Position numbers and translations under genes: made by a program
Notes under the pieces: generated by a model
The model's database searches: none
The model's input: only the letters and a program-made list of their open reading frames with translations
Told to the model about the DNA's origin: nothing
In this document: one piece after another, positions 1 to 48,158 of the stretch
Layout of the letters: every line of letters starts with the position of its first letter
Numbering within the stretch: the stretch's first letter is position 1
NCBI GenBank assembly: GCA_902769805.1
Contig: CACXQL010000032.1
Location: 1-48,158, forward strand
Source of the DNA: an uncultured Prevotellaceae bacterium
GTDB taxonomy: Bacteria; Bacteroidota; Bacteroidia; Bacteroidales; Bacteroidaceae
Length of the DNA stretch: 48,158 nucleotides
Reading direction: 5' to 3'

Positions 1-1
1 T

Positions 2-1042
2 ACGAAGATACGTCGTATCCAAACAGCACTGAGGGAGGCTTCTCAGTTCTATATCCAGTTACACAAGATGGGCTATAACGTCGACTTTGTAGACTGCGGC
101 GGTGGCTTGGGTGTCGATTATGACGGTACTCGTTCTCCATCCAGTGAGAGCTCTGTCAACTACTCCATCCAGGAGTATGTCAACGACTGTATCTATACCT
201 TTGTGGATGCCGCCAACAAGAATGAACTGCCTCATCCTAATATCATTACAGAAAGCGGACGCTCTTTGGCGGCTCATCATTCTGTATTAGTCATCGATGT
301 CCTGGAAACGGCTTCCCTACCAGAGATGCCAGAGGAGTTTGAACCTGACGAGAACAGTCATCAGTTAGTAAAGGACCTCTATGAGATATGGGATAATCTG
401 TCTCCTCGTAATGTTTTGGAAGACTGGCATGATGCTGAACAGATCCGTGAGGAGGTTCTTGACCTTTTCGCTCATGGTATTGTGGATTTGAAGACACGTG
501 CGGAGATAGAGGCAATGTATTGGAGTGTATGCCATGAGATCAATGCCTTGGCAAAGAATCTCAAGCATATCCCGGAAGAGTTGATGAACATCGATAAGTT
601 GTTGGCAGATAAGTATTTCTGCAACTTCTCGTTGTTCCAGAGCCTCAGCGACTCCTGGGCAATTGACCAGATGTTCCCCATTGTACCCTTGCAGCATTCA
701 CTGCCTGTCCATCCTCTGAAGAAGAACGAGCCTTATTACCTTGGCGTCTTCCTTGTGGGAGCCTATCAGGAAATCTTAGGTGACATGCATAACCTCTTTG
801 GTGATACTACCGCTGTACATATCTCTGTGAAGGACAAAGGCTATCATATCGACCAGATTATCGATGGTGAGACTGTGGCTGAGGTTCTGGAATATGTGCA
901 GTATGCTCCGAAGAAACTCGTGCGCCAACTGGAGATATGGGTGGCGAAGAGTGTGAAACAAGGAAAGATATCTTTAGAAGAAGGCAAAGAGTTCCTTAGC
1001 AACTACCGCTCAGGGCTCTACGGCTATACTTATCTGGAATAA
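2..1042 (+). CDS. speA: Biosynthetic arginine decarboxylase, 3' part, with apparent internal deletion
   Basis: The gene enters from the left edge, so its start is outside the window; 346 residues are visible in the frame beginning at base 2. SpeA is a PLP enzyme that converts arginine to agmatine for polyamine synthesis. Visible hallmarks are the glycine-rich phosphate loop DCGGGLGVDYDGT, the ESGRSLAAHH strand, the FLVGAYQEILGDMHNLFGD block and the C-terminal SNYRSGLYGYTYLE. Oddly, FPIVPL is followed almost at once by HSLPVHPLKK (near 685-700). In the family this junction normally holds about 35 residues with the catalytic motif TCDSDG, which is absent here, while the reading frame stays open. 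This suggests an in-frame deletion that would impair catalysis, or an assembly error. The next gene starts 21 nt downstream. Confidence 0.93.
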   Translation, partial: TKIRRIQTALREASQFYIQLHKMGYNVDFVDCGGGLGVDYDGTRSPSSESSVNYSIQEYVNDCIYTFVDAANKNELPHPNIITESGRSLAAHHSVLVIDVLETASLPEMPEEFEPDENSHQLVKDLYEIWDNLSPRNVLEDWHDAEQIREEVLDLFAHGIVDLKTRAEIEAMYWSVCHEINALAKNLKHIPEELMNIDKLLADKYFCNFSLFQSLSDSWAIDQMFPIVPLQHSLPVHPLKKNEPYYLGVFLVGAYQEILGDMHNLFGDTTAVHISVKDKGYHIDQIIDGETVAEVLEYVQYAPKKLVRQLEIWVAKSVKQGKISLEEGKEFLSNYRSGLYGYTYLE

Positions 1043-1063
1043 TACCTTAAACTTAAAACCAAA

Positions 1064-1969
1064 ATGAATATGTACAAGAACATCTCAAGACTTTCCATCA
1101 TCCTGATGGCTGTTGTCTTGGTAGGCATGAGTTCCTGCAAGACACAACAAACCTTAACGTATGGGGATGCCGTTGACTGGACAAAGGCACGTTACGGAAA
1201 ACTGATTAATAAGTATATCAAGGATGCAGGCAACAAACTCGATCCTGACGAGATGCGCCTGTTGTTCACACCTATCGGCTATGACGGAGGTTCCAACACA
1301 GTCTATTATCGTGATGCCGAGCGACTGTTAGTGGACACGGTCTATTCCGTAATGCTTCAGAAGGCTGTCGCAGAGGGCAAGACCAGTATCGTCATCTTTA
1401 CAGGTCCCTCTGCCAGCGGAAAGAGTACGGCAGCCAAGACCATGGACTTCTCGAATACAGGACTGGTGTATGACGCAGCCTTCAATACTTATAAGAAACT
1501 CGCTACTGCCATTAGGAAAGCTGAGAGAGCTGGTATGAAAGACATCAAGGTGATTGCCGTTTACAATACCGTTCGTAACTGTTTCAAGAACTCGGTAGAC
1601 AGAGGTAAGACCAGTAAGCGTTTTATCCATATCCCCTATATGATAGAGTCATATAGTAACAACATCAATAAGATGCAGCAACTGAAGGACAATTTCCCAG
1701 AGGTAGAGTTCATCTGCTTTGACAAGAGTGATAATGTCAATGCCAAGCGTGTCAGTTTGGATGAGGCTTGCAAATGGAACTTCAACGTCAGCCAAGATGA
1801 TATCCAATACCTCTTTAATATCATGCTCGATGAGATTAACAAAAAAGAGCTCACGCCACATCAGCTTGCCTATGTAGCAGGAGATATCTTATCCATCAAA
1901 GGACTGTCAGATTCCAATAAGGCCTTGGCTCAAGAGATTGACAGAAGAATACGTGAGATGTCAAAATGA
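1064..1969 (+). CDS. Predicted lipoprotein with zeta-toxin-like P-loop kinase domain
   Basis: This is a 301-residue protein. Residues 1-25 look like a lipoprotein signal: basic start, hydrophobic stretch, then MSSC with Cys25 as lipidation site and no acidic residues after it. A Walker A motif, GPSASGKS, lies at about residues 114-121, followed by VYDAAFNTYKK and an Arg-rich stretch (TVRNCFKNSVDRGKTSKR) resembling the substrate region of zeta-toxin-like P-loop kinases. Zeta toxins are cytosolic and use ATP to phosphorylate UDP-GlcNAc, so an exported version is unexpected. Either the signal is misread or the domain has another role. The gene sits between speA and argB and its stop overlaps the argB start by 4 nt (ATGA), so it is probably co-transcribed. 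I am fairly sure of the P-loop and signal, less sure of the zeta assignment. Confidence 0.72.
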   Translation: MNMYKNISRLSIILMAVVLVGMSSCKTQQTLTYGDAVDWTKARYGKLINKYIKDAGNKLDPDEMRLLFTPIGYDGGSNTVYYRDAERLLVDTVYSVMLQKAVAEGKTSIVIFTGPSASGKSTAAKTMDFSNTGLVYDAAFNTYKKLATAIRKAERAGMKDIKVIAVYNTVRNCFKNSVDRGKTSKRFIHIPYMIESYSNNINKMQQLKDNFPEVEFICFDKSDNVNAKRVSLDEACKWNFNVSQDDIQYLFNIMLDEINKKELTPHQLAYVAGDILSIKGLSDSNKALAQEIDRRIREMSK

Positions 1970-2742
1970 TGAAAGAGAAACTGACAATAGTAAAGGTGGG
2001 TGGAGCTGTAGTTGAAGACGAACTACAGCTCTCTCAATTGCTGAAGGACTTCAGTGCCATTGAGGGACGTAAGGTTCTCGTTCATGGTGGAGGTCGCAAG
2101 GCAACGAAGATGGCAGAGCGTCTGGGTTTTGAGACGAAGATGGTAAATGGTCGGCGTATCACGGATGCTACTATGCTGGAGGTTGTCACGATGGTCTATG
2201 GAGGACTGGTCAACAAAAACTTGGTGGCACAATTACAGGCCAATGGTGTTAACGCCCTCGGACTCACTGGTGCTGATGCCAATGCGATTCTCTCACACAA
2301 GCGTCCTTTGAAAGACGGTATTGACTATGGTTTTGTAGGTGATGTCGATGCTGGCAACGGGGAGATGCTCAGTAAGTTGATAGAAGCAGGTATTACCCCT
2401 GTGATGGCTCCTTTGACACACGACGGCAAAGGACATATCCTCAATACCAATGCGGATACCATCGCCAGTGAGACGGCAAAAGCCCTTGCCAGCATCTATG
2501 ATGTCACGCTGATTTTCTCTTTTGAGAAGAAAGGGGTACTCAGCAATCCTGATGACAATGACAGTGTGATTCCTGTCATTACTAAGGAAGACTTTGAACG
2601 CTATAAGGCAGACGGTACTATTTCCGGTGGTATGCTGCCAAAGATAGAGAATGCCCTGAGAGCTGTTGAGGCTGGTGTCTCACGAGTCATCATCACCCTT
2701 GCTACTGCTATTGACGGCAAACATGGTACAGTGATTGAATGA
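1966..2742 (+). CDS. argB: Acetylglutamate kinase
   Basis: ArgB phosphorylates N-acetylglutamate in the second step of arginine synthesis. The 258-residue length fits the amino-acid kinase family. Visible features are the N-terminal VKVGGAVV, the HGGGRKAT glycine loop, an NTNADTIAS segment near the nucleotide site and the C-terminal block GGMLPKIENAL. The start ATG overlaps the upstream stop (ATGA), indicating translational coupling; a second in-frame ATG follows immediately. The sigma-factor reading frame begins one base after the argB stop. Arginine feeding SpeA and made through ArgB gives this cluster a common metabolic theme. Confidence 0.96.
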   Translation: MMKEKLTIVKVGGAVVEDELQLSQLLKDFSAIEGRKVLVHGGGRKATKMAERLGFETKMVNGRRITDATMLEVVTMVYGGLVNKNLVAQLQANGVNALGLTGADANAILSHKRPLKDGIDYGFVGDVDAGNGEMLSKLIEAGITPVMAPLTHDGKGHILNTNADTIASETAKALASIYDVTLIFSFEKKGVLSNPDDNDSVIPVITKEDFERYKADGTISGGMLPKIENALRAVEAGVSRVIITLATAIDGKHGTVIE

Positions 2743-2743
2743 A

Positions 2744-3206
2744 ATGATTAGTTTCCATCATGACATCCTACCGCTGAAAGACAAACTTTTCAGACTTGCC
2801 CTCCGCATCACACTCAATCCTGCGGAGGCAGAGGATGTAGTACAGGAAACGATGATCAAGATATGGAACCGACGTAATAGTTGGGATACCATAGATAATA
2901 TCGAATAAGACGCGACTGATGGGCAACCACGCACTCTCGTTGGATACGGAGACAGAACCGCCTGACTATAGCCATCATTCGAATCCAGAGGAACAAGTGA
3001 TGCAGCGGGATCGTATACAACTGGTGCGGCAACTCATCGACCAGTTGCCTGAGAAACAACGTAGCTGTATGCAACTGAGAGATATCGAGGGAAAGAGTTA
3101 TAAAGATATCGCCACTATCCTTAACATCACGGAAGAACAAGTGAAAATCAATATCTTCCGAGCGCGTCAGACCATCCGGGAACAGTTCAAGAAAGCAGAT
3201 ACTTAA
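2744..3206 (+). pseudogene. ECF sigma-70 factor gene, broken by frameshift/deletion
   Basis: The first frame (2744-2908) encodes 54 residues with sigma region 2 character (LKDKLFRLALRIT, AEAEDVVQETMIKIW) and then hits TAA after DNIE. The second frame carries region 4 from ATG 2919 to 3206 (LPEKQRSCMQLRDIEGKSYKDIA, EEQVKINIFRARQTI). In related Bacteroidales ECF factors about ten residues of the AYCLT-type continuation of region 2 follow the IE; here they are missing and the frame changes between about 2900 and 2919. A deletion not divisible by three explains this better than programmed frameshifting. The region-4 half could still be translated alone. The downstream gene is the usual membrane partner. 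A sequencing error cannot be excluded. Confidence 0.85.
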
Positions 3207-3286
3207 AATTTTTTCATTTATTCTGTAACTTTTCTTTTAATCATTCGTCTTTTATTATAGAGGACATAAATACCTCAAGTGAAATA

Positions 3287-3769
3287 ATGGATTATAAGTA
3301 CATCGAACAACTCTTGGAACGCTACTGGGCAGCAGAGACCTCCCTTGAAGAAGAGGATATCCTGCGCGCTTTCTTCAGCCAGAAGGAGATACCTGCTGAA
3401 CTGGAGCAGTATCGTGCCCTCTTTGTCTATGAGGCAACAGAGAAAGAGAGTCAGATGTTAGGTGACGATTTTGACGGGCGTATCCTCGCCATGACAGAAG
3501 AGGAGCCGCATGCTGTCAAGGCTCGTGAGATTCCCTTTAAGGTACGTCTCATGCCACTCTTCAAAGCTGCCGCTATCGTTGCCATTATTCTCACTATAGG
3601 TGGTGCATTACAGCGTCCTTGGGATGCCAGTTGGAACGACTCTGTCGAGGTCGCATCCTACACGCTCCCTGTGGACTCTGCGGATGTCACTCCTATCCAG
3701 GCAGAGAATATCACGGACAGTCCCGTTGATACTGCCAAGGTCATACCTGTCGAGGTTGCCAAGGATTAA
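3287..3769 (+). CDS. Anti-sigma-factor-like single-span membrane protein
   Basis: A 160-residue protein beginning MDYKYIEQLLERYWAAETSLEEE, a head typical of the small protein encoded after ECF sigma genes in Bacteroidales. Residues 1-85 are acidic and probably cytosolic, one hydrophobic span (LFKAAAIVAIILTIGGAL) lies at about 91-108, and the remainder is a short exported tail rich in Asp, Val and Thr. By context it would hold the sigma factor at the membrane. No enzymatic motif is visible, and I do not recognise a named anti-sigma domain. It lies 80 nt after the broken sigma gene and looks intact, so it may now lack its partner. Confidence 0.7.
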   Translation: MDYKYIEQLLERYWAAETSLEEEDILRAFFSQKEIPAELEQYRALFVYEATEKESQMLGDDFDGRILAMTEEEPHAVKAREIPFKVRLMPLFKAAAIVAIILTIGGALQRPWDASWNDSVEVASYTLPVDSADVTPIQAENITDSPVDTAKVIPVEVAKD

Positions 3770-3876
3770 AAGGAATTTTCTATGCTTTCTCTATAATAAT
3801 ATCATGTTTAGTTAAAACAATCAATGAAACTGTGAAGTTTCTGTTCTCTCAAATTTTTCATAACATACTAACGAAG

Positions 3877-3911
3877 GTGGGCTGCCAGTCATTGCTTGAC
3901 GAGCAGCCCAC
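3877..3911 (+). terminator. Hairpin, probable terminator of the sigma/anti-sigma operon
   Basis: GTGGGCTGC (3877-3885) pairs perfectly with GCAGCCCAC (3903-3911); inside it GTCA (3888-3891) pairs with TGAC (3897-3900) across a small internal loop. Only a weak T-rich stretch follows, so termination may be inefficient, or the hairpin may protect the 3' end. Confidence 0.55.
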
Positions 3912-3940
3912 GAACTATTTTATAAAAAAAGACAAAAAGA

Positions 3941-3972
3941 TTTGGATTGTAACTAAATAATAGTTACATTTG
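3941..3972 (+). promoter_or_regulatory. hicAB promoter with overlapping inverted-repeat operator
   Basis: TTTG at 3941-3944 and TACATTTG at 3965-3972 are separated by 20 nt, matching the Bacteroidetes -33/-7 consensus. A perfect inverted repeat, GTAACT (3949-3954) and AGTTAC (3962-3967) with a 7-nt spacer, fills the spacer region and overlaps the -7 box. This is the expected place for HicB (or HicAB) to repress its own operon. The hicA ATG is 24 nt after the -7 box. Confidence 0.75.
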
Positions 3973-3996
3973 CAGCCAAAAAGATGAACTTACGAT

Positions 3997-4254
3997 ATGG
4001 GAACAAAGGAAAAGTTGCGTGAAAGGTTTCTGAAAATGCCTTCAGACTTTACGTTTGACGAGATGCAACATCTGTTAGAGGGCTATGGCTATGAACGTTA
4101 CAACAAAGGCAAGACTTCTGGATCTCGACTGATTTTTAAGAATGGTGATAAGCGACCTATCATGTTACACAAACCACATCCGGGCAATATAGTTAAAGAA
4201 TATGCCATGAAACAGGTAATGGAAGATTTACGCGAAGCAGGATTTATAAAATAA
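3997..4254 (+). CDS. hicA: HicA-family mRNA interferase toxin
   Basis: An 85-residue basic protein of the YcfA/HicA family, slightly longer than the commonest 60-residue forms. HicA toxins are small double-stranded-RNA-binding-fold ribonucleases that cleave mRNA when not bound by HicB. The family hallmark is the C-terminal block around MLHKPHPGNIVKEY, with the presumed catalytic His in the HKPH stretch, followed by a helix ending EDLREAGFIK. The N-terminal half (DFTFDEMQHLLEGYGYE) matches the family's first helix and strand. It is the first gene of a two-gene operon, 14 nt before the chosen hicB start, with its own promoter and operator. Confidence 0.9.
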   Translation: MGTKEKLRERFLKMPSDFTFDEMQHLLEGYGYERYNKGKTSGSRLIFKNGDKRPIMLHKPHPGNIVKEYAMKQVMEDLREAGFIK

Positions 4255-4255
4255 T

Positions 4256-4261
4256 AGGAGG
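4256..4261 (+). promoter_or_regulatory. Strong Shine-Dalgarno site deciding the hicB start
   Basis: A full AGGAGG lies between the hicA stop and hicB. Its spacing selects ATG 4269 over ATG 4263. Confidence 0.7.
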
Positions 4262-4268
4262 AATGATT

Positions 4269-4613
4269 ATGAATACGATGACGTACAAAGGCTATATAGG
4301 ATCAGTGTCCTATAGCGAAAAAGACCAAGTGTTCTTTGGAAAGATAGAAGGTATCAATGGTCTTGTGAACTTTGAAGGCGAGAGCGTCAAAGAATTAACG
4401 GCTGCATTCCACGAAGCAGTGGACGACTATTTGGCCTATTGCAAGGAAGAAGGCATAGAGCCTGATAAGAGTTATACAGGTGTTCTGAATGTCAGGCTTA
4501 CTCCTGCTATTCATCGTCAGATAGCCAAGCTTGCACTTAAAGCAGGACTTACTATCAATGCGTACATCAAAGATGCATTGGAAGAAAAGGTAGAGGCATC
4601 TTTGGCGGTGTAA
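4269..4613 (+). CDS. hicB: HicB-family antitoxin
   Basis: A 114-residue protein. The first half (YKGYIGSVSYSEKD through DDYLAYCKEEG) is the degraded RNase-H-like HicB fold that binds toxin. The C-terminal third (NVRLTPAIHRQIAKLALKAG, then TINAYIKDALEE) is a ribbon-helix-helix DNA-binding segment, fitting autorepression at the upstream inverted repeat. An ATG at 4263 is only one base after the Shine-Dalgarno AGGAGG (4256-4261), so the ATG at 4269, with 7-nt spacing, is the better start. This AGGAGG is unusually strong for Bacteroidetes and suggests the antitoxin is translated more efficiently than the toxin. Confidence 0.92.
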   Translation: MNTMTYKGYIGSVSYSEKDQVFFGKIEGINGLVNFEGESVKELTAAFHEAVDDYLAYCKEEGIEPDKSYTGVLNVRLTPAIHRQIAKLALKAGLTINAYIKDALEEKVEASLAV

Positions 4614-4705
4614 TCTTATAATTATCTCCCGATATTCTTTGTGAGTATTTGGATTTTGTATCTTTACGATTTTATATCCAACCCTTTAAATGCTGAAATA
4701 ACTTA

Positions 4706-4730
4706 GGAGTGCCCAAGCACTCCTTTTTTG
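4706..4730 (+). terminator. Intrinsic terminator downstream of hicB
   Basis: GGAGTGC (4706-4712) and GCACTCC (4717-4723) form a 7-bp stem with a 4-nt loop, followed by TTTTTTG. It lies 92 nt after hicB. A TATCTTTA-like -7 sequence lies between hicB and the hairpin, so a short independent transcript is possible but unproven. Confidence 0.85.
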
Positions 4731-4860
4731 TTTCCCCAATTCTTTTGTTTTTCAAAGTAATCGTATCTTTAACATGCTTGATACCTTTAGGTGTAAGAAT
4801 TCCTTAGACCTTAGTCTTTAGACTTTTGACAAAGTAATATGCTAATTTCCTTTCGAAACA

Positions 4861-4892
4861 TTTGCAACTTTAAGAATTTATTTCTATCTTTG
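4861..4892 (+). promoter_or_regulatory. Strong promoter for the structured leader upstream of the LRR gene
   Basis: TTTG (4861-4864), 20 nt, then TATCTTTG (4885-4892) is an exact match to the Bacteroidetes housekeeping promoter. It points into about 300 nt of non-coding sequence, predicting transcription from about 4898. Confidence 0.8.
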
Positions 4893-4893
4893 C

Positions 4894-5197
4894 AGTGTTC
4901 TCACGCCGAAGTCACTCCAGAGTGGCGGTTGGTAGAGGGCAGACATAATGATAAAAGCGTTTGCTGACGCTTGGTTTTGATCGTTGAAACTTCGAACACT
5001 TCAATGTCACATCACGAACCAATGCAACGGTAGATGCTCATGGGTATGTAATATCAAGTCCATGTGCCTTATTATTTATATAAGGTGGATTAGCATATAT
5101 ACATACGGCGTGGGGTCTTCGTTGCTCGTTTCGATGTGACGGGTAAGTTCGAAGACCTCAACGATGGAACGGGTAACGGTAAGGGTTCCACGTTTTT
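4894..5197 (+). ncRNA. Putative structured leader RNA or small RNA upstream of the LRR gene
   Basis: No gene is evident here, but complementary arms are dense. AGTGTTC (4894-4900) pairs with GAACACT (4994-5000); AAGCGT (4955-4960) with ACGCTT (4967-4972). GTCACATC (5006-5013) pairs with GATGTGAC (5133-5140) and, nested inside, GCAACG (5024-5029) with CGTTGC (5120-5125). Further in are GTATGT/ACATAC (5044-5049/5101-5106) and CCTTAT/ATAAGG (5067-5072/5080-5085). The arm 5111-5121 can instead pair with 5150-5160 over 11 bp, which excludes the long-range helix. The 3' end (5161-5193) is a hairpin with stem TGGAAC/GTTCCA followed by TTTTT. The arrangement fits an attenuated leader or riboswitch, or a separate sRNA. 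I do not recognise a known RNA family. Confidence 0.6.
5161..5197 (+). terminator. Terminator-like hairpin between leader RNA and LRR gene
   Basis: TGGAAC (5165-5170) pairs with GTTCCA (5185-5190), extended by ACG/CGT (5161-5163/5191-5193) around one bulged A, and T5193-T5197 follows. It would end the leader transcript about 85 nt before the LRR start codon. Confidence 0.6.
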
Positions 5198-5281
5198 GGT
5201 GCAATGACGTCACGTTGCTGCATGTTTTCCAACAATAACGTCTGGGAAGGGACTGAAGGACAGGACTTTAGTAACAATGCA

Positions 5282-7042
5282 ATGAAACATTTTTACGTAA
5301 AACTAATGATGTTAACTGTGCTCATGAGCATGGTTGGCATAAGAATCTTTGCCCATGACTATGCAGTGGAAAATACCGACGGCAAAACCATTTATTATAA
5401 TAATATAGGTGGTTCGAATGTCTCCGTCACTTTCAAAGGATATGGAGGAGAGTATTTTTATTCAGGAAATATCGTGATACCAGAATCAATTATTGTGGGA
5501 GGAAATACCTATAACGTGACGAGTATCGGCAGGGAAGCGTTCTATGAATGCAGTGGTCTGACCTCCGTGACCATCCCCAACAGTGTGACGAGCATTGGGT
5601 ATGGCGCTTTCAAAAGTTGCACAGGTCTGACTTTTATAGAGATTCCGAATAGCGTGACGACCATTGGCGAGGAGGCGTTTTGGTATTGCCCGGGATTGAT
5701 ATCCATAGAGATTCCAAACAGTGTGACAAGTATCGGCAGGGAAGCGTTCAGAGGTTGCAGCGGTCTGACCACTATAACGATTCCTAATAGCGTAACAACC
5801 ATTGGTTATGATGCATTCGTTGGTACTGCATGGTATAACAATCAGCCCAATGGACTGGTGTATGCAGGAAAGGTAGCATACAAATATAAAGGAACTATGC
5901 CAGCCAACACAAGTCTTACGATAGAGGATGGTACATTGGGAATTGCATGTCAGGCGTTCGAGAATTGCAGCGGTCTGACTTCTATAGAGATTCCGAATAG
6001 CGTAACGACCATTTGTTGGGATGCGTTCTATGGTACTACATGGTATAACAATCAACCCAATGGATTGGTATATGCAGGAAAGGTAGCATATCAATACAAA
6101 GGAACGATGCCAGCCAATACGAATATTACCATAGAGGATGGTACATTGGGAATTGCCGATATTGCGTTTTATAATTGCACAGGTCTGACTTCTATAGAGA
6201 TTCCTAATAGTGTGACGAACATTGGCGAAAATGCGTTCGATGGTTGCAGTGGTCTGACCTCAATAGAGATTCCCAACAGCGTGACGAGTATCGGCCATGA
6301 TGCGTTCTATCACTGCAGCGGCCTCACCTCAATAATATTTGATAATTGTAGGCCAACATTAAGCGATGATGTTTTTTGTTTGTGCAGTAATCTGACAGAC
6401 ATCTATTACCCAGCATACGCCTATGACTATTTTACATCGAATGCACAAACAAGCGTTTATACCCTTCACCCACAAATCAAGATTGATCGTGAGTGGACGA
6501 CTTATTGTGCATCAGCATCGTTTGACGTGCCTGAGGGTATTGACGCATACGTTGTGAACAGTTATGACGCTGGCGTGGTGACGTTGCAGAAGGTGACAAC
6601 CATCAATGCAGGGCAGGGACTGCTGTTGAAACCTGCTGAGGTGGGAACATTTTACAATACAACAGTATGTGCATCGGCTCCTGACCCCTATGAGAGCAAT
6701 ATGCTGAAAGGCGTAACAACAGCAACAGCGATTGGTGCTACCAGTGGTGAGTATACTAATTTCATCTTTACCAAGGTAAATGGTGAGTTGGGATTCTATC
6801 CTACCAATGCAGGAACGATACCTGCTTATAAGGCATATCTACAGATTCCTACTGCTTCCTTGCCAAGTGGTGCTCCTTCCCGTCTGTCCATTGCGATAGA
6901 TGATGAAACGACAAGTGTGGAGCGAGTAAAGACTAATACAGGAAAAGATTCAAATTGGTATACGCTCAGTGGTGTGCAGGCTAAGCAGCCGACAAAGAGT
7001 GGCGTTTATATTCATCAAGGTAAGAAGGTAATCATTAAATAA
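5282..7042 (+). CDS. Secreted BspA-like leucine-rich-repeat protein
   Basis: A 586-residue protein using the ATG at 5282, which gives a clean signal peptide (MKHFYVKLMMLTVLMSMVG, likely cleaved before HDYAVEN). The open frame extends upstream to 5204 but that extension would bury the signal. Residues of about 80-350 are LRR_5-type repeats of about 23 residues built on GLTSIEIPNSVTSIG, interrupted by two copies of a WYNNQPNGLVYAGKVAY module. A middle domain (EWTTYCASASFDVPEGIDAY onward) and a C-terminal module (WYTLSGVQAKQPTKSGVYIH ending KKVIIK) follow, the latter like Por/type-IX-secretion sorting tails in Prevotella. BspA-like proteins bind host or matrix proteins; the ligand here is unknown. 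A 42-residue peptide gene follows 10 nt downstream. Confidence 0.88.
   Translation: MKHFYVKLMMLTVLMSMVGIRIFAHDYAVENTDGKTIYYNNIGGSNVSVTFKGYGGEYFYSGNIVIPESIIVGGNTYNVTSIGREAFYECSGLTSVTIPNSVTSIGYGAFKSCTGLTFIEIPNSVTTIGEEAFWYCPGLISIEIPNSVTSIGREAFRGCSGLTTITIPNSVTTIGYDAFVGTAWYNNQPNGLVYAGKVAYKYKGTMPANTSLTIEDGTLGIACQAFENCSGLTSIEIPNSVTTICWDAFYGTTWYNNQPNGLVYAGKVAYQYKGTMPANTNITIEDGTLGIADIAFYNCTGLTSIEIPNSVTNIGENAFDGCSGLTSIEIPNSVTSIGHDAFYHCSGLTSIIFDNCRPTLSDDVFCLCSNLTDIYYPAYAYDYFTSNAQTSVYTLHPQIKIDREWTTYCASASFDVPEGIDAYVVNSYDAGVVTLQKVTTINAGQGLLLKPAEVGTFYNTTVCASAPDPYESNMLKGVTTATAIGATSGEYTNFIFTKVNGELGFYPTNAGTIPAYKAYLQIPTASLPSGAPSRLSIAIDDETTSVERVKTNTGKDSNWYTLSGVQAKQPTKSGVYIHQGKKVIIK
5529..6340 (+). repeat. Tandem 69-bp coding repeats with a 210-bp duplication
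   Basis: The LRR units repeat every 69 bp with strong nucleotide identity. A larger unit starting at the GGT codon 5822 recurs at 6032, exactly 210 bp (70 codons) later, with most codons shared. This indicates recent duplication and a substrate for slippage or recombination. Confidence 0.85.
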
Positions 7043-7052
7043 GAGAACAACA

Positions 7053-7181
7053 ATGAAAAAGAAATATATGAAACCTGTTGTACAGACGATAGTCTTGCAA
7101 CAAAGCGTGATGCTGCTTGCCGGTTCCGACACATTTAATGTGCACGATGATACGTCAGTCAATCCAGAAGATACATGGTAA
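7053..7181 (+). CDS. 42-residue conserved-looking small protein
   Basis: An open frame begins MKKKYMKPVVQTIVLQQSVM and ends with NPEDTW, 10 nt after the LRR gene stop and immediately before a strong terminator. Small Bacteroidales proteins that open with MKK-YxKP and carry a central LLAG/LLxxS stretch are common next to exported proteins. The acidic tail after LLAGSDTFN looks like a cleavable peptide with an N-terminal leader part. No function is known to me; a secreted peptide or peptide precursor is a guess. Position in the operon and the terminator right behind the stop support it as a real gene. Confidence 0.6.
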   Translation: MKKKYMKPVVQTIVLQQSVMLLAGSDTFNVHDDTSVNPEDTW

Positions 7182-7187
7182 AACTTT

Positions 7188-7222
7188 AATCGGTGCTTCT
7201 CCAAAAGAGGCACCGATTTTTG
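7188..7222 (+). terminator. Intrinsic terminator of the LRR/small-peptide operon
   Basis: A 13-bp stem (7188-7200 with 7206-7218; core ATCGGTGC/GCACCGAT, one G-T pair) with a 5-nt loop runs into a T tract and G at 7222. It begins 6 nt after the small-peptide stop. Confidence 0.92.
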
Positions 7223-7225
7223 TAA

Positions 7226-7260
7226 TTGAACGTTACAAACTGGGTGAATGTAACGTTCAA
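7226..7260 (+). repeat. Perfect 11-bp inverted repeat
   Basis: TTGAACGTTAC (7226-7236) and GTAACGTTCAA (7250-7260) are exact inverted copies around 13 nt. There is no T tract, so this looks more like a protein-binding site or processed hairpin than a second terminator. Confidence 0.7.
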
Positions 7261-7289
7261 ACACATCGTTTGTAAGCCACAAACACCTC

Positions 7290-7478
7290 AAAAACACGTT
7301 GTTTTTAAATTAAGAAAATTTTGAAATTTCGCAAAAATACCCCCATCGGAGATACTGAAAAACTTTTTTCATCACTTTTTTCTTGTCCTTTTCGAAAAGG
7401 ACAATTGAGGTTTGGAGGTACCCTCCAATTTGAACAAAGTTCGAAATAAAGAAAAGAGGTTGTAGGAGAAGCTCCTAC
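7290..7478. repeat. Cluster of four small palindromes in the intergenic region before ychF
   Basis: In order: AAAAACA/TGTTTTT (7290-7296/7300-7306); a perfect 22-bp palindrome at 7383-7404 centred on TTCGAA; TTGGAGG/CCTCCAA (7412-7418/7422-7428); GTAGGAG/CTCCTAC (7462-7468/7472-7478). The gap between the small peptide gene and ychF is 414 bp and holds no convincing gene. Confidence 0.65.
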
Positions 7479-7535
7479 TAAAGATAGAAGGCATAGTTAT
7501 GTTTTGGGGCTCCACTTCAATTTGTTTTGCATTAA

Positions 7536-7567
7536 TTTGGTAGATTGTGATTTTTGTCGTACCTTCG
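7536..7567 (+). promoter_or_regulatory. ychF promoter
   Basis: TTTG (7536-7539), 20 nt, TACCTTCG (7560-7567): one mismatch to the -7 consensus. The start codon lies 28 nt downstream. Confidence 0.65.
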
Positions 7568-7595
7568 CAGGCAAAATAAACGTTTAGAAGAAAAG

Positions 7596-8696
7596 ATGGC
7601 ATTAAAATGTGGTATTGTGGGACTTCCCAACGTGGGTAAGTCCACTTTGTTTAACTGTCTGTCGAGTGCCAAGGCACAGGCAGCCAATTTCCCTTTCTGT
7701 ACGATAGAACCCAACGTGGGTGTTATTACCGTTCCTGACGAGCGACTCACAAAACTCGCAGAGATTGTACATCCTGGACGTATCGTACCTGCGACCTGTG
7801 AGATAGTGGATATCGCCGGACTCGTGAAGGGTGCCTCAAAGGGTGAGGGCTTAGGAAACAAGTTCTTGGGAAATATCCGTGAGACAGATGCCATCATCCA
7901 TGTACTGCGTTGTTTTGAGGATGATAATATCACGCATGTCGATGGTACTATAGACCCTATCCGCGATAAGGAGATCATCGATACGGAGTTGCAGTTGAAA
8001 GACTTGGAGACTATTGAGAGTCGTCTTGCCAAGACCGAGAAGGCGGCTGCCGCAGGCAATAAGGAGGCAAAGGTGGAGGTGACGGTGCTGAAAGCCTATA
8101 AGGAGGTACTCGACCAAGGCAAGAATGCTCGCATCGTGGAATTTGAGAGTAAGGACGAACAAGACTGTGCCCGCAATCTCTTCCTGTTGACAGCCAAACC
8201 TGTGCTGTATGTATGTAATGTCAGCGAGTCGGATGCGAAGTCAGGTAATGCTTTCACACAGAAGGTAGAGGCATTAGCCAAAGAGGAAGGTGCTGAGGCA
8301 ATGATTATTGCTGCCAAGACAGAAGAGGATATCGCTGAGTTGGAGAGTTACGAGGATAAACTGATGTTCCTGGAGGAGTTAGGCTTGGAAGAGAGTGGCG
8401 TTAACCGCCTCATCAAGAAGGCCTATTCGTTATTGAACCTTGAGACCTTCATCACCGCTGGTGAGATGGAGGTGAAGGCTTGGACGTATCATAAAGGTTG
8501 GAAGGCTCCTCAGTGTGCTGGTGTTATCCATACTGATTTCGAAAAAGGTTTTATCCGTGCAGAGGTCATCAAGTACGACGACTATATCCAGTATGGCTCT
8601 GAGGCTGCTGTACGCGAGGCAGGCAAGATGGGTATTGAGGGTAAGGACTATGTAGTGCAGGATGGTGATATCATGCACTTTAGGTTTAATGTGTGA
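7596..8696 (+). CDS. ychF: Redox-regulated ATPase YchF (Obg-related P-loop protein)
   Basis: A 366-residue protein, the usual family length. The start at 7596 gives the standard beginning MALKCGIVGLPNVGKST; the frame is open 14 codons upstream but no family member needs them. YchF/OLA1 proteins are Obg-family G-domain proteins that prefer ATP and bind ribosomes. Walker A is GLPNVGKS at residues 8-15, the DIAGLVKGASKGEGLG switch region follows, a coiled-coil insertion (ETIESRLAKTEKAAAAGNK) is present, and the C-terminal TGS-like domain ends VQDGDIMHFRFNV. The gene has its own promoter, and lgt follows after 17 nt. Confidence 0.97.
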   Translation: MALKCGIVGLPNVGKSTLFNCLSSAKAQAANFPFCTIEPNVGVITVPDERLTKLAEIVHPGRIVPATCEIVDIAGLVKGASKGEGLGNKFLGNIRETDAIIHVLRCFEDDNITHVDGTIDPIRDKEIIDTELQLKDLETIESRLAKTEKAAAAGNKEAKVEVTVLKAYKEVLDQGKNARIVEFESKDEQDCARNLFLLTAKPVLYVCNVSESDAKSGNAFTQKVEALAKEEGAEAMIIAAKTEEDIAELESYEDKLMFLEELGLEESGVNRLIKKAYSLLNLETFITAGEMEVKAWTYHKGWKAPQCAGVIHTDFEKGFIRAEVIKYDDYIQYGSEAAVREAGKMGIEGKDYVVQDGDIMHFRFNV

Positions 8697-8713
8697 TGGG
8701 GTTAATGGGCTGA

Positions 8714-9544
8714 ATGGGAGATATGGGTAGTATACTGTATATCACTTGGAATCCGAGTATCGGAATAGGTCCTTTTCGCTGGTATGGACTCTGTTGGCTG
8801 ATTGGTTTTGCATTGGCTTACTTTCTGGTACGCCGACTCTATCGCGAACAGAAGATCAAGGACGAGTTATTTGAGCCCCTTTTCCTTTATTGTTTCTTTG
8901 GTATCCTTATAGGAGCCCGTTTAGGACATTGTATCTTCTATGAGGCAGACTATTTCCTGACCAGTGGTAAAGGTATCCTTGAGATGTTCCTGCCTATCCG
9001 CTTCCTGGCAGATGGTGGATGGAAATTCACAGGCTATGAAGGACTCGCCTCGCATGGTGGTACCTTGGGTTTGATCATTGCCCTCTGGCTCTATGTCAGG
9101 AAGACTAAACTAAGTATCTGGACTGTACTCGATAATATTGCTATTGCCACAGGCTCGATGGCATGCTGTATCCGCCTGGGTAACCTCATGAACTCAGAGA
9201 TTATCGGCAAGGTAACAGATGTTCCTTGGGCGTTTATCTTTGAACGTGTCGATATGATGCCTCGTCATCCAGGACAACTCTATGAGGCGATTGCTTATGC
9301 TGTCCTCTTTGGTATCATGTGGTGGCTGCATAAGAAGATGCCCCAAAGGATTGGTACTGGCTGGTATTTCGGCTTCTGCCTCACTTATATCTTCACTTTC
9401 CGTTTCTTTATCGAATACACAAAGGAACTTCAGGAAGCCTTTGAAGCCACCCTTCCACTTGACATGGGACAGATACTCTCCATCCCCTTCATCCTCTTAG
9501 GAGTGTATTGTATGATACGGGCTTATAAAAAACAAGCTATTTAA
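8714..9544 (+). CDS. lgt: Prolipoprotein diacylglyceryl transferase
   Basis: Lgt moves the diacylglyceryl group from phosphatidylglycerol to the lipobox Cys of prolipoproteins, the first step of lipoprotein maturation in the inner membrane. The 276-residue protein has about seven hydrophobic spans and the family signatures [30 protein letters not shown] and RHPGQLYEA. The start could be ATG 8714 or ATG 8723; the latter has GGGAG just upstream but very closely spaced. It follows ychF and converges with the pore-forming lipoprotein gene, leaving only 6 bp between the two stop codons. Several of its likely substrates are encoded nearby. Confidence 0.96.
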
Positions 9545-9550
9545 ACTTCA

Positions 9551-11377
9551 TTACTTATCGTCTATCTTAGTGGCGTTGACAGATGAGAGGGAGGTGGTGG
9601 CATCGTCCTTTGTCTTTCCCTGATGTACCTCCACGTTCTCGAACTTCCAGGAGTCCATGTGTTCACCTGTGTTGGGGTCTTTGGTCTCGTAGATGATGGT
9701 GTAGGTATACTTGTCAGACAGTCCCATGAAGGCATAGTCGCTCTGGTGGTAGGACATATCGTCAACTGCCACTGGGTCTTTTTCTTCCTCGCCCGTTATG
9801 TAGTATCTGATGGTGGTCATGACGGCATCGGTATATTCACTCTTGATGGAGATGAGTCCCCAGCTATCACGGTGAGGAGGCTGCAGTTCCCATGCATAGT
9901 TCTCAACGATGCAAGGGGTGTAAGTGTAGGTATCGCCGCTCTCGTTAGGGATGATGGGATGCCATACCCACCAGTAGAACCGATAATCTATACGGCTGTT
10001 CAGCAGAATCTGGAACTTGGTGTCTTTGTTGTCATCCACGCCAGCTTGTCCTCTGGGAACGAACCATACCCATGCCTGGCGTACGGTCCACTGCGTACGG
10101 CAGTTCTTGGGGAAATACTTGTCATCATCTTCATCATCTGTGGGGGTGACACCCTTGGAGTCGTACATATAGCTTACTTCCCTGTTGGGGCTGGAACTGT
10201 CCAGCGTGTATGTGATGATATCCATGCAGTAGCTCACCGTACTGTTCACCGTATGGCTGAACGAGAGGCCCAAGGAGCCTGTGGGTGCGCCAGAGGCAAA
10301 GCCTGCCGATGCAGAGCCGCCCACCGTATTGCTCGTACCTTCAGAATACTGACGGGAATCGTTTTCGTTCTCGGGCAGTGGCGTCAGATTGTAGTCGATG
10401 CCTGGAATGTCGTTGCCGTCCATGTCCACCAGTTTGATGTGTGTGCTCATTTTGTGGAACCAATAGCCCTTCAAATGCATCTCGTCACCAAAAATGCCGA
10501 CTTGCTGAGAATAAGGTTTCCACATATTCTGGTTATAAGGTGTGATTTCGGCAGTCACTACGTAGTAATCGCCTGACTTTTCCTCATGGCACGACTGCTT
10601 GTAGAGCGGATAGACGCGGAGTCCATAATCAACACTGCTGGCCGCTTTAAGATCGTACTTATTGCCTTCAAGAATGTAGGAATTGTCCAGCGACATCGGG
10701 AAGTTGTATTTCATATTCAGACCCTCGTCCTCGATGTTGGCTACGAGTTCGTCGTAGTCGTAAGGCTGGTTGTTCTGGGCGGCTTCCTCGCGCAGTTTTC
10801 TGTTCTTCTTGAAGGTCTCCACTTCATTCAGCCAATATACCAGAGGGATGATACGTCTCTCATAAAACTCCACCTTTTCCTCAGTGGTATTTAGGTCATA
10901 AGGAATACCGCCGTCCAACATCACGTAGTGTTGTCCCCATTTCTGGGTGGCATAGAACAGGATGGGAGCCGTATTTTTCGGCACCACTCCACCAGCAAGG
11001 TTGATGATATTGTCCATTGTGCCTCCATTGCCTGGCATCGCCACGATGGTGGTGGTGCCTTTCAGGAGTTGGGCGCTGAACTTTTCGACATCACTGGCTT
11101 TGCAGAAGCATATATCAGCATCCCCGTTAGCTGTCATATTAGGGAAACGGTTTTTCAGCGCTGTCTGTAACTCTTCAGGCAGGCTACTTATATCACCGAA
11201 TTCCACTGCTGCTGTACACTGGACAGGGTCAATAGGTTCCACGCTGGGATCCACCGTCGGACCTTCAGGTGCAGGCGGCGTAGGTTCTACTCCGTCATCA
11301 TCGGAACATGATGAGAATACAAAACTGATGCAGCATGCCAATAGCATTGTCAACATCCATAGTGACTTCTGTTTCAT
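9551..11377 (-). CDS. Surface lipoprotein resembling leukocidin-type beta-barrel pore-forming toxins
   Basis: A 608-residue protein. The signal ends ...FSSC with Cys24, followed by SDDDG; an acidic run right after the Cys is the Bacteroidetes surface-export signal. Residues of about 52-190 form a first domain of unknown type. From about 245 onward the protein is beta-rich. A Gly/Ser-rich alternating segment at about 351-385 (GGSASAGFASGAPTGSLG, then SFSHTVNSTVSY) resembles the amphipathic stem of alpha-hemolysin/leukocidin toxins, and aromatic-rich strands and PHRDSWG follow. The assignment is by pattern only, and an MACPF or aerolysin-like fold is an alternative. The hemolysin-III-like gene ends 19 nt upstream on the same strand, so the two are probably co-transcribed. 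Confidence 0.55.
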   Translation of the reverse strand: MKQKSLWMLTMLLACCISFVFSSCSDDDGVEPTPPAPEGPTVDPSVEPIDPVQCTAAVEFGDISSLPEELQTALKNRFPNMTANGDADICFCKASDVEKFSAQLLKGTTTIVAMPGNGGTMDNIINLAGGVVPKNTAPILFYATQKWGQHYVMLDGGIPYDLNTTEEKVEFYERRIIPLVYWLNEVETFKKNRKLREEAAQNNQPYDYDELVANIEDEGLNMKYNFPMSLDNSYILEGNKYDLKAASSVDYGLRVYPLYKQSCHEEKSGDYYVVTAEITPYNQNMWKPYSQQVGIFGDEMHLKGYWFHKMSTHIKLVDMDGNDIPGIDYNLTPLPENENDSRQYSEGTSNTVGGSASAGFASGAPTGSLGLSFSHTVNSTVSYCMDIITYTLDSSSPNREVSYMYDSKGVTPTDDEDDDKYFPKNCRTQWTVRQAWVWFVPRGQAGVDDNKDTKFQILLNSRIDYRFYWWVWHPIIPNESGDTYTYTPCIVENYAWELQPPHRDSWGLISIKSEYTDAVMTTIRYYITGEEEKDPVAVDDMSYHQSDYAFMGLSDKYTYTIIYETKDPNTGEHMDSWKFENVEVHQGKTKDDATTSLSSVNATKIDDK

Positions 11378-11396
11378 AACTATAATTATTAAAGTA

Positions 11397-12083
11397 TCAA
11401 ATATACTCCATCAGCACGTCCCATACAGCGATGATATGACAGATGCTGCCGATGAGGACGAAGAAGTGGAAAACTGAATGCATATATTTCTTCTTGTGGA
11501 AGGTATAGAAGACTGCACCTGTGATGTAGGCGACACCTTCAGCGATGAGCCATACGACAGCAGCAGTGGAGACGACATCCAACAGAGGCTTGAAGGCTAC
11601 CAATACACTCAACCCCATGCCGATAAAACAAAACGTCTCAATGTTCGAATGCTCTTTCAGTTTGATAAAACTGATGATCGTACCCACAACGGCACATGCC
11701 CAAACGAAGATAAAGAGTACCCAGCCCCAATTGAGTGAAAAGTGAAAAGTGAATAATGAATAATTTGCTGCCGCGTTTCGCAGGGCAACGAGTGTCAAAG
11801 GTGAATACGAGCCTGCGATATGCCAATAGATGGCAGCATGATCCCACTTACGCAACCTCTCCTTCCATTTCGAACGACGAGGCAGGGTGTGATAGATTGT
11901 AGAGGCAATATAACTGCCTAACATCCCGAAGAGATACAGACACACACCTAATCGTGCCCAAGGGTTGTCGCCCTTGAATGCCATCACCAGGAACATAATG
12001 CCAAAAGCCACGCCCATCACGATGCCGCCGGCATGGCTCCATGCGTTCCATAGCTCTTCCTTATGTGTGTATCTGATAGCCAT
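11397..12083 (-). CDS. Hemolysin III / PAQR-family membrane protein
   Basis: A 228-residue protein with about seven membrane spans. PAQR/HlyIII hallmarks are HAGGIVMG near the N-terminus, ASTIYHTLP, KWDHAAIYW and the C-terminal HSVFHFFVLIG, whose His residues form the presumed metal site. Despite the name the bacterial function is unclear; members have been linked to membrane homeostasis or weak hemolysis. The ATG at 12083 is preferred over an upstream TTG, since a TATCTTTG -7 box (12100-12093 on this strand) ends only 9 nt before it. An in-frame repetitive insertion (YSLFTFHFSL, from 11730-11765) sits between two predicted spans. It heads an apparent two-gene operon with the pore-former-like lipoprotein. 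Confidence 0.9.
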   Translation of the reverse strand: MAIRYTHKEELWNAWSHAGGIVMGVAFGIMFLVMAFKGDNPWARLGVCLYLFGMLGSYIASTIYHTLPRRSKWKERLRKWDHAAIYWHIAGSYSPLTLVALRNAAANYSLFTFHFSLNWGWVLFIFVWACAVVGTIISFIKLKEHSNIETFCFIGMGLSVLVAFKPLLDVVSTAAVVWLIAEGVAYITGAVFYTFHKKKYMHSVFHFFVLIGSICHIIAVWDVLMEYI

Positions 12084-12092
12084 TGATACGTG

Positions 12093-12123
12093 CAAAGATA
12101 CAATGAAGTGAGCAAAAAACCAA
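12093..12123 (-). promoter_or_regulatory. Promoter of the hemolysin-III operon
   Basis: Reading the minus strand, TTGG at 12123-12120 and TATCTTTG at 12100-12093 are 19 nt apart. The -7 box is 9 nt from the ATG, so the mRNA leader would be only a few nucleotides. Confidence 0.6.
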
Positions 12124-12340
12124 GAGAATCTTATGTTTTTTCGAAAGGCTACGGGTAGGCGAACAAAATTCGGGAATGCATGAGTACCTTAGACCATAGG
12201 TCACAATTGCTGTAATTGATGGCGCTCTTGTTGGGAAACAGGCATCATAACAGGGGTGAGAGTGCCGTCGTAACAGGGAGAAAGGTAGGCACTTTCAAGG
12301 TGAAAGAAGCCTTCTGACAGGTATAGCAGCGGGCGGTGCT

Positions 12341-12409
12341 GTTATTAGCAGCGGCCGCTGCTAATAACGACAGCGGGCGCTAACAAAGTCGGCAGCGTTC
12401 GCTGCCGAC
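12341..12409. repeat. 28-bp perfect palindrome plus adjacent 9-10-bp hairpin (REP-like)
   Basis: Bases 12341-12368 form a perfect 28-bp palindrome centred on GCGGCCGC, with arms beginning GTTATTAGC. Nineteen bases further, GTCGGCAGCG (12388-12397) and CGCTGCCGAC (12400-12409) form a second very stable hairpin. Neither has a T tract. The interval 12101-12465 is otherwise without a convincing gene; weaker inverted segments (CTTTCA/TGAAAG near 12291-12305) lie to its left. Confidence 0.8.
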
Positions 12410-12465
12410 CTGTTTATACTCGTTATCTCTTGTGTCTCAATGAGAGGAATAACTTTTAGCGTCTT

Positions 12466-12496
12466 TTTGTTTTTTGTGTAATAATTTGTATCTTTG
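12466..12496 (+). promoter_or_regulatory. Promoter of the THUMP-like methyltransferase gene
   Basis: TTTG (12466-12469), 19 nt, TATCTTTG (12489-12496). The ATG at 12502 is 5 nt past the box, predicting a leaderless or nearly leaderless mRNA. Confidence 0.75.
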
Positions 12497-12501
12497 CATC
12501 C

Positions 12502-13692
12502 ATGATTAACGAGGTGACACGACAGTTTATAAAGGTACATCGTGAAGAGGATGTGCGGAAATTGGCTCTGGGCAGTCATGCCGAAGGAGTAGACTTGCCG
12601 TTGGCGTTGCAACAGATAGCTGGGTGGCAGACGGCACGGAAGAAACTTCCCTCATGGGCTGCCGTTGACGGCATCATCTATCCGCCCCATCTGAATATGG
12701 AACAGTGTTCTTCGGAACAGACGGCGAGGTATAAGGGAAGCCTCACCCCTAACCCCTCTCCTTCTGAGAGGGGAACGTTTGTGGACTTGACTGGCGGCTT
12801 CGGCATTGACTTCTATTTTATAGCCAAAGGACTAAGGACTGAGGGCAAAGAGTTGAGGGCTGTCTATGTAGAGCATAACCCTGAACTTTGTGAGATAGCA
12901 CGATATAATTTCCAAGTGTTAGGTTTGGAGGCAGAGGTGATAAATGGTGAGGCAGAGGATTATCTGAAAAAGATGAGTCATGCTGACATCATCTATCTCG
13001 ACCCTGCACGAAGGGACGCATATGGCAGTCGAACGTATGATATCAAGGACTGTACACCCAATGTTATCGAACTCATGCCCTTGTTGCTGGAAAAGGCAGA
13101 TACCATCATCCTGAAACTCTCACCCATGCTCGACTGGCGTAAGGCTGTGGAGGACCTTGGTCATGTTGCCGAGGTGCATATTGTCAGCGTCGACAATGAA
13201 TGTAAAGAGTTGTTGTTAGTCGTCAAACAACAGCCTTGCACCGCTTTCAAAGTTATCTGTGTCAACAACGATGACATCTTTGAGTTCGCGCCTTCAGTAC
13301 ATTCGGCCGCTAACCATGAACCGCTAACCATGAACTATCTTTACGAGCCGAATGCCAGTATCATGAAGGCTGGATGCTTCAAGGATATCGAAGAAGTCTT
13401 TGACGTTTGTCAGTTGTCAAACAACTCTCATCTGTTCGTGTCTGAGAAAGAAATCAAAAAGTTCCCTGGCAGGCTTTTCCATATTGAGACAGTGACCTCT
13501 ATGAACAAACAGGAACTCAAAATTGCGTTACAAGGAATCGAAAGAGCCAATATCGCTGTACGTAATTTCCCTATGACCGTTGAGGCGTTGCGTAAGAAAC
13601 TCAGACTGAAGGATGGCGGAGAGGTGTTTATCTTCGCAACGACATTGTCAGATAACTCCCATAAGCTATTCATTTGCCGTAAAATAGGTTAA
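12502..13692 (+). CDS. Class I SAM-dependent methyltransferase with THUMP-like C-terminal domain
   Basis: A 396-residue protein of a family widespread in Bacteroidetes. The SAM-binding motif I is DLTGGFGID at about residues 95-103, followed by the acidic strand VYVEHN. The catalytic-type motif is YLDPARRD, a variant of the DPPY/NPPY tetrad of base and N-methyltransferases. The C-terminal third (FPGRLFHIETVTSMNKQELK through RLKDGGEVFIFATT) corresponds to the THUMP-like domain, suggesting an RNA substrate, possibly tRNA or rRNA. Three low-complexity, non-conserved stretches break the protein: LTPNPSPSERG just before motif I (12738-12780), GLRTEGKELR, and AANHEPLTMN, the last encoded by a 14-nt tandem repeat. 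They look like in-frame insertions of repetitive DNA. Confidence 0.88.
   Translation: MINEVTRQFIKVHREEDVRKLALGSHAEGVDLPLALQQIAGWQTARKKLPSWAAVDGIIYPPHLNMEQCSSEQTARYKGSLTPNPSPSERGTFVDLTGGFGIDFYFIAKGLRTEGKELRAVYVEHNPELCEIARYNFQVLGLEAEVINGEAEDYLKKMSHADIIYLDPARRDAYGSRTYDIKDCTPNVIELMPLLLEKADTIILKLSPMLDWRKAVEDLGHVAEVHIVSVDNECKELLLVVKQQPCTAFKVICVNNDDIFEFAPSVHSAANHEPLTMNYLYEPNASIMKAGCFKDIEEVFDVCQLSNNSHLFVSEKEIKKFPGRLFHIETVTSMNKQELKIALQGIERANIAVRNFPMTVEALRKKLRLKDGGEVFIFATTLSDNSHKLFICRKIG
12753..12773 (+). repeat. REP-like palindrome inserted in coding sequence
   Basis: CCCCTCTC (12753-12760) and GAGAGGGG (12766-12773) with a 5-nt loop encode part of the LTPNPSPSERG peptide, a sequence known to recur in unrelated proteins where palindromic repeats have entered genes. 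Confidence 0.75.
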
Positions 13693-13695
13693 ATA

Positions 13696-13727
13696 TTTGG
13701 GGCTTTTCTTGTTTTTTTGTATCTTTG
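13696..13727 (+). promoter_or_regulatory. Promoter of the GNAT-like gene
   Basis: TTTG (13696-13699), 20 nt, TATCTTTG (13720-13727); exact consensus. It begins 4 nt after the preceding stop codon. Confidence 0.75.
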
Positions 13728-13753
13728 CATAATAATTATTGCAAGTAATAACC

Positions 13754-14908
13754 ATGTTATCAGTAGAGATCAGGAAAGTCACCGACAAGAAAAGCCTGGA
13801 AGCCTTCATCCAGTTTCACTACGACTTATATCGGAACAACCCTTACGATGCCCCTAACCTCCATGCCGACGAGGTACATACGCTGAGTAAGGACAAGAAT
13901 GCTGCCTTCGAGTTCTGTGAGGCAGAGTATTTCCTTGCCTATCGTGATAATAAGGTGGTGGGACGTATTGCCGGCATTATCAACCATCGCGCCAATGACC
14001 GTTGGGATCGTAAGAGTGTGCGTTTCGGATGGATTGACTTCGTTGATGACTATGCTGTATCGAAGACTTTGTTTGATGCCGTAGAACAATGGGGCAAAGA
14101 GAAAGGCATGACAGAGATGGTGGGCCCGTTAGGTTTCACGGATATGGATCCGGAGGGTATGCTCATCGAAGGCTTCGACCAGTTGGGTACGATGGCGACC
14201 ATCTATAACTATGACTATTATCCCAAGCACATGGAGATTCTGGGCGGCTGGGAGAAAGACAATGACTATGTAGAGTTCAAGCTCATCGTCCCCAAAGGAG
14301 ATATGCCAGAGAAGTACAAGAAGATTGCCGAGATGGTGATGAAGCGCTATAACCTCCATCCGATACACCCCAAACGCAGTCAGGTCTTCGGCAAGGAACA
14401 GATTGGACGGAAGGTACTGGATGTCGTCAACAAGACCTTTGGCAACCTCTATGGCTACTCACAGATGACGGAGGCGCAGATAGACGAGTATCTGAAGATG
14501 TATTTCCCTCTGCTCGACATGAACCTGCTGTGCCTGATAGAAGACTGGAACACGCCCGATCATGACGTGATAGGTGTGGGCATCAGTATCTCTTCGATGA
14601 CACGAGCCTTGCAGAAATGTAAGAACGGACGACTGTTCCCCTTCGGATGGTGGCATTGTCTGCGCGCCCTGAAATTCCATAAGGCAGAGTGTGTAGACCT
14701 GATGCTGGTAGGTATCCTTCCCGAGTATCAACAGAAAGGTGCTAACGCCCTCCTCTTCTACGACCTCATCCCTTGGTACCAGAAATATGGTTTCAAGTGG
14801 GGTGAGACGAATGTAGAGATGGAAACTAATGAGAAGGTGCAAAGCCAATGGCAGTATCTGGAGCATGTACAGCACAAGCGTCGGCGTTGTTTTAAGAAAA
14901 GTATTTAA
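13754..14908 (+). CDS. GNAT-fold N-acetyltransferase-like protein
   Basis: A 384-residue protein starting at ATG 13754 (an in-frame TTG at 13739 sits between the promoter and this ATG). The N-terminal part (FHYDLYRNNPYDAPNLHADE, AYRDNKVVGRIAGIINHRAND) and the later stretch VGILPEYQQKGANALLFYDL resemble the acetyl-CoA-binding fold; the Q-x-x-G-A turn is the usual CoA-phosphate loop. The family is common in Bacteroidetes and lacks an experimentally known substrate as far as I can recall. The stop is 6 nt before parE, so the two are probably co-transcribed. Confidence 0.75.
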   Translation: MLSVEIRKVTDKKSLEAFIQFHYDLYRNNPYDAPNLHADEVHTLSKDKNAAFEFCEAEYFLAYRDNKVVGRIAGIINHRANDRWDRKSVRFGWIDFVDDYAVSKTLFDAVEQWGKEKGMTEMVGPLGFTDMDPEGMLIEGFDQLGTMATIYNYDYYPKHMEILGGWEKDNDYVEFKLIVPKGDMPEKYKKIAEMVMKRYNLHPIHPKRSQVFGKEQIGRKVLDVVNKTFGNLYGYSQMTEAQIDEYLKMYFPLLDMNLLCLIEDWNTPDHDVIGVGISISSMTRALQKCKNGRLFPFGWWHCLRALKFHKAECVDLMLVGILPEYQQKGANALLFYDLIPWYQKYGFKWGETNVEMETNEKVQSQWQYLEHVQHKRRRCFKKSI

Positions 14909-14914
14909 ACAGAT

Positions 14915-16843
14915 ATGAGCGAAGAGAAGAACAGCATCGAAGAACAAGTACAGTATGGTGACGATAATATCCGTCACCTGTCAGACGTAGACCATATCCG
15001 TACGCGTCCTGGTATGTATGTGGGAAGGCTCGACGACGGGTCGCATGCTGATGACGGCATCTACGTGCTGCTAAAGGAAACCATTGATAACTCTATCGAC
15101 GAGTTCCGCATGAATGCGGGCAAGCGCATCGAAATAGATATTGAAGACAACTTACGCGTTTCTGTACGTGACTATGGACGCGGCATTCCACAGGGAAAGA
15201 TCGTTGAGGCAGTGAGCCAACTGAATACAGGTGGTAAGTACGACTCAAAGGCTTTCAAGAAGTCGGTGGGTATGAATGGCGTGGGTATCAAGGCCGTCAA
15301 CTTCCTTAGCTCACACTTCGAGGCTCACAGCTATCGTGACGGACAGGTACGTAAGGTGGTGTTTGAGAAAGGTATCTTGCAGAGCGATGTCACTGAACCA
15401 ACACAGGACGAGACAGGAACGTATATCTTCTTCGAACCAGACGAAACGCTGTTCAAGGGCTATTCCTTCCATAACGACATCGTGGAGACCATGCTGCGCA
15501 ACTATACCTACCTGAACTCCGGACTTGCCATCATGTATAACGGGCGGCGCATCCTCTCACGCAATGGACTGGAAGACCTTCTGAAAGACCGCATGACCAA
15601 TGACCCTCTCTATCCTATCATCCACCTCCAGGGCGAGGATATCGAGATAGCCTTCACCCATGCCAACCAGTATGGTGAGGAGTATTACTCTTTTGTCAAT
15701 GGACAGCATACCATTCAGGGAGGCACACACCAGAGTGCCTTTAAAGAGCATATAGCCAAGACCATCAAGGAGTATTTCGGGAAATACGAACCTGGCGACA
15801 TCCGTGCAGGTCTCGTTGCCGCCATTGCCATCAATGTAGAGGAACCTGTCTTCGAGAGCCAGACGAAGATTAAACTCGGTTCTACACAGATGGCTCCTGA
15901 TGGTGAGAGCATCAACAAGTATGTTGGTGACTTTATCAAGCAACAGGTCGATAACTTCCTGCATATCCATCAGGATGTGGCAGAGGTCATCGAGAATAAG
16001 ATCAAGGAGAGTGAACGGGAGCGCAAGGCGATGGCTGGTGTGACTAAGTTGGCGCGTGAGCGTGCCAAGAAGGCTAACCTGCACAACCGTAAACTGCGCG
16101 ACTGTCGTATCCATTTCAGTGATGTGAAGAACGACCGTAAGGAGGAGTCGTGTATCTTCATCACGGAGGGCGACTCTGCCAGCGGAAGTATCACCAAGAG
16201 CCGTGACGTGAACACACAGGCGGTATTCTCGTTGAGAGGAAAACCTCTGAACTCTTTCGGACTCACCAAGAAGGTGGTCTATGAGAATGAGGAGTTTAAC
16301 TTACTACAGGCAGCATTGGATATCGAAGAAGGTCTTGATACCCTCAGATATAATAAGGTGATAGTGGCAACGGATGCCGATGTCGATGGCATGCATATCC
16401 GTCTGCTCATCATTACATTCTTCCTGCAATTCTTCCCGGAATTGATTAAGAAAGGACATGTCTATGTGTTGCAGACACCATTGTTCCGTGTCCGTAATCG
16501 TCGCACTAAGATACGGAAGAAGGAGATGCGGGAGGATGGTAAGAAAGGCGACTTTGTCACCCGTTATTGTTATAGTGAGGAGGAACGTCTGGAGGCGATA
16601 CAAGCATTAGGTCCTGATCCGGAGATCACCCGCTTTAAAGGACTGGGAGAGATCAGCCCGGAGGAGTTCGCAGGCTTTATAGGTCCCGACATCCGTTTGG
16701 AGCAAGTCACCCTCCAAAAAACCGACCAGGTACAGAAACTCCTGGAGTATTACATGGGAAAGAACACGATGGAGCGTCAGAACTTCATCATTGACAACCT
16801 CGTCATTGAGGAAGATCGCCCCGAGGAGGAAGAATACGAATAA
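14915..16843 (+). CDS. parE: DNA topoisomerase IV subunit B
   Basis: A 642-residue type IIA topoisomerase ATPase subunit that works with ParC to decatenate daughter chromosomes. The order is GHKL ATPase ([30 protein letters not shown]), transducer domain ([23 protein letters not shown]) and TOPRIM domain ([24 protein letters not shown]), with a C-terminal [13 protein letters not shown] block. Length and absence of a large insertion favour ParE over GyrB of Bacteroidetes. It follows the GNAT-like gene closely; no parC lies in this window. It converges with the yifB gene. Confidence 0.94.
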
Positions 16844-16872
16844 GTGTATAGAGAGTTGGTCACTACCAGATA

Positions 16873-18420
16873 TTATATTCCCCTTTCTGCCCAGTCTCCC
16901 CTATCCAAATTTCGATATCCGATAGCTTCGGCGATATGCTGCGTTTGTACTTTCTCACTTCCTGCGAGATCGGCAATGGTACGGGCAACTTTCAGAATGC
17001 GGCTATAAGCACGGGCAGAGAGTTTCAGACGTTCCATCGCCATGCGGAGCATATCGAGACTTTGAGCGTCAGGCTCTGCAAACTCATGGAGCATACGCTC
17101 TGTCATCATAGCATTGCAATGGATTCCCTTATAGGGTTTGAAACGCTCTTCTTGTATCTTTCGGGCTCTGATCACTCTTTCGCGAATCATCTCACTGGGT
17201 TCACCAGGCTGCATCTGGCTGAGCTGGGCAAAGGGTACGGCCTGTATCTCACAGTGTATGTCGATACGGTCGAGCAATGGACCAGAGATCTTATTCATAT
17301 ATCGTTGTATCTGTCCAGGTGTACAAGCACAAGAGTGTGTCGGGTCGCCATAGTAGCCACAAGGGCAGGGGTTCATAGAGGCGACAAACATAAAGGAGCA
17401 AGGATACTGAACACTGTATTTCGCACGACTGATGGTAATATGGCGATCCTCCAACGGTTGGCGCATCACTTCCAATACTGAACGACTGAACTCAGGTAAC
17501 TCATCGAGAAACAATACTCCGTTATGTGCCAGTGAGATCTCACCAGGCTGGGGATTCTGTCCGCCACCCACTAAGGCTACCTGTGAGATGGTATGATGAG
17601 GCGCACGGAAGGGACGCTGTGATATCAGGCTCGTGTCACGTGACAGCTTACCTGCCACACTATGTATCTGTGTCGTCTCCAGGCTCTCACTCAGTGACAA
17701 AGGAGGAAGAATACTCGGCAACCGTTTTGCCATCATTGACTTTCCCGATCCTGGAGGCCCAATCATAATCAGGTTGTGACCACCTGCCGCTGCCACTTCC
17801 AAGGCACGCTTGACACTCTCTTGTCCGCGGACATCTGCGAAGTCCAGTTCAAAATGGCTTTGTTGTTCATAGAATTCATGACGGGTATCAAGAATCATGG
17901 GCGACACATCATTTGAGCCATTGAGAAACTGTATGACTTCCATCAGTGTCTCCATACCATAAACCTCTACTTGATTCACTACTGCCGCCTCTCGAATATT
18001 CTGTTTGGGAACAATCAGTCCCTTGAACTTCTCAGCACGTGCCTTGATGGCAATAGGGAGGGCTCCCCGTATAGGTTGCAACTTGCCATCCAAACCCAGT
18101 TCTCCTACCATCATGTATTCTGACAGACGGTCTGCCTCCACCTTTCCATTTGCCGCCAGGATACCCATGGCAAGAGGCAGGTCATAACCGCTGCCCTCTT
18201 TCTTGATGTCGGCAGGGGAGAGGTTGATGGTAATGTCCATGACAGGCATCTTAAAACCATTGTTCTGTAATGCGGCTTTGATACGGTCATAACTCTCTTT
18301 GACCGCCGTATCGGCAAGCCCTGTCAGATGGAACTGAACACCACGTGACATACTCACTTCCACCTTGACGGTATTCACCTCCAGACCATTGACTGCTGCG
18401 CAGAAAGTGTTTACAAGCAT
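16873..18420 (-). CDS. comM: YifB/ComM family Mg-chelatase-like AAA ATPase
   Basis: A 515-residue protein. The N-terminal Lon-protease-like domain (FHLTGLADTAVKESYDRIKA; INLSPADIKKEGSGYDLPLA) precedes a Mg-chelatase AAA+ module with Walker A GPPGSGKS, Walker B VLFLDELPEF and the Cys-rich family block NPCPCGYYGD...CACTPGQIQRY. A C-terminal chelatase-like helical domain follows. ComM is a helicase that aids branch migration when natural-transformation DNA is integrated; whether this organism is competent is unknown. The name is based on family only. It has its own consensus promoter and is monocistronic on this strand. Confidence 0.94.
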   Translation of the reverse strand: MLVNTFCAAVNGLEVNTVKVEVSMSRGVQFHLTGLADTAVKESYDRIKAALQNNGFKMPVMDITINLSPADIKKEGSGYDLPLAMGILAANGKVEADRLSEYMMVGELGLDGKLQPIRGALPIAIKARAEKFKGLIVPKQNIREAAVVNQVEVYGMETLMEVIQFLNGSNDVSPMILDTRHEFYEQQSHFELDFADVRGQESVKRALEVAAAGGHNLIMIGPPGSGKSMMAKRLPSILPPLSLSESLETTQIHSVAGKLSRDTSLISQRPFRAPHHTISQVALVGGGQNPQPGEISLAHNGVLFLDELPEFSRSVLEVMRQPLEDRHITISRAKYSVQYPCSFMFVASMNPCPCGYYGDPTHSCACTPGQIQRYMNKISGPLLDRIDIHCEIQAVPFAQLSQMQPGEPSEMIRERVIRARKIQEERFKPYKGIHCNAMMTERMLHEFAEPDAQSLDMLRMAMERLKLSARAYSRILKVARTIADLAGSEKVQTQHIAEAIGYRNLDRGDWAERGI

Positions 18421-18473
18421 AACATATTCCAGATTCTATGAATGATAATGAATAGTTGACCCCTATTCAACTG

Positions 18474-18504
18474 CAAAGATACAAACTTTCTTTGATAAGG
18501 CAAA
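18474..18504 (-). promoter_or_regulatory. comM/yifB promoter
   Basis: On the minus strand TTTG (18504-18501), 19 nt, TATCTTTG (18481-18474). The leader would be about 50 nt. Confidence 0.75.
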
Positions 18505-18550
18505 GTTTCTTCCTTTATATTTTCATTTAATACGAAAAGGAGGTGAAAGT

Positions 18551-18584
18551 AAAAAGGACTTAATGCTGTCACAGCACCAAGTCC
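18551..18584 (-). terminator. Terminator of the glnN operon
   Basis: On the minus strand GGACTT and AAGTCC enclose TGCTG/CAGCA (18584-18556) and are followed by TTTTT (18555-18551). It lies about 70 nt after the glnN stop. Confidence 0.88.
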
Positions 18585-18656
18585 CCTTGCAAACTTCAAT
18601 AACTCAAACAACCAAATAAAGTGGGATGTCTGATATTGTCAGTGGCTGACAATTCA

Positions 18657-20873
18657 TTATCGAATGAACAATAATTCTCTGTATTTCGGCAACGGCCAGA
18701 GGCTGTCGTCGACAATGAGTTCGAGTTTATCAATCTCATAGCGAATCGTGTCAAGATAAGGCTCTACCTTATCGTGGTAGGCGATGGCTTTCTCATGCTC
18801 GTCCTCTATCTTATTGGCTTTCTTGCGAGCCTCCACAAGTTCCTCGACACCTTTCTCGATAGCTGAGGTGCGCTCAGAGATTTCCTGAATAATCTTCTTG
18901 TTACGAGCAGAAAGCTTATCGGCGGTATCAATAGGGAATACCACCGACATGTGGTTCAGGTTGGTAAGCAACTCACTCTGGTAACGTGTAGCAACAGGGA
19001 TGATATGGTTCATTGACAGGTCGCCAAGGACACGGGCCTCAATCTGAATCTTTTTCGTATAGGTTTCCCATTTCACCTCATTGCGGGCTTCGAGTTCCTT
19101 CTTTGTCATCACACCCAGACTCTCGAACATGTCAATGCTCTCCTTGTCGAGATAACGCTCGAAGATCTTCGGACAAGACTTCTCAACATCCAGACCACGC
19201 TTCTCTGCCTCTACAACCCACTCGTCAGAGTAGCCGTTACCATCGAAACGGATAGGTTTACAGGTCTTGATATCCTCACGCAACACGTCGATGATAGCGT
19301 GGAATTTAGCTGTATGACCTGTGCCAGCGAGTTTCTTCTCGAACTCTGGAATCCTTGCGTCAACACGCTTCTTGAATGAGACGAGGGCTTCAGCGACGGC
19401 ACTGTTCAGGGCAATCATTGCACTGGCGCAGTTAGCCTCAGAACCGACAGCACGGAACTCAAAACGGTTACCTGTGAAGGCAAAAGGTGATGTGCGGTTA
19501 CGATCGGTATTGTCGATGAGCAGTTCAGGAATCTCAGGGATATCCATCTTCAGACCCTGCTTGCCAGTCATAGCCAACAGATCGTCCTTGTCGGCCTTCT
19601 CGATATGGTCGAGGAGTTCGCTGACCTGTTTGCCGAGGAAAGAAGAAACGATGGCAGGAGGTGCCTCGTTGGCTCCCAGACGATGGGCATTGGTAGCAGA
19701 CATGATAGAAGCCTTCAGCAGTCCGTTATGCTTATAGACACCCATCAGGGTCTCGACGATAAACGTGGCGAAGCGCAAGTTTGCTTCTGGAGTCTTGCCT
19801 GGAGCGTGTAACAGGATGCCGTTATCTGTTGACAAACTCCAGTTGTTATGCTTACCAGAGCCGTTGATGCCTGCAAAGGGCTTTTCGTGCAGCAATACAC
19901 GGAAACCATGTTTGCGCGCCACCTTCTTCATAACAGACATCAGCAGCATGTTATGGTCGACGGCAAGGTTGGTCTCTTCGAAAATCGGTGCCAACTCGAA
20001 CTGGTTGGGGGCAACCTCGTTATGACGTGTCTTACAAGGGATGCCGAGTGCCAGTGCCTCGAACTCCAAGTCCTTCATAAAGGCCTGTACGCGCTCGGGG
20101 ATAGATCCGAAGTAGTGGTCATCCATCTGCTGGTTCTTGGCACTGTCGTGTCCCATCAGTGTACGACCTGTCAGCAGCAGGTCAGGACGGGCAGCATAGA
20201 GTCCCTCGTCCACCAAGAAATACTCCTGTTCCCAACCCAGGTTAGAGGTCACCTTCTTCACGCTGGGGTCGAAATAGTGGCACACATCCGTGGCAGCGAC
20301 ATTCACTGCATGAAGGGCGCGCAACAGCGGAGCCTTGTAGTCGAGAGCCTCACCGCTATAAGAGATGAAGACAGTGGGGATACACAGCGTGTCGTCGATG
20401 ATGAAGACAGGGGAAGTAGGATCCCAGGCTGAGTAGCCGCGTGCCTCGAAGGTGCTGCGGATACCACCAGAAGGGAATGATGAGGCGTCAGGCTCCTGCT
20501 GGACGAGCAGTTTTCCTGTGAATTCCTCTACCATACCGCCTTTTCCGTCGTGCTCGATGAACGAGTCGTGCTTCTCGGCAGTACCCTCTGTCAGTGGCTG
20601 GAACCAGTGGGTGTAGTGGGTCACACCCTCTTCTGTAGCCCACTGCTTCATACCAGCAGCCACTACATCGGCAACGGCTCTGTCGAGGCGTGCGCCATTA
20701 TCCATCACGTCAATCATCTTCTCGTACACGTCCTTAGGCAGGTACTTGTACATTTTCTCACGATTGAAGACCTTCTTACCGAAATACTTAGCGGGTCTCT
20801 CTTCTGGTGCTTTCACGTCGAGGGCCTTTTTCTTAAAAGCCTCACCGACAACCTGAAATCTTAATGCTTCCAT
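18657..20873 (-). CDS. glnN: Glutamine synthetase type III
   Basis: A 738-residue enzyme making glutamine from glutamate, ammonium and ATP. GSIII is much longer than GSI and GSII and is typical of Bacteroidetes. Landmarks are the N-terminal domain around KYFGKKVFNREKMYKYLP, the catalytic-core block EKPFAGINGSGKHNNWS, the EAPPAIVSSFLGKQ stretch and the GSIII C-terminal helical region ending SLWPLPKYRELLF. It is last in glnK-amtB-porin-glnN, with a strong terminator after it, so ammonium import, sensing and assimilation are co-expressed. Regulation is presumably by nitrogen status; no operator can be assigned. Confidence 0.97.
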   Translation of the reverse strand: MEALRFQVVGEAFKKKALDVKAPEERPAKYFGKKVFNREKMYKYLPKDVYEKMIDVMDNGARLDRAVADVVAAGMKQWATEEGVTHYTHWFQPLTEGTAEKHDSFIEHDGKGGMVEEFTGKLLVQQEPDASSFPSGGIRSTFEARGYSAWDPTSPVFIIDDTLCIPTVFISYSGEALDYKAPLLRALHAVNVAATDVCHYFDPSVKKVTSNLGWEQEYFLVDEGLYAARPDLLLTGRTLMGHDSAKNQQMDDHYFGSIPERVQAFMKDLEFEALALGIPCKTRHNEVAPNQFELAPIFEETNLAVDHNMLLMSVMKKVARKHGFRVLLHEKPFAGINGSGKHNNWSLSTDNGILLHAPGKTPEANLRFATFIVETLMGVYKHNGLLKASIMSATNAHRLGANEAPPAIVSSFLGKQVSELLDHIEKADKDDLLAMTGKQGLKMDIPEIPELLIDNTDRNRTSPFAFTGNRFEFRAVGSEANCASAMIALNSAVAEALVSFKKRVDARIPEFEKKLAGTGHTAKFHAIIDVLREDIKTCKPIRFDGNGYSDEWVVEAEKRGLDVEKSCPKIFERYLDKESIDMFESLGVMTKKELEARNEVKWETYTKKIQIEARVLGDLSMNHIIPVATRYQSELLTNLNHMSVVFPIDTADKLSARNKKIIQEISERTSAIEKGVEELVEARKKANKIEDEHEKAIAYHDKVEPYLDTIRYEIDKLELIVDDSLWPLPKYRELLFIR

Positions 20874-20915
20874 AATTGTTTGTGTTTAATGTTATTGAAT
20901 ATGTTTGTTTATTGT

Positions 20916-21629
20916 TTATATTGCTTTGAGGGTGAAGCCCAGTACAAAGTAGCCCTTCTGTGTACGTGGGTTTCCGACAAGTTGTGCAAAGAGAGGGATG
21001 GAGAAGGAATCAGTGATTTTGATATCCTTCGAAGCCTTCAGCGCGATGTTCGTCACTGAGAATCCACTCGTCCATTCGTTATAGAAAGAGGTGGCGTAAG
21101 GGATGATACCCACTGTTGCCGACCAATCAACGGTAGCCAGTTTGAAAGGCACATTCGCCTCGAAATAACTACTATAGGCGCGCTTGCCGTTCTTGTTGAG
21201 GCCATCGTTACCTGCGAAGTTGGTATACCACTGCAGGGAGACGAGACCGAAGTCATAGCCGATATTTGCCTCAAAGACGTGGTTGGTACCATGTGCATCA
21301 TACTTGAAATAACGATTCTCTGGGTCGAGACCAACATTGAACCAATAGTCAGTGATACCGATATTGAAACCACCAGTGGTGTAGGAGAGGGTAAGGTCCA
21401 ACTCCTTCGTGTCGTTAGAATTACTGAGTCCAACGCTACCCCAGGCTGTCAGTGACAGTCCCTTGTAACTCACTCCGAGGGTCGGCTGTATCGATACATC
21501 ACCACAGTCCTGTCCACGCCAGATATAACTACTGACGAGATCACCACTAATCGTTGCCTCTACTTTATCTTGAGCAAGGGCAGTCATACCCATGACCAGA
21601 CCCATTGCGAATAAAACAATCTTTTTCAT
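20916..21629 (-). CDS. Outer-membrane beta-barrel (TorF/Gcw_chp-like) in the nitrogen operon
   Basis: A 237-residue protein with a clear signal peptide (MKKIVLFAMGLVMGMTALAQ) and then alternating beta strands. The beginning of the mature protein (VEATISGDLVSSYIWRGQD) and the final strand GYFVLGFTLKAI are typical of outer-membrane barrels of the TorF putative porin group. It lies 66 nt after amtB and 42 nt before glnN, so it may provide an outer-membrane route for ammonium or another nitrogen source; this is inference from context. The substrate is not readable from sequence. Confidence 0.78.
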   Translation of the reverse strand: MKKIVLFAMGLVMGMTALAQDKVEATISGDLVSSYIWRGQDCGDVSIQPTLGVSYKGLSLTAWGSVGLSNSNDTKELDLTLSYTTGGFNIGITDYWFNVGLDPENRYFKYDAHGTNHVFEANIGYDFGLVSLQWYTNFAGNDGLNKNGKRAYSSYFEANVPFKLATVDWSATVGIIPYATSFYNEWTSGFSVTNIALKASKDIKITDSFSIPLFAQLVGNPRTQKGYFVLGFTLKAI

Positions 21630-21695
21630 ACCTTTTCAATCTTTAAATTTCACTTTTCAATTGTTAATTATTAATTATCCATTGTCAACTGTCAA

Positions 21696-22955
21696 TTAGT
21701 TATAGCATGCCTCTCCATGTTCGTAGATGTCGAGACCTTCCTCTTCTATACGTTTGTCAACACGTAAACCATGCAGTTTCTTGATGCCATAGAACAGGAC
21801 GAAACCACAGGCGGCTGCCCAGAGGTCGATGACCAAAACGCCAAAGCACTCAGCACCGAAGAATCCCCAGCCATGACCATAGAAGGCTCCGTTGGTAGTA
21901 GACAGCAGACCTGTCATCAGGGTGCCGAGGATACCACAGACACCATGTACAGAGGAAGCACCTACAGGGTCGTCGATGTGCAGTTTATGGTCGATGAACT
22001 CAATGGCGAAGACGAGGACCAGTCCACAGACGAAACCGATGATAACTGCTCCAGCAGGCGATACAAGGTCGCAACCAGCCGTGATACCTACAAGACCTGC
22101 CAACACACCGTTCAATGTCAGAGAGAGGGAGGGCTTGCCATACTTCAGATAGGTGAGGAACATCGTAGCCACACCACCTGCTGCTGCAGCGAGGTTCGTG
22201 GTCAGGAACACATGCGAGATAGCGATGCGGTTGACCTCACCAGAAGCTGCCAACTGTGAACCAGGGTTGAAACCAAACCATCCTAACCAGAGGATGAAGA
22301 CACCCAAAGCCGCCATGGTCAGGTTATGACCAGGAATAGCGCGACTCTTGCCGTCCTTCGCATATTTACCGATACGGGGACCGAGTGCCAAAGCACCTAT
22401 CAGAGCCAGTACACCACCTACGCTATGCACGATAGCAGAACCTGCAAAGTCGTGGAAGACATCACCAAAGGTAGACATCATGAAGCTGTCGGCAGCATCA
22501 TTGCAGAGCCAGCCACCTCCCCATGTCCAGTGACCTTCGATGGGATAGATGAACAGCGAGATGACTGCACTATAAATCAGGTACATCGAGAACTTGGTAC
22601 GCTCTGCCATAGCACCACTGACGATGGTGGCAGAGGTGGCACAGAAGACAGTCTCGAAAATCAAGAAGCCCTCAACAGGCAGATCACCTTTATAGAAACT
22701 CAGGTCACCCCAGTTAGGTGCACCAATAAATCCTGCGCCCTCGCTGCCGAACATAAAGCCGAAGCCGAGGAAGAAGAACAACAGTGAGCCGAACATGAAG
22801 TCGACGAAGTTCTTCATCAAGATGTTCGCCGTGTTCTTACTGCGCGTAAAACCTGCCTCACACAGCGCAAAGCCAGGCTGCATCCAGAAAACTAACATGG
22901 CTGCCAATAGCATCCATACAGTATCGAGTGATAATCCAATTTCGTTCATAATCAT
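21696..22955 (-). CDS. amtB: Ammonium transporter (Amt family)
   Basis: A 419-residue inner-membrane channel with about 11 spans. The Amt signature region DFAGSAIVHSVGGVLALIGA holds the first pore His and SSVHGVCGILGTLMTG the second. The N-terminal FWMQPGFALCEAGFTRSKN is typical of this Amt subgroup, and no signal peptide is evident. Start ATG 22955 or the ATG six bases later are both possible (ATGATTATG). It follows the PII gene by 21 nt, the classical glnK-amtB pairing in which PII plugs the channel. A second, distinct Amt gene lies at 31862. Confidence 0.96.
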   Translation of the reverse strand: MIMNEIGLSLDTVWMLLAAMLVFWMQPGFALCEAGFTRSKNTANILMKNFVDFMFGSLLFFFLGFGFMFGSEGAGFIGAPNWGDLSFYKGDLPVEGFLIFETVFCATSATIVSGAMAERTKFSMYLIYSAVISLFIYPIEGHWTWGGGWLCNDAADSFMMSTFGDVFHDFAGSAIVHSVGGVLALIGALALGPRIGKYAKDGKSRAIPGHNLTMAALGVFILWLGWFGFNPGSQLAASGEVNRIAISHVFLTTNLAAAAGGVATMFLTYLKYGKPSLSLTLNGVLAGLVGITAGCDLVSPAGAVIIGFVCGLVLVFAIEFIDHKLHIDDPVGASSVHGVCGILGTLMTGLLSTTNGAFYGHGWGFFGAECFGVLVIDLWAAACGFVLFYGIKKLHGLRVDKRIEEEGLDIYEHGEACYN

Positions 22956-22976
22956 TTTGTGTTTGTGTTGTTACCC

Positions 22977-23324
22977 TTATTTCTTATCTCTTAATACGGT
23001 GTCGCCGTGTTCACCCGTGCGAATGCTCCATGTGTCAATCATATCACTCACGAAGATACGGCCGTCACCAACCTCACCCGTGTGTGCCACCTGCAGGATG
23101 ACCTTCACCGTTGGCTCTACGAACTGATCGCGACAAACAATGGTCAGTGCCACACGCTCAATCACGTCAGTTGAATACTGGACGCCACGATAAATCCTTT
23201 CCTGTCGGCTCTGTCCTATGCCGTGAACGTTATGGTACTCGAACCAGTCGATGTCCGAATTTAGCAAGGCCTCTTTGACCTCTTCGAACTTCGTCTTCCT
23301 GATAATTGCTTCAATTTTTTTCAT
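22977..23324 (-). CDS. glnK: PII nitrogen regulatory protein (GlnK/GlnB type)
   Basis: A 115-residue trimer-forming signal protein. The T-loop contains QERIYRGVQYSTD, keeping the Tyr equivalent to the uridylylated Tyr51, although uridylylation may not operate in this phylum. The second PII signature TGEVGDGRIFV is intact. PII proteins sense 2-oxoglutarate and ATP/ADP and bind AmtB. It is the first gene of the glnK-amtB-porin-glnN operon, after the dapL terminator and a TAACTTTG promoter box. Assignment as GlnK rather than GlnB rests on linkage to amtB. Confidence 0.94.
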   Translation of the reverse strand: MKKIEAIIRKTKFEEVKEALLNSDIDWFEYHNVHGIGQSRQERIYRGVQYSTDVIERVALTIVCRDQFVEPTVKVILQVAHTGEVGDGRIFVSDMIDTWSIRTGEHGDTVLRDKK

Positions 23325-23402
23325 AACTTTGTCCTTTTACCTTATTAATACTAAGCCCATCTTTTGGACCATTATCTGTCAATTGACGATGACAAGTGAA
23401 GT

Positions 23403-23459
23403 GCAAGGCGAACGCAGAGCCGAGCCCGCTCGAGCTATGCTGAGCCGCAGCCTTTACTC
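23403..23459 (-). repeat. GC-rich leader element of the glnK operon
   Basis: This stretch is markedly richer in GC than its surroundings and carries GAGCCG twice and the palindrome GCTCGAGC (23428-23435). It lies in the 5' leader of glnK. It resembles dispersed intergenic repeats of Prevotella, from memory only. Confidence 0.45.
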
Positions 23460-23490
23460 GCAGTGCATCTCCAAATGCACTGCAAAGTTA
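23460..23490 (-). promoter_or_regulatory. glnK operon promoter (-7 box) with hairpin across the expected start site
   Basis: On the minus strand TAACTTTG (23490-23483) matches TAnnTTTG; a good -33 TTTG is not evident, which suggests activator dependence. Directly downstream GCAGTGCAT and ATGCACTGC (23460-23468/23475-23483 on the plus strand) form a 9-bp inverted repeat covering the predicted transcription start. Confidence 0.55.
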
Positions 23491-23494
23491 CGAC

Positions 23495-23525
23495 AAAAAA
23501 GAAAGGAAGCCATTAACTTCCTTTC
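23495..23525 (-). terminator. Terminator of the gltB-gltD-dapF-dapL operon
   Basis: On the minus strand GAAAGGAAG (23525-23517) pairs with CTTCCTTTC (23509-23501) over a 7-nt loop and is followed by TTTTTT (23500-23495). It lies 75 nt after the dapL stop and immediately upstream of the glnK promoter. Confidence 0.88.
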
Positions 23526-23599
23526 ATTTTGTTTGTTAAAACTAACAATAACTGACACTTTGTAAACTTTTAGAAATGATTATCTATCATTTTGCTTTC

Positions 23600-24835
23600 T
23601 CATTTTTTACTCCATGCTTCGATCCGGTTCAATGCCTCTTCCGTCTTTTCATGACTATTGAAGGCTGTAAAGCGGACATATCCTTCGCCAGAAGGTCCAA
23701 AACCGACACCTGGTGTGCAGACCACATTAGCACCATAGAGCAGAGCTTCGAAAAACTGCCAAGAACCCATTCCGTCAGGTGTCCGCATCCAGATATATGG
23801 AGCATTCTCGCCACCATATACCTCATAGCCGAGGACACGTAGACGATTCAGCATCCGCTGGGCGTTGTCCATGTAATAATCAATAGTGGCTTGTATCTGT
23901 TTTTTCCCCTCGGGCGTATAAATCGCTTCCGCAGCCCGTTGGGAGATATAACTCGTACCATTGAATTTCGTACACTGGCGGCGCAACCACAACTGGTTTA
24001 ATGGAATACGCTCGTCCTCGAAGGTAGAGACACTGACATCCTTTGGAACAATGGTATATCCACAACGCACACCTGTAAAGCCTGCCGTCTTCGAGAATGA
24101 GTGGAACTCAACAGCACATTTTCTTGCCCCACGAATCTCATAGATGGAATGTGGTATCTCCGGGTCACGGATATATGCCTGATAGGCAGCATCATAAAGA
24201 ATCAGTGCATCGTTCTTCAATGCGTAGTTCACCCACTTCCGCAACTCCTGTTTTGTTATCACTGTTCCTGTGGGATTGTTGGGATAACATAGATAGATTA
24301 CATCTACAGGACGACCCTTTGGGAGTTCGGGCATAAAGCCATTTTCAGCGGTAGTCGGCATATAGCGTACGTTAGTCCAACGACCATCACGATAGTTACC
24401 ACAACGACCAATCATCACATTCGAGTCAATATAAACAGGATAGATAGGATCCGTCACGCCGACGAAGTTATCCCAGTGTAATAGCTCCTGAAAATTACCT
24501 GTGTCTGACTTTGCCCCGTCATTAATAAATACTTCATCGATGTCGAGGTGGATACCACGAGGCAGGAAATCGTTCTTCAGAATGGCTTCACGCAGGAAGT
24601 CATAACCCTGTTCTGGACCATAGCCGTGGAATCCTTCTGCTGTCGCCATCTCGTCGGCAGCCTTATGCATTGCCTCCACAACGGCAGGAGCCAATGGTTG
24701 GGTCACATCACCGATACCTAATGAGATGACATCGGCTTTGGGGTGCATTACCTTGAAGGCATTCACCTTCTTGGCAATGTCAGCGAACAGATAGTTGTTC
24801 TGCAGGTTCAGGAAATGAATATTTACTAATGCCAT
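23600..24835 (-). CDS. dapL: LL-diaminopimelate aminotransferase
   Basis: A 411-residue PLP aminotransferase that converts tetrahydrodipicolinate and glutamate to LL-diaminopimelate in one step, bypassing the acylated intermediates. The family blocks SLGIGDVTQPLAPAVVEAMH, FINDGAKSD, YLCYPNNPTGT and the PLP-lysine motif SFSKTAGFTGVRCG are intact. It lies 26 nt after dapF, so the two successive meso-DAP steps are encoded together, downstream of glutamate synthase that supplies the amino donor. A terminator follows. Confidence 0.97.
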   Translation of the reverse strand: MALVNIHFLNLQNNYLFADIAKKVNAFKVMHPKADVISLGIGDVTQPLAPAVVEAMHKAADEMATAEGFHGYGPEQGYDFLREAILKNDFLPRGIHLDIDEVFINDGAKSDTGNFQELLHWDNFVGVTDPIYPVYIDSNVMIGRCGNYRDGRWTNVRYMPTTAENGFMPELPKGRPVDVIYLCYPNNPTGTVITKQELRKWVNYALKNDALILYDAAYQAYIRDPEIPHSIYEIRGARKCAVEFHSFSKTAGFTGVRCGYTIVPKDVSVSTFEDERIPLNQLWLRRQCTKFNGTSYISQRAAEAIYTPEGKKQIQATIDYYMDNAQRMLNRLRVLGYEVYGGENAPYIWMRTPDGMGSWQFFEALLYGANVVCTPGVGFGPSGEGYVRFTAFNSHEKTEEALNRIEAWSKK

Positions 24836-24861
24836 ACGTATTTCAGTTCAAAATTCATAAT

Positions 24862-25665
24862 TCATAGTTCGGCCTCGCCATCAAAAACGAAGGCAGCAGG
24901 ACCTGTCATATAGACGTGATTGTCTGACTCTCGCCACTCGATCGTCAAGGTACCACCATCCATGATGATGTTGCTCTTACGTCCAGCCTTACCTGTCCGT
25001 GCAGCAGCGACTGCTGTGGCACAAGCTCCTGTTCCGCAAGCCTGAGTGATGCCGCTACCACGCTCCCAGACGCGAGTACGGATACTACCGTCTTCCTCTA
25101 CATGTGCAAATTCGATGTTACAACGCTGTGGAAAGGCAGGATGCCGTTCGAGGATATGCCCTTTCTCACTCACCTGATCGACATCATCTGTGAAGATAAC
25201 GTAGTGAGGGTTACCCATTGAGACAAACACACCCTTGTCAAAATCACGACTGCTCACAAACAGGCTCTCGTCTTCAAAGATTGGCTCTAACATATCAACG
25301 GAAACACTGGTCACTTTATTGTTTTCTATGTGAAGCCTCAGCGTTTTCACACCCGAGAGTGTCAAAAGACGAATCTCTGTCTTATCGGTTAGTCCTCGCT
25401 CATAGAGATATTTGCCAATACACCTCGATGCATTGCCGCACATCATGGCCTCACTGCCATCCGCATTGAAGATACGCATGGAGAAATCTGCCTCTGGAAC
25501 AGAGCTGCGGTCTATCAGCACCAGCCCATCAGAACCGATACCCTTATGACGATTGCTCCATTTCTTGGCGACATCGGCAGGATGAGGGATGTCGTAAAGC
25601 ATGGTATTGACATAGATATAATCATTGCCGCAACCGTGCATCTTGGTGAATGGTATCTTGCTCAT
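24862..25665 (-). CDS. dapF: Diaminopimelate epimerase
   Basis: A 267-residue PLP-independent racemase that turns LL-DAP into meso-DAP for lysine and peptidoglycan. Both catalytic Cys contexts are present: [13 protein letters not shown] at about residues 74-86 and [16 protein letters not shown] near 200-215. The start [12 protein letters not shown] is standard. The ATG overlaps the gltD stop by 4 nt, indicating translational coupling to glutamate synthase, and dapL follows 26 nt downstream. Confidence 0.97.
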
Positions 25666-27008
25666 CTTGTAAGATAATCGTTTACTTTTCGGGCTGTCTG
25701 ACGACCACTGGCCATCGCGCGGACAACGAGGGAGGCTCCATTGGCCGCATCACCACAGACAAAGACATTTTCCGGATAGTCAGGATGCTCAGGCTTCAGG
25801 AAACCCATCGCAAGAAGTACGAGTTCTGCCTTGATAATCTCAGGTTTTCCTTTCTCGACCATGATAGGACGACCACCTTCTGGGTTGGGTTCCCAGTCTA
25901 TCTCTTGAACTTTTACCCCTGTCAGCTTTCCATTCTCACCCAGGAACTCCAGTGTGTTGATGTTCCAGCGACGAGTACATCCTTCCTCGTGCGACGAGGT
26001 CGTCTTGAGGGTGCGTGGCCAATTAGGCCAAGGATTCTGCGGATCTTCAGGACCTTCAACAGGCTTTGGCATGATTTCAATCTGAGTGACACTCTTACAA
26101 CCCTGACGATGGGCGGTGCCAATACAGTCAGAACCAGTGTCGCCGCCACCGATAACCAATACATCTTTTCCTTTGGCGGTGATACGCTCATCTTTATTAA
26201 ACTCCATACCAGCCAATACCCGATTTTGCTGAGAAAGCAGGTCGAGGGCGAAGTGAACACCTTTCAGCTCGCGTCCAGGGGCTTTGAGGTCACGGGCAGT
26301 AGGAGTGCCCGTAGCGATGACAATCGCATTATAATCGGAGTAGTCAGAGTAATCAGAGAATTCACAGTTATATCGGAACTCAATACCCTCTTGCTCCATC
26401 AGGTGGAGTCTTCTGTCAATAATAGCCTTGTTGAGTTTGAAGTTGGGAATACCATAACGCAGGAGCCCACCAGCAGCTTCGTTTTTCTCGAAGACAGTGA
26501 CACTGTAACCCATCAGATTCAGATCGTTGGCAGTAACAAGTCCTGCAGGACCAGCACCGATGACAGCCACCTTCTTACCATTGCGTAGGATGTCTGTATG
26601 TGGCTGGATATAACCCTCTCGGAAAGCAGCCTCAACGATAGCGGCTTCATCTTCGCGATTGGTCGTAGGCTCATGATTGAATCGGTTTAGTACACAGGCT
26701 TTCTCGCAGAGTGCAGGACAGATACGACCAGTGAACTCTGGGAAGGGATTGGTACTACTAAGCAGCTGGTAAGCCAACTCCCAGTCGCCCTTATATAAGG
26801 CATCATTCCATTCAGGTGCCTTGTTGCCTAACGGACAAGCCCAGTGACAGAAGGGTACGCCACAATCCATACAACGTGAAGCCTGTAGCTTGCGTTCGCG
26901 AGTGTTGAGCGTTTGCTCTACCTCACCAAAGTCGTGGATTCTATCGTGAATCGGACGGTAGCCCGCCTCTTGGCGGTGTATCTCTAAAAATGCTTTCGGA
27001 TTTCCCAT
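25662..27008 (-). CDS. gltD: Glutamate synthase (NADPH) small subunit
   Basis: A 448-residue flavoprotein that passes electrons from NADPH to GltB. The N-terminal cysteine clusters [14 protein letters not shown] and CPALCEKAC bind 4Fe-4S centres, [13 protein letters not shown] binds FAD and GGGDTGSDC binds NADPH. An odd in-frame run, SDYSDYSDY (encoded near 26331-26362 by imperfect 9-nt repeats), precedes the conserved [10 protein letters not shown] strand and is longer than the family usually has at this turn. It follows gltB by 38 nt and overlaps dapF by 4 nt. Confidence 0.97.
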
Positions 27009-27046
27009 GTTTCTACATTATTACATTTTCTCATTTTTACATTTTT

Positions 27047-30000
27047 CTAGTAGTCCCGCTGAATGTCTGCAATCTTCTCGTGCAGTCGTGCCATTTTCTC
27101 CTCTTCCAGTACGCGTTTGTACTCGATGGGAACCACCTGAATAAAGTCCTCGATGTATCGATGCCAATCATCGAGCATACGACCTGCAAGGGCAGAACCA
27201 GTATGGAGATAGTGCTGACGGATGAGTTCAAGTAGTTCCTTACGTGAGACACTGTCCTCGACCAATGAGAGTTCCACCATATCCATGTTACAGAAGTAGT
27301 CGAAGGTGTGGTCGGGGTCATAGACATAAGCTACACCACCACTCATTCCTGCAGCAAAGTTACGACCCGTCTTACCAAGGACGACCACGCGACCCCCTGT
27401 CATATACTCGCAGCAGTGATCACCAGCTCCCTCGATAACAGCGATGGCTCCGGAGTTACGTACACCAAAGCGCTCCCCCACCTTACCATTGATATACAAC
27501 TCACCAGAAGTGGCACCATAGAGTCCCGTATTCCCTGCAATGATATTATCCTCCGCATGGAAGTCATCGCTACGACGGGCTGGGGGCAGGATACTGATAC
27601 GTCCACCACTAAGTCCTTTGCCGAAGTAGTCGTTACATTCACCCTCGAGTTTGAGGTTGATGCCTTTCACTGCAAACGCTCCAAAAGATTGACCGGCAGA
27701 ACCTTTGAACCTGATATTGATAGTACCGTCTGGCAGACCTGCCTCACCGTATTTCTTGGCAATGACACCAGAAAGCATCGTACCCACTGCACGGTCGGTA
27801 TTCTTGATTCCATAGTCGAGCGTAATCTCTTCACCCTCGTTAATGGCATTCTGTGCAACCTTGATGATTTCCTCATCAGTAACATCGGTTACCTTCGTAA
27901 ACTCTCCCCGATCCCAATAAAGGGGTTTGTCAGTCTCAGGCTTATGCAACAGACGGTGAAAGTCGATGGTCTGCCATTTCCCGACAGCAGCACCATCTGG
28001 TATACGTACGTCGATGAGTTCTGTGTGACCAATAATCTCTTTCAGGCTATGCACACCTATCTCAGACAGATATTCTCTTACCTGTTCTGCGAGGAAGGTG
28101 AAGAAGTTCACGACATATTCTGCACGACCCTCGAAATGTTTACGTAACTCTGGATTCTGCGTAGCGACACCCATTGGACAGGTGTTGGTATTGCACTTAC
28201 GCATCATAACACAACCTAAGACTATCAGAGGCAGTGTACCAAATGAGAATTCGTCAGCACCCAGCATCGCCATGATAATAACATCCTTGGCTGTTTTCAA
28301 CTGTCCGTCTGTCTGCAAGCGAACCTGATTTCTCAGACCATTCATCACCAGCGTCTGCTGGGTTTCAGCGAGTCCGATTTCAGGACTGATACCTGCGAAA
28401 CGCATACTTGATGCAGGACTTGCACCTGTACCACCTTCAGCACCACTAATCACGATGAGGTCGGCCTTCGCCTTTGCCACACCAGCAGCAATCGTTCCTA
28501 CACCGCTTTCTGCTACGAGTTTTACGCTGACAGCAGCTGTGGGGTTGATGTTCTTGAGGTCGAAGATGAGTTGTGCCAGATCTTCTATGCTATAGATGTC
28601 ATGATGCGGTGGAGGTGAGATGAGTGAGATACCTGGAATGGCATTACGTGTCTTGGCGATGATATCGTTGACTTTAAAACCAGGCAACTGACCACCCTCG
28701 CCAGGTTTTGCGCCTTGGGCTACCTTGATTTGTATCTCCTCGGCATTTACCAGATATTCAGCTGTCACACCAAAGCGCCCGCTGGCAATCTGTTTAGTCT
28801 TACTGCTCAGACTCACACCATCTACTTCTGTATGGTAGCGTACGTTGTCCTCACCACCCTCGCCTGTATTGCTTCGTGTACCGAGCTTGTTCATCGCCAA
28901 AGCCAAAGCTTCATGAGCCTCGATACTCAAAGCACCAAAACTCATGGCACCCGTGACAAAGTGTTTTACAATACTCTCCACGCTCTCCACTTCGTCAAGA
29001 GGTGTAGGTGTAGCAGCTTTCTTCCATCCGAAGAAGTCGCGGATAAAGATGGGCGTTTCCTTCTCATCCACCTGTGATGACCACTCCTTGAATTTCTTAT
29101 AACTGCCTAATCGAGTGGCGAGTTGCAAGTTAGCAATTGTCTCAGGATTCCAGGCGTGCTTGATACCATCCTTGCGCCACGAGAACTGTCCGTTGTTGGG
29201 AAGTAACGAATTTGCCACTGCCATTCCTTCATTATGCATACGAATAGCATCTCTCGCAATCTCCTTCAGTCCAATACCACCGATAGTACTCGTCTCAGTG
29301 CCAAAGTACCTGCGTAGCAAGTCTTCGCTCAGTCCGATACTCTCGAAAATTTTAGCACCGCGATAACTACGGATGGTTGAGATACCCATCTTCGACATAA
29401 TCTTCTTCAGACCTTTGTCGACTGCCTTGATATAGTTTTTCTCAGCAGTAGCATATTCCTCCTGAATCTTTCCTTTCTTTACCAAATCATCAAGGATAGC
29501 GAACGTCATATAGGGACATAGTGCACTGGCACCATAACCTAACAGTAGTGCCGCATGCATTGTCTCGCGAATCTCACCACTTTCCACTATCAAAGCTGTC
29601 TGCACACGCTTGCCCACACTAATCAGATAATGGTGAACGGCTGAGACTGCTAATAAAGAAGGTATTGCAGCATGTTGCTCGTCGATATCGCGGTCGCTTA
29701 GGATAATGTAGTTCACACCTTCATCTACGCTTATCTCTGCCTCGTGACAAAGGTCGTCGAGAGCCATTCTTAAACCTTCCTCACCTTGTTTGATGTCAAA
29801 AAGCATGGCGAGCTTTTTGGTTTTGAAGCCCTTATACCTGATATTACATAATATATCGAGTTGTGTGTTGGTCAATACAGGCTGTGGCAGACGCACCATC
29901 TTACAGTTACTTGCATCAGGTGTCAGAATGTTCGTACCCACAGCACCGATATATTCAGTTAAGCTCATGACCAGTTCTTCACGGATAGGATCAATGGCGG

Positions 30001-31540
30001 GGTTTGTTACCTGCGCGAATTGCTGACGGAAATAGTTAAAGAAAACCTGTGGGCGGTCACTCACTACTGCCAATGGAGTATCGTTACCCATTGCAGCCAC
30101 AGGTTCTTGTCCTGCTGTCGCCATAGGGATGACGGTCTTATCGATATCTTCCTGTCCGAAACCGAAGTTTATGAGTTTTTTCTCTAAATCACTCACGCCA
30201 TTATCTACATGACGACCACTCTTTAACTTCTCTAATTGTACACGGTTCTCACTGAGCCACTCACGATAGGGATGTGCCTTTGCCAACTGTTCTTTTATCT
30301 CGCCGTCGTAATAGATTTTACCTTCCTGAGTGTCAATAAGCAGGATCTTGCCAGGTTGCAAACGTCCCTTGCTTACTACATCACCTGGTTCAAAATCCAT
30401 TACTCCAACTTCAGAGGCGACAACCATCATGCCCTGTTTTGTAATCGTATAACGACTGGGACGTAGTCCGTTCCTGTCAAGCATACCACCTGCATAGCGC
30501 CCGTCACTAAACAGCAGAGCAGCAGGACCATCCCATGGTTCCATCAGGATAGAATGGTACTCATAGAACGCCTTCAGGTCTTCGCTGATAGGATTCTTGT
30601 CGTTAAAGCTCTCTGGCACCAGTATCGCCATAGCCTGTGGTAACGAGAGTCCGCTCATCAACAAGAACTCAAAGACGTTGTCGAGGCTGGCACTATCGCT
30701 CATACCCTCCTGCACTATCGGTCGTAAGTCCTTGATATCGCCAAGTGCCTCACTGTTCAACACACTCTCACGTGCTTTCATCCATCCGCGATTGCCGCGA
30801 ATGGTGTTGATCTCGCCGTTGTGAGCCAACAAGCGGAAGGGCTGGGCCAATGACCACGTGGGGAATGTGTTTGTGCTGAAACGTGAGTGCACCAGCGCCA
30901 GTCCGCTTGTAAAATAGAGGTTTGACAAGTCTGGGAAGTATCTACGGAGTTGTCCGCTCGTCAACATACCCTTATATATGATATTCTTGTTCGACAATGA
31001 GCAGATATAGAAATCCTTATGATCAATGCGATTCTCGATTCTCTTACGTACCTTATATAATATACGCTCAAACACGGGCACATTGGCTTCAGTTACACCC
31101 GTCACGAAAATCTGCTTGATGTCAGGTTCTACCTCGCGAGCCGCCACTCCCAGCACTTCCGGGTTTGTGGGTACTGCTCTTAAATGCATCAACTGAAGTC
31201 CTTCGCGTTCTACCTCTTCGATGATTACGCTTAGGATCTCTTGCTGTGCCTTTTGCTCTTTGGGAAGGAACACTATACCTGTTCCATAGCGGCCTTTCTC
31301 TGGTACAGGAATGCCTTGCAACAGAATAAACTCATGGGGTATCTGTACCATGATACCAGCGCCGTCGCCTGTCTTATCACGTGTCTCAGCACCACGGTGC
31401 TCCATATTCTCTAACACCTTCAGTGCATTGTCCACCAGTTCGTGACTCTTACCACCATGTATATTCACCACCATCCCTACACCGCAGGCATCGTGCTCAT
31501 AGTCTGGTTGATATAGTCCTTGAAGATTGCAATTTGTCAT
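27047..31540 (-). CDS. gltB: Glutamate synthase large subunit
   Basis: A 1497-residue protein of normal family length. The class II glutaminase domain begins after a short propeptide at Cys19 (HDACGVGMV). Next are the central domain, the FMN synthase domain with GGEGGTGASPASS, and the 3Fe-4S cysteines in CVMMRKCNTNTCPMG. A C-terminal beta-helix domain follows. It makes two glutamates from glutamine and 2-oxoglutarate. It heads the gltB-gltD-dapF-dapL operon and is divergent from the second ammonium transporter gene. Confidence 0.98.
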   Translation of the reverse strand: MTNCNLQGLYQPDYEHDACGVGMVVNIHGGKSHELVDNALKVLENMEHRGAETRDKTGDGAGIMVQIPHEFILLQGIPVPEKGRYGTGIVFLPKEQKAQQEILSVIIEEVEREGLQLMHLRAVPTNPEVLGVAAREVEPDIKQIFVTGVTEANVPVFERILYKVRKRIENRIDHKDFYICSLSNKNIIYKGMLTSGQLRRYFPDLSNLYFTSGLALVHSRFSTNTFPTWSLAQPFRLLAHNGEINTIRGNRGWMKARESVLNSEALGDIKDLRPIVQEGMSDSASLDNVFEFLLMSGLSLPQAMAILVPESFNDKNPISEDLKAFYEYHSILMEPWDGPAALLFSDGRYAGGMLDRNGLRPSRYTITKQGMMVVASEVGVMDFEPGDVVSKGRLQPGKILLIDTQEGKIYYDGEIKEQLAKAHPYREWLSENRVQLEKLKSGRHVDNGVSDLEKKLINFGFGQEDIDKTVIPMATAGQEPVAAMGNDTPLAVVSDRPQVFFNYFRQQFAQVTNPAIDPIREELVMSLTEYIGAVGTNILTPDASNCKMVRLPQPVLTNTQLDILCNIRYKGFKTKKLAMLFDIKQGEEGLRMALDDLCHEAEISVDEGVNYIILSDRDIDEQHAAIPSLLAVSAVHHYLISVGKRVQTALIVESGEIRETMHAALLLGYGASALCPYMTFAILDDLVKKGKIQEEYATAEKNYIKAVDKGLKKIMSKMGISTIRSYRGAKIFESIGLSEDLLRRYFGTETSTIGGIGLKEIARDAIRMHNEGMAVANSLLPNNGQFSWRKDGIKHAWNPETIANLQLATRLGSYKKFKEWSSQVDEKETPIFIRDFFGWKKAATPTPLDEVESVESIVKHFVTGAMSFGALSIEAHEALALAMNKLGTRSNTGEGGEDNVRYHTEVDGVSLSSKTKQIASGRFGVTAEYLVNAEEIQIKVAQGAKPGEGGQLPGFKVNDIIAKTRNAIPGISLISPPPHHDIYSIEDLAQLIFDLKNINPTAAVSVKLVAESGVGTIAAGVAKAKADLIVISGAEGGTGASPASSMRFAGISPEIGLAETQQTLVMNGLRNQVRLQTDGQLKTAKDVIIMAMLGADEFSFGTLPLIVLGCVMMRKCNTNTCPMGVATQNPELRKHFEGRAEYVVNFFTFLAEQVREYLSEIGVHSLKEIIGHTELIDVRIPDGAAVGKWQTIDFHRLLHKPETDKPLYWDRGEFTKVTDVTDEEIIKVAQNAINEGEEITLDYGIKNTDRAVGTMLSGVIAKKYGEAGLPDGTINIRFKGSAGQSFGAFAVKGINLKLEGECNDYFGKGLSGGRISILPPARRSDDFHAEDNIIAGNTGLYGATSGELYINGKVGERFGVRNSGAIAVIEGAGDHCCEYMTGGRVVVLGKTGRNFAAGMSGGVAYVYDPDHTFDYFCNMDMVELSLVEDSVSRKELLELIRQHYLHTGSALAGRMLDDWHRYIEDFIQVVPIEYKRVLEEEKMARLHEKIADIQRDY

Positions 31541-31581
31541 ATTATCCTTACTTTTACTTACGTTTCGTATGTTTGTGAGTG

Positions 31582-31589
31582 CAAAGGTA
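31582..31589 (-). promoter_or_regulatory. gltB operon -7 box
   Basis: TACCTTTG on the minus strand, 41 nt before the gltB ATG. The -33 position is poor (CTTG), so activation may be needed. Confidence 0.55.
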
Positions 31590-31785
31590 AGTCAAATTGC
31601 TCTTAAAGACAAGAATATTCTTACTTTTTTATATTTTAAACTCTCATTATCTGACAATTTGTAATTAAACAGTAGATTTTAACTTCAAAATAGAGGCAAA
31701 ATGAAAGAGAATACCATTGTATTCTTTACAATATGTCACTTCTTCTGTTTTTTAACAATCAAAATGATAAAGTTTTAAATGCTTC
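31590..31785. other. Core of the divergent gltB/amt intergenic region, no gene seen
   Basis: The 321 bp between gltB and the second amt gene are A/T-rich and contain no convincing reading frame. They hold the two opposing promoters annotated separately. I see no sigma-54 type -24/-12 site. Confidence 0.5.
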
Positions 31786-31808
31786 TGCATCAAAATGCAT
31801 TACCTTTG
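31786..31808 (+). promoter_or_regulatory. Promoter of the amt-pyrG-amidotransferase-asnB group
   Basis: TACCTTTG at 31801-31808 matches the -7 consensus. The inverted repeat TGCAT/ATGCA (31786-31790/31795-31799) abuts it and could be an operator. No TTTG is seen at -33. The leader to the amt ATG is about 45 nt. Confidence 0.55.
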
Positions 31809-31861
31809 CCCCACAAAAGCAACGAATGAATTATTCACTATATATAATAATATAATAAGGT

Positions 31862-33247
31862 ATGAAGATTAAGAAAAGATGGATAATCTTGATGGCGGCT
31901 ATGACATTGATAGCCGTTGCAGGTTTAGCAGTAGGAGAACCCACATTCGAGTGCGACTGGTCTGTGATATCCGCAGCCGATGTAGCATGGCTCATAACAG
32001 CCACCATTTTCGTTTTGATGATGACACCCGGTCTGTCATTCTTCTATGGTGGTATGGTGGGAGCAAAGAACGTCATCTCTACAATGCTACAATCGTTTAT
32101 TGCCATGGGACTGATATCGGTGCTGTGGGTTGTGGTAGGTTTCTCGTTGTGTTTTGGTGACGACATTGGCGGAGTGATAGGTAATCCGTTGACGTTCCTA
32201 ATGTTTCATGGTGTAGGTGGTGAGGTCTATACGACACCTGCAGGAAATATATTGGGTGGAGCGACGATACCATTGGCACTCTTCGCCCTGTTCCAGATGA
32301 AGTTCGCCATCATCACACCATCACTGATAACAGGATCGTTCGCTGAGCGTGTCAGGTTCTCGGCATATATGTTCTTCATGATGTTCTTCTTTTTCATCAT
32401 CTACTGTCCACTGGCACATATGACATGGCATCCTGAGGGATTATTCATGAAATGGGGTGTCATCGACTTCGCTGGCGGTATCGTTGTACATGCCTCCTCA
32501 GGTGTGGCGGCATTGGCAGGAGCCATCTTCTTAGGACGGCGCAAAGCAGAGACACGTAAGAGTGAGCCAGCCAACATCCCCTTCGTGCTGTTAGGTGCAG
32601 CGATGTTGTGGTTAGGATGGTTCGGTTTCAACGCAGGTTCGTCACTCCACGCCGACGGACAGGCTGTCAAAGCGTTCCTGAACACAAACACCGCCTCTGC
32701 AACAGCGATGATGACATGGATATTCTTCGATTGTCTGCGTGGTCGCAAGCCGTCGGCTATGGGTGCCGCTGTGGGCTGCGTAGTCGGTCTGGTTGCCATC
32801 ACACCGTCAGCAGGCTATGTTACCGTAGGACAGAGTATCTTTATTGCCTTCGTCATCACGCTCATCTGTAACATTGCCGTCTATTGGCGTTCACATTCCA
32901 ATATCGACGATGCACTTGATGTATTCCCCACACATGGTACTGGCGGTATCTTTGGTACCATCTTGACGGGTATCTTCATTCGGGAAGGGCTCATCGCCGG
33001 CACATGGGATGGCTTCGTGATTTTCCTTTACCATCTGCTGGCGATCGTCATCGTGTTCGTCTATACTTTCGCCATGAGTTGGGTGGGTTATAAACTCATC
33101 GACAGCCTCATTCCTATGCGTGTCTCCGCCTTCAGCGAAAAAGTGGGACTCGACTTCTCGCAGCATGACGAGCACTACGGACTGGCACACATCGGTGAAA
33201 GAGAGTTAGCTGAGTATGAGGAGCATATCCGGGAAAAGAACAAATAA
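31862..33247 (+). CDS. amt: Second ammonium transporter (Amt family)
   Basis: A 461-residue protein with a cleavable-looking N-terminal segment (MKIKKRWIILMAAMTLIAVA) before the Amt fold, unlike the copy at 21696. Pore histidines are in DFAGGIVVHASSGVAALAGA and FPTHGTGGIFGTILTG, and FFYGGMVGAKNVISTM is the standard first-span motif. A charged C-terminal tail of about 40 residues (KVGLDFSQHDEHYG through EEHIREKNK) is present. It leads a plus-strand group with pyrG, a PurF-like gene and asnB, all glutamine users, so it probably supports amide-nitrogen supply. It is divergent from gltB. Confidence 0.96.
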   Translation: MKIKKRWIILMAAMTLIAVAGLAVGEPTFECDWSVISAADVAWLITATIFVLMMTPGLSFFYGGMVGAKNVISTMLQSFIAMGLISVLWVVVGFSLCFGDDIGGVIGNPLTFLMFHGVGGEVYTTPAGNILGGATIPLALFALFQMKFAIITPSLITGSFAERVRFSAYMFFMMFFFFIIYCPLAHMTWHPEGLFMKWGVIDFAGGIVVHASSGVAALAGAIFLGRRKAETRKSEPANIPFVLLGAAMLWLGWFGFNAGSSLHADGQAVKAFLNTNTASATAMMTWIFFDCLRGRKPSAMGAAVGCVVGLVAITPSAGYVTVGQSIFIAFVITLICNIAVYWRSHSNIDDALDVFPTHGTGGIFGTILTGIFIREGLIAGTWDGFVIFLYHLLAIVIVFVYTFAMSWVGYKLIDSLIPMRVSAFSEKVGLDFSQHDEHYGLAHIGERELAEYEEHIREKNK

Positions 33248-33292
33248 GAAGATAGATCATAAGCAAACTCCAAAACAACCAAAAGATATTAT

Positions 33293-34921
33293 ATGAACAC
33301 AAAGTACATCTTCGTTACAGGCGGTGTGGTTTCCTCTCTTGGCAAGGGAATCATCTCCGCCAGTATCGGTAAACTGCTACAGGCTCGAGGTTACAAGGTC
33401 ACTATCCAGAAGTTCGATCCCTACATCAATATTGACCCTGGGACGTTGAATCCCTACGAACATGGTGAGTGCTACGTGACAGTGGACGGCATGGAGACCG
33501 ACCTTGACTTAGGACACTATGAGCGGTTTACGGGTATCCATACTACGTGCAATAACTCTATCACGACAGGACGTATCTATAAGACTGTTATCGACCGCGA
33601 GCGACATGGTGACTACCTGGGTAAGACTATTCAGGTAGTGCCACATATCACGGACGAGATCAAAAGGCGGATGCTGCGTTTAAGTGAGAAGGGAACAGTG
33701 AATAGTGATAAAAAAGCTGCCGACGAAGAAGATTTGGACTTTGTTATCACGGAGGTGGGTGGTACCATCGGTGACATTGAGAGTGCACCGTTCATGGAAG
33801 CCATCCGACAGTTACGCTGGCAATTGGGGCGTAATGCCGTCTGTGTTCATCTCACCTATGTGCCCTACCTGAAAGCGGCAGACGAGTTGAAGACGAAACC
33901 CACCCAGCACTCTGTGAAAGAACTACAGGGAATGGGTATTCAACCTGATATCCTCGTCCTCAGAACCGAACGTCACCTTGACGACCACATACGCATGAAA
34001 GTGGCATCATTCTGTAATGTCGATCTGGAGTGCGTGGTACAGAGTGAGGATATGCCCTCTATCTATGAGGTGCCTGTGAGTATGCAGCATCAAGGACTCG
34101 ATGCGGTTATCCTGCGCAAGATAGGCATCCCTGTCGGTGAGACACCATCCATGAAGTCCTGGCATGACTTTCTTGACAAACAGCGTAATGCCACCCGCGA
34201 GATTCATGTGGCACTGGTAGGAAAGTATGACCTGCAGGATGCTTATAAGAGTATCCGTGAGAGCCTCAACCTGGCTGGCATCTATAACGATGTGAAGGTG
34301 AGGCTGCATTTTATCAATAGCGAGGAGATTACCACCCTGAATGTCAAAGAGAAGCTGCAGGATATGGCAGGCATTGTTATCTGTCCGGGCTTTGGTCTGC
34401 GTGGTATAGAAGGAAAGATTATTGCTGCGGAATATAGTCGCACCCATGACGTGCCTACCTTTGGCATCTGTCTGGGTATGCAGATGATGGTCATCGAGTT
34501 CGCTCGCAATGTCTTAGGCTACAAGGATGCCAACAGTGCAGAGATGGACGCACAGACATCTCATAACGTGATAGACATCATGGAGGAACAGAAGAGTGTC
34601 ACACAGATGGGTGGCACGATGCGACTGGGAGCCTATGATTGTGAACTTGTTGAGGGTAGCCGTGCCTGTGAGGCCTATGGTAAGGATACGCTGATAAAGG
34701 AACGTCATCGCCATCGCTATGAGTTCAACAATACCTATAAGGCGGAATATGAGGCGCAGGGCATGAAGTGTGTGGGTATCAACCCTGCCTCTAACCTTGT
34801 GGAGATTGTTGAGATCCCCGATAAGCGTTGGTATATCGGTACGCAGTTCCATCCGGAATACTCCTCGACGGTACTGCATCCGCATCCCCTGTTTATGTCA
34901 TTTATCAAGGCTTGCATCTGA
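33293..34921 (+). CDS. pyrG: CTP synthase
   Basis: A 542-residue enzyme that aminates UTP to CTP with glutamine. The N-terminal synthetase domain starts KYIFVTGGVVSSLGKGI; the C-terminal class I glutaminase domain has the nucleophile Cys in GICLGMQMM and the His-Glu pair in FHPEYSS. A low-complexity insertion (EKGTVNSDKKAADEEDL, encoded at about 33687-33738) lengthens the loop before FVITEVGGTIGDIES relative to most homologues. The gene is 45 nt after amt and only one base separates its stop codon from the next start. Confidence 0.97.
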   Translation: MNTKYIFVTGGVVSSLGKGIISASIGKLLQARGYKVTIQKFDPYINIDPGTLNPYEHGECYVTVDGMETDLDLGHYERFTGIHTTCNNSITTGRIYKTVIDRERHGDYLGKTIQVVPHITDEIKRRMLRLSEKGTVNSDKKAADEEDLDFVITEVGGTIGDIESAPFMEAIRQLRWQLGRNAVCVHLTYVPYLKAADELKTKPTQHSVKELQGMGIQPDILVLRTERHLDDHIRMKVASFCNVDLECVVQSEDMPSIYEVPVSMQHQGLDAVILRKIGIPVGETPSMKSWHDFLDKQRNATREIHVALVGKYDLQDAYKSIRESLNLAGIYNDVKVRLHFINSEEITTLNVKEKLQDMAGIVICPGFGLRGIEGKIIAAEYSRTHDVPTFGICLGMQMMVIEFARNVLGYKDANSAEMDAQTSHNVIDIMEEQKSVTQMGGTMRLGAYDCELVEGSRACEAYGKDTLIKERHRHRYEFNNTYKAEYEAQGMKCVGINPASNLVEIVEIPDKRWYIGTQFHPEYSSTVLHPHPLFMSFIKACI

Positions 34922-34922
34922 T

Positions 34923-36659
34923 ATGGAACAGCTGAAACATGAGTGTGGGGTGGCGATGATCCGCCTGTTGAAACCGATGGACTATTACGAAAAGCGTTAT
35001 GGTACATGGTCCTATGGCTTTAATAAGCTCTATCTGATGATGGAGAAACAGCACAACAGAGGACAGGAGGGTGCCGGCATTGCATCAGTAAGTCTGAATA
35101 AAGAGCCAGGCACAGAGTATATGTTCCGCGAGAAAGCAGAAGGCAAGGGTGCCATCACGGAGATTTTCTCGCGAGTGACACAAGAGATGGCTGGCGAGCT
35201 CTATATGGGTCATCTGCGTTATTCCACCACAGGCAAGAGCGGTCTGACATTTGTGCATCCTTTCCTGCGCCGTAATAACTGGAGGGCGAAGAATCTCTGT
35301 CTGTGTGGTAACTTCAACATGACGAATATTGACGAGGTCTTTGAGTTCCTGACCGCACAGGGTCAGTCTCCTCGTATCTATGGGGACTCGTATATCACAC
35401 TCGAACTGATGGGGCACCGTCTGGACCGTGAAGTGGAGAGACAGTATGCCATTGCGAAAGGACAGGGACTGAAAGGTACGGATATCACTGACTATATCGA
35501 CAACCATGTGGAGATGGCGAATGTGCTGCGCACGACGATGCAGCACTATGATGGCGGCTATGTGATGTGTGGTTTGACAGGCAGTGGTGAGATGTTCGCA
35601 GTACGCGACCCCTGGGGTATCCGCCCTGCGTTCTACTATCGTGATGACGAGATCATCGCGTTAGCCAGCGAACGACCTGTCTTGCAGACAACCTTTGACT
35701 TGCAGGCAGAGGATATCTGCGAGCTCCAACCTGGTCAGGCACTGATAGTACACAAGGACGGGAAGAGTCAGCTGGAACAAATCATGCCTGCCCAACAACT
35801 GAGTGCATGCAGTTTTGAGCGTATCTATTTCAGTAGAGGCTCCGACAGCGACATCTATCAGGAGCGCAAGCGCCTGGGTGAACAACTGACACCTGCCATC
35901 CTGAAAGCTATTGATGACGATGTCGCCAACACTGTATTTTCATATATCCCTAACACTGCCGAGGTCGCTTACTATGGAATGACGGACGGCTTCCGCAAAC
36001 TGCATGGTGAGGTGCGTACGGAAAAAGTGGTATGGAAAGACATTAAGTTACGCACCTTCATTGCAGACAACTCTGAGCGCAACGACCTTGCCGCCCATGT
36101 CTATGACATCAGTTATGGGTCGCTGCGCCCTTACAAGGACAATCTCGTCATCATTGACGACAGTATCGTGCGTGGTACGACCTTGCGTGAGAGTATCTTC
36201 AAGATCCTTGACAGACTGCATCCTAAGAAGATTGTGATGGTGTCAAGCTCACCACAGATCCGCTATCCAGACTATTATGGTATTGATATGCCGCGACTGG
36301 AGGAGTTCTGCGCCTTTCGCGCCACAATGGCATTAATAGAGGAACGAGGATTATGGCAATTGGTCAATGACACGTATCTGGCATGTAAAAGAAATCTTGA
36401 GAAAGAGAACTGTGTCCGCGCCATTTATGAGCCCTTCACTGTTGAGGAAATCAATCATAAGATTGTGGAGATGCTCCGTCCTGAAGGCATGCAGGCACCC
36501 ATCGAACTGGTGTTCCAGAGCATCGGAGGACTGCACAAGGCTTGTCCTAACCATCCTGGCGACTGGTACTTCACAGGCCATTATCCAACGCCTGGTGGTA
36601 CACGACTCTGTAATCAGGCCTTCGTGAACTATATTGATGACAAACTGAAACAACAATAA
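34923..36659 (+). CDS. PurF-like amidophosphoribosyltransferase (long Bacteroidales form)
   Basis: A 578-residue protein from ATG 34923; the frame is open further upstream, but only through pyrG. The N-terminal Ntn-hydrolase glutaminase has Cys8 (KHECGVAM), which would become the nucleophile after removal of seven residues, as in PurF propeptides. RGQEGAGI, GHLRYSTTGKS and DPWGIRP are conserved. The PRPP loop NLVIIDDSIVRGTT lies near residue 410. The protein is some 70-100 residues longer than classical PurF, with extra sequence around the C-terminus (GGLHKACPNHPGDWYFTGH). It probably makes phosphoribosylamine for purines, but a paralogous function is possible because its neighbours are nitrogen genes and not pur genes. 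Confidence 0.85.
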   Translation: MEQLKHECGVAMIRLLKPMDYYEKRYGTWSYGFNKLYLMMEKQHNRGQEGAGIASVSLNKEPGTEYMFREKAEGKGAITEIFSRVTQEMAGELYMGHLRYSTTGKSGLTFVHPFLRRNNWRAKNLCLCGNFNMTNIDEVFEFLTAQGQSPRIYGDSYITLELMGHRLDREVERQYAIAKGQGLKGTDITDYIDNHVEMANVLRTTMQHYDGGYVMCGLTGSGEMFAVRDPWGIRPAFYYRDDEIIALASERPVLQTTFDLQAEDICELQPGQALIVHKDGKSQLEQIMPAQQLSACSFERIYFSRGSDSDIYQERKRLGEQLTPAILKAIDDDVANTVFSYIPNTAEVAYYGMTDGFRKLHGEVRTEKVVWKDIKLRTFIADNSERNDLAAHVYDISYGSLRPYKDNLVIIDDSIVRGTTLRESIFKILDRLHPKKIVMVSSSPQIRYPDYYGIDMPRLEEFCAFRATMALIEERGLWQLVNDTYLACKRNLEKENCVRAIYEPFTVEEINHKIVEMLRPEGMQAPIELVFQSIGGLHKACPNHPGDWYFTGHYPTPGGTRLCNQAFVNYIDDKLKQQ

Positions 36660-36671
36660 AACGGAAAGACT

Positions 36672-38336
36672 ATGTGTGGAATAGTAGCTATACTGAATGT
36701 CAAGGAACAGACGCATGAACTGCGTGAGAAAGCATTGAAGATGAGTCAGAAGATCCGTCATCGCGGACCAGACTGGAGTGGTATCTTTTGTGGAGGCTCT
36801 GCCATCCTCGCTCATGAGCGACTGAGTATTGTCGACCCAGAGAGTGGTGGACAGCCGTTGTTCTCGCCAGACAAGAAACAGGTGCTGGCAGTGAATGGCG
36901 AAATCTATAATCATCAGGAGACACGTCGCCGCTTCGCAGGACAGTATGAGTTCCAGACGGGTAGTGACTGCGAGGTGATACTGGCATTGTATCGGGAAAA
37001 GGGCATCCGTTTCCTTGAGGACCTGAGCGGCATCTTCGCCTTCGTACTCTATGACGAGGAGCGTAATGAGTTCCTCATTGCCCGTGACCCCATTGGTGTC
37101 ATCCCTCTTTATATTGGCTATGATACTGATGGTACTGTATATGTGGCTTCTGAATTGAAAGCCCTTGAGGGACAGTGTGAGCACTATGAGCCTTTCCTGC
37201 CTGGTCATTATTATTGGAGTAAGGAACCTGGCATGAAGCGTTATTACCAGCGTGACTGGTTCGACTATGACGCAGTGAAGGATCAACCAGCCAGCGTGGA
37301 GGCTATCCACAACGCACTGGAGGATGCTGTGAGACGACAGCTGATGTCCGACGTACCTTATGGGGTGCTGTTGTCTGGAGGGTTGGATTCTTCCGTCATC
37401 TCTGCCATTGCCGAGAAATACAGCGAGATGCGTATAGAAGACAACGGTAAGACAAAGGCATACTGGCCCCGTCTGCACTCCTTTGCCGTAGGACTGAAGG
37501 GCGCTCCTGATCTCGCCAAGGCGAAACTCGTTGCCGATTATATCGGCACTGTGCATCATGAAATCAACTATACCATCCAGGAGGGACTCGATGCCATCCG
37601 CGATGTCATCTACTTCATCGAGACCTATGATGTCACAACTGTACGCGCCTCTACACCGATGTACCTGCTGGCGCGTGTCATCAAATCAATGGGTATCAAG
37701 ATGGTGCTCTCTGGGGAAGGTGCCGATGAGATCTTCGGTGGCTATCTCTATTTCCATAAAGCACCTGATGCCAGGGCTTTCCATGAGGAGACAGTGCGCA
37801 AACTGAGTAAGTTGTATATGTACGACTGCCTGCGTGCAAATAAGAGCCTATCGGCATGGGGTGTCGAAGGTCGTGTACCCTTCCTTGACAAAGAGTTCCT
37901 GGATGTCGCCATGCGTACCAACCCGGAGGCAAAGATGTGTCCAGAGACGACAATGGAAAAGAGAATTGTCCGCGAGGCTTTTGCCGATATGTTACCTGCT
38001 GAGGTTGCCTGGCGACAGAAAGAACAGTTCAGCGATGGTGTGGGTTATTCATGGATTGACACGCTCAAGCAGATGACAGCGGAGGCTGTCACTGACGAGC
38101 AGATGGCACATGCTGCCGAGCGTTTCCCCATCAATCCGCCCCAAAACAAAGAGGAATACTATTATCGCTCTATCTTTGCCGAGCATTTCCCCAGCGACTC
38201 TGCCGCTCGCAGCGTTCCCAGTGAGGCGTCTGTTGCTTGCTCTACCGCTATCGCCCTCGAATGGGATGCCGCTTTCAAGGGCATGAACGATCCCTCAGGC
38301 CGTGCCGTCAAAGGCGTGCATGAGCAGGCATACTAA
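36672..38336 (+). CDS. asnB: Asparagine synthase (glutamine-hydrolysing)
   Basis: A 554-residue class II glutaminase plus synthetase. Cys2 (MCGIVAIL) is the glutaminase nucleophile; RHRGPDWSG and NGEIYNHQ follow. The synthetase domain has the ATP pyrophosphatase loop LLSGGLDSSVIS and VLSGEGADEIFGGY. It makes asparagine from aspartate with glutamine nitrogen. It starts 12 nt after the PurF-like gene and ends the plus-strand nitrogen group; a complex inverted-repeat element lies 55 nt downstream. Confidence 0.97.
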   Translation: MCGIVAILNVKEQTHELREKALKMSQKIRHRGPDWSGIFCGGSAILAHERLSIVDPESGGQPLFSPDKKQVLAVNGEIYNHQETRRRFAGQYEFQTGSDCEVILALYREKGIRFLEDLSGIFAFVLYDEERNEFLIARDPIGVIPLYIGYDTDGTVYVASELKALEGQCEHYEPFLPGHYYWSKEPGMKRYYQRDWFDYDAVKDQPASVEAIHNALEDAVRRQLMSDVPYGVLLSGGLDSSVISAIAEKYSEMRIEDNGKTKAYWPRLHSFAVGLKGAPDLAKAKLVADYIGTVHHEINYTIQEGLDAIRDVIYFIETYDVTTVRASTPMYLLARVIKSMGIKMVLSGEGADEIFGGYLYFHKAPDARAFHEETVRKLSKLYMYDCLRANKSLSAWGVEGRVPFLDKEFLDVAMRTNPEAKMCPETTMEKRIVREAFADMLPAEVAWRQKEQFSDGVGYSWIDTLKQMTAEAVTDEQMAHAAERFPINPPQNKEEYYYRSIFAEHFPSDSAARSVPSEASVACSTAIALEWDAAFKGMNDPSGRAVKGVHEQAY

Positions 38337-38390
38337 TTTTTGAATCCTGCAAGATAATTGTAATATATCATCATCCTGCCATTTTATACT

Positions 38391-38509
38391 AATGCCTTCT
38401 ATCACTTGTTCCAATATCTGTTTAGGGGGTATTCCAGTATCTCCTATGGGGGTATAGGAGGCTTTAGCAACAAGCGTAGAAGGCATTAGCGTAAGTGATA
38501 GAAGGCATT
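38391..38509. repeat. 119-bp element with 17-bp terminal inverted repeats and competing arms
   Basis: AATGCCTTCTATCACTT (38391-38407) is exactly complementary to 38493-38509. A second partial copy of the right arm (TAGAAGGCATT, 38477-38487), preceded by AACAAG (38469-38474), can pair instead with the same left region plus CTTGTT (38405-38410). A central hairpin CTCCTAT/ATAGGAG (38441-38447/38454-38460) lies inside, and GGGGGTAT occurs twice. It could be a small non-autonomous mobile element, a dispersed repeat or a 3' regulatory structure of asnB. The rest of the 359-bp gap, 38510-38695, shows nothing I can name beyond a weak CACCTGTC/GATAGGTG hairpin. Confidence 0.7.
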
Positions 38510-38695
38510 GGGAGGAACGAGGAAGGAGGAACGATATTAAAATGAAAAACACAAAAACAATCTTAGTTCAAAAACAACGTGTTTTCGAGTTTGCCGCCAC
38601 CTGTCTACTTGATAGGTGCCGCCTTTCGACCCGTTTGTGGCTGTTACACACCTGTAGCATCTCACACCTCAGCCTTCATACATCTTACATCTTCC

Positions 38696-39367
38696 TTATT
38701 CTTCCACATAGCTGCTATACACATGGTCATCTCCTTTTATGCCAAACACATAAAGGGGATGATGGGGCATGTTATCGACATTCGACATCAGAAATGCAAT
38801 GGTCTTAGCGTCATTGATAATCTTGTCAGCAGACGGGTCACCGTCTTCATCCGCCAACTCCTTGTTGAAACACACAACACCTTCTGCATCCATATAGTTG
38901 GAGCCTTGATGACTGGCATTACATTCGGCAGTATATTCAAAAACGAACATGCCATCGACATATTTCCCCAAAGGGATAACACGTACTACTTGGTAGTCTC
39001 CCAAGTCTTTCAAAGGGCGTAGCTGGACATCCGCACAGTACTTCTTCATAACGAAGACCGTTTTTTCATAATATTGTGCCTTATACCATTCTCCCTGTTC
39101 CTGCCAGACAGGAAGAACCTGGGCATCAACAGGCAGTTCACCTGAACGCAACTTTCCCTTCCGCCATGTCAAAAGGGAAGACTCTTCACTATCGTCCCAT
39201 GCCAGACGAGCACTTTGTGCAGAGGGCTTCTGATGAAGCTGGACACCTTTCTCCAGTTGTACATATTTCTTGAAAGGGGCTGGCTTCACAGCGAAAGGCT
39301 CCTGAGCCATTCCCTTCAGGGCAACGGCAGCGAAAACAGCAACAATAAAAGCAAATTTCTTTATCAT
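38696..39367 (-). CDS. Secreted protein of unknown function
   Basis: A 223-residue protein with a signal peptide (MIKKFAFIVAVFAAVALKGMAQ). The mature part (KYVQLEKGVQLHQKPSAQSA, VWQEQGEWYKAQYYEKTVFV) hints at an SH3-like beta-barrel as in exported Bacteroidetes proteins, but the similarity is weak. The second half (VFEYTAECNASHQGSNYMD; DKIINDAKTIAFLMSNVDN) shows no recognisable motif. Two Cys in the second half could pair. It stands alone on its strand with its own consensus promoter. I cannot assign a function. Confidence 0.7.
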   Translation of the reverse strand: MIKKFAFIVAVFAAVALKGMAQEPFAVKPAPFKKYVQLEKGVQLHQKPSAQSARLAWDDSEESSLLTWRKGKLRSGELPVDAQVLPVWQEQGEWYKAQYYEKTVFVMKKYCADVQLRPLKDLGDYQVVRVIPLGKYVDGMFVFEYTAECNASHQGSNYMDAEGVVCFNKELADEDGDPSADKIINDAKTIAFLMSNVDNMPHHPLYVFGIKGDDHVYSSYVEE

Positions 39368-39462
39368 ATTATGAATATATTTATTATTGGGCTTACAAAT
39401 TCTCTCTGATTCATTTTCGCCCTATACACAACTCCACAACTGATGTCTGTTCTTCATCACCG

Positions 39463-39493
39463 CAAAGATAAATATTTTATTCCAATCTACAAA
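39463..39493 (-). promoter_or_regulatory. Promoter of the secreted unknown protein gene
   Basis: Minus strand TTTG (39493-39490), 19 nt, TATCTTTG (39470-39463): exact consensus, about 96 nt before the ATG. Confidence 0.75.
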
Positions 39494-39703
39494 ATGATTG
39501 GACATTAAAGTGGATCATTCAGTCATCAACGAAGTCGCTTGCCAGAGCAAGAACCGCATTCCCCGTTTTTCTCGACTTCATCTACTTTCAGCCTCCCTGC
39601 CCTAGCACTCGCTCTATTTTATTTTCCACCCTGTAAGGTGGAGTGTAGATGCTGCATCTTTTTTACAAGCATACTAATGAATAATTGATTTTACAATTAT
39701 CTG
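39494..39703. other. Intergenic stretch without a recognised gene
   Basis: Between the two promoters I see only a short hairpin, TCCACC/GGTGGA (39625-39630/39637-39642). It could serve a minus-strand transcript starting at the box near 39707-39714. Confidence 0.4.
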
Positions 39704-39746
39704 TTGCAAAGATAATAATATTTTTAAATAAATGATTATCTTTGCA
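39704..39746. promoter_or_regulatory. Symmetrical divergent -7 boxes before the BASS transporter
   Basis: TGCAAAGATAAT (39704-39715) and ATTATCTTTGCA (39735-39746) are a perfect 12-bp inverted repeat; each arm contains a TATCTTTG box facing outward. The right box (39737-39744) serves the transporter gene; the left would drive an unannotated minus-strand transcript. No TTTG -33 is evident for the right box. Confidence 0.6.
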
Positions 39747-39762
39747 TCGATTTTATAAAGAG

Positions 39763-40722
39763 ATGGGACTGGTTCGATTTCTGAAAGACTGGACATTACC
39801 TGTGGCGATTGCCACGGGAACAATTTGTTATCTGACATTCTACTACACGCCACAGTTGGATGAGTTGGGTGACATGCTCAGTCCTGTGTTTGACGTGCTC
39901 TTCCCGATTTCTGTCTTCCTCACCCTCTTCGTAACCTTCTGCAAGGTGGACTTCCATGAGATGCGCCCACATCGTTGGCATATCGGAGTATTGGTGGCAC
40001 AACTGCTGATGGTAGCAGCAATAGTGATGATTTGTCTGTCTTTAGAAGACCGTCCTGATTCAAAACTGGTATGGGAAGCGATGCTGACCTGTGTGATAGG
40101 TCCGTCGGCAGCAGCGGCTCCTGTGGTGGCGGGAAAATTAGGAGGAAATATCTCTACGATGACAACCTATACGCTGATATCATCATTTGTCTCTGCGCTG
40201 ATGATACCACTGGTATTCCCTATGTTAGAGCAGATAGTACATGTCGATTTCCTTGACGCGTTCCTTATCATTCTGGAGAAGGTGTCGATGGTGCTGCTGT
40301 TGCCTTTGGTATTAGGATGGCTGATGCAGCATTATGTAAAAAATATCTGTGCGAGAATAGCAGCGATGCCGAACCTGAGTTTCTATTGTTGGGCTTTCTC
40401 ACTCTCTATTACAACGGGTATCACTGTGAAGAATATCGTGCATAGTCATGCATCACCATTGTTGTTGATGATGATTGCAGTATTAACATTCGTGCTTTGT
40501 TTTGTACAATTCTTTATCGGTCGTAGCATCGGTTGTCGGTTAGGTGAGGAGATTAATAGCGGTCAGGCACTCTTCCAGAAGAATACGGCACTGAGTATCT
40601 GGGTAGCCTATATGTATCTGAACCCCGTCGCCTCCATCGGTGCCGGATGTTATGTATTATGGCAGAATATCATCAACTCGATAGAGTTATGGAGTTATGG
40701 AGTCAAGAAGTCAAGGAGTTAA
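39763..40722 (+). CDS. BASS/SBF-type membrane transporter
   Basis: A 319-residue protein with nine to ten hydrophobic spans. I use ATG 39763, preceded by AAAGAG; the frame is open to a TTG at 39742 that lies inside the promoter. The pattern (paired helical bundles, GPSAAAAPVVAGKLGG, NTALSIWVAYMYLNP) fits the bile acid:sodium symporter superfamily, which moves organic anions with sodium. The substrate cannot be read from sequence. The last residues (IELWSYGVKKSRS) are encoded by imperfect GGAGTTATGGAGTCAAG repeats, so the C-terminus seems to have been extended into spacer DNA. The HAD gene starts 7 nt after. Confidence 0.75.
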   Translation: MGLVRFLKDWTLPVAIATGTICYLTFYYTPQLDELGDMLSPVFDVLFPISVFLTLFVTFCKVDFHEMRPHRWHIGVLVAQLLMVAAIVMICLSLEDRPDSKLVWEAMLTCVIGPSAAAAPVVAGKLGGNISTMTTYTLISSFVSALMIPLVFPMLEQIVHVDFLDAFLIILEKVSMVLLLPLVLGWLMQHYVKNICARIAAMPNLSFYCWAFSLSITTGITVKNIVHSHASPLLLMMIAVLTFVLCFVQFFIGRSIGCRLGEEINSGQALFQKNTALSIWVAYMYLNPVASIGAGCYVLWQNIINSIELWSYGVKKSRS

Positions 40723-40729
40723 GGACCCG

Positions 40730-41464
40730 ATGGATATTAAGGTGATTGCCTTTGACGCAGATGACACCTTATGGGACTGCCAGTCATGGTTTGACGAGGT
40801 AGAGAAAAGATGCTGTGAACTGCTTCGCCCATGGGCTACCGCACGAGAAGTCAGCGAAGGACTTTTTGCCACTGAACACCAGAACCTGCCTTTGACAGGC
40901 TACGGCACCAAGGCATTTACTCTTTCCCTGATAGAGAACGCCGTCCGTATCAGCAAGGGGGAGTTGACAGGCGACAAGGTGATGCAGCTGATAGACATGG
41001 GGAAGGAACTGTTGCGCTTTCCTACGACACCGCTTCCAGAAGTAAAAGAAACGTTAGAAGCACTCTCACAAACCCGTCGTTATCGTCTGGTGGTATTCAC
41101 CAAAGGAGAACTGATGGATCAGGAGGATAAGCTGAGACGTTCAGGGCTGGAGGGGTATTTCTCACATATGGAGACTGTTTCTAACAAGACAGAAAGGGAA
41201 TACCGCCAACTCTGCGAGAATCTTGATGTAGCCCCAGAACAGACACTAATGGTAGGTAACTCTTTCCGTAGTGACATTGTCCCAGCCTTGGAGGCAGGAG
41301 CTTGGGCAATACATATCCCCTACCATGTAGTATGGGCTTTAGAGAAGTCAGAAGAGTATCCACATCAGCGACTAAAAAAAGTCCAGCATTTCTCGGAAAT
41401 ACTGGACTTCGTGCCGCGAGCGGGACTCGAACCCGCACAGCCATTACTGGCCAAGGGATTTTAA
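40730..41464 (+). CDS. HAD-family hydrolase whose 3' end overlaps antisense tRNA-Leu
   Basis: A 244-residue HAD phosphatase-like protein. Motif I is FDADDTLWD near residues 8-16, motif II VVFTKGEL with the Thr, then a Lys (SNKTEREY) and motif IV VGNSFRSDIVPALEAG. Substrate unknown; such proteins are often phosphoglycolate- or nucleotide-phosphatase-like. Start 40730 gives the standard MDIKVIAFDADDTLW; an ATG at 40697 would overlap the transporter gene. The last 17 residues (VPRAGLEPAQPLLAKGF) are the antisense translation of tRNA-Leu, and the 12 before that (KVQHFSEILDF region) cover the tRNA terminator, so the stop codon lies in the anticodon loop region of the tRNA on the other strand. Confidence 0.85.
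   Translation: MDIKVIAFDADDTLWDCQSWFDEVEKRCCELLRPWATAREVSEGLFATEHQNLPLTGYGTKAFTLSLIENAVRISKGELTGDKVMQLIDMGKELLRFPTTPLPEVKETLEALSQTRRYRLVVFTKGELMDQEDKLRRSGLEGYFSHMETVSNKTEREYRQLCENLDVAPEQTLMVGNSFRSDIVPALEAGAWAIHIPYHVVWALEKSEEYPHQRLKKVQHFSEILDFVPRAGLEPAQPLLAKGF
41374..41409 (-). terminator. Terminator of tRNA-Leu, inside the HAD coding sequence
   Basis: On the minus strand a 14-bp stem (41409-41396 with 41392-41379; AAGTCCAG/CTGGACTT at the base) with a 3-nt loop CGA is followed by a T tract ending at 41374. It begins 2 nt after the tRNA 3' end. Confidence 0.9.
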
Positions 41465-41496
41465 GTCCCTCGTGTCTACCATTCCACCATCGCGGC
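41412..41496 (-). tRNA. tRNA-Leu (anticodon UAA)
   Basis: An 85-nt class II tRNA. Acceptor arms GCCGCGA (41496-41490) and TCGCGGC (41419-41413) pair fully, with discriminator A at 41412; CCA is not encoded. The anticodon stem GGGA/TCCC encloses CTTAAAA, giving UAA. A long variable arm and the T-arm GCGGGTTCGAGTCCCGC are present. A TACCTTTG box lies 10 nt upstream and a strong terminator 2 nt downstream, so it is transcribed alone. Confidence 0.97.
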
Positions 41497-41506
41497 AAAC
41501 CGGGTG

Positions 41507-41514
41507 CAAAGGTA
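41507..41514 (-). promoter_or_regulatory. tRNA-Leu -7 box
   Basis: TACCTTTG on the minus strand, with TTGT about 20 nt upstream at the -33 position. Transcription would start within a few nucleotides of the mature tRNA 5' end. Confidence 0.65.
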
Positions 41515-41572
41515 ATAATAATAATTGAAAACTGACAATTGAAAATTGAAAATTTTTAATTATTCAACTATT

Positions 41573-42148
41573 TTACTCTGAAAAGACGGTCGTTGTTCCC
41601 TGTGGTCCTGCAGTATGAGCATTACGATAACGCTCTAAGCCCTTGTCATCTTTCTCACCATTGAGAATCAGTCCTCCACTATTCATATCGTATTGTTTTT
41701 GACACTTCGAACAAGTGGCAATACCCTTGGAATCCATGATGACACGATAGTTAGGATTCGACCTGTTATTCTCTTTACGGACACAATTCGGACACTGGAT
41801 ATCATAAGCCGCGAAACCACTAAAATGAGAGAAGCCAACGATAATACCACCATTCAATCCCAAACGGAGATTCCTCTGCTGCTCCTCTGCCGTTTCACGT
41901 TGTTCAGAAGAGAGTCCTTGGTTGTTTTCAAAGACGAGATACTTGGTTCCTCCCTGGACACGCTCCGTTATCTTGCAGAAAGTACCAGTAATATCAGGAT
42001 TCGTCGCTGTCGCCAAGGTCTGATCCAGATGGATGCTGTTATCATAGACGAAACGACAGGGCCATGTCGTAAACTCCTGCTCTGCTGAACAGGAAGACAG
42101 GAGGACACATGCAGTTAGCGTTAAGAGTTTAGCGATGAGGGATTTCAT
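41573..42148 (-). CDS. Lipoprotein with Rieske-like fold pattern but four cysteines
   Basis: A 191-residue protein. The signal ends VLLSSC (Cys20), then SAEQEF. In the C-terminal half, AYDIQCPNCVRKENN and GIATCSKCQKQYDMNSGG reproduce the spacing of a Rieske/NirD-type protein (C-x-H ... C-x2-H-x3-FD-x3-G), but each pair is CxxC. This suggests zinc or rubredoxin-like iron in place of a 2Fe-2S cluster. The region before it (LNGGIIVGFSHFSGFA) fits the entry strand of that fold. Its start codon overlaps the argH stop by 4 nt (ATGA), so it is the distal gene of the pyrE-SRPBCC-argH group. Function unknown. Confidence 0.72.
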   Translation of the reverse strand: MKSLIAKLLTLTACVLLSSCSAEQEFTTWPCRFVYDNSIHLDQTLATATNPDITGTFCKITERVQGGTKYLVFENNQGLSSEQRETAEEQQRNLRLGLNGGIIVGFSHFSGFAAYDIQCPNCVRKENNRSNPNYRVIMDSKGIATCSKCQKQYDMNSGGLILNGEKDDKGLERYRNAHTAGPQGTTTVFSE

Positions 42149-43479
42149 TTTAGCAGATTCTTTTCAGCATGGATAACACGTTCGAAACCGAAGCCGTCCA
42201 TGACCTGTTGCATGAGAACGGAGATACGGTCATTACAGAGATTGCCGATAGAGCCTTCATGAGTATGGTGGATATTCTTATTAGGCTTGAAGGTACCTGC
42301 TTCGATATCCAGTCCCACTTTCTTATAGGCATCACGGAAAGGCATTCCTTCTGCAGCGAGGCGGTTCACTTCCTCAACGGAGAACATCGGGTCGTACATC
42401 GGGTTGTCAAGAATATCGTCGCGTACCTCTATCTTATTAATGATATAGGCAGCCATCTGCAAACAGTCTTTCAGTTCGTCAAAGGCTGGCAAAAAGACTT
42501 CTTTGATGATCTGCAAATCACGGAAATAACCTACAGGGAGGTTGTTCATGATGAGCGTCACCTGTTGAGGCAGTGCCTGTAACTTATTGCATTTCGCACG
42601 AATCAGTTCGAAGACATCAGGATTCTTCTTATGAGGCATGATACTTGAACCTGTAGTACACTCCTTCGGTAACTTCACAAAGGAGAAATTCTGCGAGTTA
42701 AACAGGCAGGCATCGAATGCCATCTTTGCCAATGTACCAGCGATGGTAGCAATAGCAAAACCTACGTTACGCTCCATCTTGCCACGTCCCATCTGAGCAT
42801 ATACCACATTATAGTCCATGGAGTCAAAACCCAACAAGTCCGTCGTCATCTGACGTTTCAAAGGGAACGAAGAGCCATAGCCTGCAGCACTGCCAAGGGG
42901 ATTGCGGTTAGTCATCTTATAGGCAGCCTGCAAGAACAGCATGTCATCGGCAAGAGACTCGGCATAGGCACCAAACCACAAGCCAAAAGAGGAAGGCATC
43001 GCCACCTGTAAGTGAGTATAGCCAGGCATCAACACTTGCTTATATTGTTCGCTCTTGGCTATCAACTCATCGAAGAGCACTTTCACACTGTCAGCTATCT
43101 CCATCAGTTCATGACGGGTGAAGAGCTTCAAGTCAACTAATACCTGGTCATTACGAGAGCGACCCGAGTGAATCTTCTTACCCATGTCACCCAGTTTACG
43201 AGTGAGCATCAGTTCTACCTGTGAATGGACATCCTCGACACCTTCTTCTATCTTGAACTCACCCCGCTCACAAACAGCATGGATATTCTTTAACTCCGCC
43301 AGCAACTGCTTCAACTCATCCGCCTCTAATAGTCCGATAGCCTCCAGCATCGTGATATGTGCCATAGAGCCCAAGACATCATAAGGGGCGAGATAGAGGT
43401 CCATCTCTCTGTCGCGACCAACAGTGAAACGCTCTATCTCCGCATTCACCTCAAAGTTTTTCTCCCAAAGTTTATTCAT
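42145..43479 (-). CDS. argH: Argininosuccinate lyase
   Basis: A 444-residue fumarase-superfamily enzyme that splits argininosuccinate into arginine and fumarate. The signature loop GSSIMPHKKNPD, the HSGRSRNDQV block and GYTHLQVAMPSSFGLW are intact. It complements argB at the other end of the window. Upstream, 47 nt away, is the SRPBCC gene; the linker contains a tandem 14-nt repeat. The Cys4 lipoprotein gene is translationally coupled downstream. Confidence 0.97.
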   Translation of the reverse strand: MNKLWEKNFEVNAEIERFTVGRDREMDLYLAPYDVLGSMAHITMLEAIGLLEADELKQLLAELKNIHAVCERGEFKIEEGVEDVHSQVELMLTRKLGDMGKKIHSGRSRNDQVLVDLKLFTRHELMEIADSVKVLFDELIAKSEQYKQVLMPGYTHLQVAMPSSFGLWFGAYAESLADDMLFLQAAYKMTNRNPLGSAAGYGSSFPLKRQMTTDLLGFDSMDYNVVYAQMGRGKMERNVGFAIATIAGTLAKMAFDACLFNSQNFSFVKLPKECTTGSSIMPHKKNPDVFELIRAKCNKLQALPQQVTLIMNNLPVGYFRDLQIIKEVFLPAFDELKDCLQMAAYIINKIEVRDDILDNPMYDPMFSVEEVNRLAAEGMPFRDAYKKVGLDIEAGTFKPNKNIHHTHEGSIGNLCNDRISVLMQQVMDGFGFERVIHAEKNLLK

Positions 43480-43493
43480 TGTTATTTTTGAAT

Positions 43494-43525
43494 TATAGGA
43501 ACGATAGTGACTATAGGAACGATAG
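43494..43525. repeat. Tandem 14-nt repeat in the argH upstream spacer
   Basis: TATAGGAACGATAG occurs at 43494-43507 and again at 43512-43525, an 18-nt period. It fills most of the 47-bp gap upstream of argH. Confidence 0.7.
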
Positions 43526-43526
43526 A

Positions 43527-43940
43527 TTATACATACGGCACTTGTGCCAACGCATCAGCAATCTTCTCCACACCATCCTGCAAAGGACCACTAACCATAC
43601 CTTTCAGCATAAAGGGGATATCTGCCTTCACTGTCACACGCATCTTACTCGTTGTCTCTGTGACAGGTAACACCTGTATCCACAGGTTGAAGGGCATGGG
43701 TGACTGTTCTGTCTCGAACTTCACGCACTTTCCTTCCTCACGCTCAATGATACGGAGTTTGAGAAGTCCCACAGGATCTACCTTCACTTGTACAGTATCC
43801 TCGTCGAAGGCGAAGTCCGACAACTTATCTTCTGGGACACGGTCGCGCACCTTATCGAGGTTACGCAAGTCACTAATATTACGATACACATCCTCTACAG
43901 GATAGGGAATGGGCTTTACGCTACTTTCAAATTTTGTCAT
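43527..43940 (-). CDS. SRPBCC (START-like) fold protein
   Basis: A 137-residue protein. The N-terminal strand-helix (FESSVKPIPYPVEDVYRNISDL), the central strands with LKLRIIEREEGKCVKFET and the long C-terminal helix LKGMVSGPLQDGVEKIADAL fit the SRPBCC ligand-binding fold common in Bacteroidetes. Ligand unknown. It lies 29 nt after pyrE and 47 nt before argH, in the same presumed operon. Confidence 0.78.
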   Translation of the reverse strand: MTKFESSVKPIPYPVEDVYRNISDLRNLDKVRDRVPEDKLSDFAFDEDTVQVKVDPVGLLKLRIIEREEGKCVKFETEQSPMPFNLWIQVLPVTETTSKMRVTVKADIPFMLKGMVSGPLQDGVEKIADALAQVPYV

Positions 43941-43969
43941 AATCGGATGGGGTTAATAGGGTTGAGAGT

Positions 43970-44605
43970 TTAAATGCCCCACTTGCTTGGGTCTTTACGC
44001 CATTCTTTTAACACTTCAATATCATCGGCTTTGATATAACCTGTCTCAGCAGCCTGTTCCAAAACGGCAGCATAGTCGCTCAAAGTGATGAGTCGTACAT
44101 TAGCAGTCTTAAAGGCCTCCTCAGCAATAGGGAAACCATAAGTGAACGAGGCGACCATACCAATCACCTCTACACCATATTGGCGCAAAGCCTCCACAGC
44201 CTTCAAGCTACTGCCTCCTGTAGAGATTAAGTCTTCTACCACGATGACCTTTGCACCTTTCTTCAGTTCACCCTCAACCTGATTTCCCATACCGTGGTCT
44301 TTGGGTTTCGGACGAACATAAGCGTAAGGCAGTCCCAGTTCATCTGCCACCAATGCACCTTGTGCGATAGCACCTGTTGCCACACCAGCCACAGCCTCTG
44401 CTTCTGGGAAGTTCTCTTGAATAAGATGGCATAGTTCTAACTTCACAAACGAGCGTACTTCCGAGAACCCCAACGTCTTGCGGTTATCAGTATAGATAGG
44501 TGACTTCCAGCCTGAAGCCCATGTAAAAGGCTCGTTAGGCTGTAACTTGATGGCTTTGATATCCATCAGTTTCTGAGCGAAAAGTTTCTTGATTTCCATA
44601 ATCAT
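43970..44605 (-). CDS. pyrE: Orotate phosphoribosyltransferase
   Basis: A 211-residue enzyme that joins orotate and PRPP to form OMP. Family landmarks are KLQPNEPFTWASGWKSPIY, AVAGVATGAIAQGALVAD and the PRPP loop VIVVEDLISTGGSS. The start can be 44605 or 44599 (ATGATTATG); homologues favour the second. Upstream codons of the open frame overlap the TATCTTTG box and are not used. It is the first gene of a group continuing with the SRPBCC gene, argH and the Cys4 lipoprotein. Confidence 0.96.
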   Translation of the reverse strand: MIMEIKKLFAQKLMDIKAIKLQPNEPFTWASGWKSPIYTDNRKTLGFSEVRSFVKLELCHLIQENFPEAEAVAGVATGAIAQGALVADELGLPYAYVRPKPKDHGMGNQVEGELKKGAKVIVVEDLISTGGSSLKAVEALRQYGVEVIGMVASFTYGFPIAEEAFKTANVRLITLSDYAAVLEQAAETGYIKADDIEVLKEWRKDPSKWGI

Positions 44606-44621
44606 ATATTTGTTTGGGGTA

Positions 44622-44629
44622 CAAAGATA
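44622..44629 (-). promoter_or_regulatory. pyrE -7 box
   Basis: TATCTTTG on the minus strand, about 17 nt before the first ATG; the -33 region is weak. Confidence 0.6.
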
Positions 44630-44698
44630 GTGCAAAATTTAGATTAAGCGAAGAAAATGAGAATGTATTTTCATTTTTGAGCGTGAGAAATTGAGAGA

Positions 44699-45397
44699 TT
44701 ATGATTTCGTAAAGCCAAGAGTAAGGACGCTGATGCGGATGCCTGGGATGTCCTTGAGGGTATTGGCACAGGCAATAAGGGTAGCTCCTGTGGTACATAC
44801 ATCATCGACAAGGAGGATATGCTTGTCTTCTAAGCCTTTCGCATCACGCAGTTCAAACATCTCTGCTACGTTCTCCTGACGCTGATGGCGCATGAGGGAG
44901 GTCTGACTCTGGTGGAAATGTTTGCGTTTCAAGGCACAATTCATGACTGGAATGTTGGTTATTTCATGGATGCCACGAGCTATCATCTCACTCTGGTTAT
45001 AGCCTCGCTGACGTTTTCTCTTGGAAGAGAGAGGCACTGGAATGATAACATCCACTCCTGCGAAGTAGTCTGCCATCTGCATCTCCTCTGCCATCATCCT
45101 TCCTATATCCTCTCCAATATCAGGACGGTCTGCATATTTCAGGTCGTAGATTAACTGAGCTGCCTCAGCATGTGGTTCATAGAAGAAGAGAGCAGCAGCT
45201 CGACTGATGGGAGCAAGTCCCCAGAAGAGTTGCGCCATGGGGTTGTCATAAGGTGTAAACTGATAGGTCGTACGAGGCAGATGAAGGTAACACGACGAAC
45301 AGACAGCGCGCTCAGTAATACTCAGTCGTTCCCCACAAATCACGCACTGTCGAGGTGAGATAAGGTCAAGGATTCTAGTCCAAAAACTCGTCTTCAT
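44699..45397 (-). CDS. comF: ComF-family phosphoribosyltransferase-like protein
   Basis: A 232-residue protein. An N-terminal zinc ribbon (CVICGERLSITERAVCSSC) precedes a type I phosphoribosyltransferase fold with IIPVPLSSKRKRQRGYNQSE and the PRPP loop ILLVDDVCTTGATL. ComF proteins act in uptake of transforming DNA and may help hand single strands to recombination proteins. It overlaps recX by 23 bp and completes the prmC-recX-comF group. Confidence 0.95.
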   Translation of the reverse strand: MKTSFWTRILDLISPRQCVICGERLSITERAVCSSCYLHLPRTTYQFTPYDNPMAQLFWGLAPISRAAALFFYEPHAEAAQLIYDLKYADRPDIGEDIGRMMAEEMQMADYFAGVDVIIPVPLSSKRKRQRGYNQSEMIARGIHEITNIPVMNCALKRKHFHQSQTSLMRHQRQENVAEMFELRDAKGLEDKHILLVDDVCTTGATLIACANTLKDIPGIRISVLTLGFTKS

Positions 45398-45854
45398 CTG
45401 TTACGTTGATACATTGTCTGATGATATCCATTGTAAAGCCACGACTCATAGCGAACTTCATGAGCTTGCCATTCAGTTCATAGTCACTGTTCGCCTTTAC
45501 CGACTTGCGCTTCTGTTGCAGCAAGGGGCGAAGGACTGCAATATATTCCTCGTCATCTACCTCATCCAAGACACGTTGACGGATACCTTCATCAATATGT
45601 TTTGCCCATAAAGCCTGTTCCACTTTCCTTCTACCCCATTTGTTATAGCGCACCTTGTCCTTGATAAAGGCACGGGCATAACGCTCGTCATCCACATACC
45701 TTTCCGTCACAAGCCGCTGCATCACACGAGCCTGCGCCTCCTCCGGGAGTTCCCAACGACGCATCTTCTCCTGCATCTCATATTGGCAATGTTCTGCTTG
45801 AGCACAGAGGGCAGCCAGTCGCAAATAGGTTTCTTGTTCAGTAATCTGTTTCAT
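45375..45854 (-). CDS. recX: Regulatory protein RecX
   Basis: A 159-residue helical protein that binds RecA filaments and limits recombination. The RecX repeats are visible as VMQRLVTERYVDDERYARAFIKDKV and the KWGRRKVEQALWAK block. The start overlaps the prmC stop by 4 nt and its end overlaps comF by 23 bp. With comF and the distant comM it gives this window several recombination/competence-linked genes, though no recA is present here. Confidence 0.93.
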   Translation of the reverse strand: MKQITEQETYLRLAALCAQAEHCQYEMQEKMRRWELPEEAQARVMQRLVTERYVDDERYARAFIKDKVRYNKWGRRKVEQALWAKHIDEGIRQRVLDEVDDEEYIAVLRPLLQQKRKSVKANSDYELNGKLMKFAMSRGFTMDIIRQCINVTDEDEFLD

Positions 45855-46693
45855 CGGCGTGCTCTGATAAATCGTTGTTTGCCATATTGGTCGTTCTTGA
45901 TTTCGAGGTCTTGGTACGACATCGCACTTAATAATTCGCGAAGAGGTTCTGCATAAAGGGGATTGATTTCGAAATAGAGCCAGCCATCAGACTTCAATGC
46001 TTTGTTTCCGTATTCCGCAATAGCGCGATAGAACAGCAACGGGTCGTCATCGGGCACGAACAAGGCAGTATGCGGCTCATAGTCGAGGACGTTCTGTTCC
46101 ATTGCTTCGCGTTCCTTATTACATATATAAGGTGGATTACTTATGATGATATCAAATTGAAAATTGAAAATTGAAAATTGAGAATTGAAAGTTGAAAGTT
46201 GAGAATTCAACATATCAACTTGCTCAAAAGACACATGAACATGATGGTTTTTCGCATTCCTACAAGCTACTTCCAACGCTTTCTCCGAGATATCCCATGC
46301 TGTTACTTTTGCTTTAGGGCACTTGGCTGCCAACGTGATGGCAATACAACCGCTGCCTGTTCCAATATCAAGGATGTTGGCTGTTGTTTCTTTTAGAACT
46401 ATCCACCTTACCAACTCTTCTGTTTCTGGTCTGGGAATCAATACTCCTGGCTCCACATCAAACCATTCTCCCATGAACTCCGCTTTCCCCAGAATATATT
46501 GTATTGGTTCGTGTCGCTCTAGTCGTTGGGCGATTTCCTCTAACTCGTCCTGAGGAACATCTGCATCTTTCCCCATCATAACATCACTCCAACTCAGTCC
46601 ATAGCGCACCTCATACACCATACGGGCAATCGCTTTTGCTTCACCCTCACCATAGACCTGCGCTAATCTACGCCACAATGCCTGATAATTCAT
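45851..46693 (-). CDS. prmC: Release factor glutamine methyltransferase
   Basis: A 280-residue enzyme that methylates the GGQ glutamine of peptide chain release factors. Motifs are PIQYILGKAEFMG, VLIPRPETEELV, the SAM loop ILDIGTGSGCIAI and the catalytic SNPPYI. Start 46693 is preferred because the -7 box TACCTTTG (46706-46699) ends 5 nt before it; upstream codons of the open frame lie across the promoter. Between QVDML and the DIIISNPPY strand sits a low-complexity run (NSQLSTFNSQFSIFNFQF) about ten residues longer than in E. coli PrmC. It is encoded by A/T-rich heptamer repeats at 46154-46208. Confidence 0.94.
   Translation of the reverse strand: MNYQALWRRLAQVYGEGEAKAIARMVYEVRYGLSWSDVMMGKDADVPQDELEEIAQRLERHEPIQYILGKAEFMGEWFDVEPGVLIPRPETEELVRWIVLKETTANILDIGTGSGCIAITLAAKCPKAKVTAWDISEKALEVACRNAKNHHVHVSFEQVDMLNSQLSTFNSQFSIFNFQFDIIISNPPYICNKEREAMEQNVLDYEPHTALFVPDDDPLLFYRAIAEYGNKALKSDGWLYFEINPLYAEPLRELLSAMSYQDLEIKNDQYGKQRFIRARR
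46154..46208. repeat. Heptamer-like A/T-rich tandem repeat inside prmC
   Basis: Imperfect copies of AATTGAA repeat about every 7 nt for 55 bp within the coding sequence. Very similar sequence occurs between genes, for example at 41521-41567. Confidence 0.8.
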
Positions 46694-46694
46694 C

Positions 46695-46762
46695 TTTGCA
46701 AAGGTAATAAATAATTGATAATTGACCATTGATATTTCAAAATATTTCCTTACCTTTGCAAA
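46695..46762. promoter_or_regulatory. Divergent prmC/ribD promoters forming a 13-bp inverted repeat
   Basis: TTTGCAAAGGTAA (46695-46707) and TTACCTTTGCAAA (46750-46762) are exact inverted copies; each contains a TACCTTTG -7 box facing outward. Both start codons are only 5 nt past their box, so both mRNAs should be leaderless or nearly so. Confidence 0.75.
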
Positions 46763-46763
46763 T

Positions 46764-47681
46764 ATGAACGACGAGAAATACATGCGCCGCTGTATTCAGT
46801 TGGCAGAGAATGGGATACAAGGGGCACGACCTAATCCGATGGTTGGAGCCGTGATAGTGGTAGACGACCGTATTATCGGCGAAGGGTATCATGTGCGCTG
46901 TGGTGAAGGACATGCAGAAGTGAATGCCTTTGCCTCTGTCAAAGATGAGTCTTTGTTGAAAGATGCTACCATCTATGTCTCCTTAGAGCCTTGTGCACAT
47001 TATGGCAAAACGCCCCCTTGCGCCGATTTGATTATCAAGAAAGGCGTGAAGCGTGTGGTGGTAGGGTGTATCGATCCCTTTGCAGAAGTGAAAGGACGAG
47101 GCATCGAGAGGATTCGCAAGGCTGGTATTGAAGTGGAGGTTGGCGTATTGGAAAAGGAGTGTCAGTGGTTGAATCGTCGTTTTTTCACTTATCATTCCAA
47201 GCATCGCCCATACATTATCTTAAAATGGGCTCAGACAGCCAACGGCTTCATCGACAATCACTTCAAGCCATTGATGATTTCCAACGAACAGACTCAGATG
47301 CTTTCCCATCAACTCCGAGCTGAGGAGGATGCCATCCTTGTGGGACATACCACCTTCGATCGCGACCATCCCTCACTGAATGTTCGTCACTGGCATGGAC
47401 CTAATCCTAAACGAATCGTATTGACACACGACCGTCCCTTGCCTCAACTGATGGACGACCTCTATCAACATGGCATCCAGTCGCTCATTGTCGAAGGTGG
47501 TTGTCAGACACACGAGAGTTTCATCCAAGCAGGACTCTGGGACGAGATACGCATGGAAGTCGCCCCCATCACTGTCTCTGACGGCACTCGCGCCCCCCAA
47601 CTTCCCTCTGATATTCGCCTCTTAAGCAAAAAGGAATATGGGGAGAATACCATGACAATCTTTAGTAAGAAGTCACAATAG
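46764..47681 (+). CDS. ribD: Riboflavin biosynthesis bifunctional deaminase-reductase
   Basis: A 305-residue protein. The N-terminal deaminase domain has the zinc motifs GHAEVNAF and PCAHYGKTPPC; the C-terminal reductase domain has YIILKWAQTANGFID and the SLIVEGGCQTHESF nucleotide-binding turn. It carries out two successive steps after GTP cyclohydrolase II in riboflavin synthesis. Start 46764 gives the family-typical MNDEKYMRRCIQLAENG; upstream in-frame codons lie in the promoter. No FMN riboswitch is visible, and there is no room for one between the -7 box and the ATG. Confidence 0.96.
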   Translation: MNDEKYMRRCIQLAENGIQGARPNPMVGAVIVVDDRIIGEGYHVRCGEGHAEVNAFASVKDESLLKDATIYVSLEPCAHYGKTPPCADLIIKKGVKRVVVGCIDPFAEVKGRGIERIRKAGIEVEVGVLEKECQWLNRRFFTYHSKHRPYIILKWAQTANGFIDNHFKPLMISNEQTQMLSHQLRAEEDAILVGHTTFDRDHPSLNVRHWHGPNPKRIVLTHDRPLPQLMDDLYQHGIQSLIVEGGCQTHESFIQAGLWDEIRMEVAPITVSDGTRAPQLPSDIRLLSKKEYGENTMTIFSKKSQ

Positions 47682-47703
47682 GGGTTGAAGTATACTCATA
47701 CCA

Positions 47704-47721
47704 AGCATTTGAATAAATGCT
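47704..47721. terminator. Small hairpin between convergent ribD and RNase H genes
   Basis: AGCATTT (47704-47710) and AAATGCT (47715-47721) with a 4-nt loop. Poor T tracts on either side make it a weak bidirectional terminator at best. Confidence 0.45.
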
Positions 47722-47725
47722 AAAA

Positions 47726-48158
47726 TTACTTCTTTCTGCCGAAGTCTGCTGGAACTTCGCCCCATTGCTGGGTCTCCCACTTTACGATAGGATTACGCCA
47801 AACGTGCGTATTCAACCATCGCTCAGCACGGAGGATAATCTGAAAGAGTTCTTCTGTCTCTAGGGTACGTTCCAACTTCGTCTTACATTTCCGTTTGTTT
47901 ACCCAGAGAATGGCGTTATAAGAGTCGCTATAGATGGTCTTGTCATACAATCCTTGTTGTTGCATCAAGGCAAGAGCATGGACGATAGCAAGAAACTCTC
48001 CGATATTATTAGTACCCTTCATCGGACCGAAATGGAACACACGAGCCCCTGTAGCAAGATCTATTGCCTGGTATTCCATCGGACCAGGATTACCACTACA
48101 AGCAGCATCCACAGCCCATGCATCTGCCCTCACTTCCATTGGAAGTGGCAAAACAGTA
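47726..48158 (-). CDS. rnhA: RNase HI, C-terminal part (viroplasmin-RNase H type)
   Basis: The gene continues past the right edge; 143 residues are visible, including codons before the first in-window Met. The RNase H core shows the catalytic acidic residues in AVDAACSGNPGP, NNIGEFLAI and YSDSYNAI, and the family C-terminus EVPADFGRKK. The visible start of the domain (LPLPMEVRADAWAVDAACSG) is the linker usually found after an N-terminal viroplasmin RNA-DNA hybrid-binding domain in Bacteroidetes; that domain would lie outside the window. The enzyme removes RNA from RNA-DNA hybrids. Confidence 0.9.
   Translation of the reverse strand, partial: TVLPLPMEVRADAWAVDAACSGNPGPMEYQAIDLATGARVFHFGPMKGTNNIGEFLAIVHALALMQQQGLYDKTIYSDSYNAILWVNKRKCKTKLERTLETEELFQIILRAERWLNTHVWRNPIVKWETQQWGEVPADFGRKK

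Follow-up and report, generated by a model that had tools for sequence, protein, structure and literature searches.

Within the window, the 48,158-nucleotide stretch of DNA analysed here, the gene for a BspA-type LRR surface protein lies behind a long apparent 5' leader with its own promoter (Table 1). Directly upstream of the leader is a HicA toxin and HicB antitoxin-like pair (3997-4613; PF07927, PF05534), after which comes a terminator-like hairpin at 4705-4724, and directly after the LRR gene is a 42-residue frame (7053-7181) for which Pfam gives nothing at E up to 0.01. The mechanically called frame of the LRR gene begins at 5204, within the leader, and the start codon is likely that at 5282, which by eye opens a signal-peptide-like sequence (MKHFYVKLMM...). 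The promoter, described as perfect in an earlier sequence-only reading, matches the Bacteroidetes -33/-7 type and would place the transcript start near 4897. Promoter elements of this type recur beyond the TTTG-20-TATCTTTG of this locus: among 177 copies of the leader, 163 have the -7 element TAnnTTTG[CT] within 170 nt upstream, compared with 18 of 463 control stretches, and the full promoter (TTTG-17..23-TAnnTTTG) precedes 67 copies as against 5 of the 463 controls. A sigma-70 scan of the window, which looks for the wrong promoter type, performed at the level of chance (2 found, 2.7 expected).

Table 1. Features of the locus and elements of the leader RNA, in window coordinates
Feature	Position	Strand	Remarks
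Promoter, Bacteroidetes type	4861-4892	+	-33 TTTG 4861-4864; 20 nt; -7 TATCTTTG 4885-4892; read from sequence
P0, 5' hairpin	4896-4941	+	at transcript start; 4894-4942 alone folds at -20.0 kcal/mol
P1, core-closing helix	4943-5213	+	5' strand near 4943-4950; 3' strand just past U-run
P2 hairpin	4955-4972	+	98.0% of cells paired
PK2 pseudoknot	P2 loop 4961-4964 with 5030-5033	+	94.4% of cells paired; outside model R1
P3 helix	4972-4979/5013-5021	+	forms pseudoknots with P4 and P6; window copy has 6 of 7 pairs
P4 helix	4980-4986/5159-5165	+	99.7% of cells paired
P5 hairpin	4986-5002	+	91.5% of cells paired in two counted pairs
P5 kissing-loop strand CTTCGAA	4990-4996	+	
P6 helix	5006-5013/5133-5140	+	window strands GTCACATC/GATGTGAC fully complementary on reading
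P7a	5024-5029/5120-5125	+	99-100% of cells paired
P7b	5037-5041/5110-5114	+	92-95% of cells paired
P7 variable apical hairpin	about 5043-5106	+	
Possible antiterminator pairing	GCGTGG 5108-5113 with CCACGT 5188-5193	+	tentative
P8 hairpin	5142-5157	+	stem 100% of cells paired
PK1 kissing loop	P8 loop TTCGAAG 5148-5154 with P5 loop	+	99.9% of cells paired
P9 hairpin, terminator-like	TGGAAC 5165-5170/GTTCCA 5185-5190	+	96.0% of cells paired
P9 U-run T5	5193-5197	+	84 nt before likely LRR start codon
P10, small hairpin with GGGA	5240-5253	+	window hairpin by eye
BspA-type LRR surface protein gene	5282-7042	+	PF13306, E 9.5e-68

The RNA predicted from this promoter (4897-5281) has an MFE of -132.7 kcal/mol against -105.1 +/- 5.1 in 100 dinucleotide shuffles, none of which is as stable (z -5.5). 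The thermodynamic fold was rejected as a guide to structure, since it departs from the fold that covariation supports. Covariance model R1 was built from 19 copies and contains 37 pairs (P2, P4, part of P5, P7, P8 and P9), with P3, P6, PK1 and PK2 outside it. An alignment of 100 copies (the window plus 99 loci out of 179 eligible, 100 matches in all and including all 19 R1 copies) was fitted to R1, so that counts for the model's own helices lean towards R1. The written structure has 57 pairs, among them those of the P5-P8 kissing loop and of two further pseudoknot helices. Across the 100 distinct copies, 92.4% of its cells form standard pairs, compared with 80.7 +/- 0.3% in shuffles and 39.8-47.2% when the structure is slid. 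Changes on both sides are present at 42 of the 57 pairs (29.0 +/- 2.0 in shuffles), the covariation score is 0.407 (0.193 in shuffles), and none of 500 shuffles reaches any of five structure measures, although the shuffles ignore relatedness and the choice of structure was helped by the same 100 copies. A structure-free ranking of covariation places P4 and PK1 first, then P6, P2, P7c, P8, PK2 and P3; some column pairs off the structure also rank high, namely 51-385 and 53-386 beside PK1 and 132-334 between P7 columns. The very strong covariation confirms that this is a real structured RNA. The original proposal of a promoter-driven structured RNA, with covariation named as a check, is thus upheld both by folding energy and by double changes.

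The conserved structure spans almost the entire 5' leader, from the P0 hairpin to the P10 hairpin. All four Watson-Crick types occur at each of the six counted pairs of P4, and in a plain alignment of 19 copies made before any model, seven P4 pairs form in 19 of 19 and six have three or four types. PK1, which lies outside R1, has both-side changes at five of its seven pairs; P3, also outside R1, is paired in 83.6% and 91.4% of cells in its two parts, and P7c in 91.5%. P6 is the weakest element (70.2% and 45.3% of cells paired in an alignment that was not fitted to it), with high covariation at its centre, and the window copy forms only 2 of 8 pairs in the alignment columns because these are one base off on the 5' side. 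The discontinuous helix first noticed at 5006-5029 with 5120-5140 is present, but as two helices, P6 and P7a, and the terminator-like hairpin noticed ahead of the LRR start is P9 with its T5 run. Folded alone, the P9 region has a mean energy of -12.1 kcal/mol over 100 copies; within the whole core its mean pair probability is 0.06. It is absent from a terminator pattern scan because its loop is longer than the scan allows; the scan, on both strands, returned five other sites where 0.9 were expected, P2 and 5201-5218 among them.

For the outer elements, the pairing of each copy's own strands was compared with that of swapped strands. P0 has a mean of -11.1 in 67 copies against -8.3 +/- 0.23 when swapped (0 of 40 as low), P1 a mean of -5.4 in 157 copies against -3.8 +/- 0.15, with a weak duplex in the window copy (-2.2), and the P10 stem -7.5 in 43 copies against -4.8 +/- 0.34. 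P10 lies about 33 nt before the start codon in 44 of 67 leaders, and its GGGA is found in 57 of 79 ordinary-length leaders compared with 19% in shuffles; the 3' segment overall folds no better than shuffles (mean z -0.03). Three further ideas did not survive. A long-range P0-P10 pairing is not convincing (-24.2 against -23.5 +/- 0.44, 1 of 40 swaps as low), and a long closing helix suggested by the MFE (P2 5' arm with CGCUUUU) would give an A-C mismatch in 12 of 13 A-variant copies. In these 13 copies, which have A for G in the P2 5' arm, P2 itself compensates every time. Nor do the conserved pieces read as a peptide, in that by inspection, and uncounted, the frames hit stops and the changes look compensatory.

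Copies of this RNA were sought with R1 in a set holding one genome per species. They are present in 194 of 249 genomes of the window's genus (76 of the 107 that are >=90% complete and <=5% contaminated), in 42 of 295 genomes and 30 of 184 genera of its order (38 of 243 genomes at the same thresholds), and in 2 of 395 genomes of a phylum sample, these being the window's own genome and another of the same order. Genomes hold several copies, up to at least eight, and given stricter filters and only 5-8 candidates scored per genome, weak matches are lost and copy numbers are lower bounds. By blastn, 42 of 150 genomes of the genus have copies; an exact 26-base pattern matches at least 120 genome stretches, and the named carriers among the matches listed are Phocaeicola oris, Bacteroides acidifaciens, B. 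rodentium, Paraprevotella clara and P. xylaniphila. Plasmid and phage collections gave no match at blastn sensitivity, and a second pattern matches four viral contigs, with the full core in two. One record named Clostridium sp. MAG, the one Firmicute among 80 listed names, is probably a binning error. In the window's genome there are seven matches to R1, including a second strong copy (contig C11, 203 bits) before a gene that is VWA-like on reading, a third copy (contig C3, 62 bits) and four matches of 20-26 bits (L065-L068), which are shorter forms of 163-197 nt. A search for similar upstream regions, as suggested at the outset, thus turned up further copies within the window's genome and in the majority of the genus genomes sampled.

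The short forms appear to make up a subclass in which the P7 region is reduced and P4 is kept in all four, as judged from model-fitted alignments; the P5 and P8 loops are complementary on reading in L065, L067 and L068, while the alignment of L066 shows only part of P8. L068 (contig C23) precedes an LRR gene whose start resembles, by eye, that of the window gene. In L031 (minus strand, about 3254-3506), L043 and L049, GGGAACGCCCC replaces the GGUAGAUGCUCAU of most copies, and this variant precedes genes that are VWA-like on reading, possibly a subtype matched to gene type.

Merging of duplicates left 182 distinct copies, a count that leaves out seven pattern loci lacking a full core, one partial copy (L044) and five weak matches (L065-L068 and L097); seven have too little downstream sequence, and 175 could be assessed. 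In 162 of the 175 the longest nearby downstream frame shares the strand of the RNA; in 8 it lies on the other strand, and in 5 there is none. The rule behind these calls errs at times: L078 is called opposite though close to L077, and L031 is scored as having none, since its same-strand frame extends back into the RNA. Called starts lie 40-130 nt past the core in 115 of the 162, with a median of 77, and the remainder range from 53 nt before the end of the core to 316 nt past it. Upstream, the nearest frame shows a weaker strand preference (84 same, 46 opposite, 36 none). As in riboswitches, a conserved structured domain thus sits in what would be, if the transcript is continuous, the 5' leader of mRNAs. 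Because 162 of 175 copies precede a same-strand frame, position favours a gene-facing leader over a stand-alone sRNA; of the options originally offered, riboswitch or attenuator is preferred and sRNA is not.

The genes behind the leader are diverse and enriched for exported-like proteins. An N-terminal hydrophobicity rule classes 102 of 160 downstream proteins as exported-like compared with 109 of 341 other frames at the same loci (Fisher p 2.5e-11), and 86 of 160 compared with 94 of 341 when only the called start is used. BspA-type LRR proteins recur (16 of 154), with Pfam LRR_5 in 8 of the 62 proteins of one scanned set and in 8 of the 92 of another, which comprises 92 of 100 further frames. 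Pfam families number 44 among the 62 and 70 among the 92, and in the best 25 of each only LRR-type models exceed three members; among these 62 + 92 proteins, Pfam revealed no gene set pointing to a ligand. A defence regulon was also considered and rejected, PADLOC matches being few (7 families in the set of 92 proteins and 13 in that of 62, with one or two members each). Clusters by blastp have 17 (mostly BspA-like), 6, 5, 5 and 4 members; in several the leader recurs before related proteins only about 33-55% identical, and RNA identity within clusters often does not exceed the overall median of 0.67. One cluster of four is UpxY/NusG-like, and 3 of 92 proteins match PF02357; labels such as XRE-like, VWA-like and UpxY-like are sequence readings unless a Pfam match is given. 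Before the UpxY/NusG-like genes at L158, L213, L236 and L244 the called start is farther away, at 241-248 nt. Two LRR genes of the window's genome carry a copy, one long and one short; since LRR_5 matches there number 90, on 15 contigs, and R1 matches only 7, LRR genes do not in general have the leader. The RNA does stand ahead of an LRR adhesin gene in the window, as first described (PF13306), but the diversity of genes elsewhere means that it is not LRR-specific.

These Bacteroidales RNAs probably constitute a new family of large leaders acting in cis, in which, we infer, folding of the core sets gene output, most likely by attenuation. A Bacteroidetes promoter would give rise to a 5' leader, about 385 nt long, in which P0 is followed by a pseudoknotted core with the P5-P8 kissing loop and then by P10, and the folding state of the core would set the amount of the downstream gene product. 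With the core folded, the P9 hairpin and its U-run would act as a terminator; with the core unfolded, the P7 strand GGCGUGGG would be freed to pair with the P9 3' arm CCCACGCU, allowing read-through. The balance might be tipped by a small ligand, as in a riboswitch, or by a protein. The inner pairs of this possible antiterminator are compatible in 99/100, 99/99, 100/100, 94/99, 96/100 and 99/100 copies and the two outer pairs in only 87/100 and 82/98, a pairing so nearly invariant that covariation barely tests it. Two similar copies, L053 and L058, have a matching C-G to U-A change, and L051 has a possible matched deletion. In pseudoknot-free folding the antiterminator is on average 11.9 kcal/mol worse than forced P7a + P9 (0.8 in the window); set against the nested consensus fold, it does better in two of the three copies tried and worse in the third. 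An extension of P3 through the P2 3' arm likewise fits most copies (98/98, 100/100 and 90/95, with one pair at only 70/99) and is incompatible with P2 and with part of P7a. The antiterminator and the extended P3 together suggest, mostly through the compatibility of their pairs, two mutually exclusive predicted folds.

Against an attenuation riboswitch, the downstream genes share no obvious pathway, whereas most metabolite riboswitches have pathway-coherent gene sets. That the RNA represents a new riboswitch-like class of sensor, large and of uncommonly elaborate build, tying many unlinked exported or accessory proteins to one intracellular signal, can be entertained only tentatively. Diverse genes without a common metabolite would also suit a leader that is bound not by a small ligand but by the ribosome, RNA polymerase or a NusG-like factor, and that serves antitermination or translation; the UpxY/NusG-like proteins downstream and the placing of P10 before the start codon are in keeping with such a leader, but the partner protein is putative, and this alternative is judged rather unlikely.

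A stand-alone sRNA of about 300 nt, running from the promoter to a terminator at 5193-5197, with the downstream gene incidental or under another promoter, would be consistent with the RNA's own promoter, with the hairpin and following U-rich run visible (uncounted) in 62 listed copies, and with the few copies, 8 opposite and 5 none of 175, that lack a same-strand frame. An sRNA should be placed inconsistently with respect to the downstream gene, and neither the 162 to 8 strand bias nor the clustering of starts would be expected of it. Further, P1 closes around the U-run and P10 lies beyond it, so that conserved structure continues past the supposed end of the sRNA, which makes for an improbable explanation. 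Several copies per genome and patchy occurrence outside the genus might also bring to mind a mobile or selfish element, or a ribozyme inside one, spreading in front of genes. In the wording of PMC11109978, such repeats are marked by several copies per genome and by inconsistent orientation to neighbour genes; the present copies are several, but their orientation (162 of 175) and position are consistent. Their ends differ and pair within the copy, unlike fixed terminal repeats, phage and plasmid collections gave no blastn match, viral contigs came from one pattern only, and the RNA recurs with diverged protein relatives, all of which renders a mobile element very improbable. The cis-acting leader remains the preferred reading.

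A large, multi-copy and strongly covarying leader that Rfam lacks, spread through the Bacteroidales of gut and rumen, suggests that surface and accessory proteins are under a layer of control not recognised so far. Now that the structure is settled almost to the base pair, its function and any ligand can be tested directly, and Bacteroides acidifaciens DSM 15896 and Paraprevotella clara are named carriers in which to do so. That no known family fits, as the sequence-only reading had it, agrees with Rfam 15, which at gathering score gave only one tRNA elsewhere in the whole window, at E up to 10 gave only seven chance-level matches in 4600-5500, and at 20 loci with other copies gave only three tRNAs. 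Searches of open-licence papers in PubMed Central yielded no description of the RNA. There is none in the available portions of PMC8040213, PMC11109978, PMC2864571 and PMC7366714, the last of which, a Bacteroides thetaiotaomicron transcriptome, showed no link to it in that portion, and PMC8632094 contains none of the searched Bacteroidetes names. An earlier unnamed listing in a supplementary table, a preprint or a subscription paper is possible. Structured leader RNAs are a known kind; the family and its architecture appear new.

Among known systems, EAR/epsC RNA (RF01735) is an antitermination RNA, and like it the present RNA is a leader that could act on transcription elongation, here with no Rfam match. 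Motifs of the Bacteroidales-1 and Bacteroides-1 type have promoter and terminator-like ends, and Bacteroidales-1 adjoins L20 genes; both belong to the same order as the present RNA, and their models give no match. The available part of Weinberg 2010 (PMC2864571) lists EAR for Bacillales and includes Bacteroidales-1 (RF01693), Bacteroides-1 (RF01694) and other Bacteroidetes motifs. The human-microbiome intergenic screen of Fremin and Bhatt 2021 offers 3161 candidates, among them, in the portion available, some in Prevotella near uvrC and in Bacteroidetes near TPR, RuvA and TonB genes, and those with a stated size are 38-132 bp and have other gene contexts than the present RNA (PMC8040213). Since human-microbiome intergenic regions were covered, fragments of the present RNA may be among these candidates. 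Set beside orphan and large riboswitches, the RNA has no Rfam match, no pathway-coherent gene set and a ligand that is only hypothetical. The cobalamin (RF00174) and lysine (RF00168) riboswitches are large riboswitches with loop-loop contacts whose helices follow another order than those of the present RNA, and with them it shares a position in the 5' leader, a pseudoknotted core, a loop-loop helix and a terminator-like hairpin downstream.
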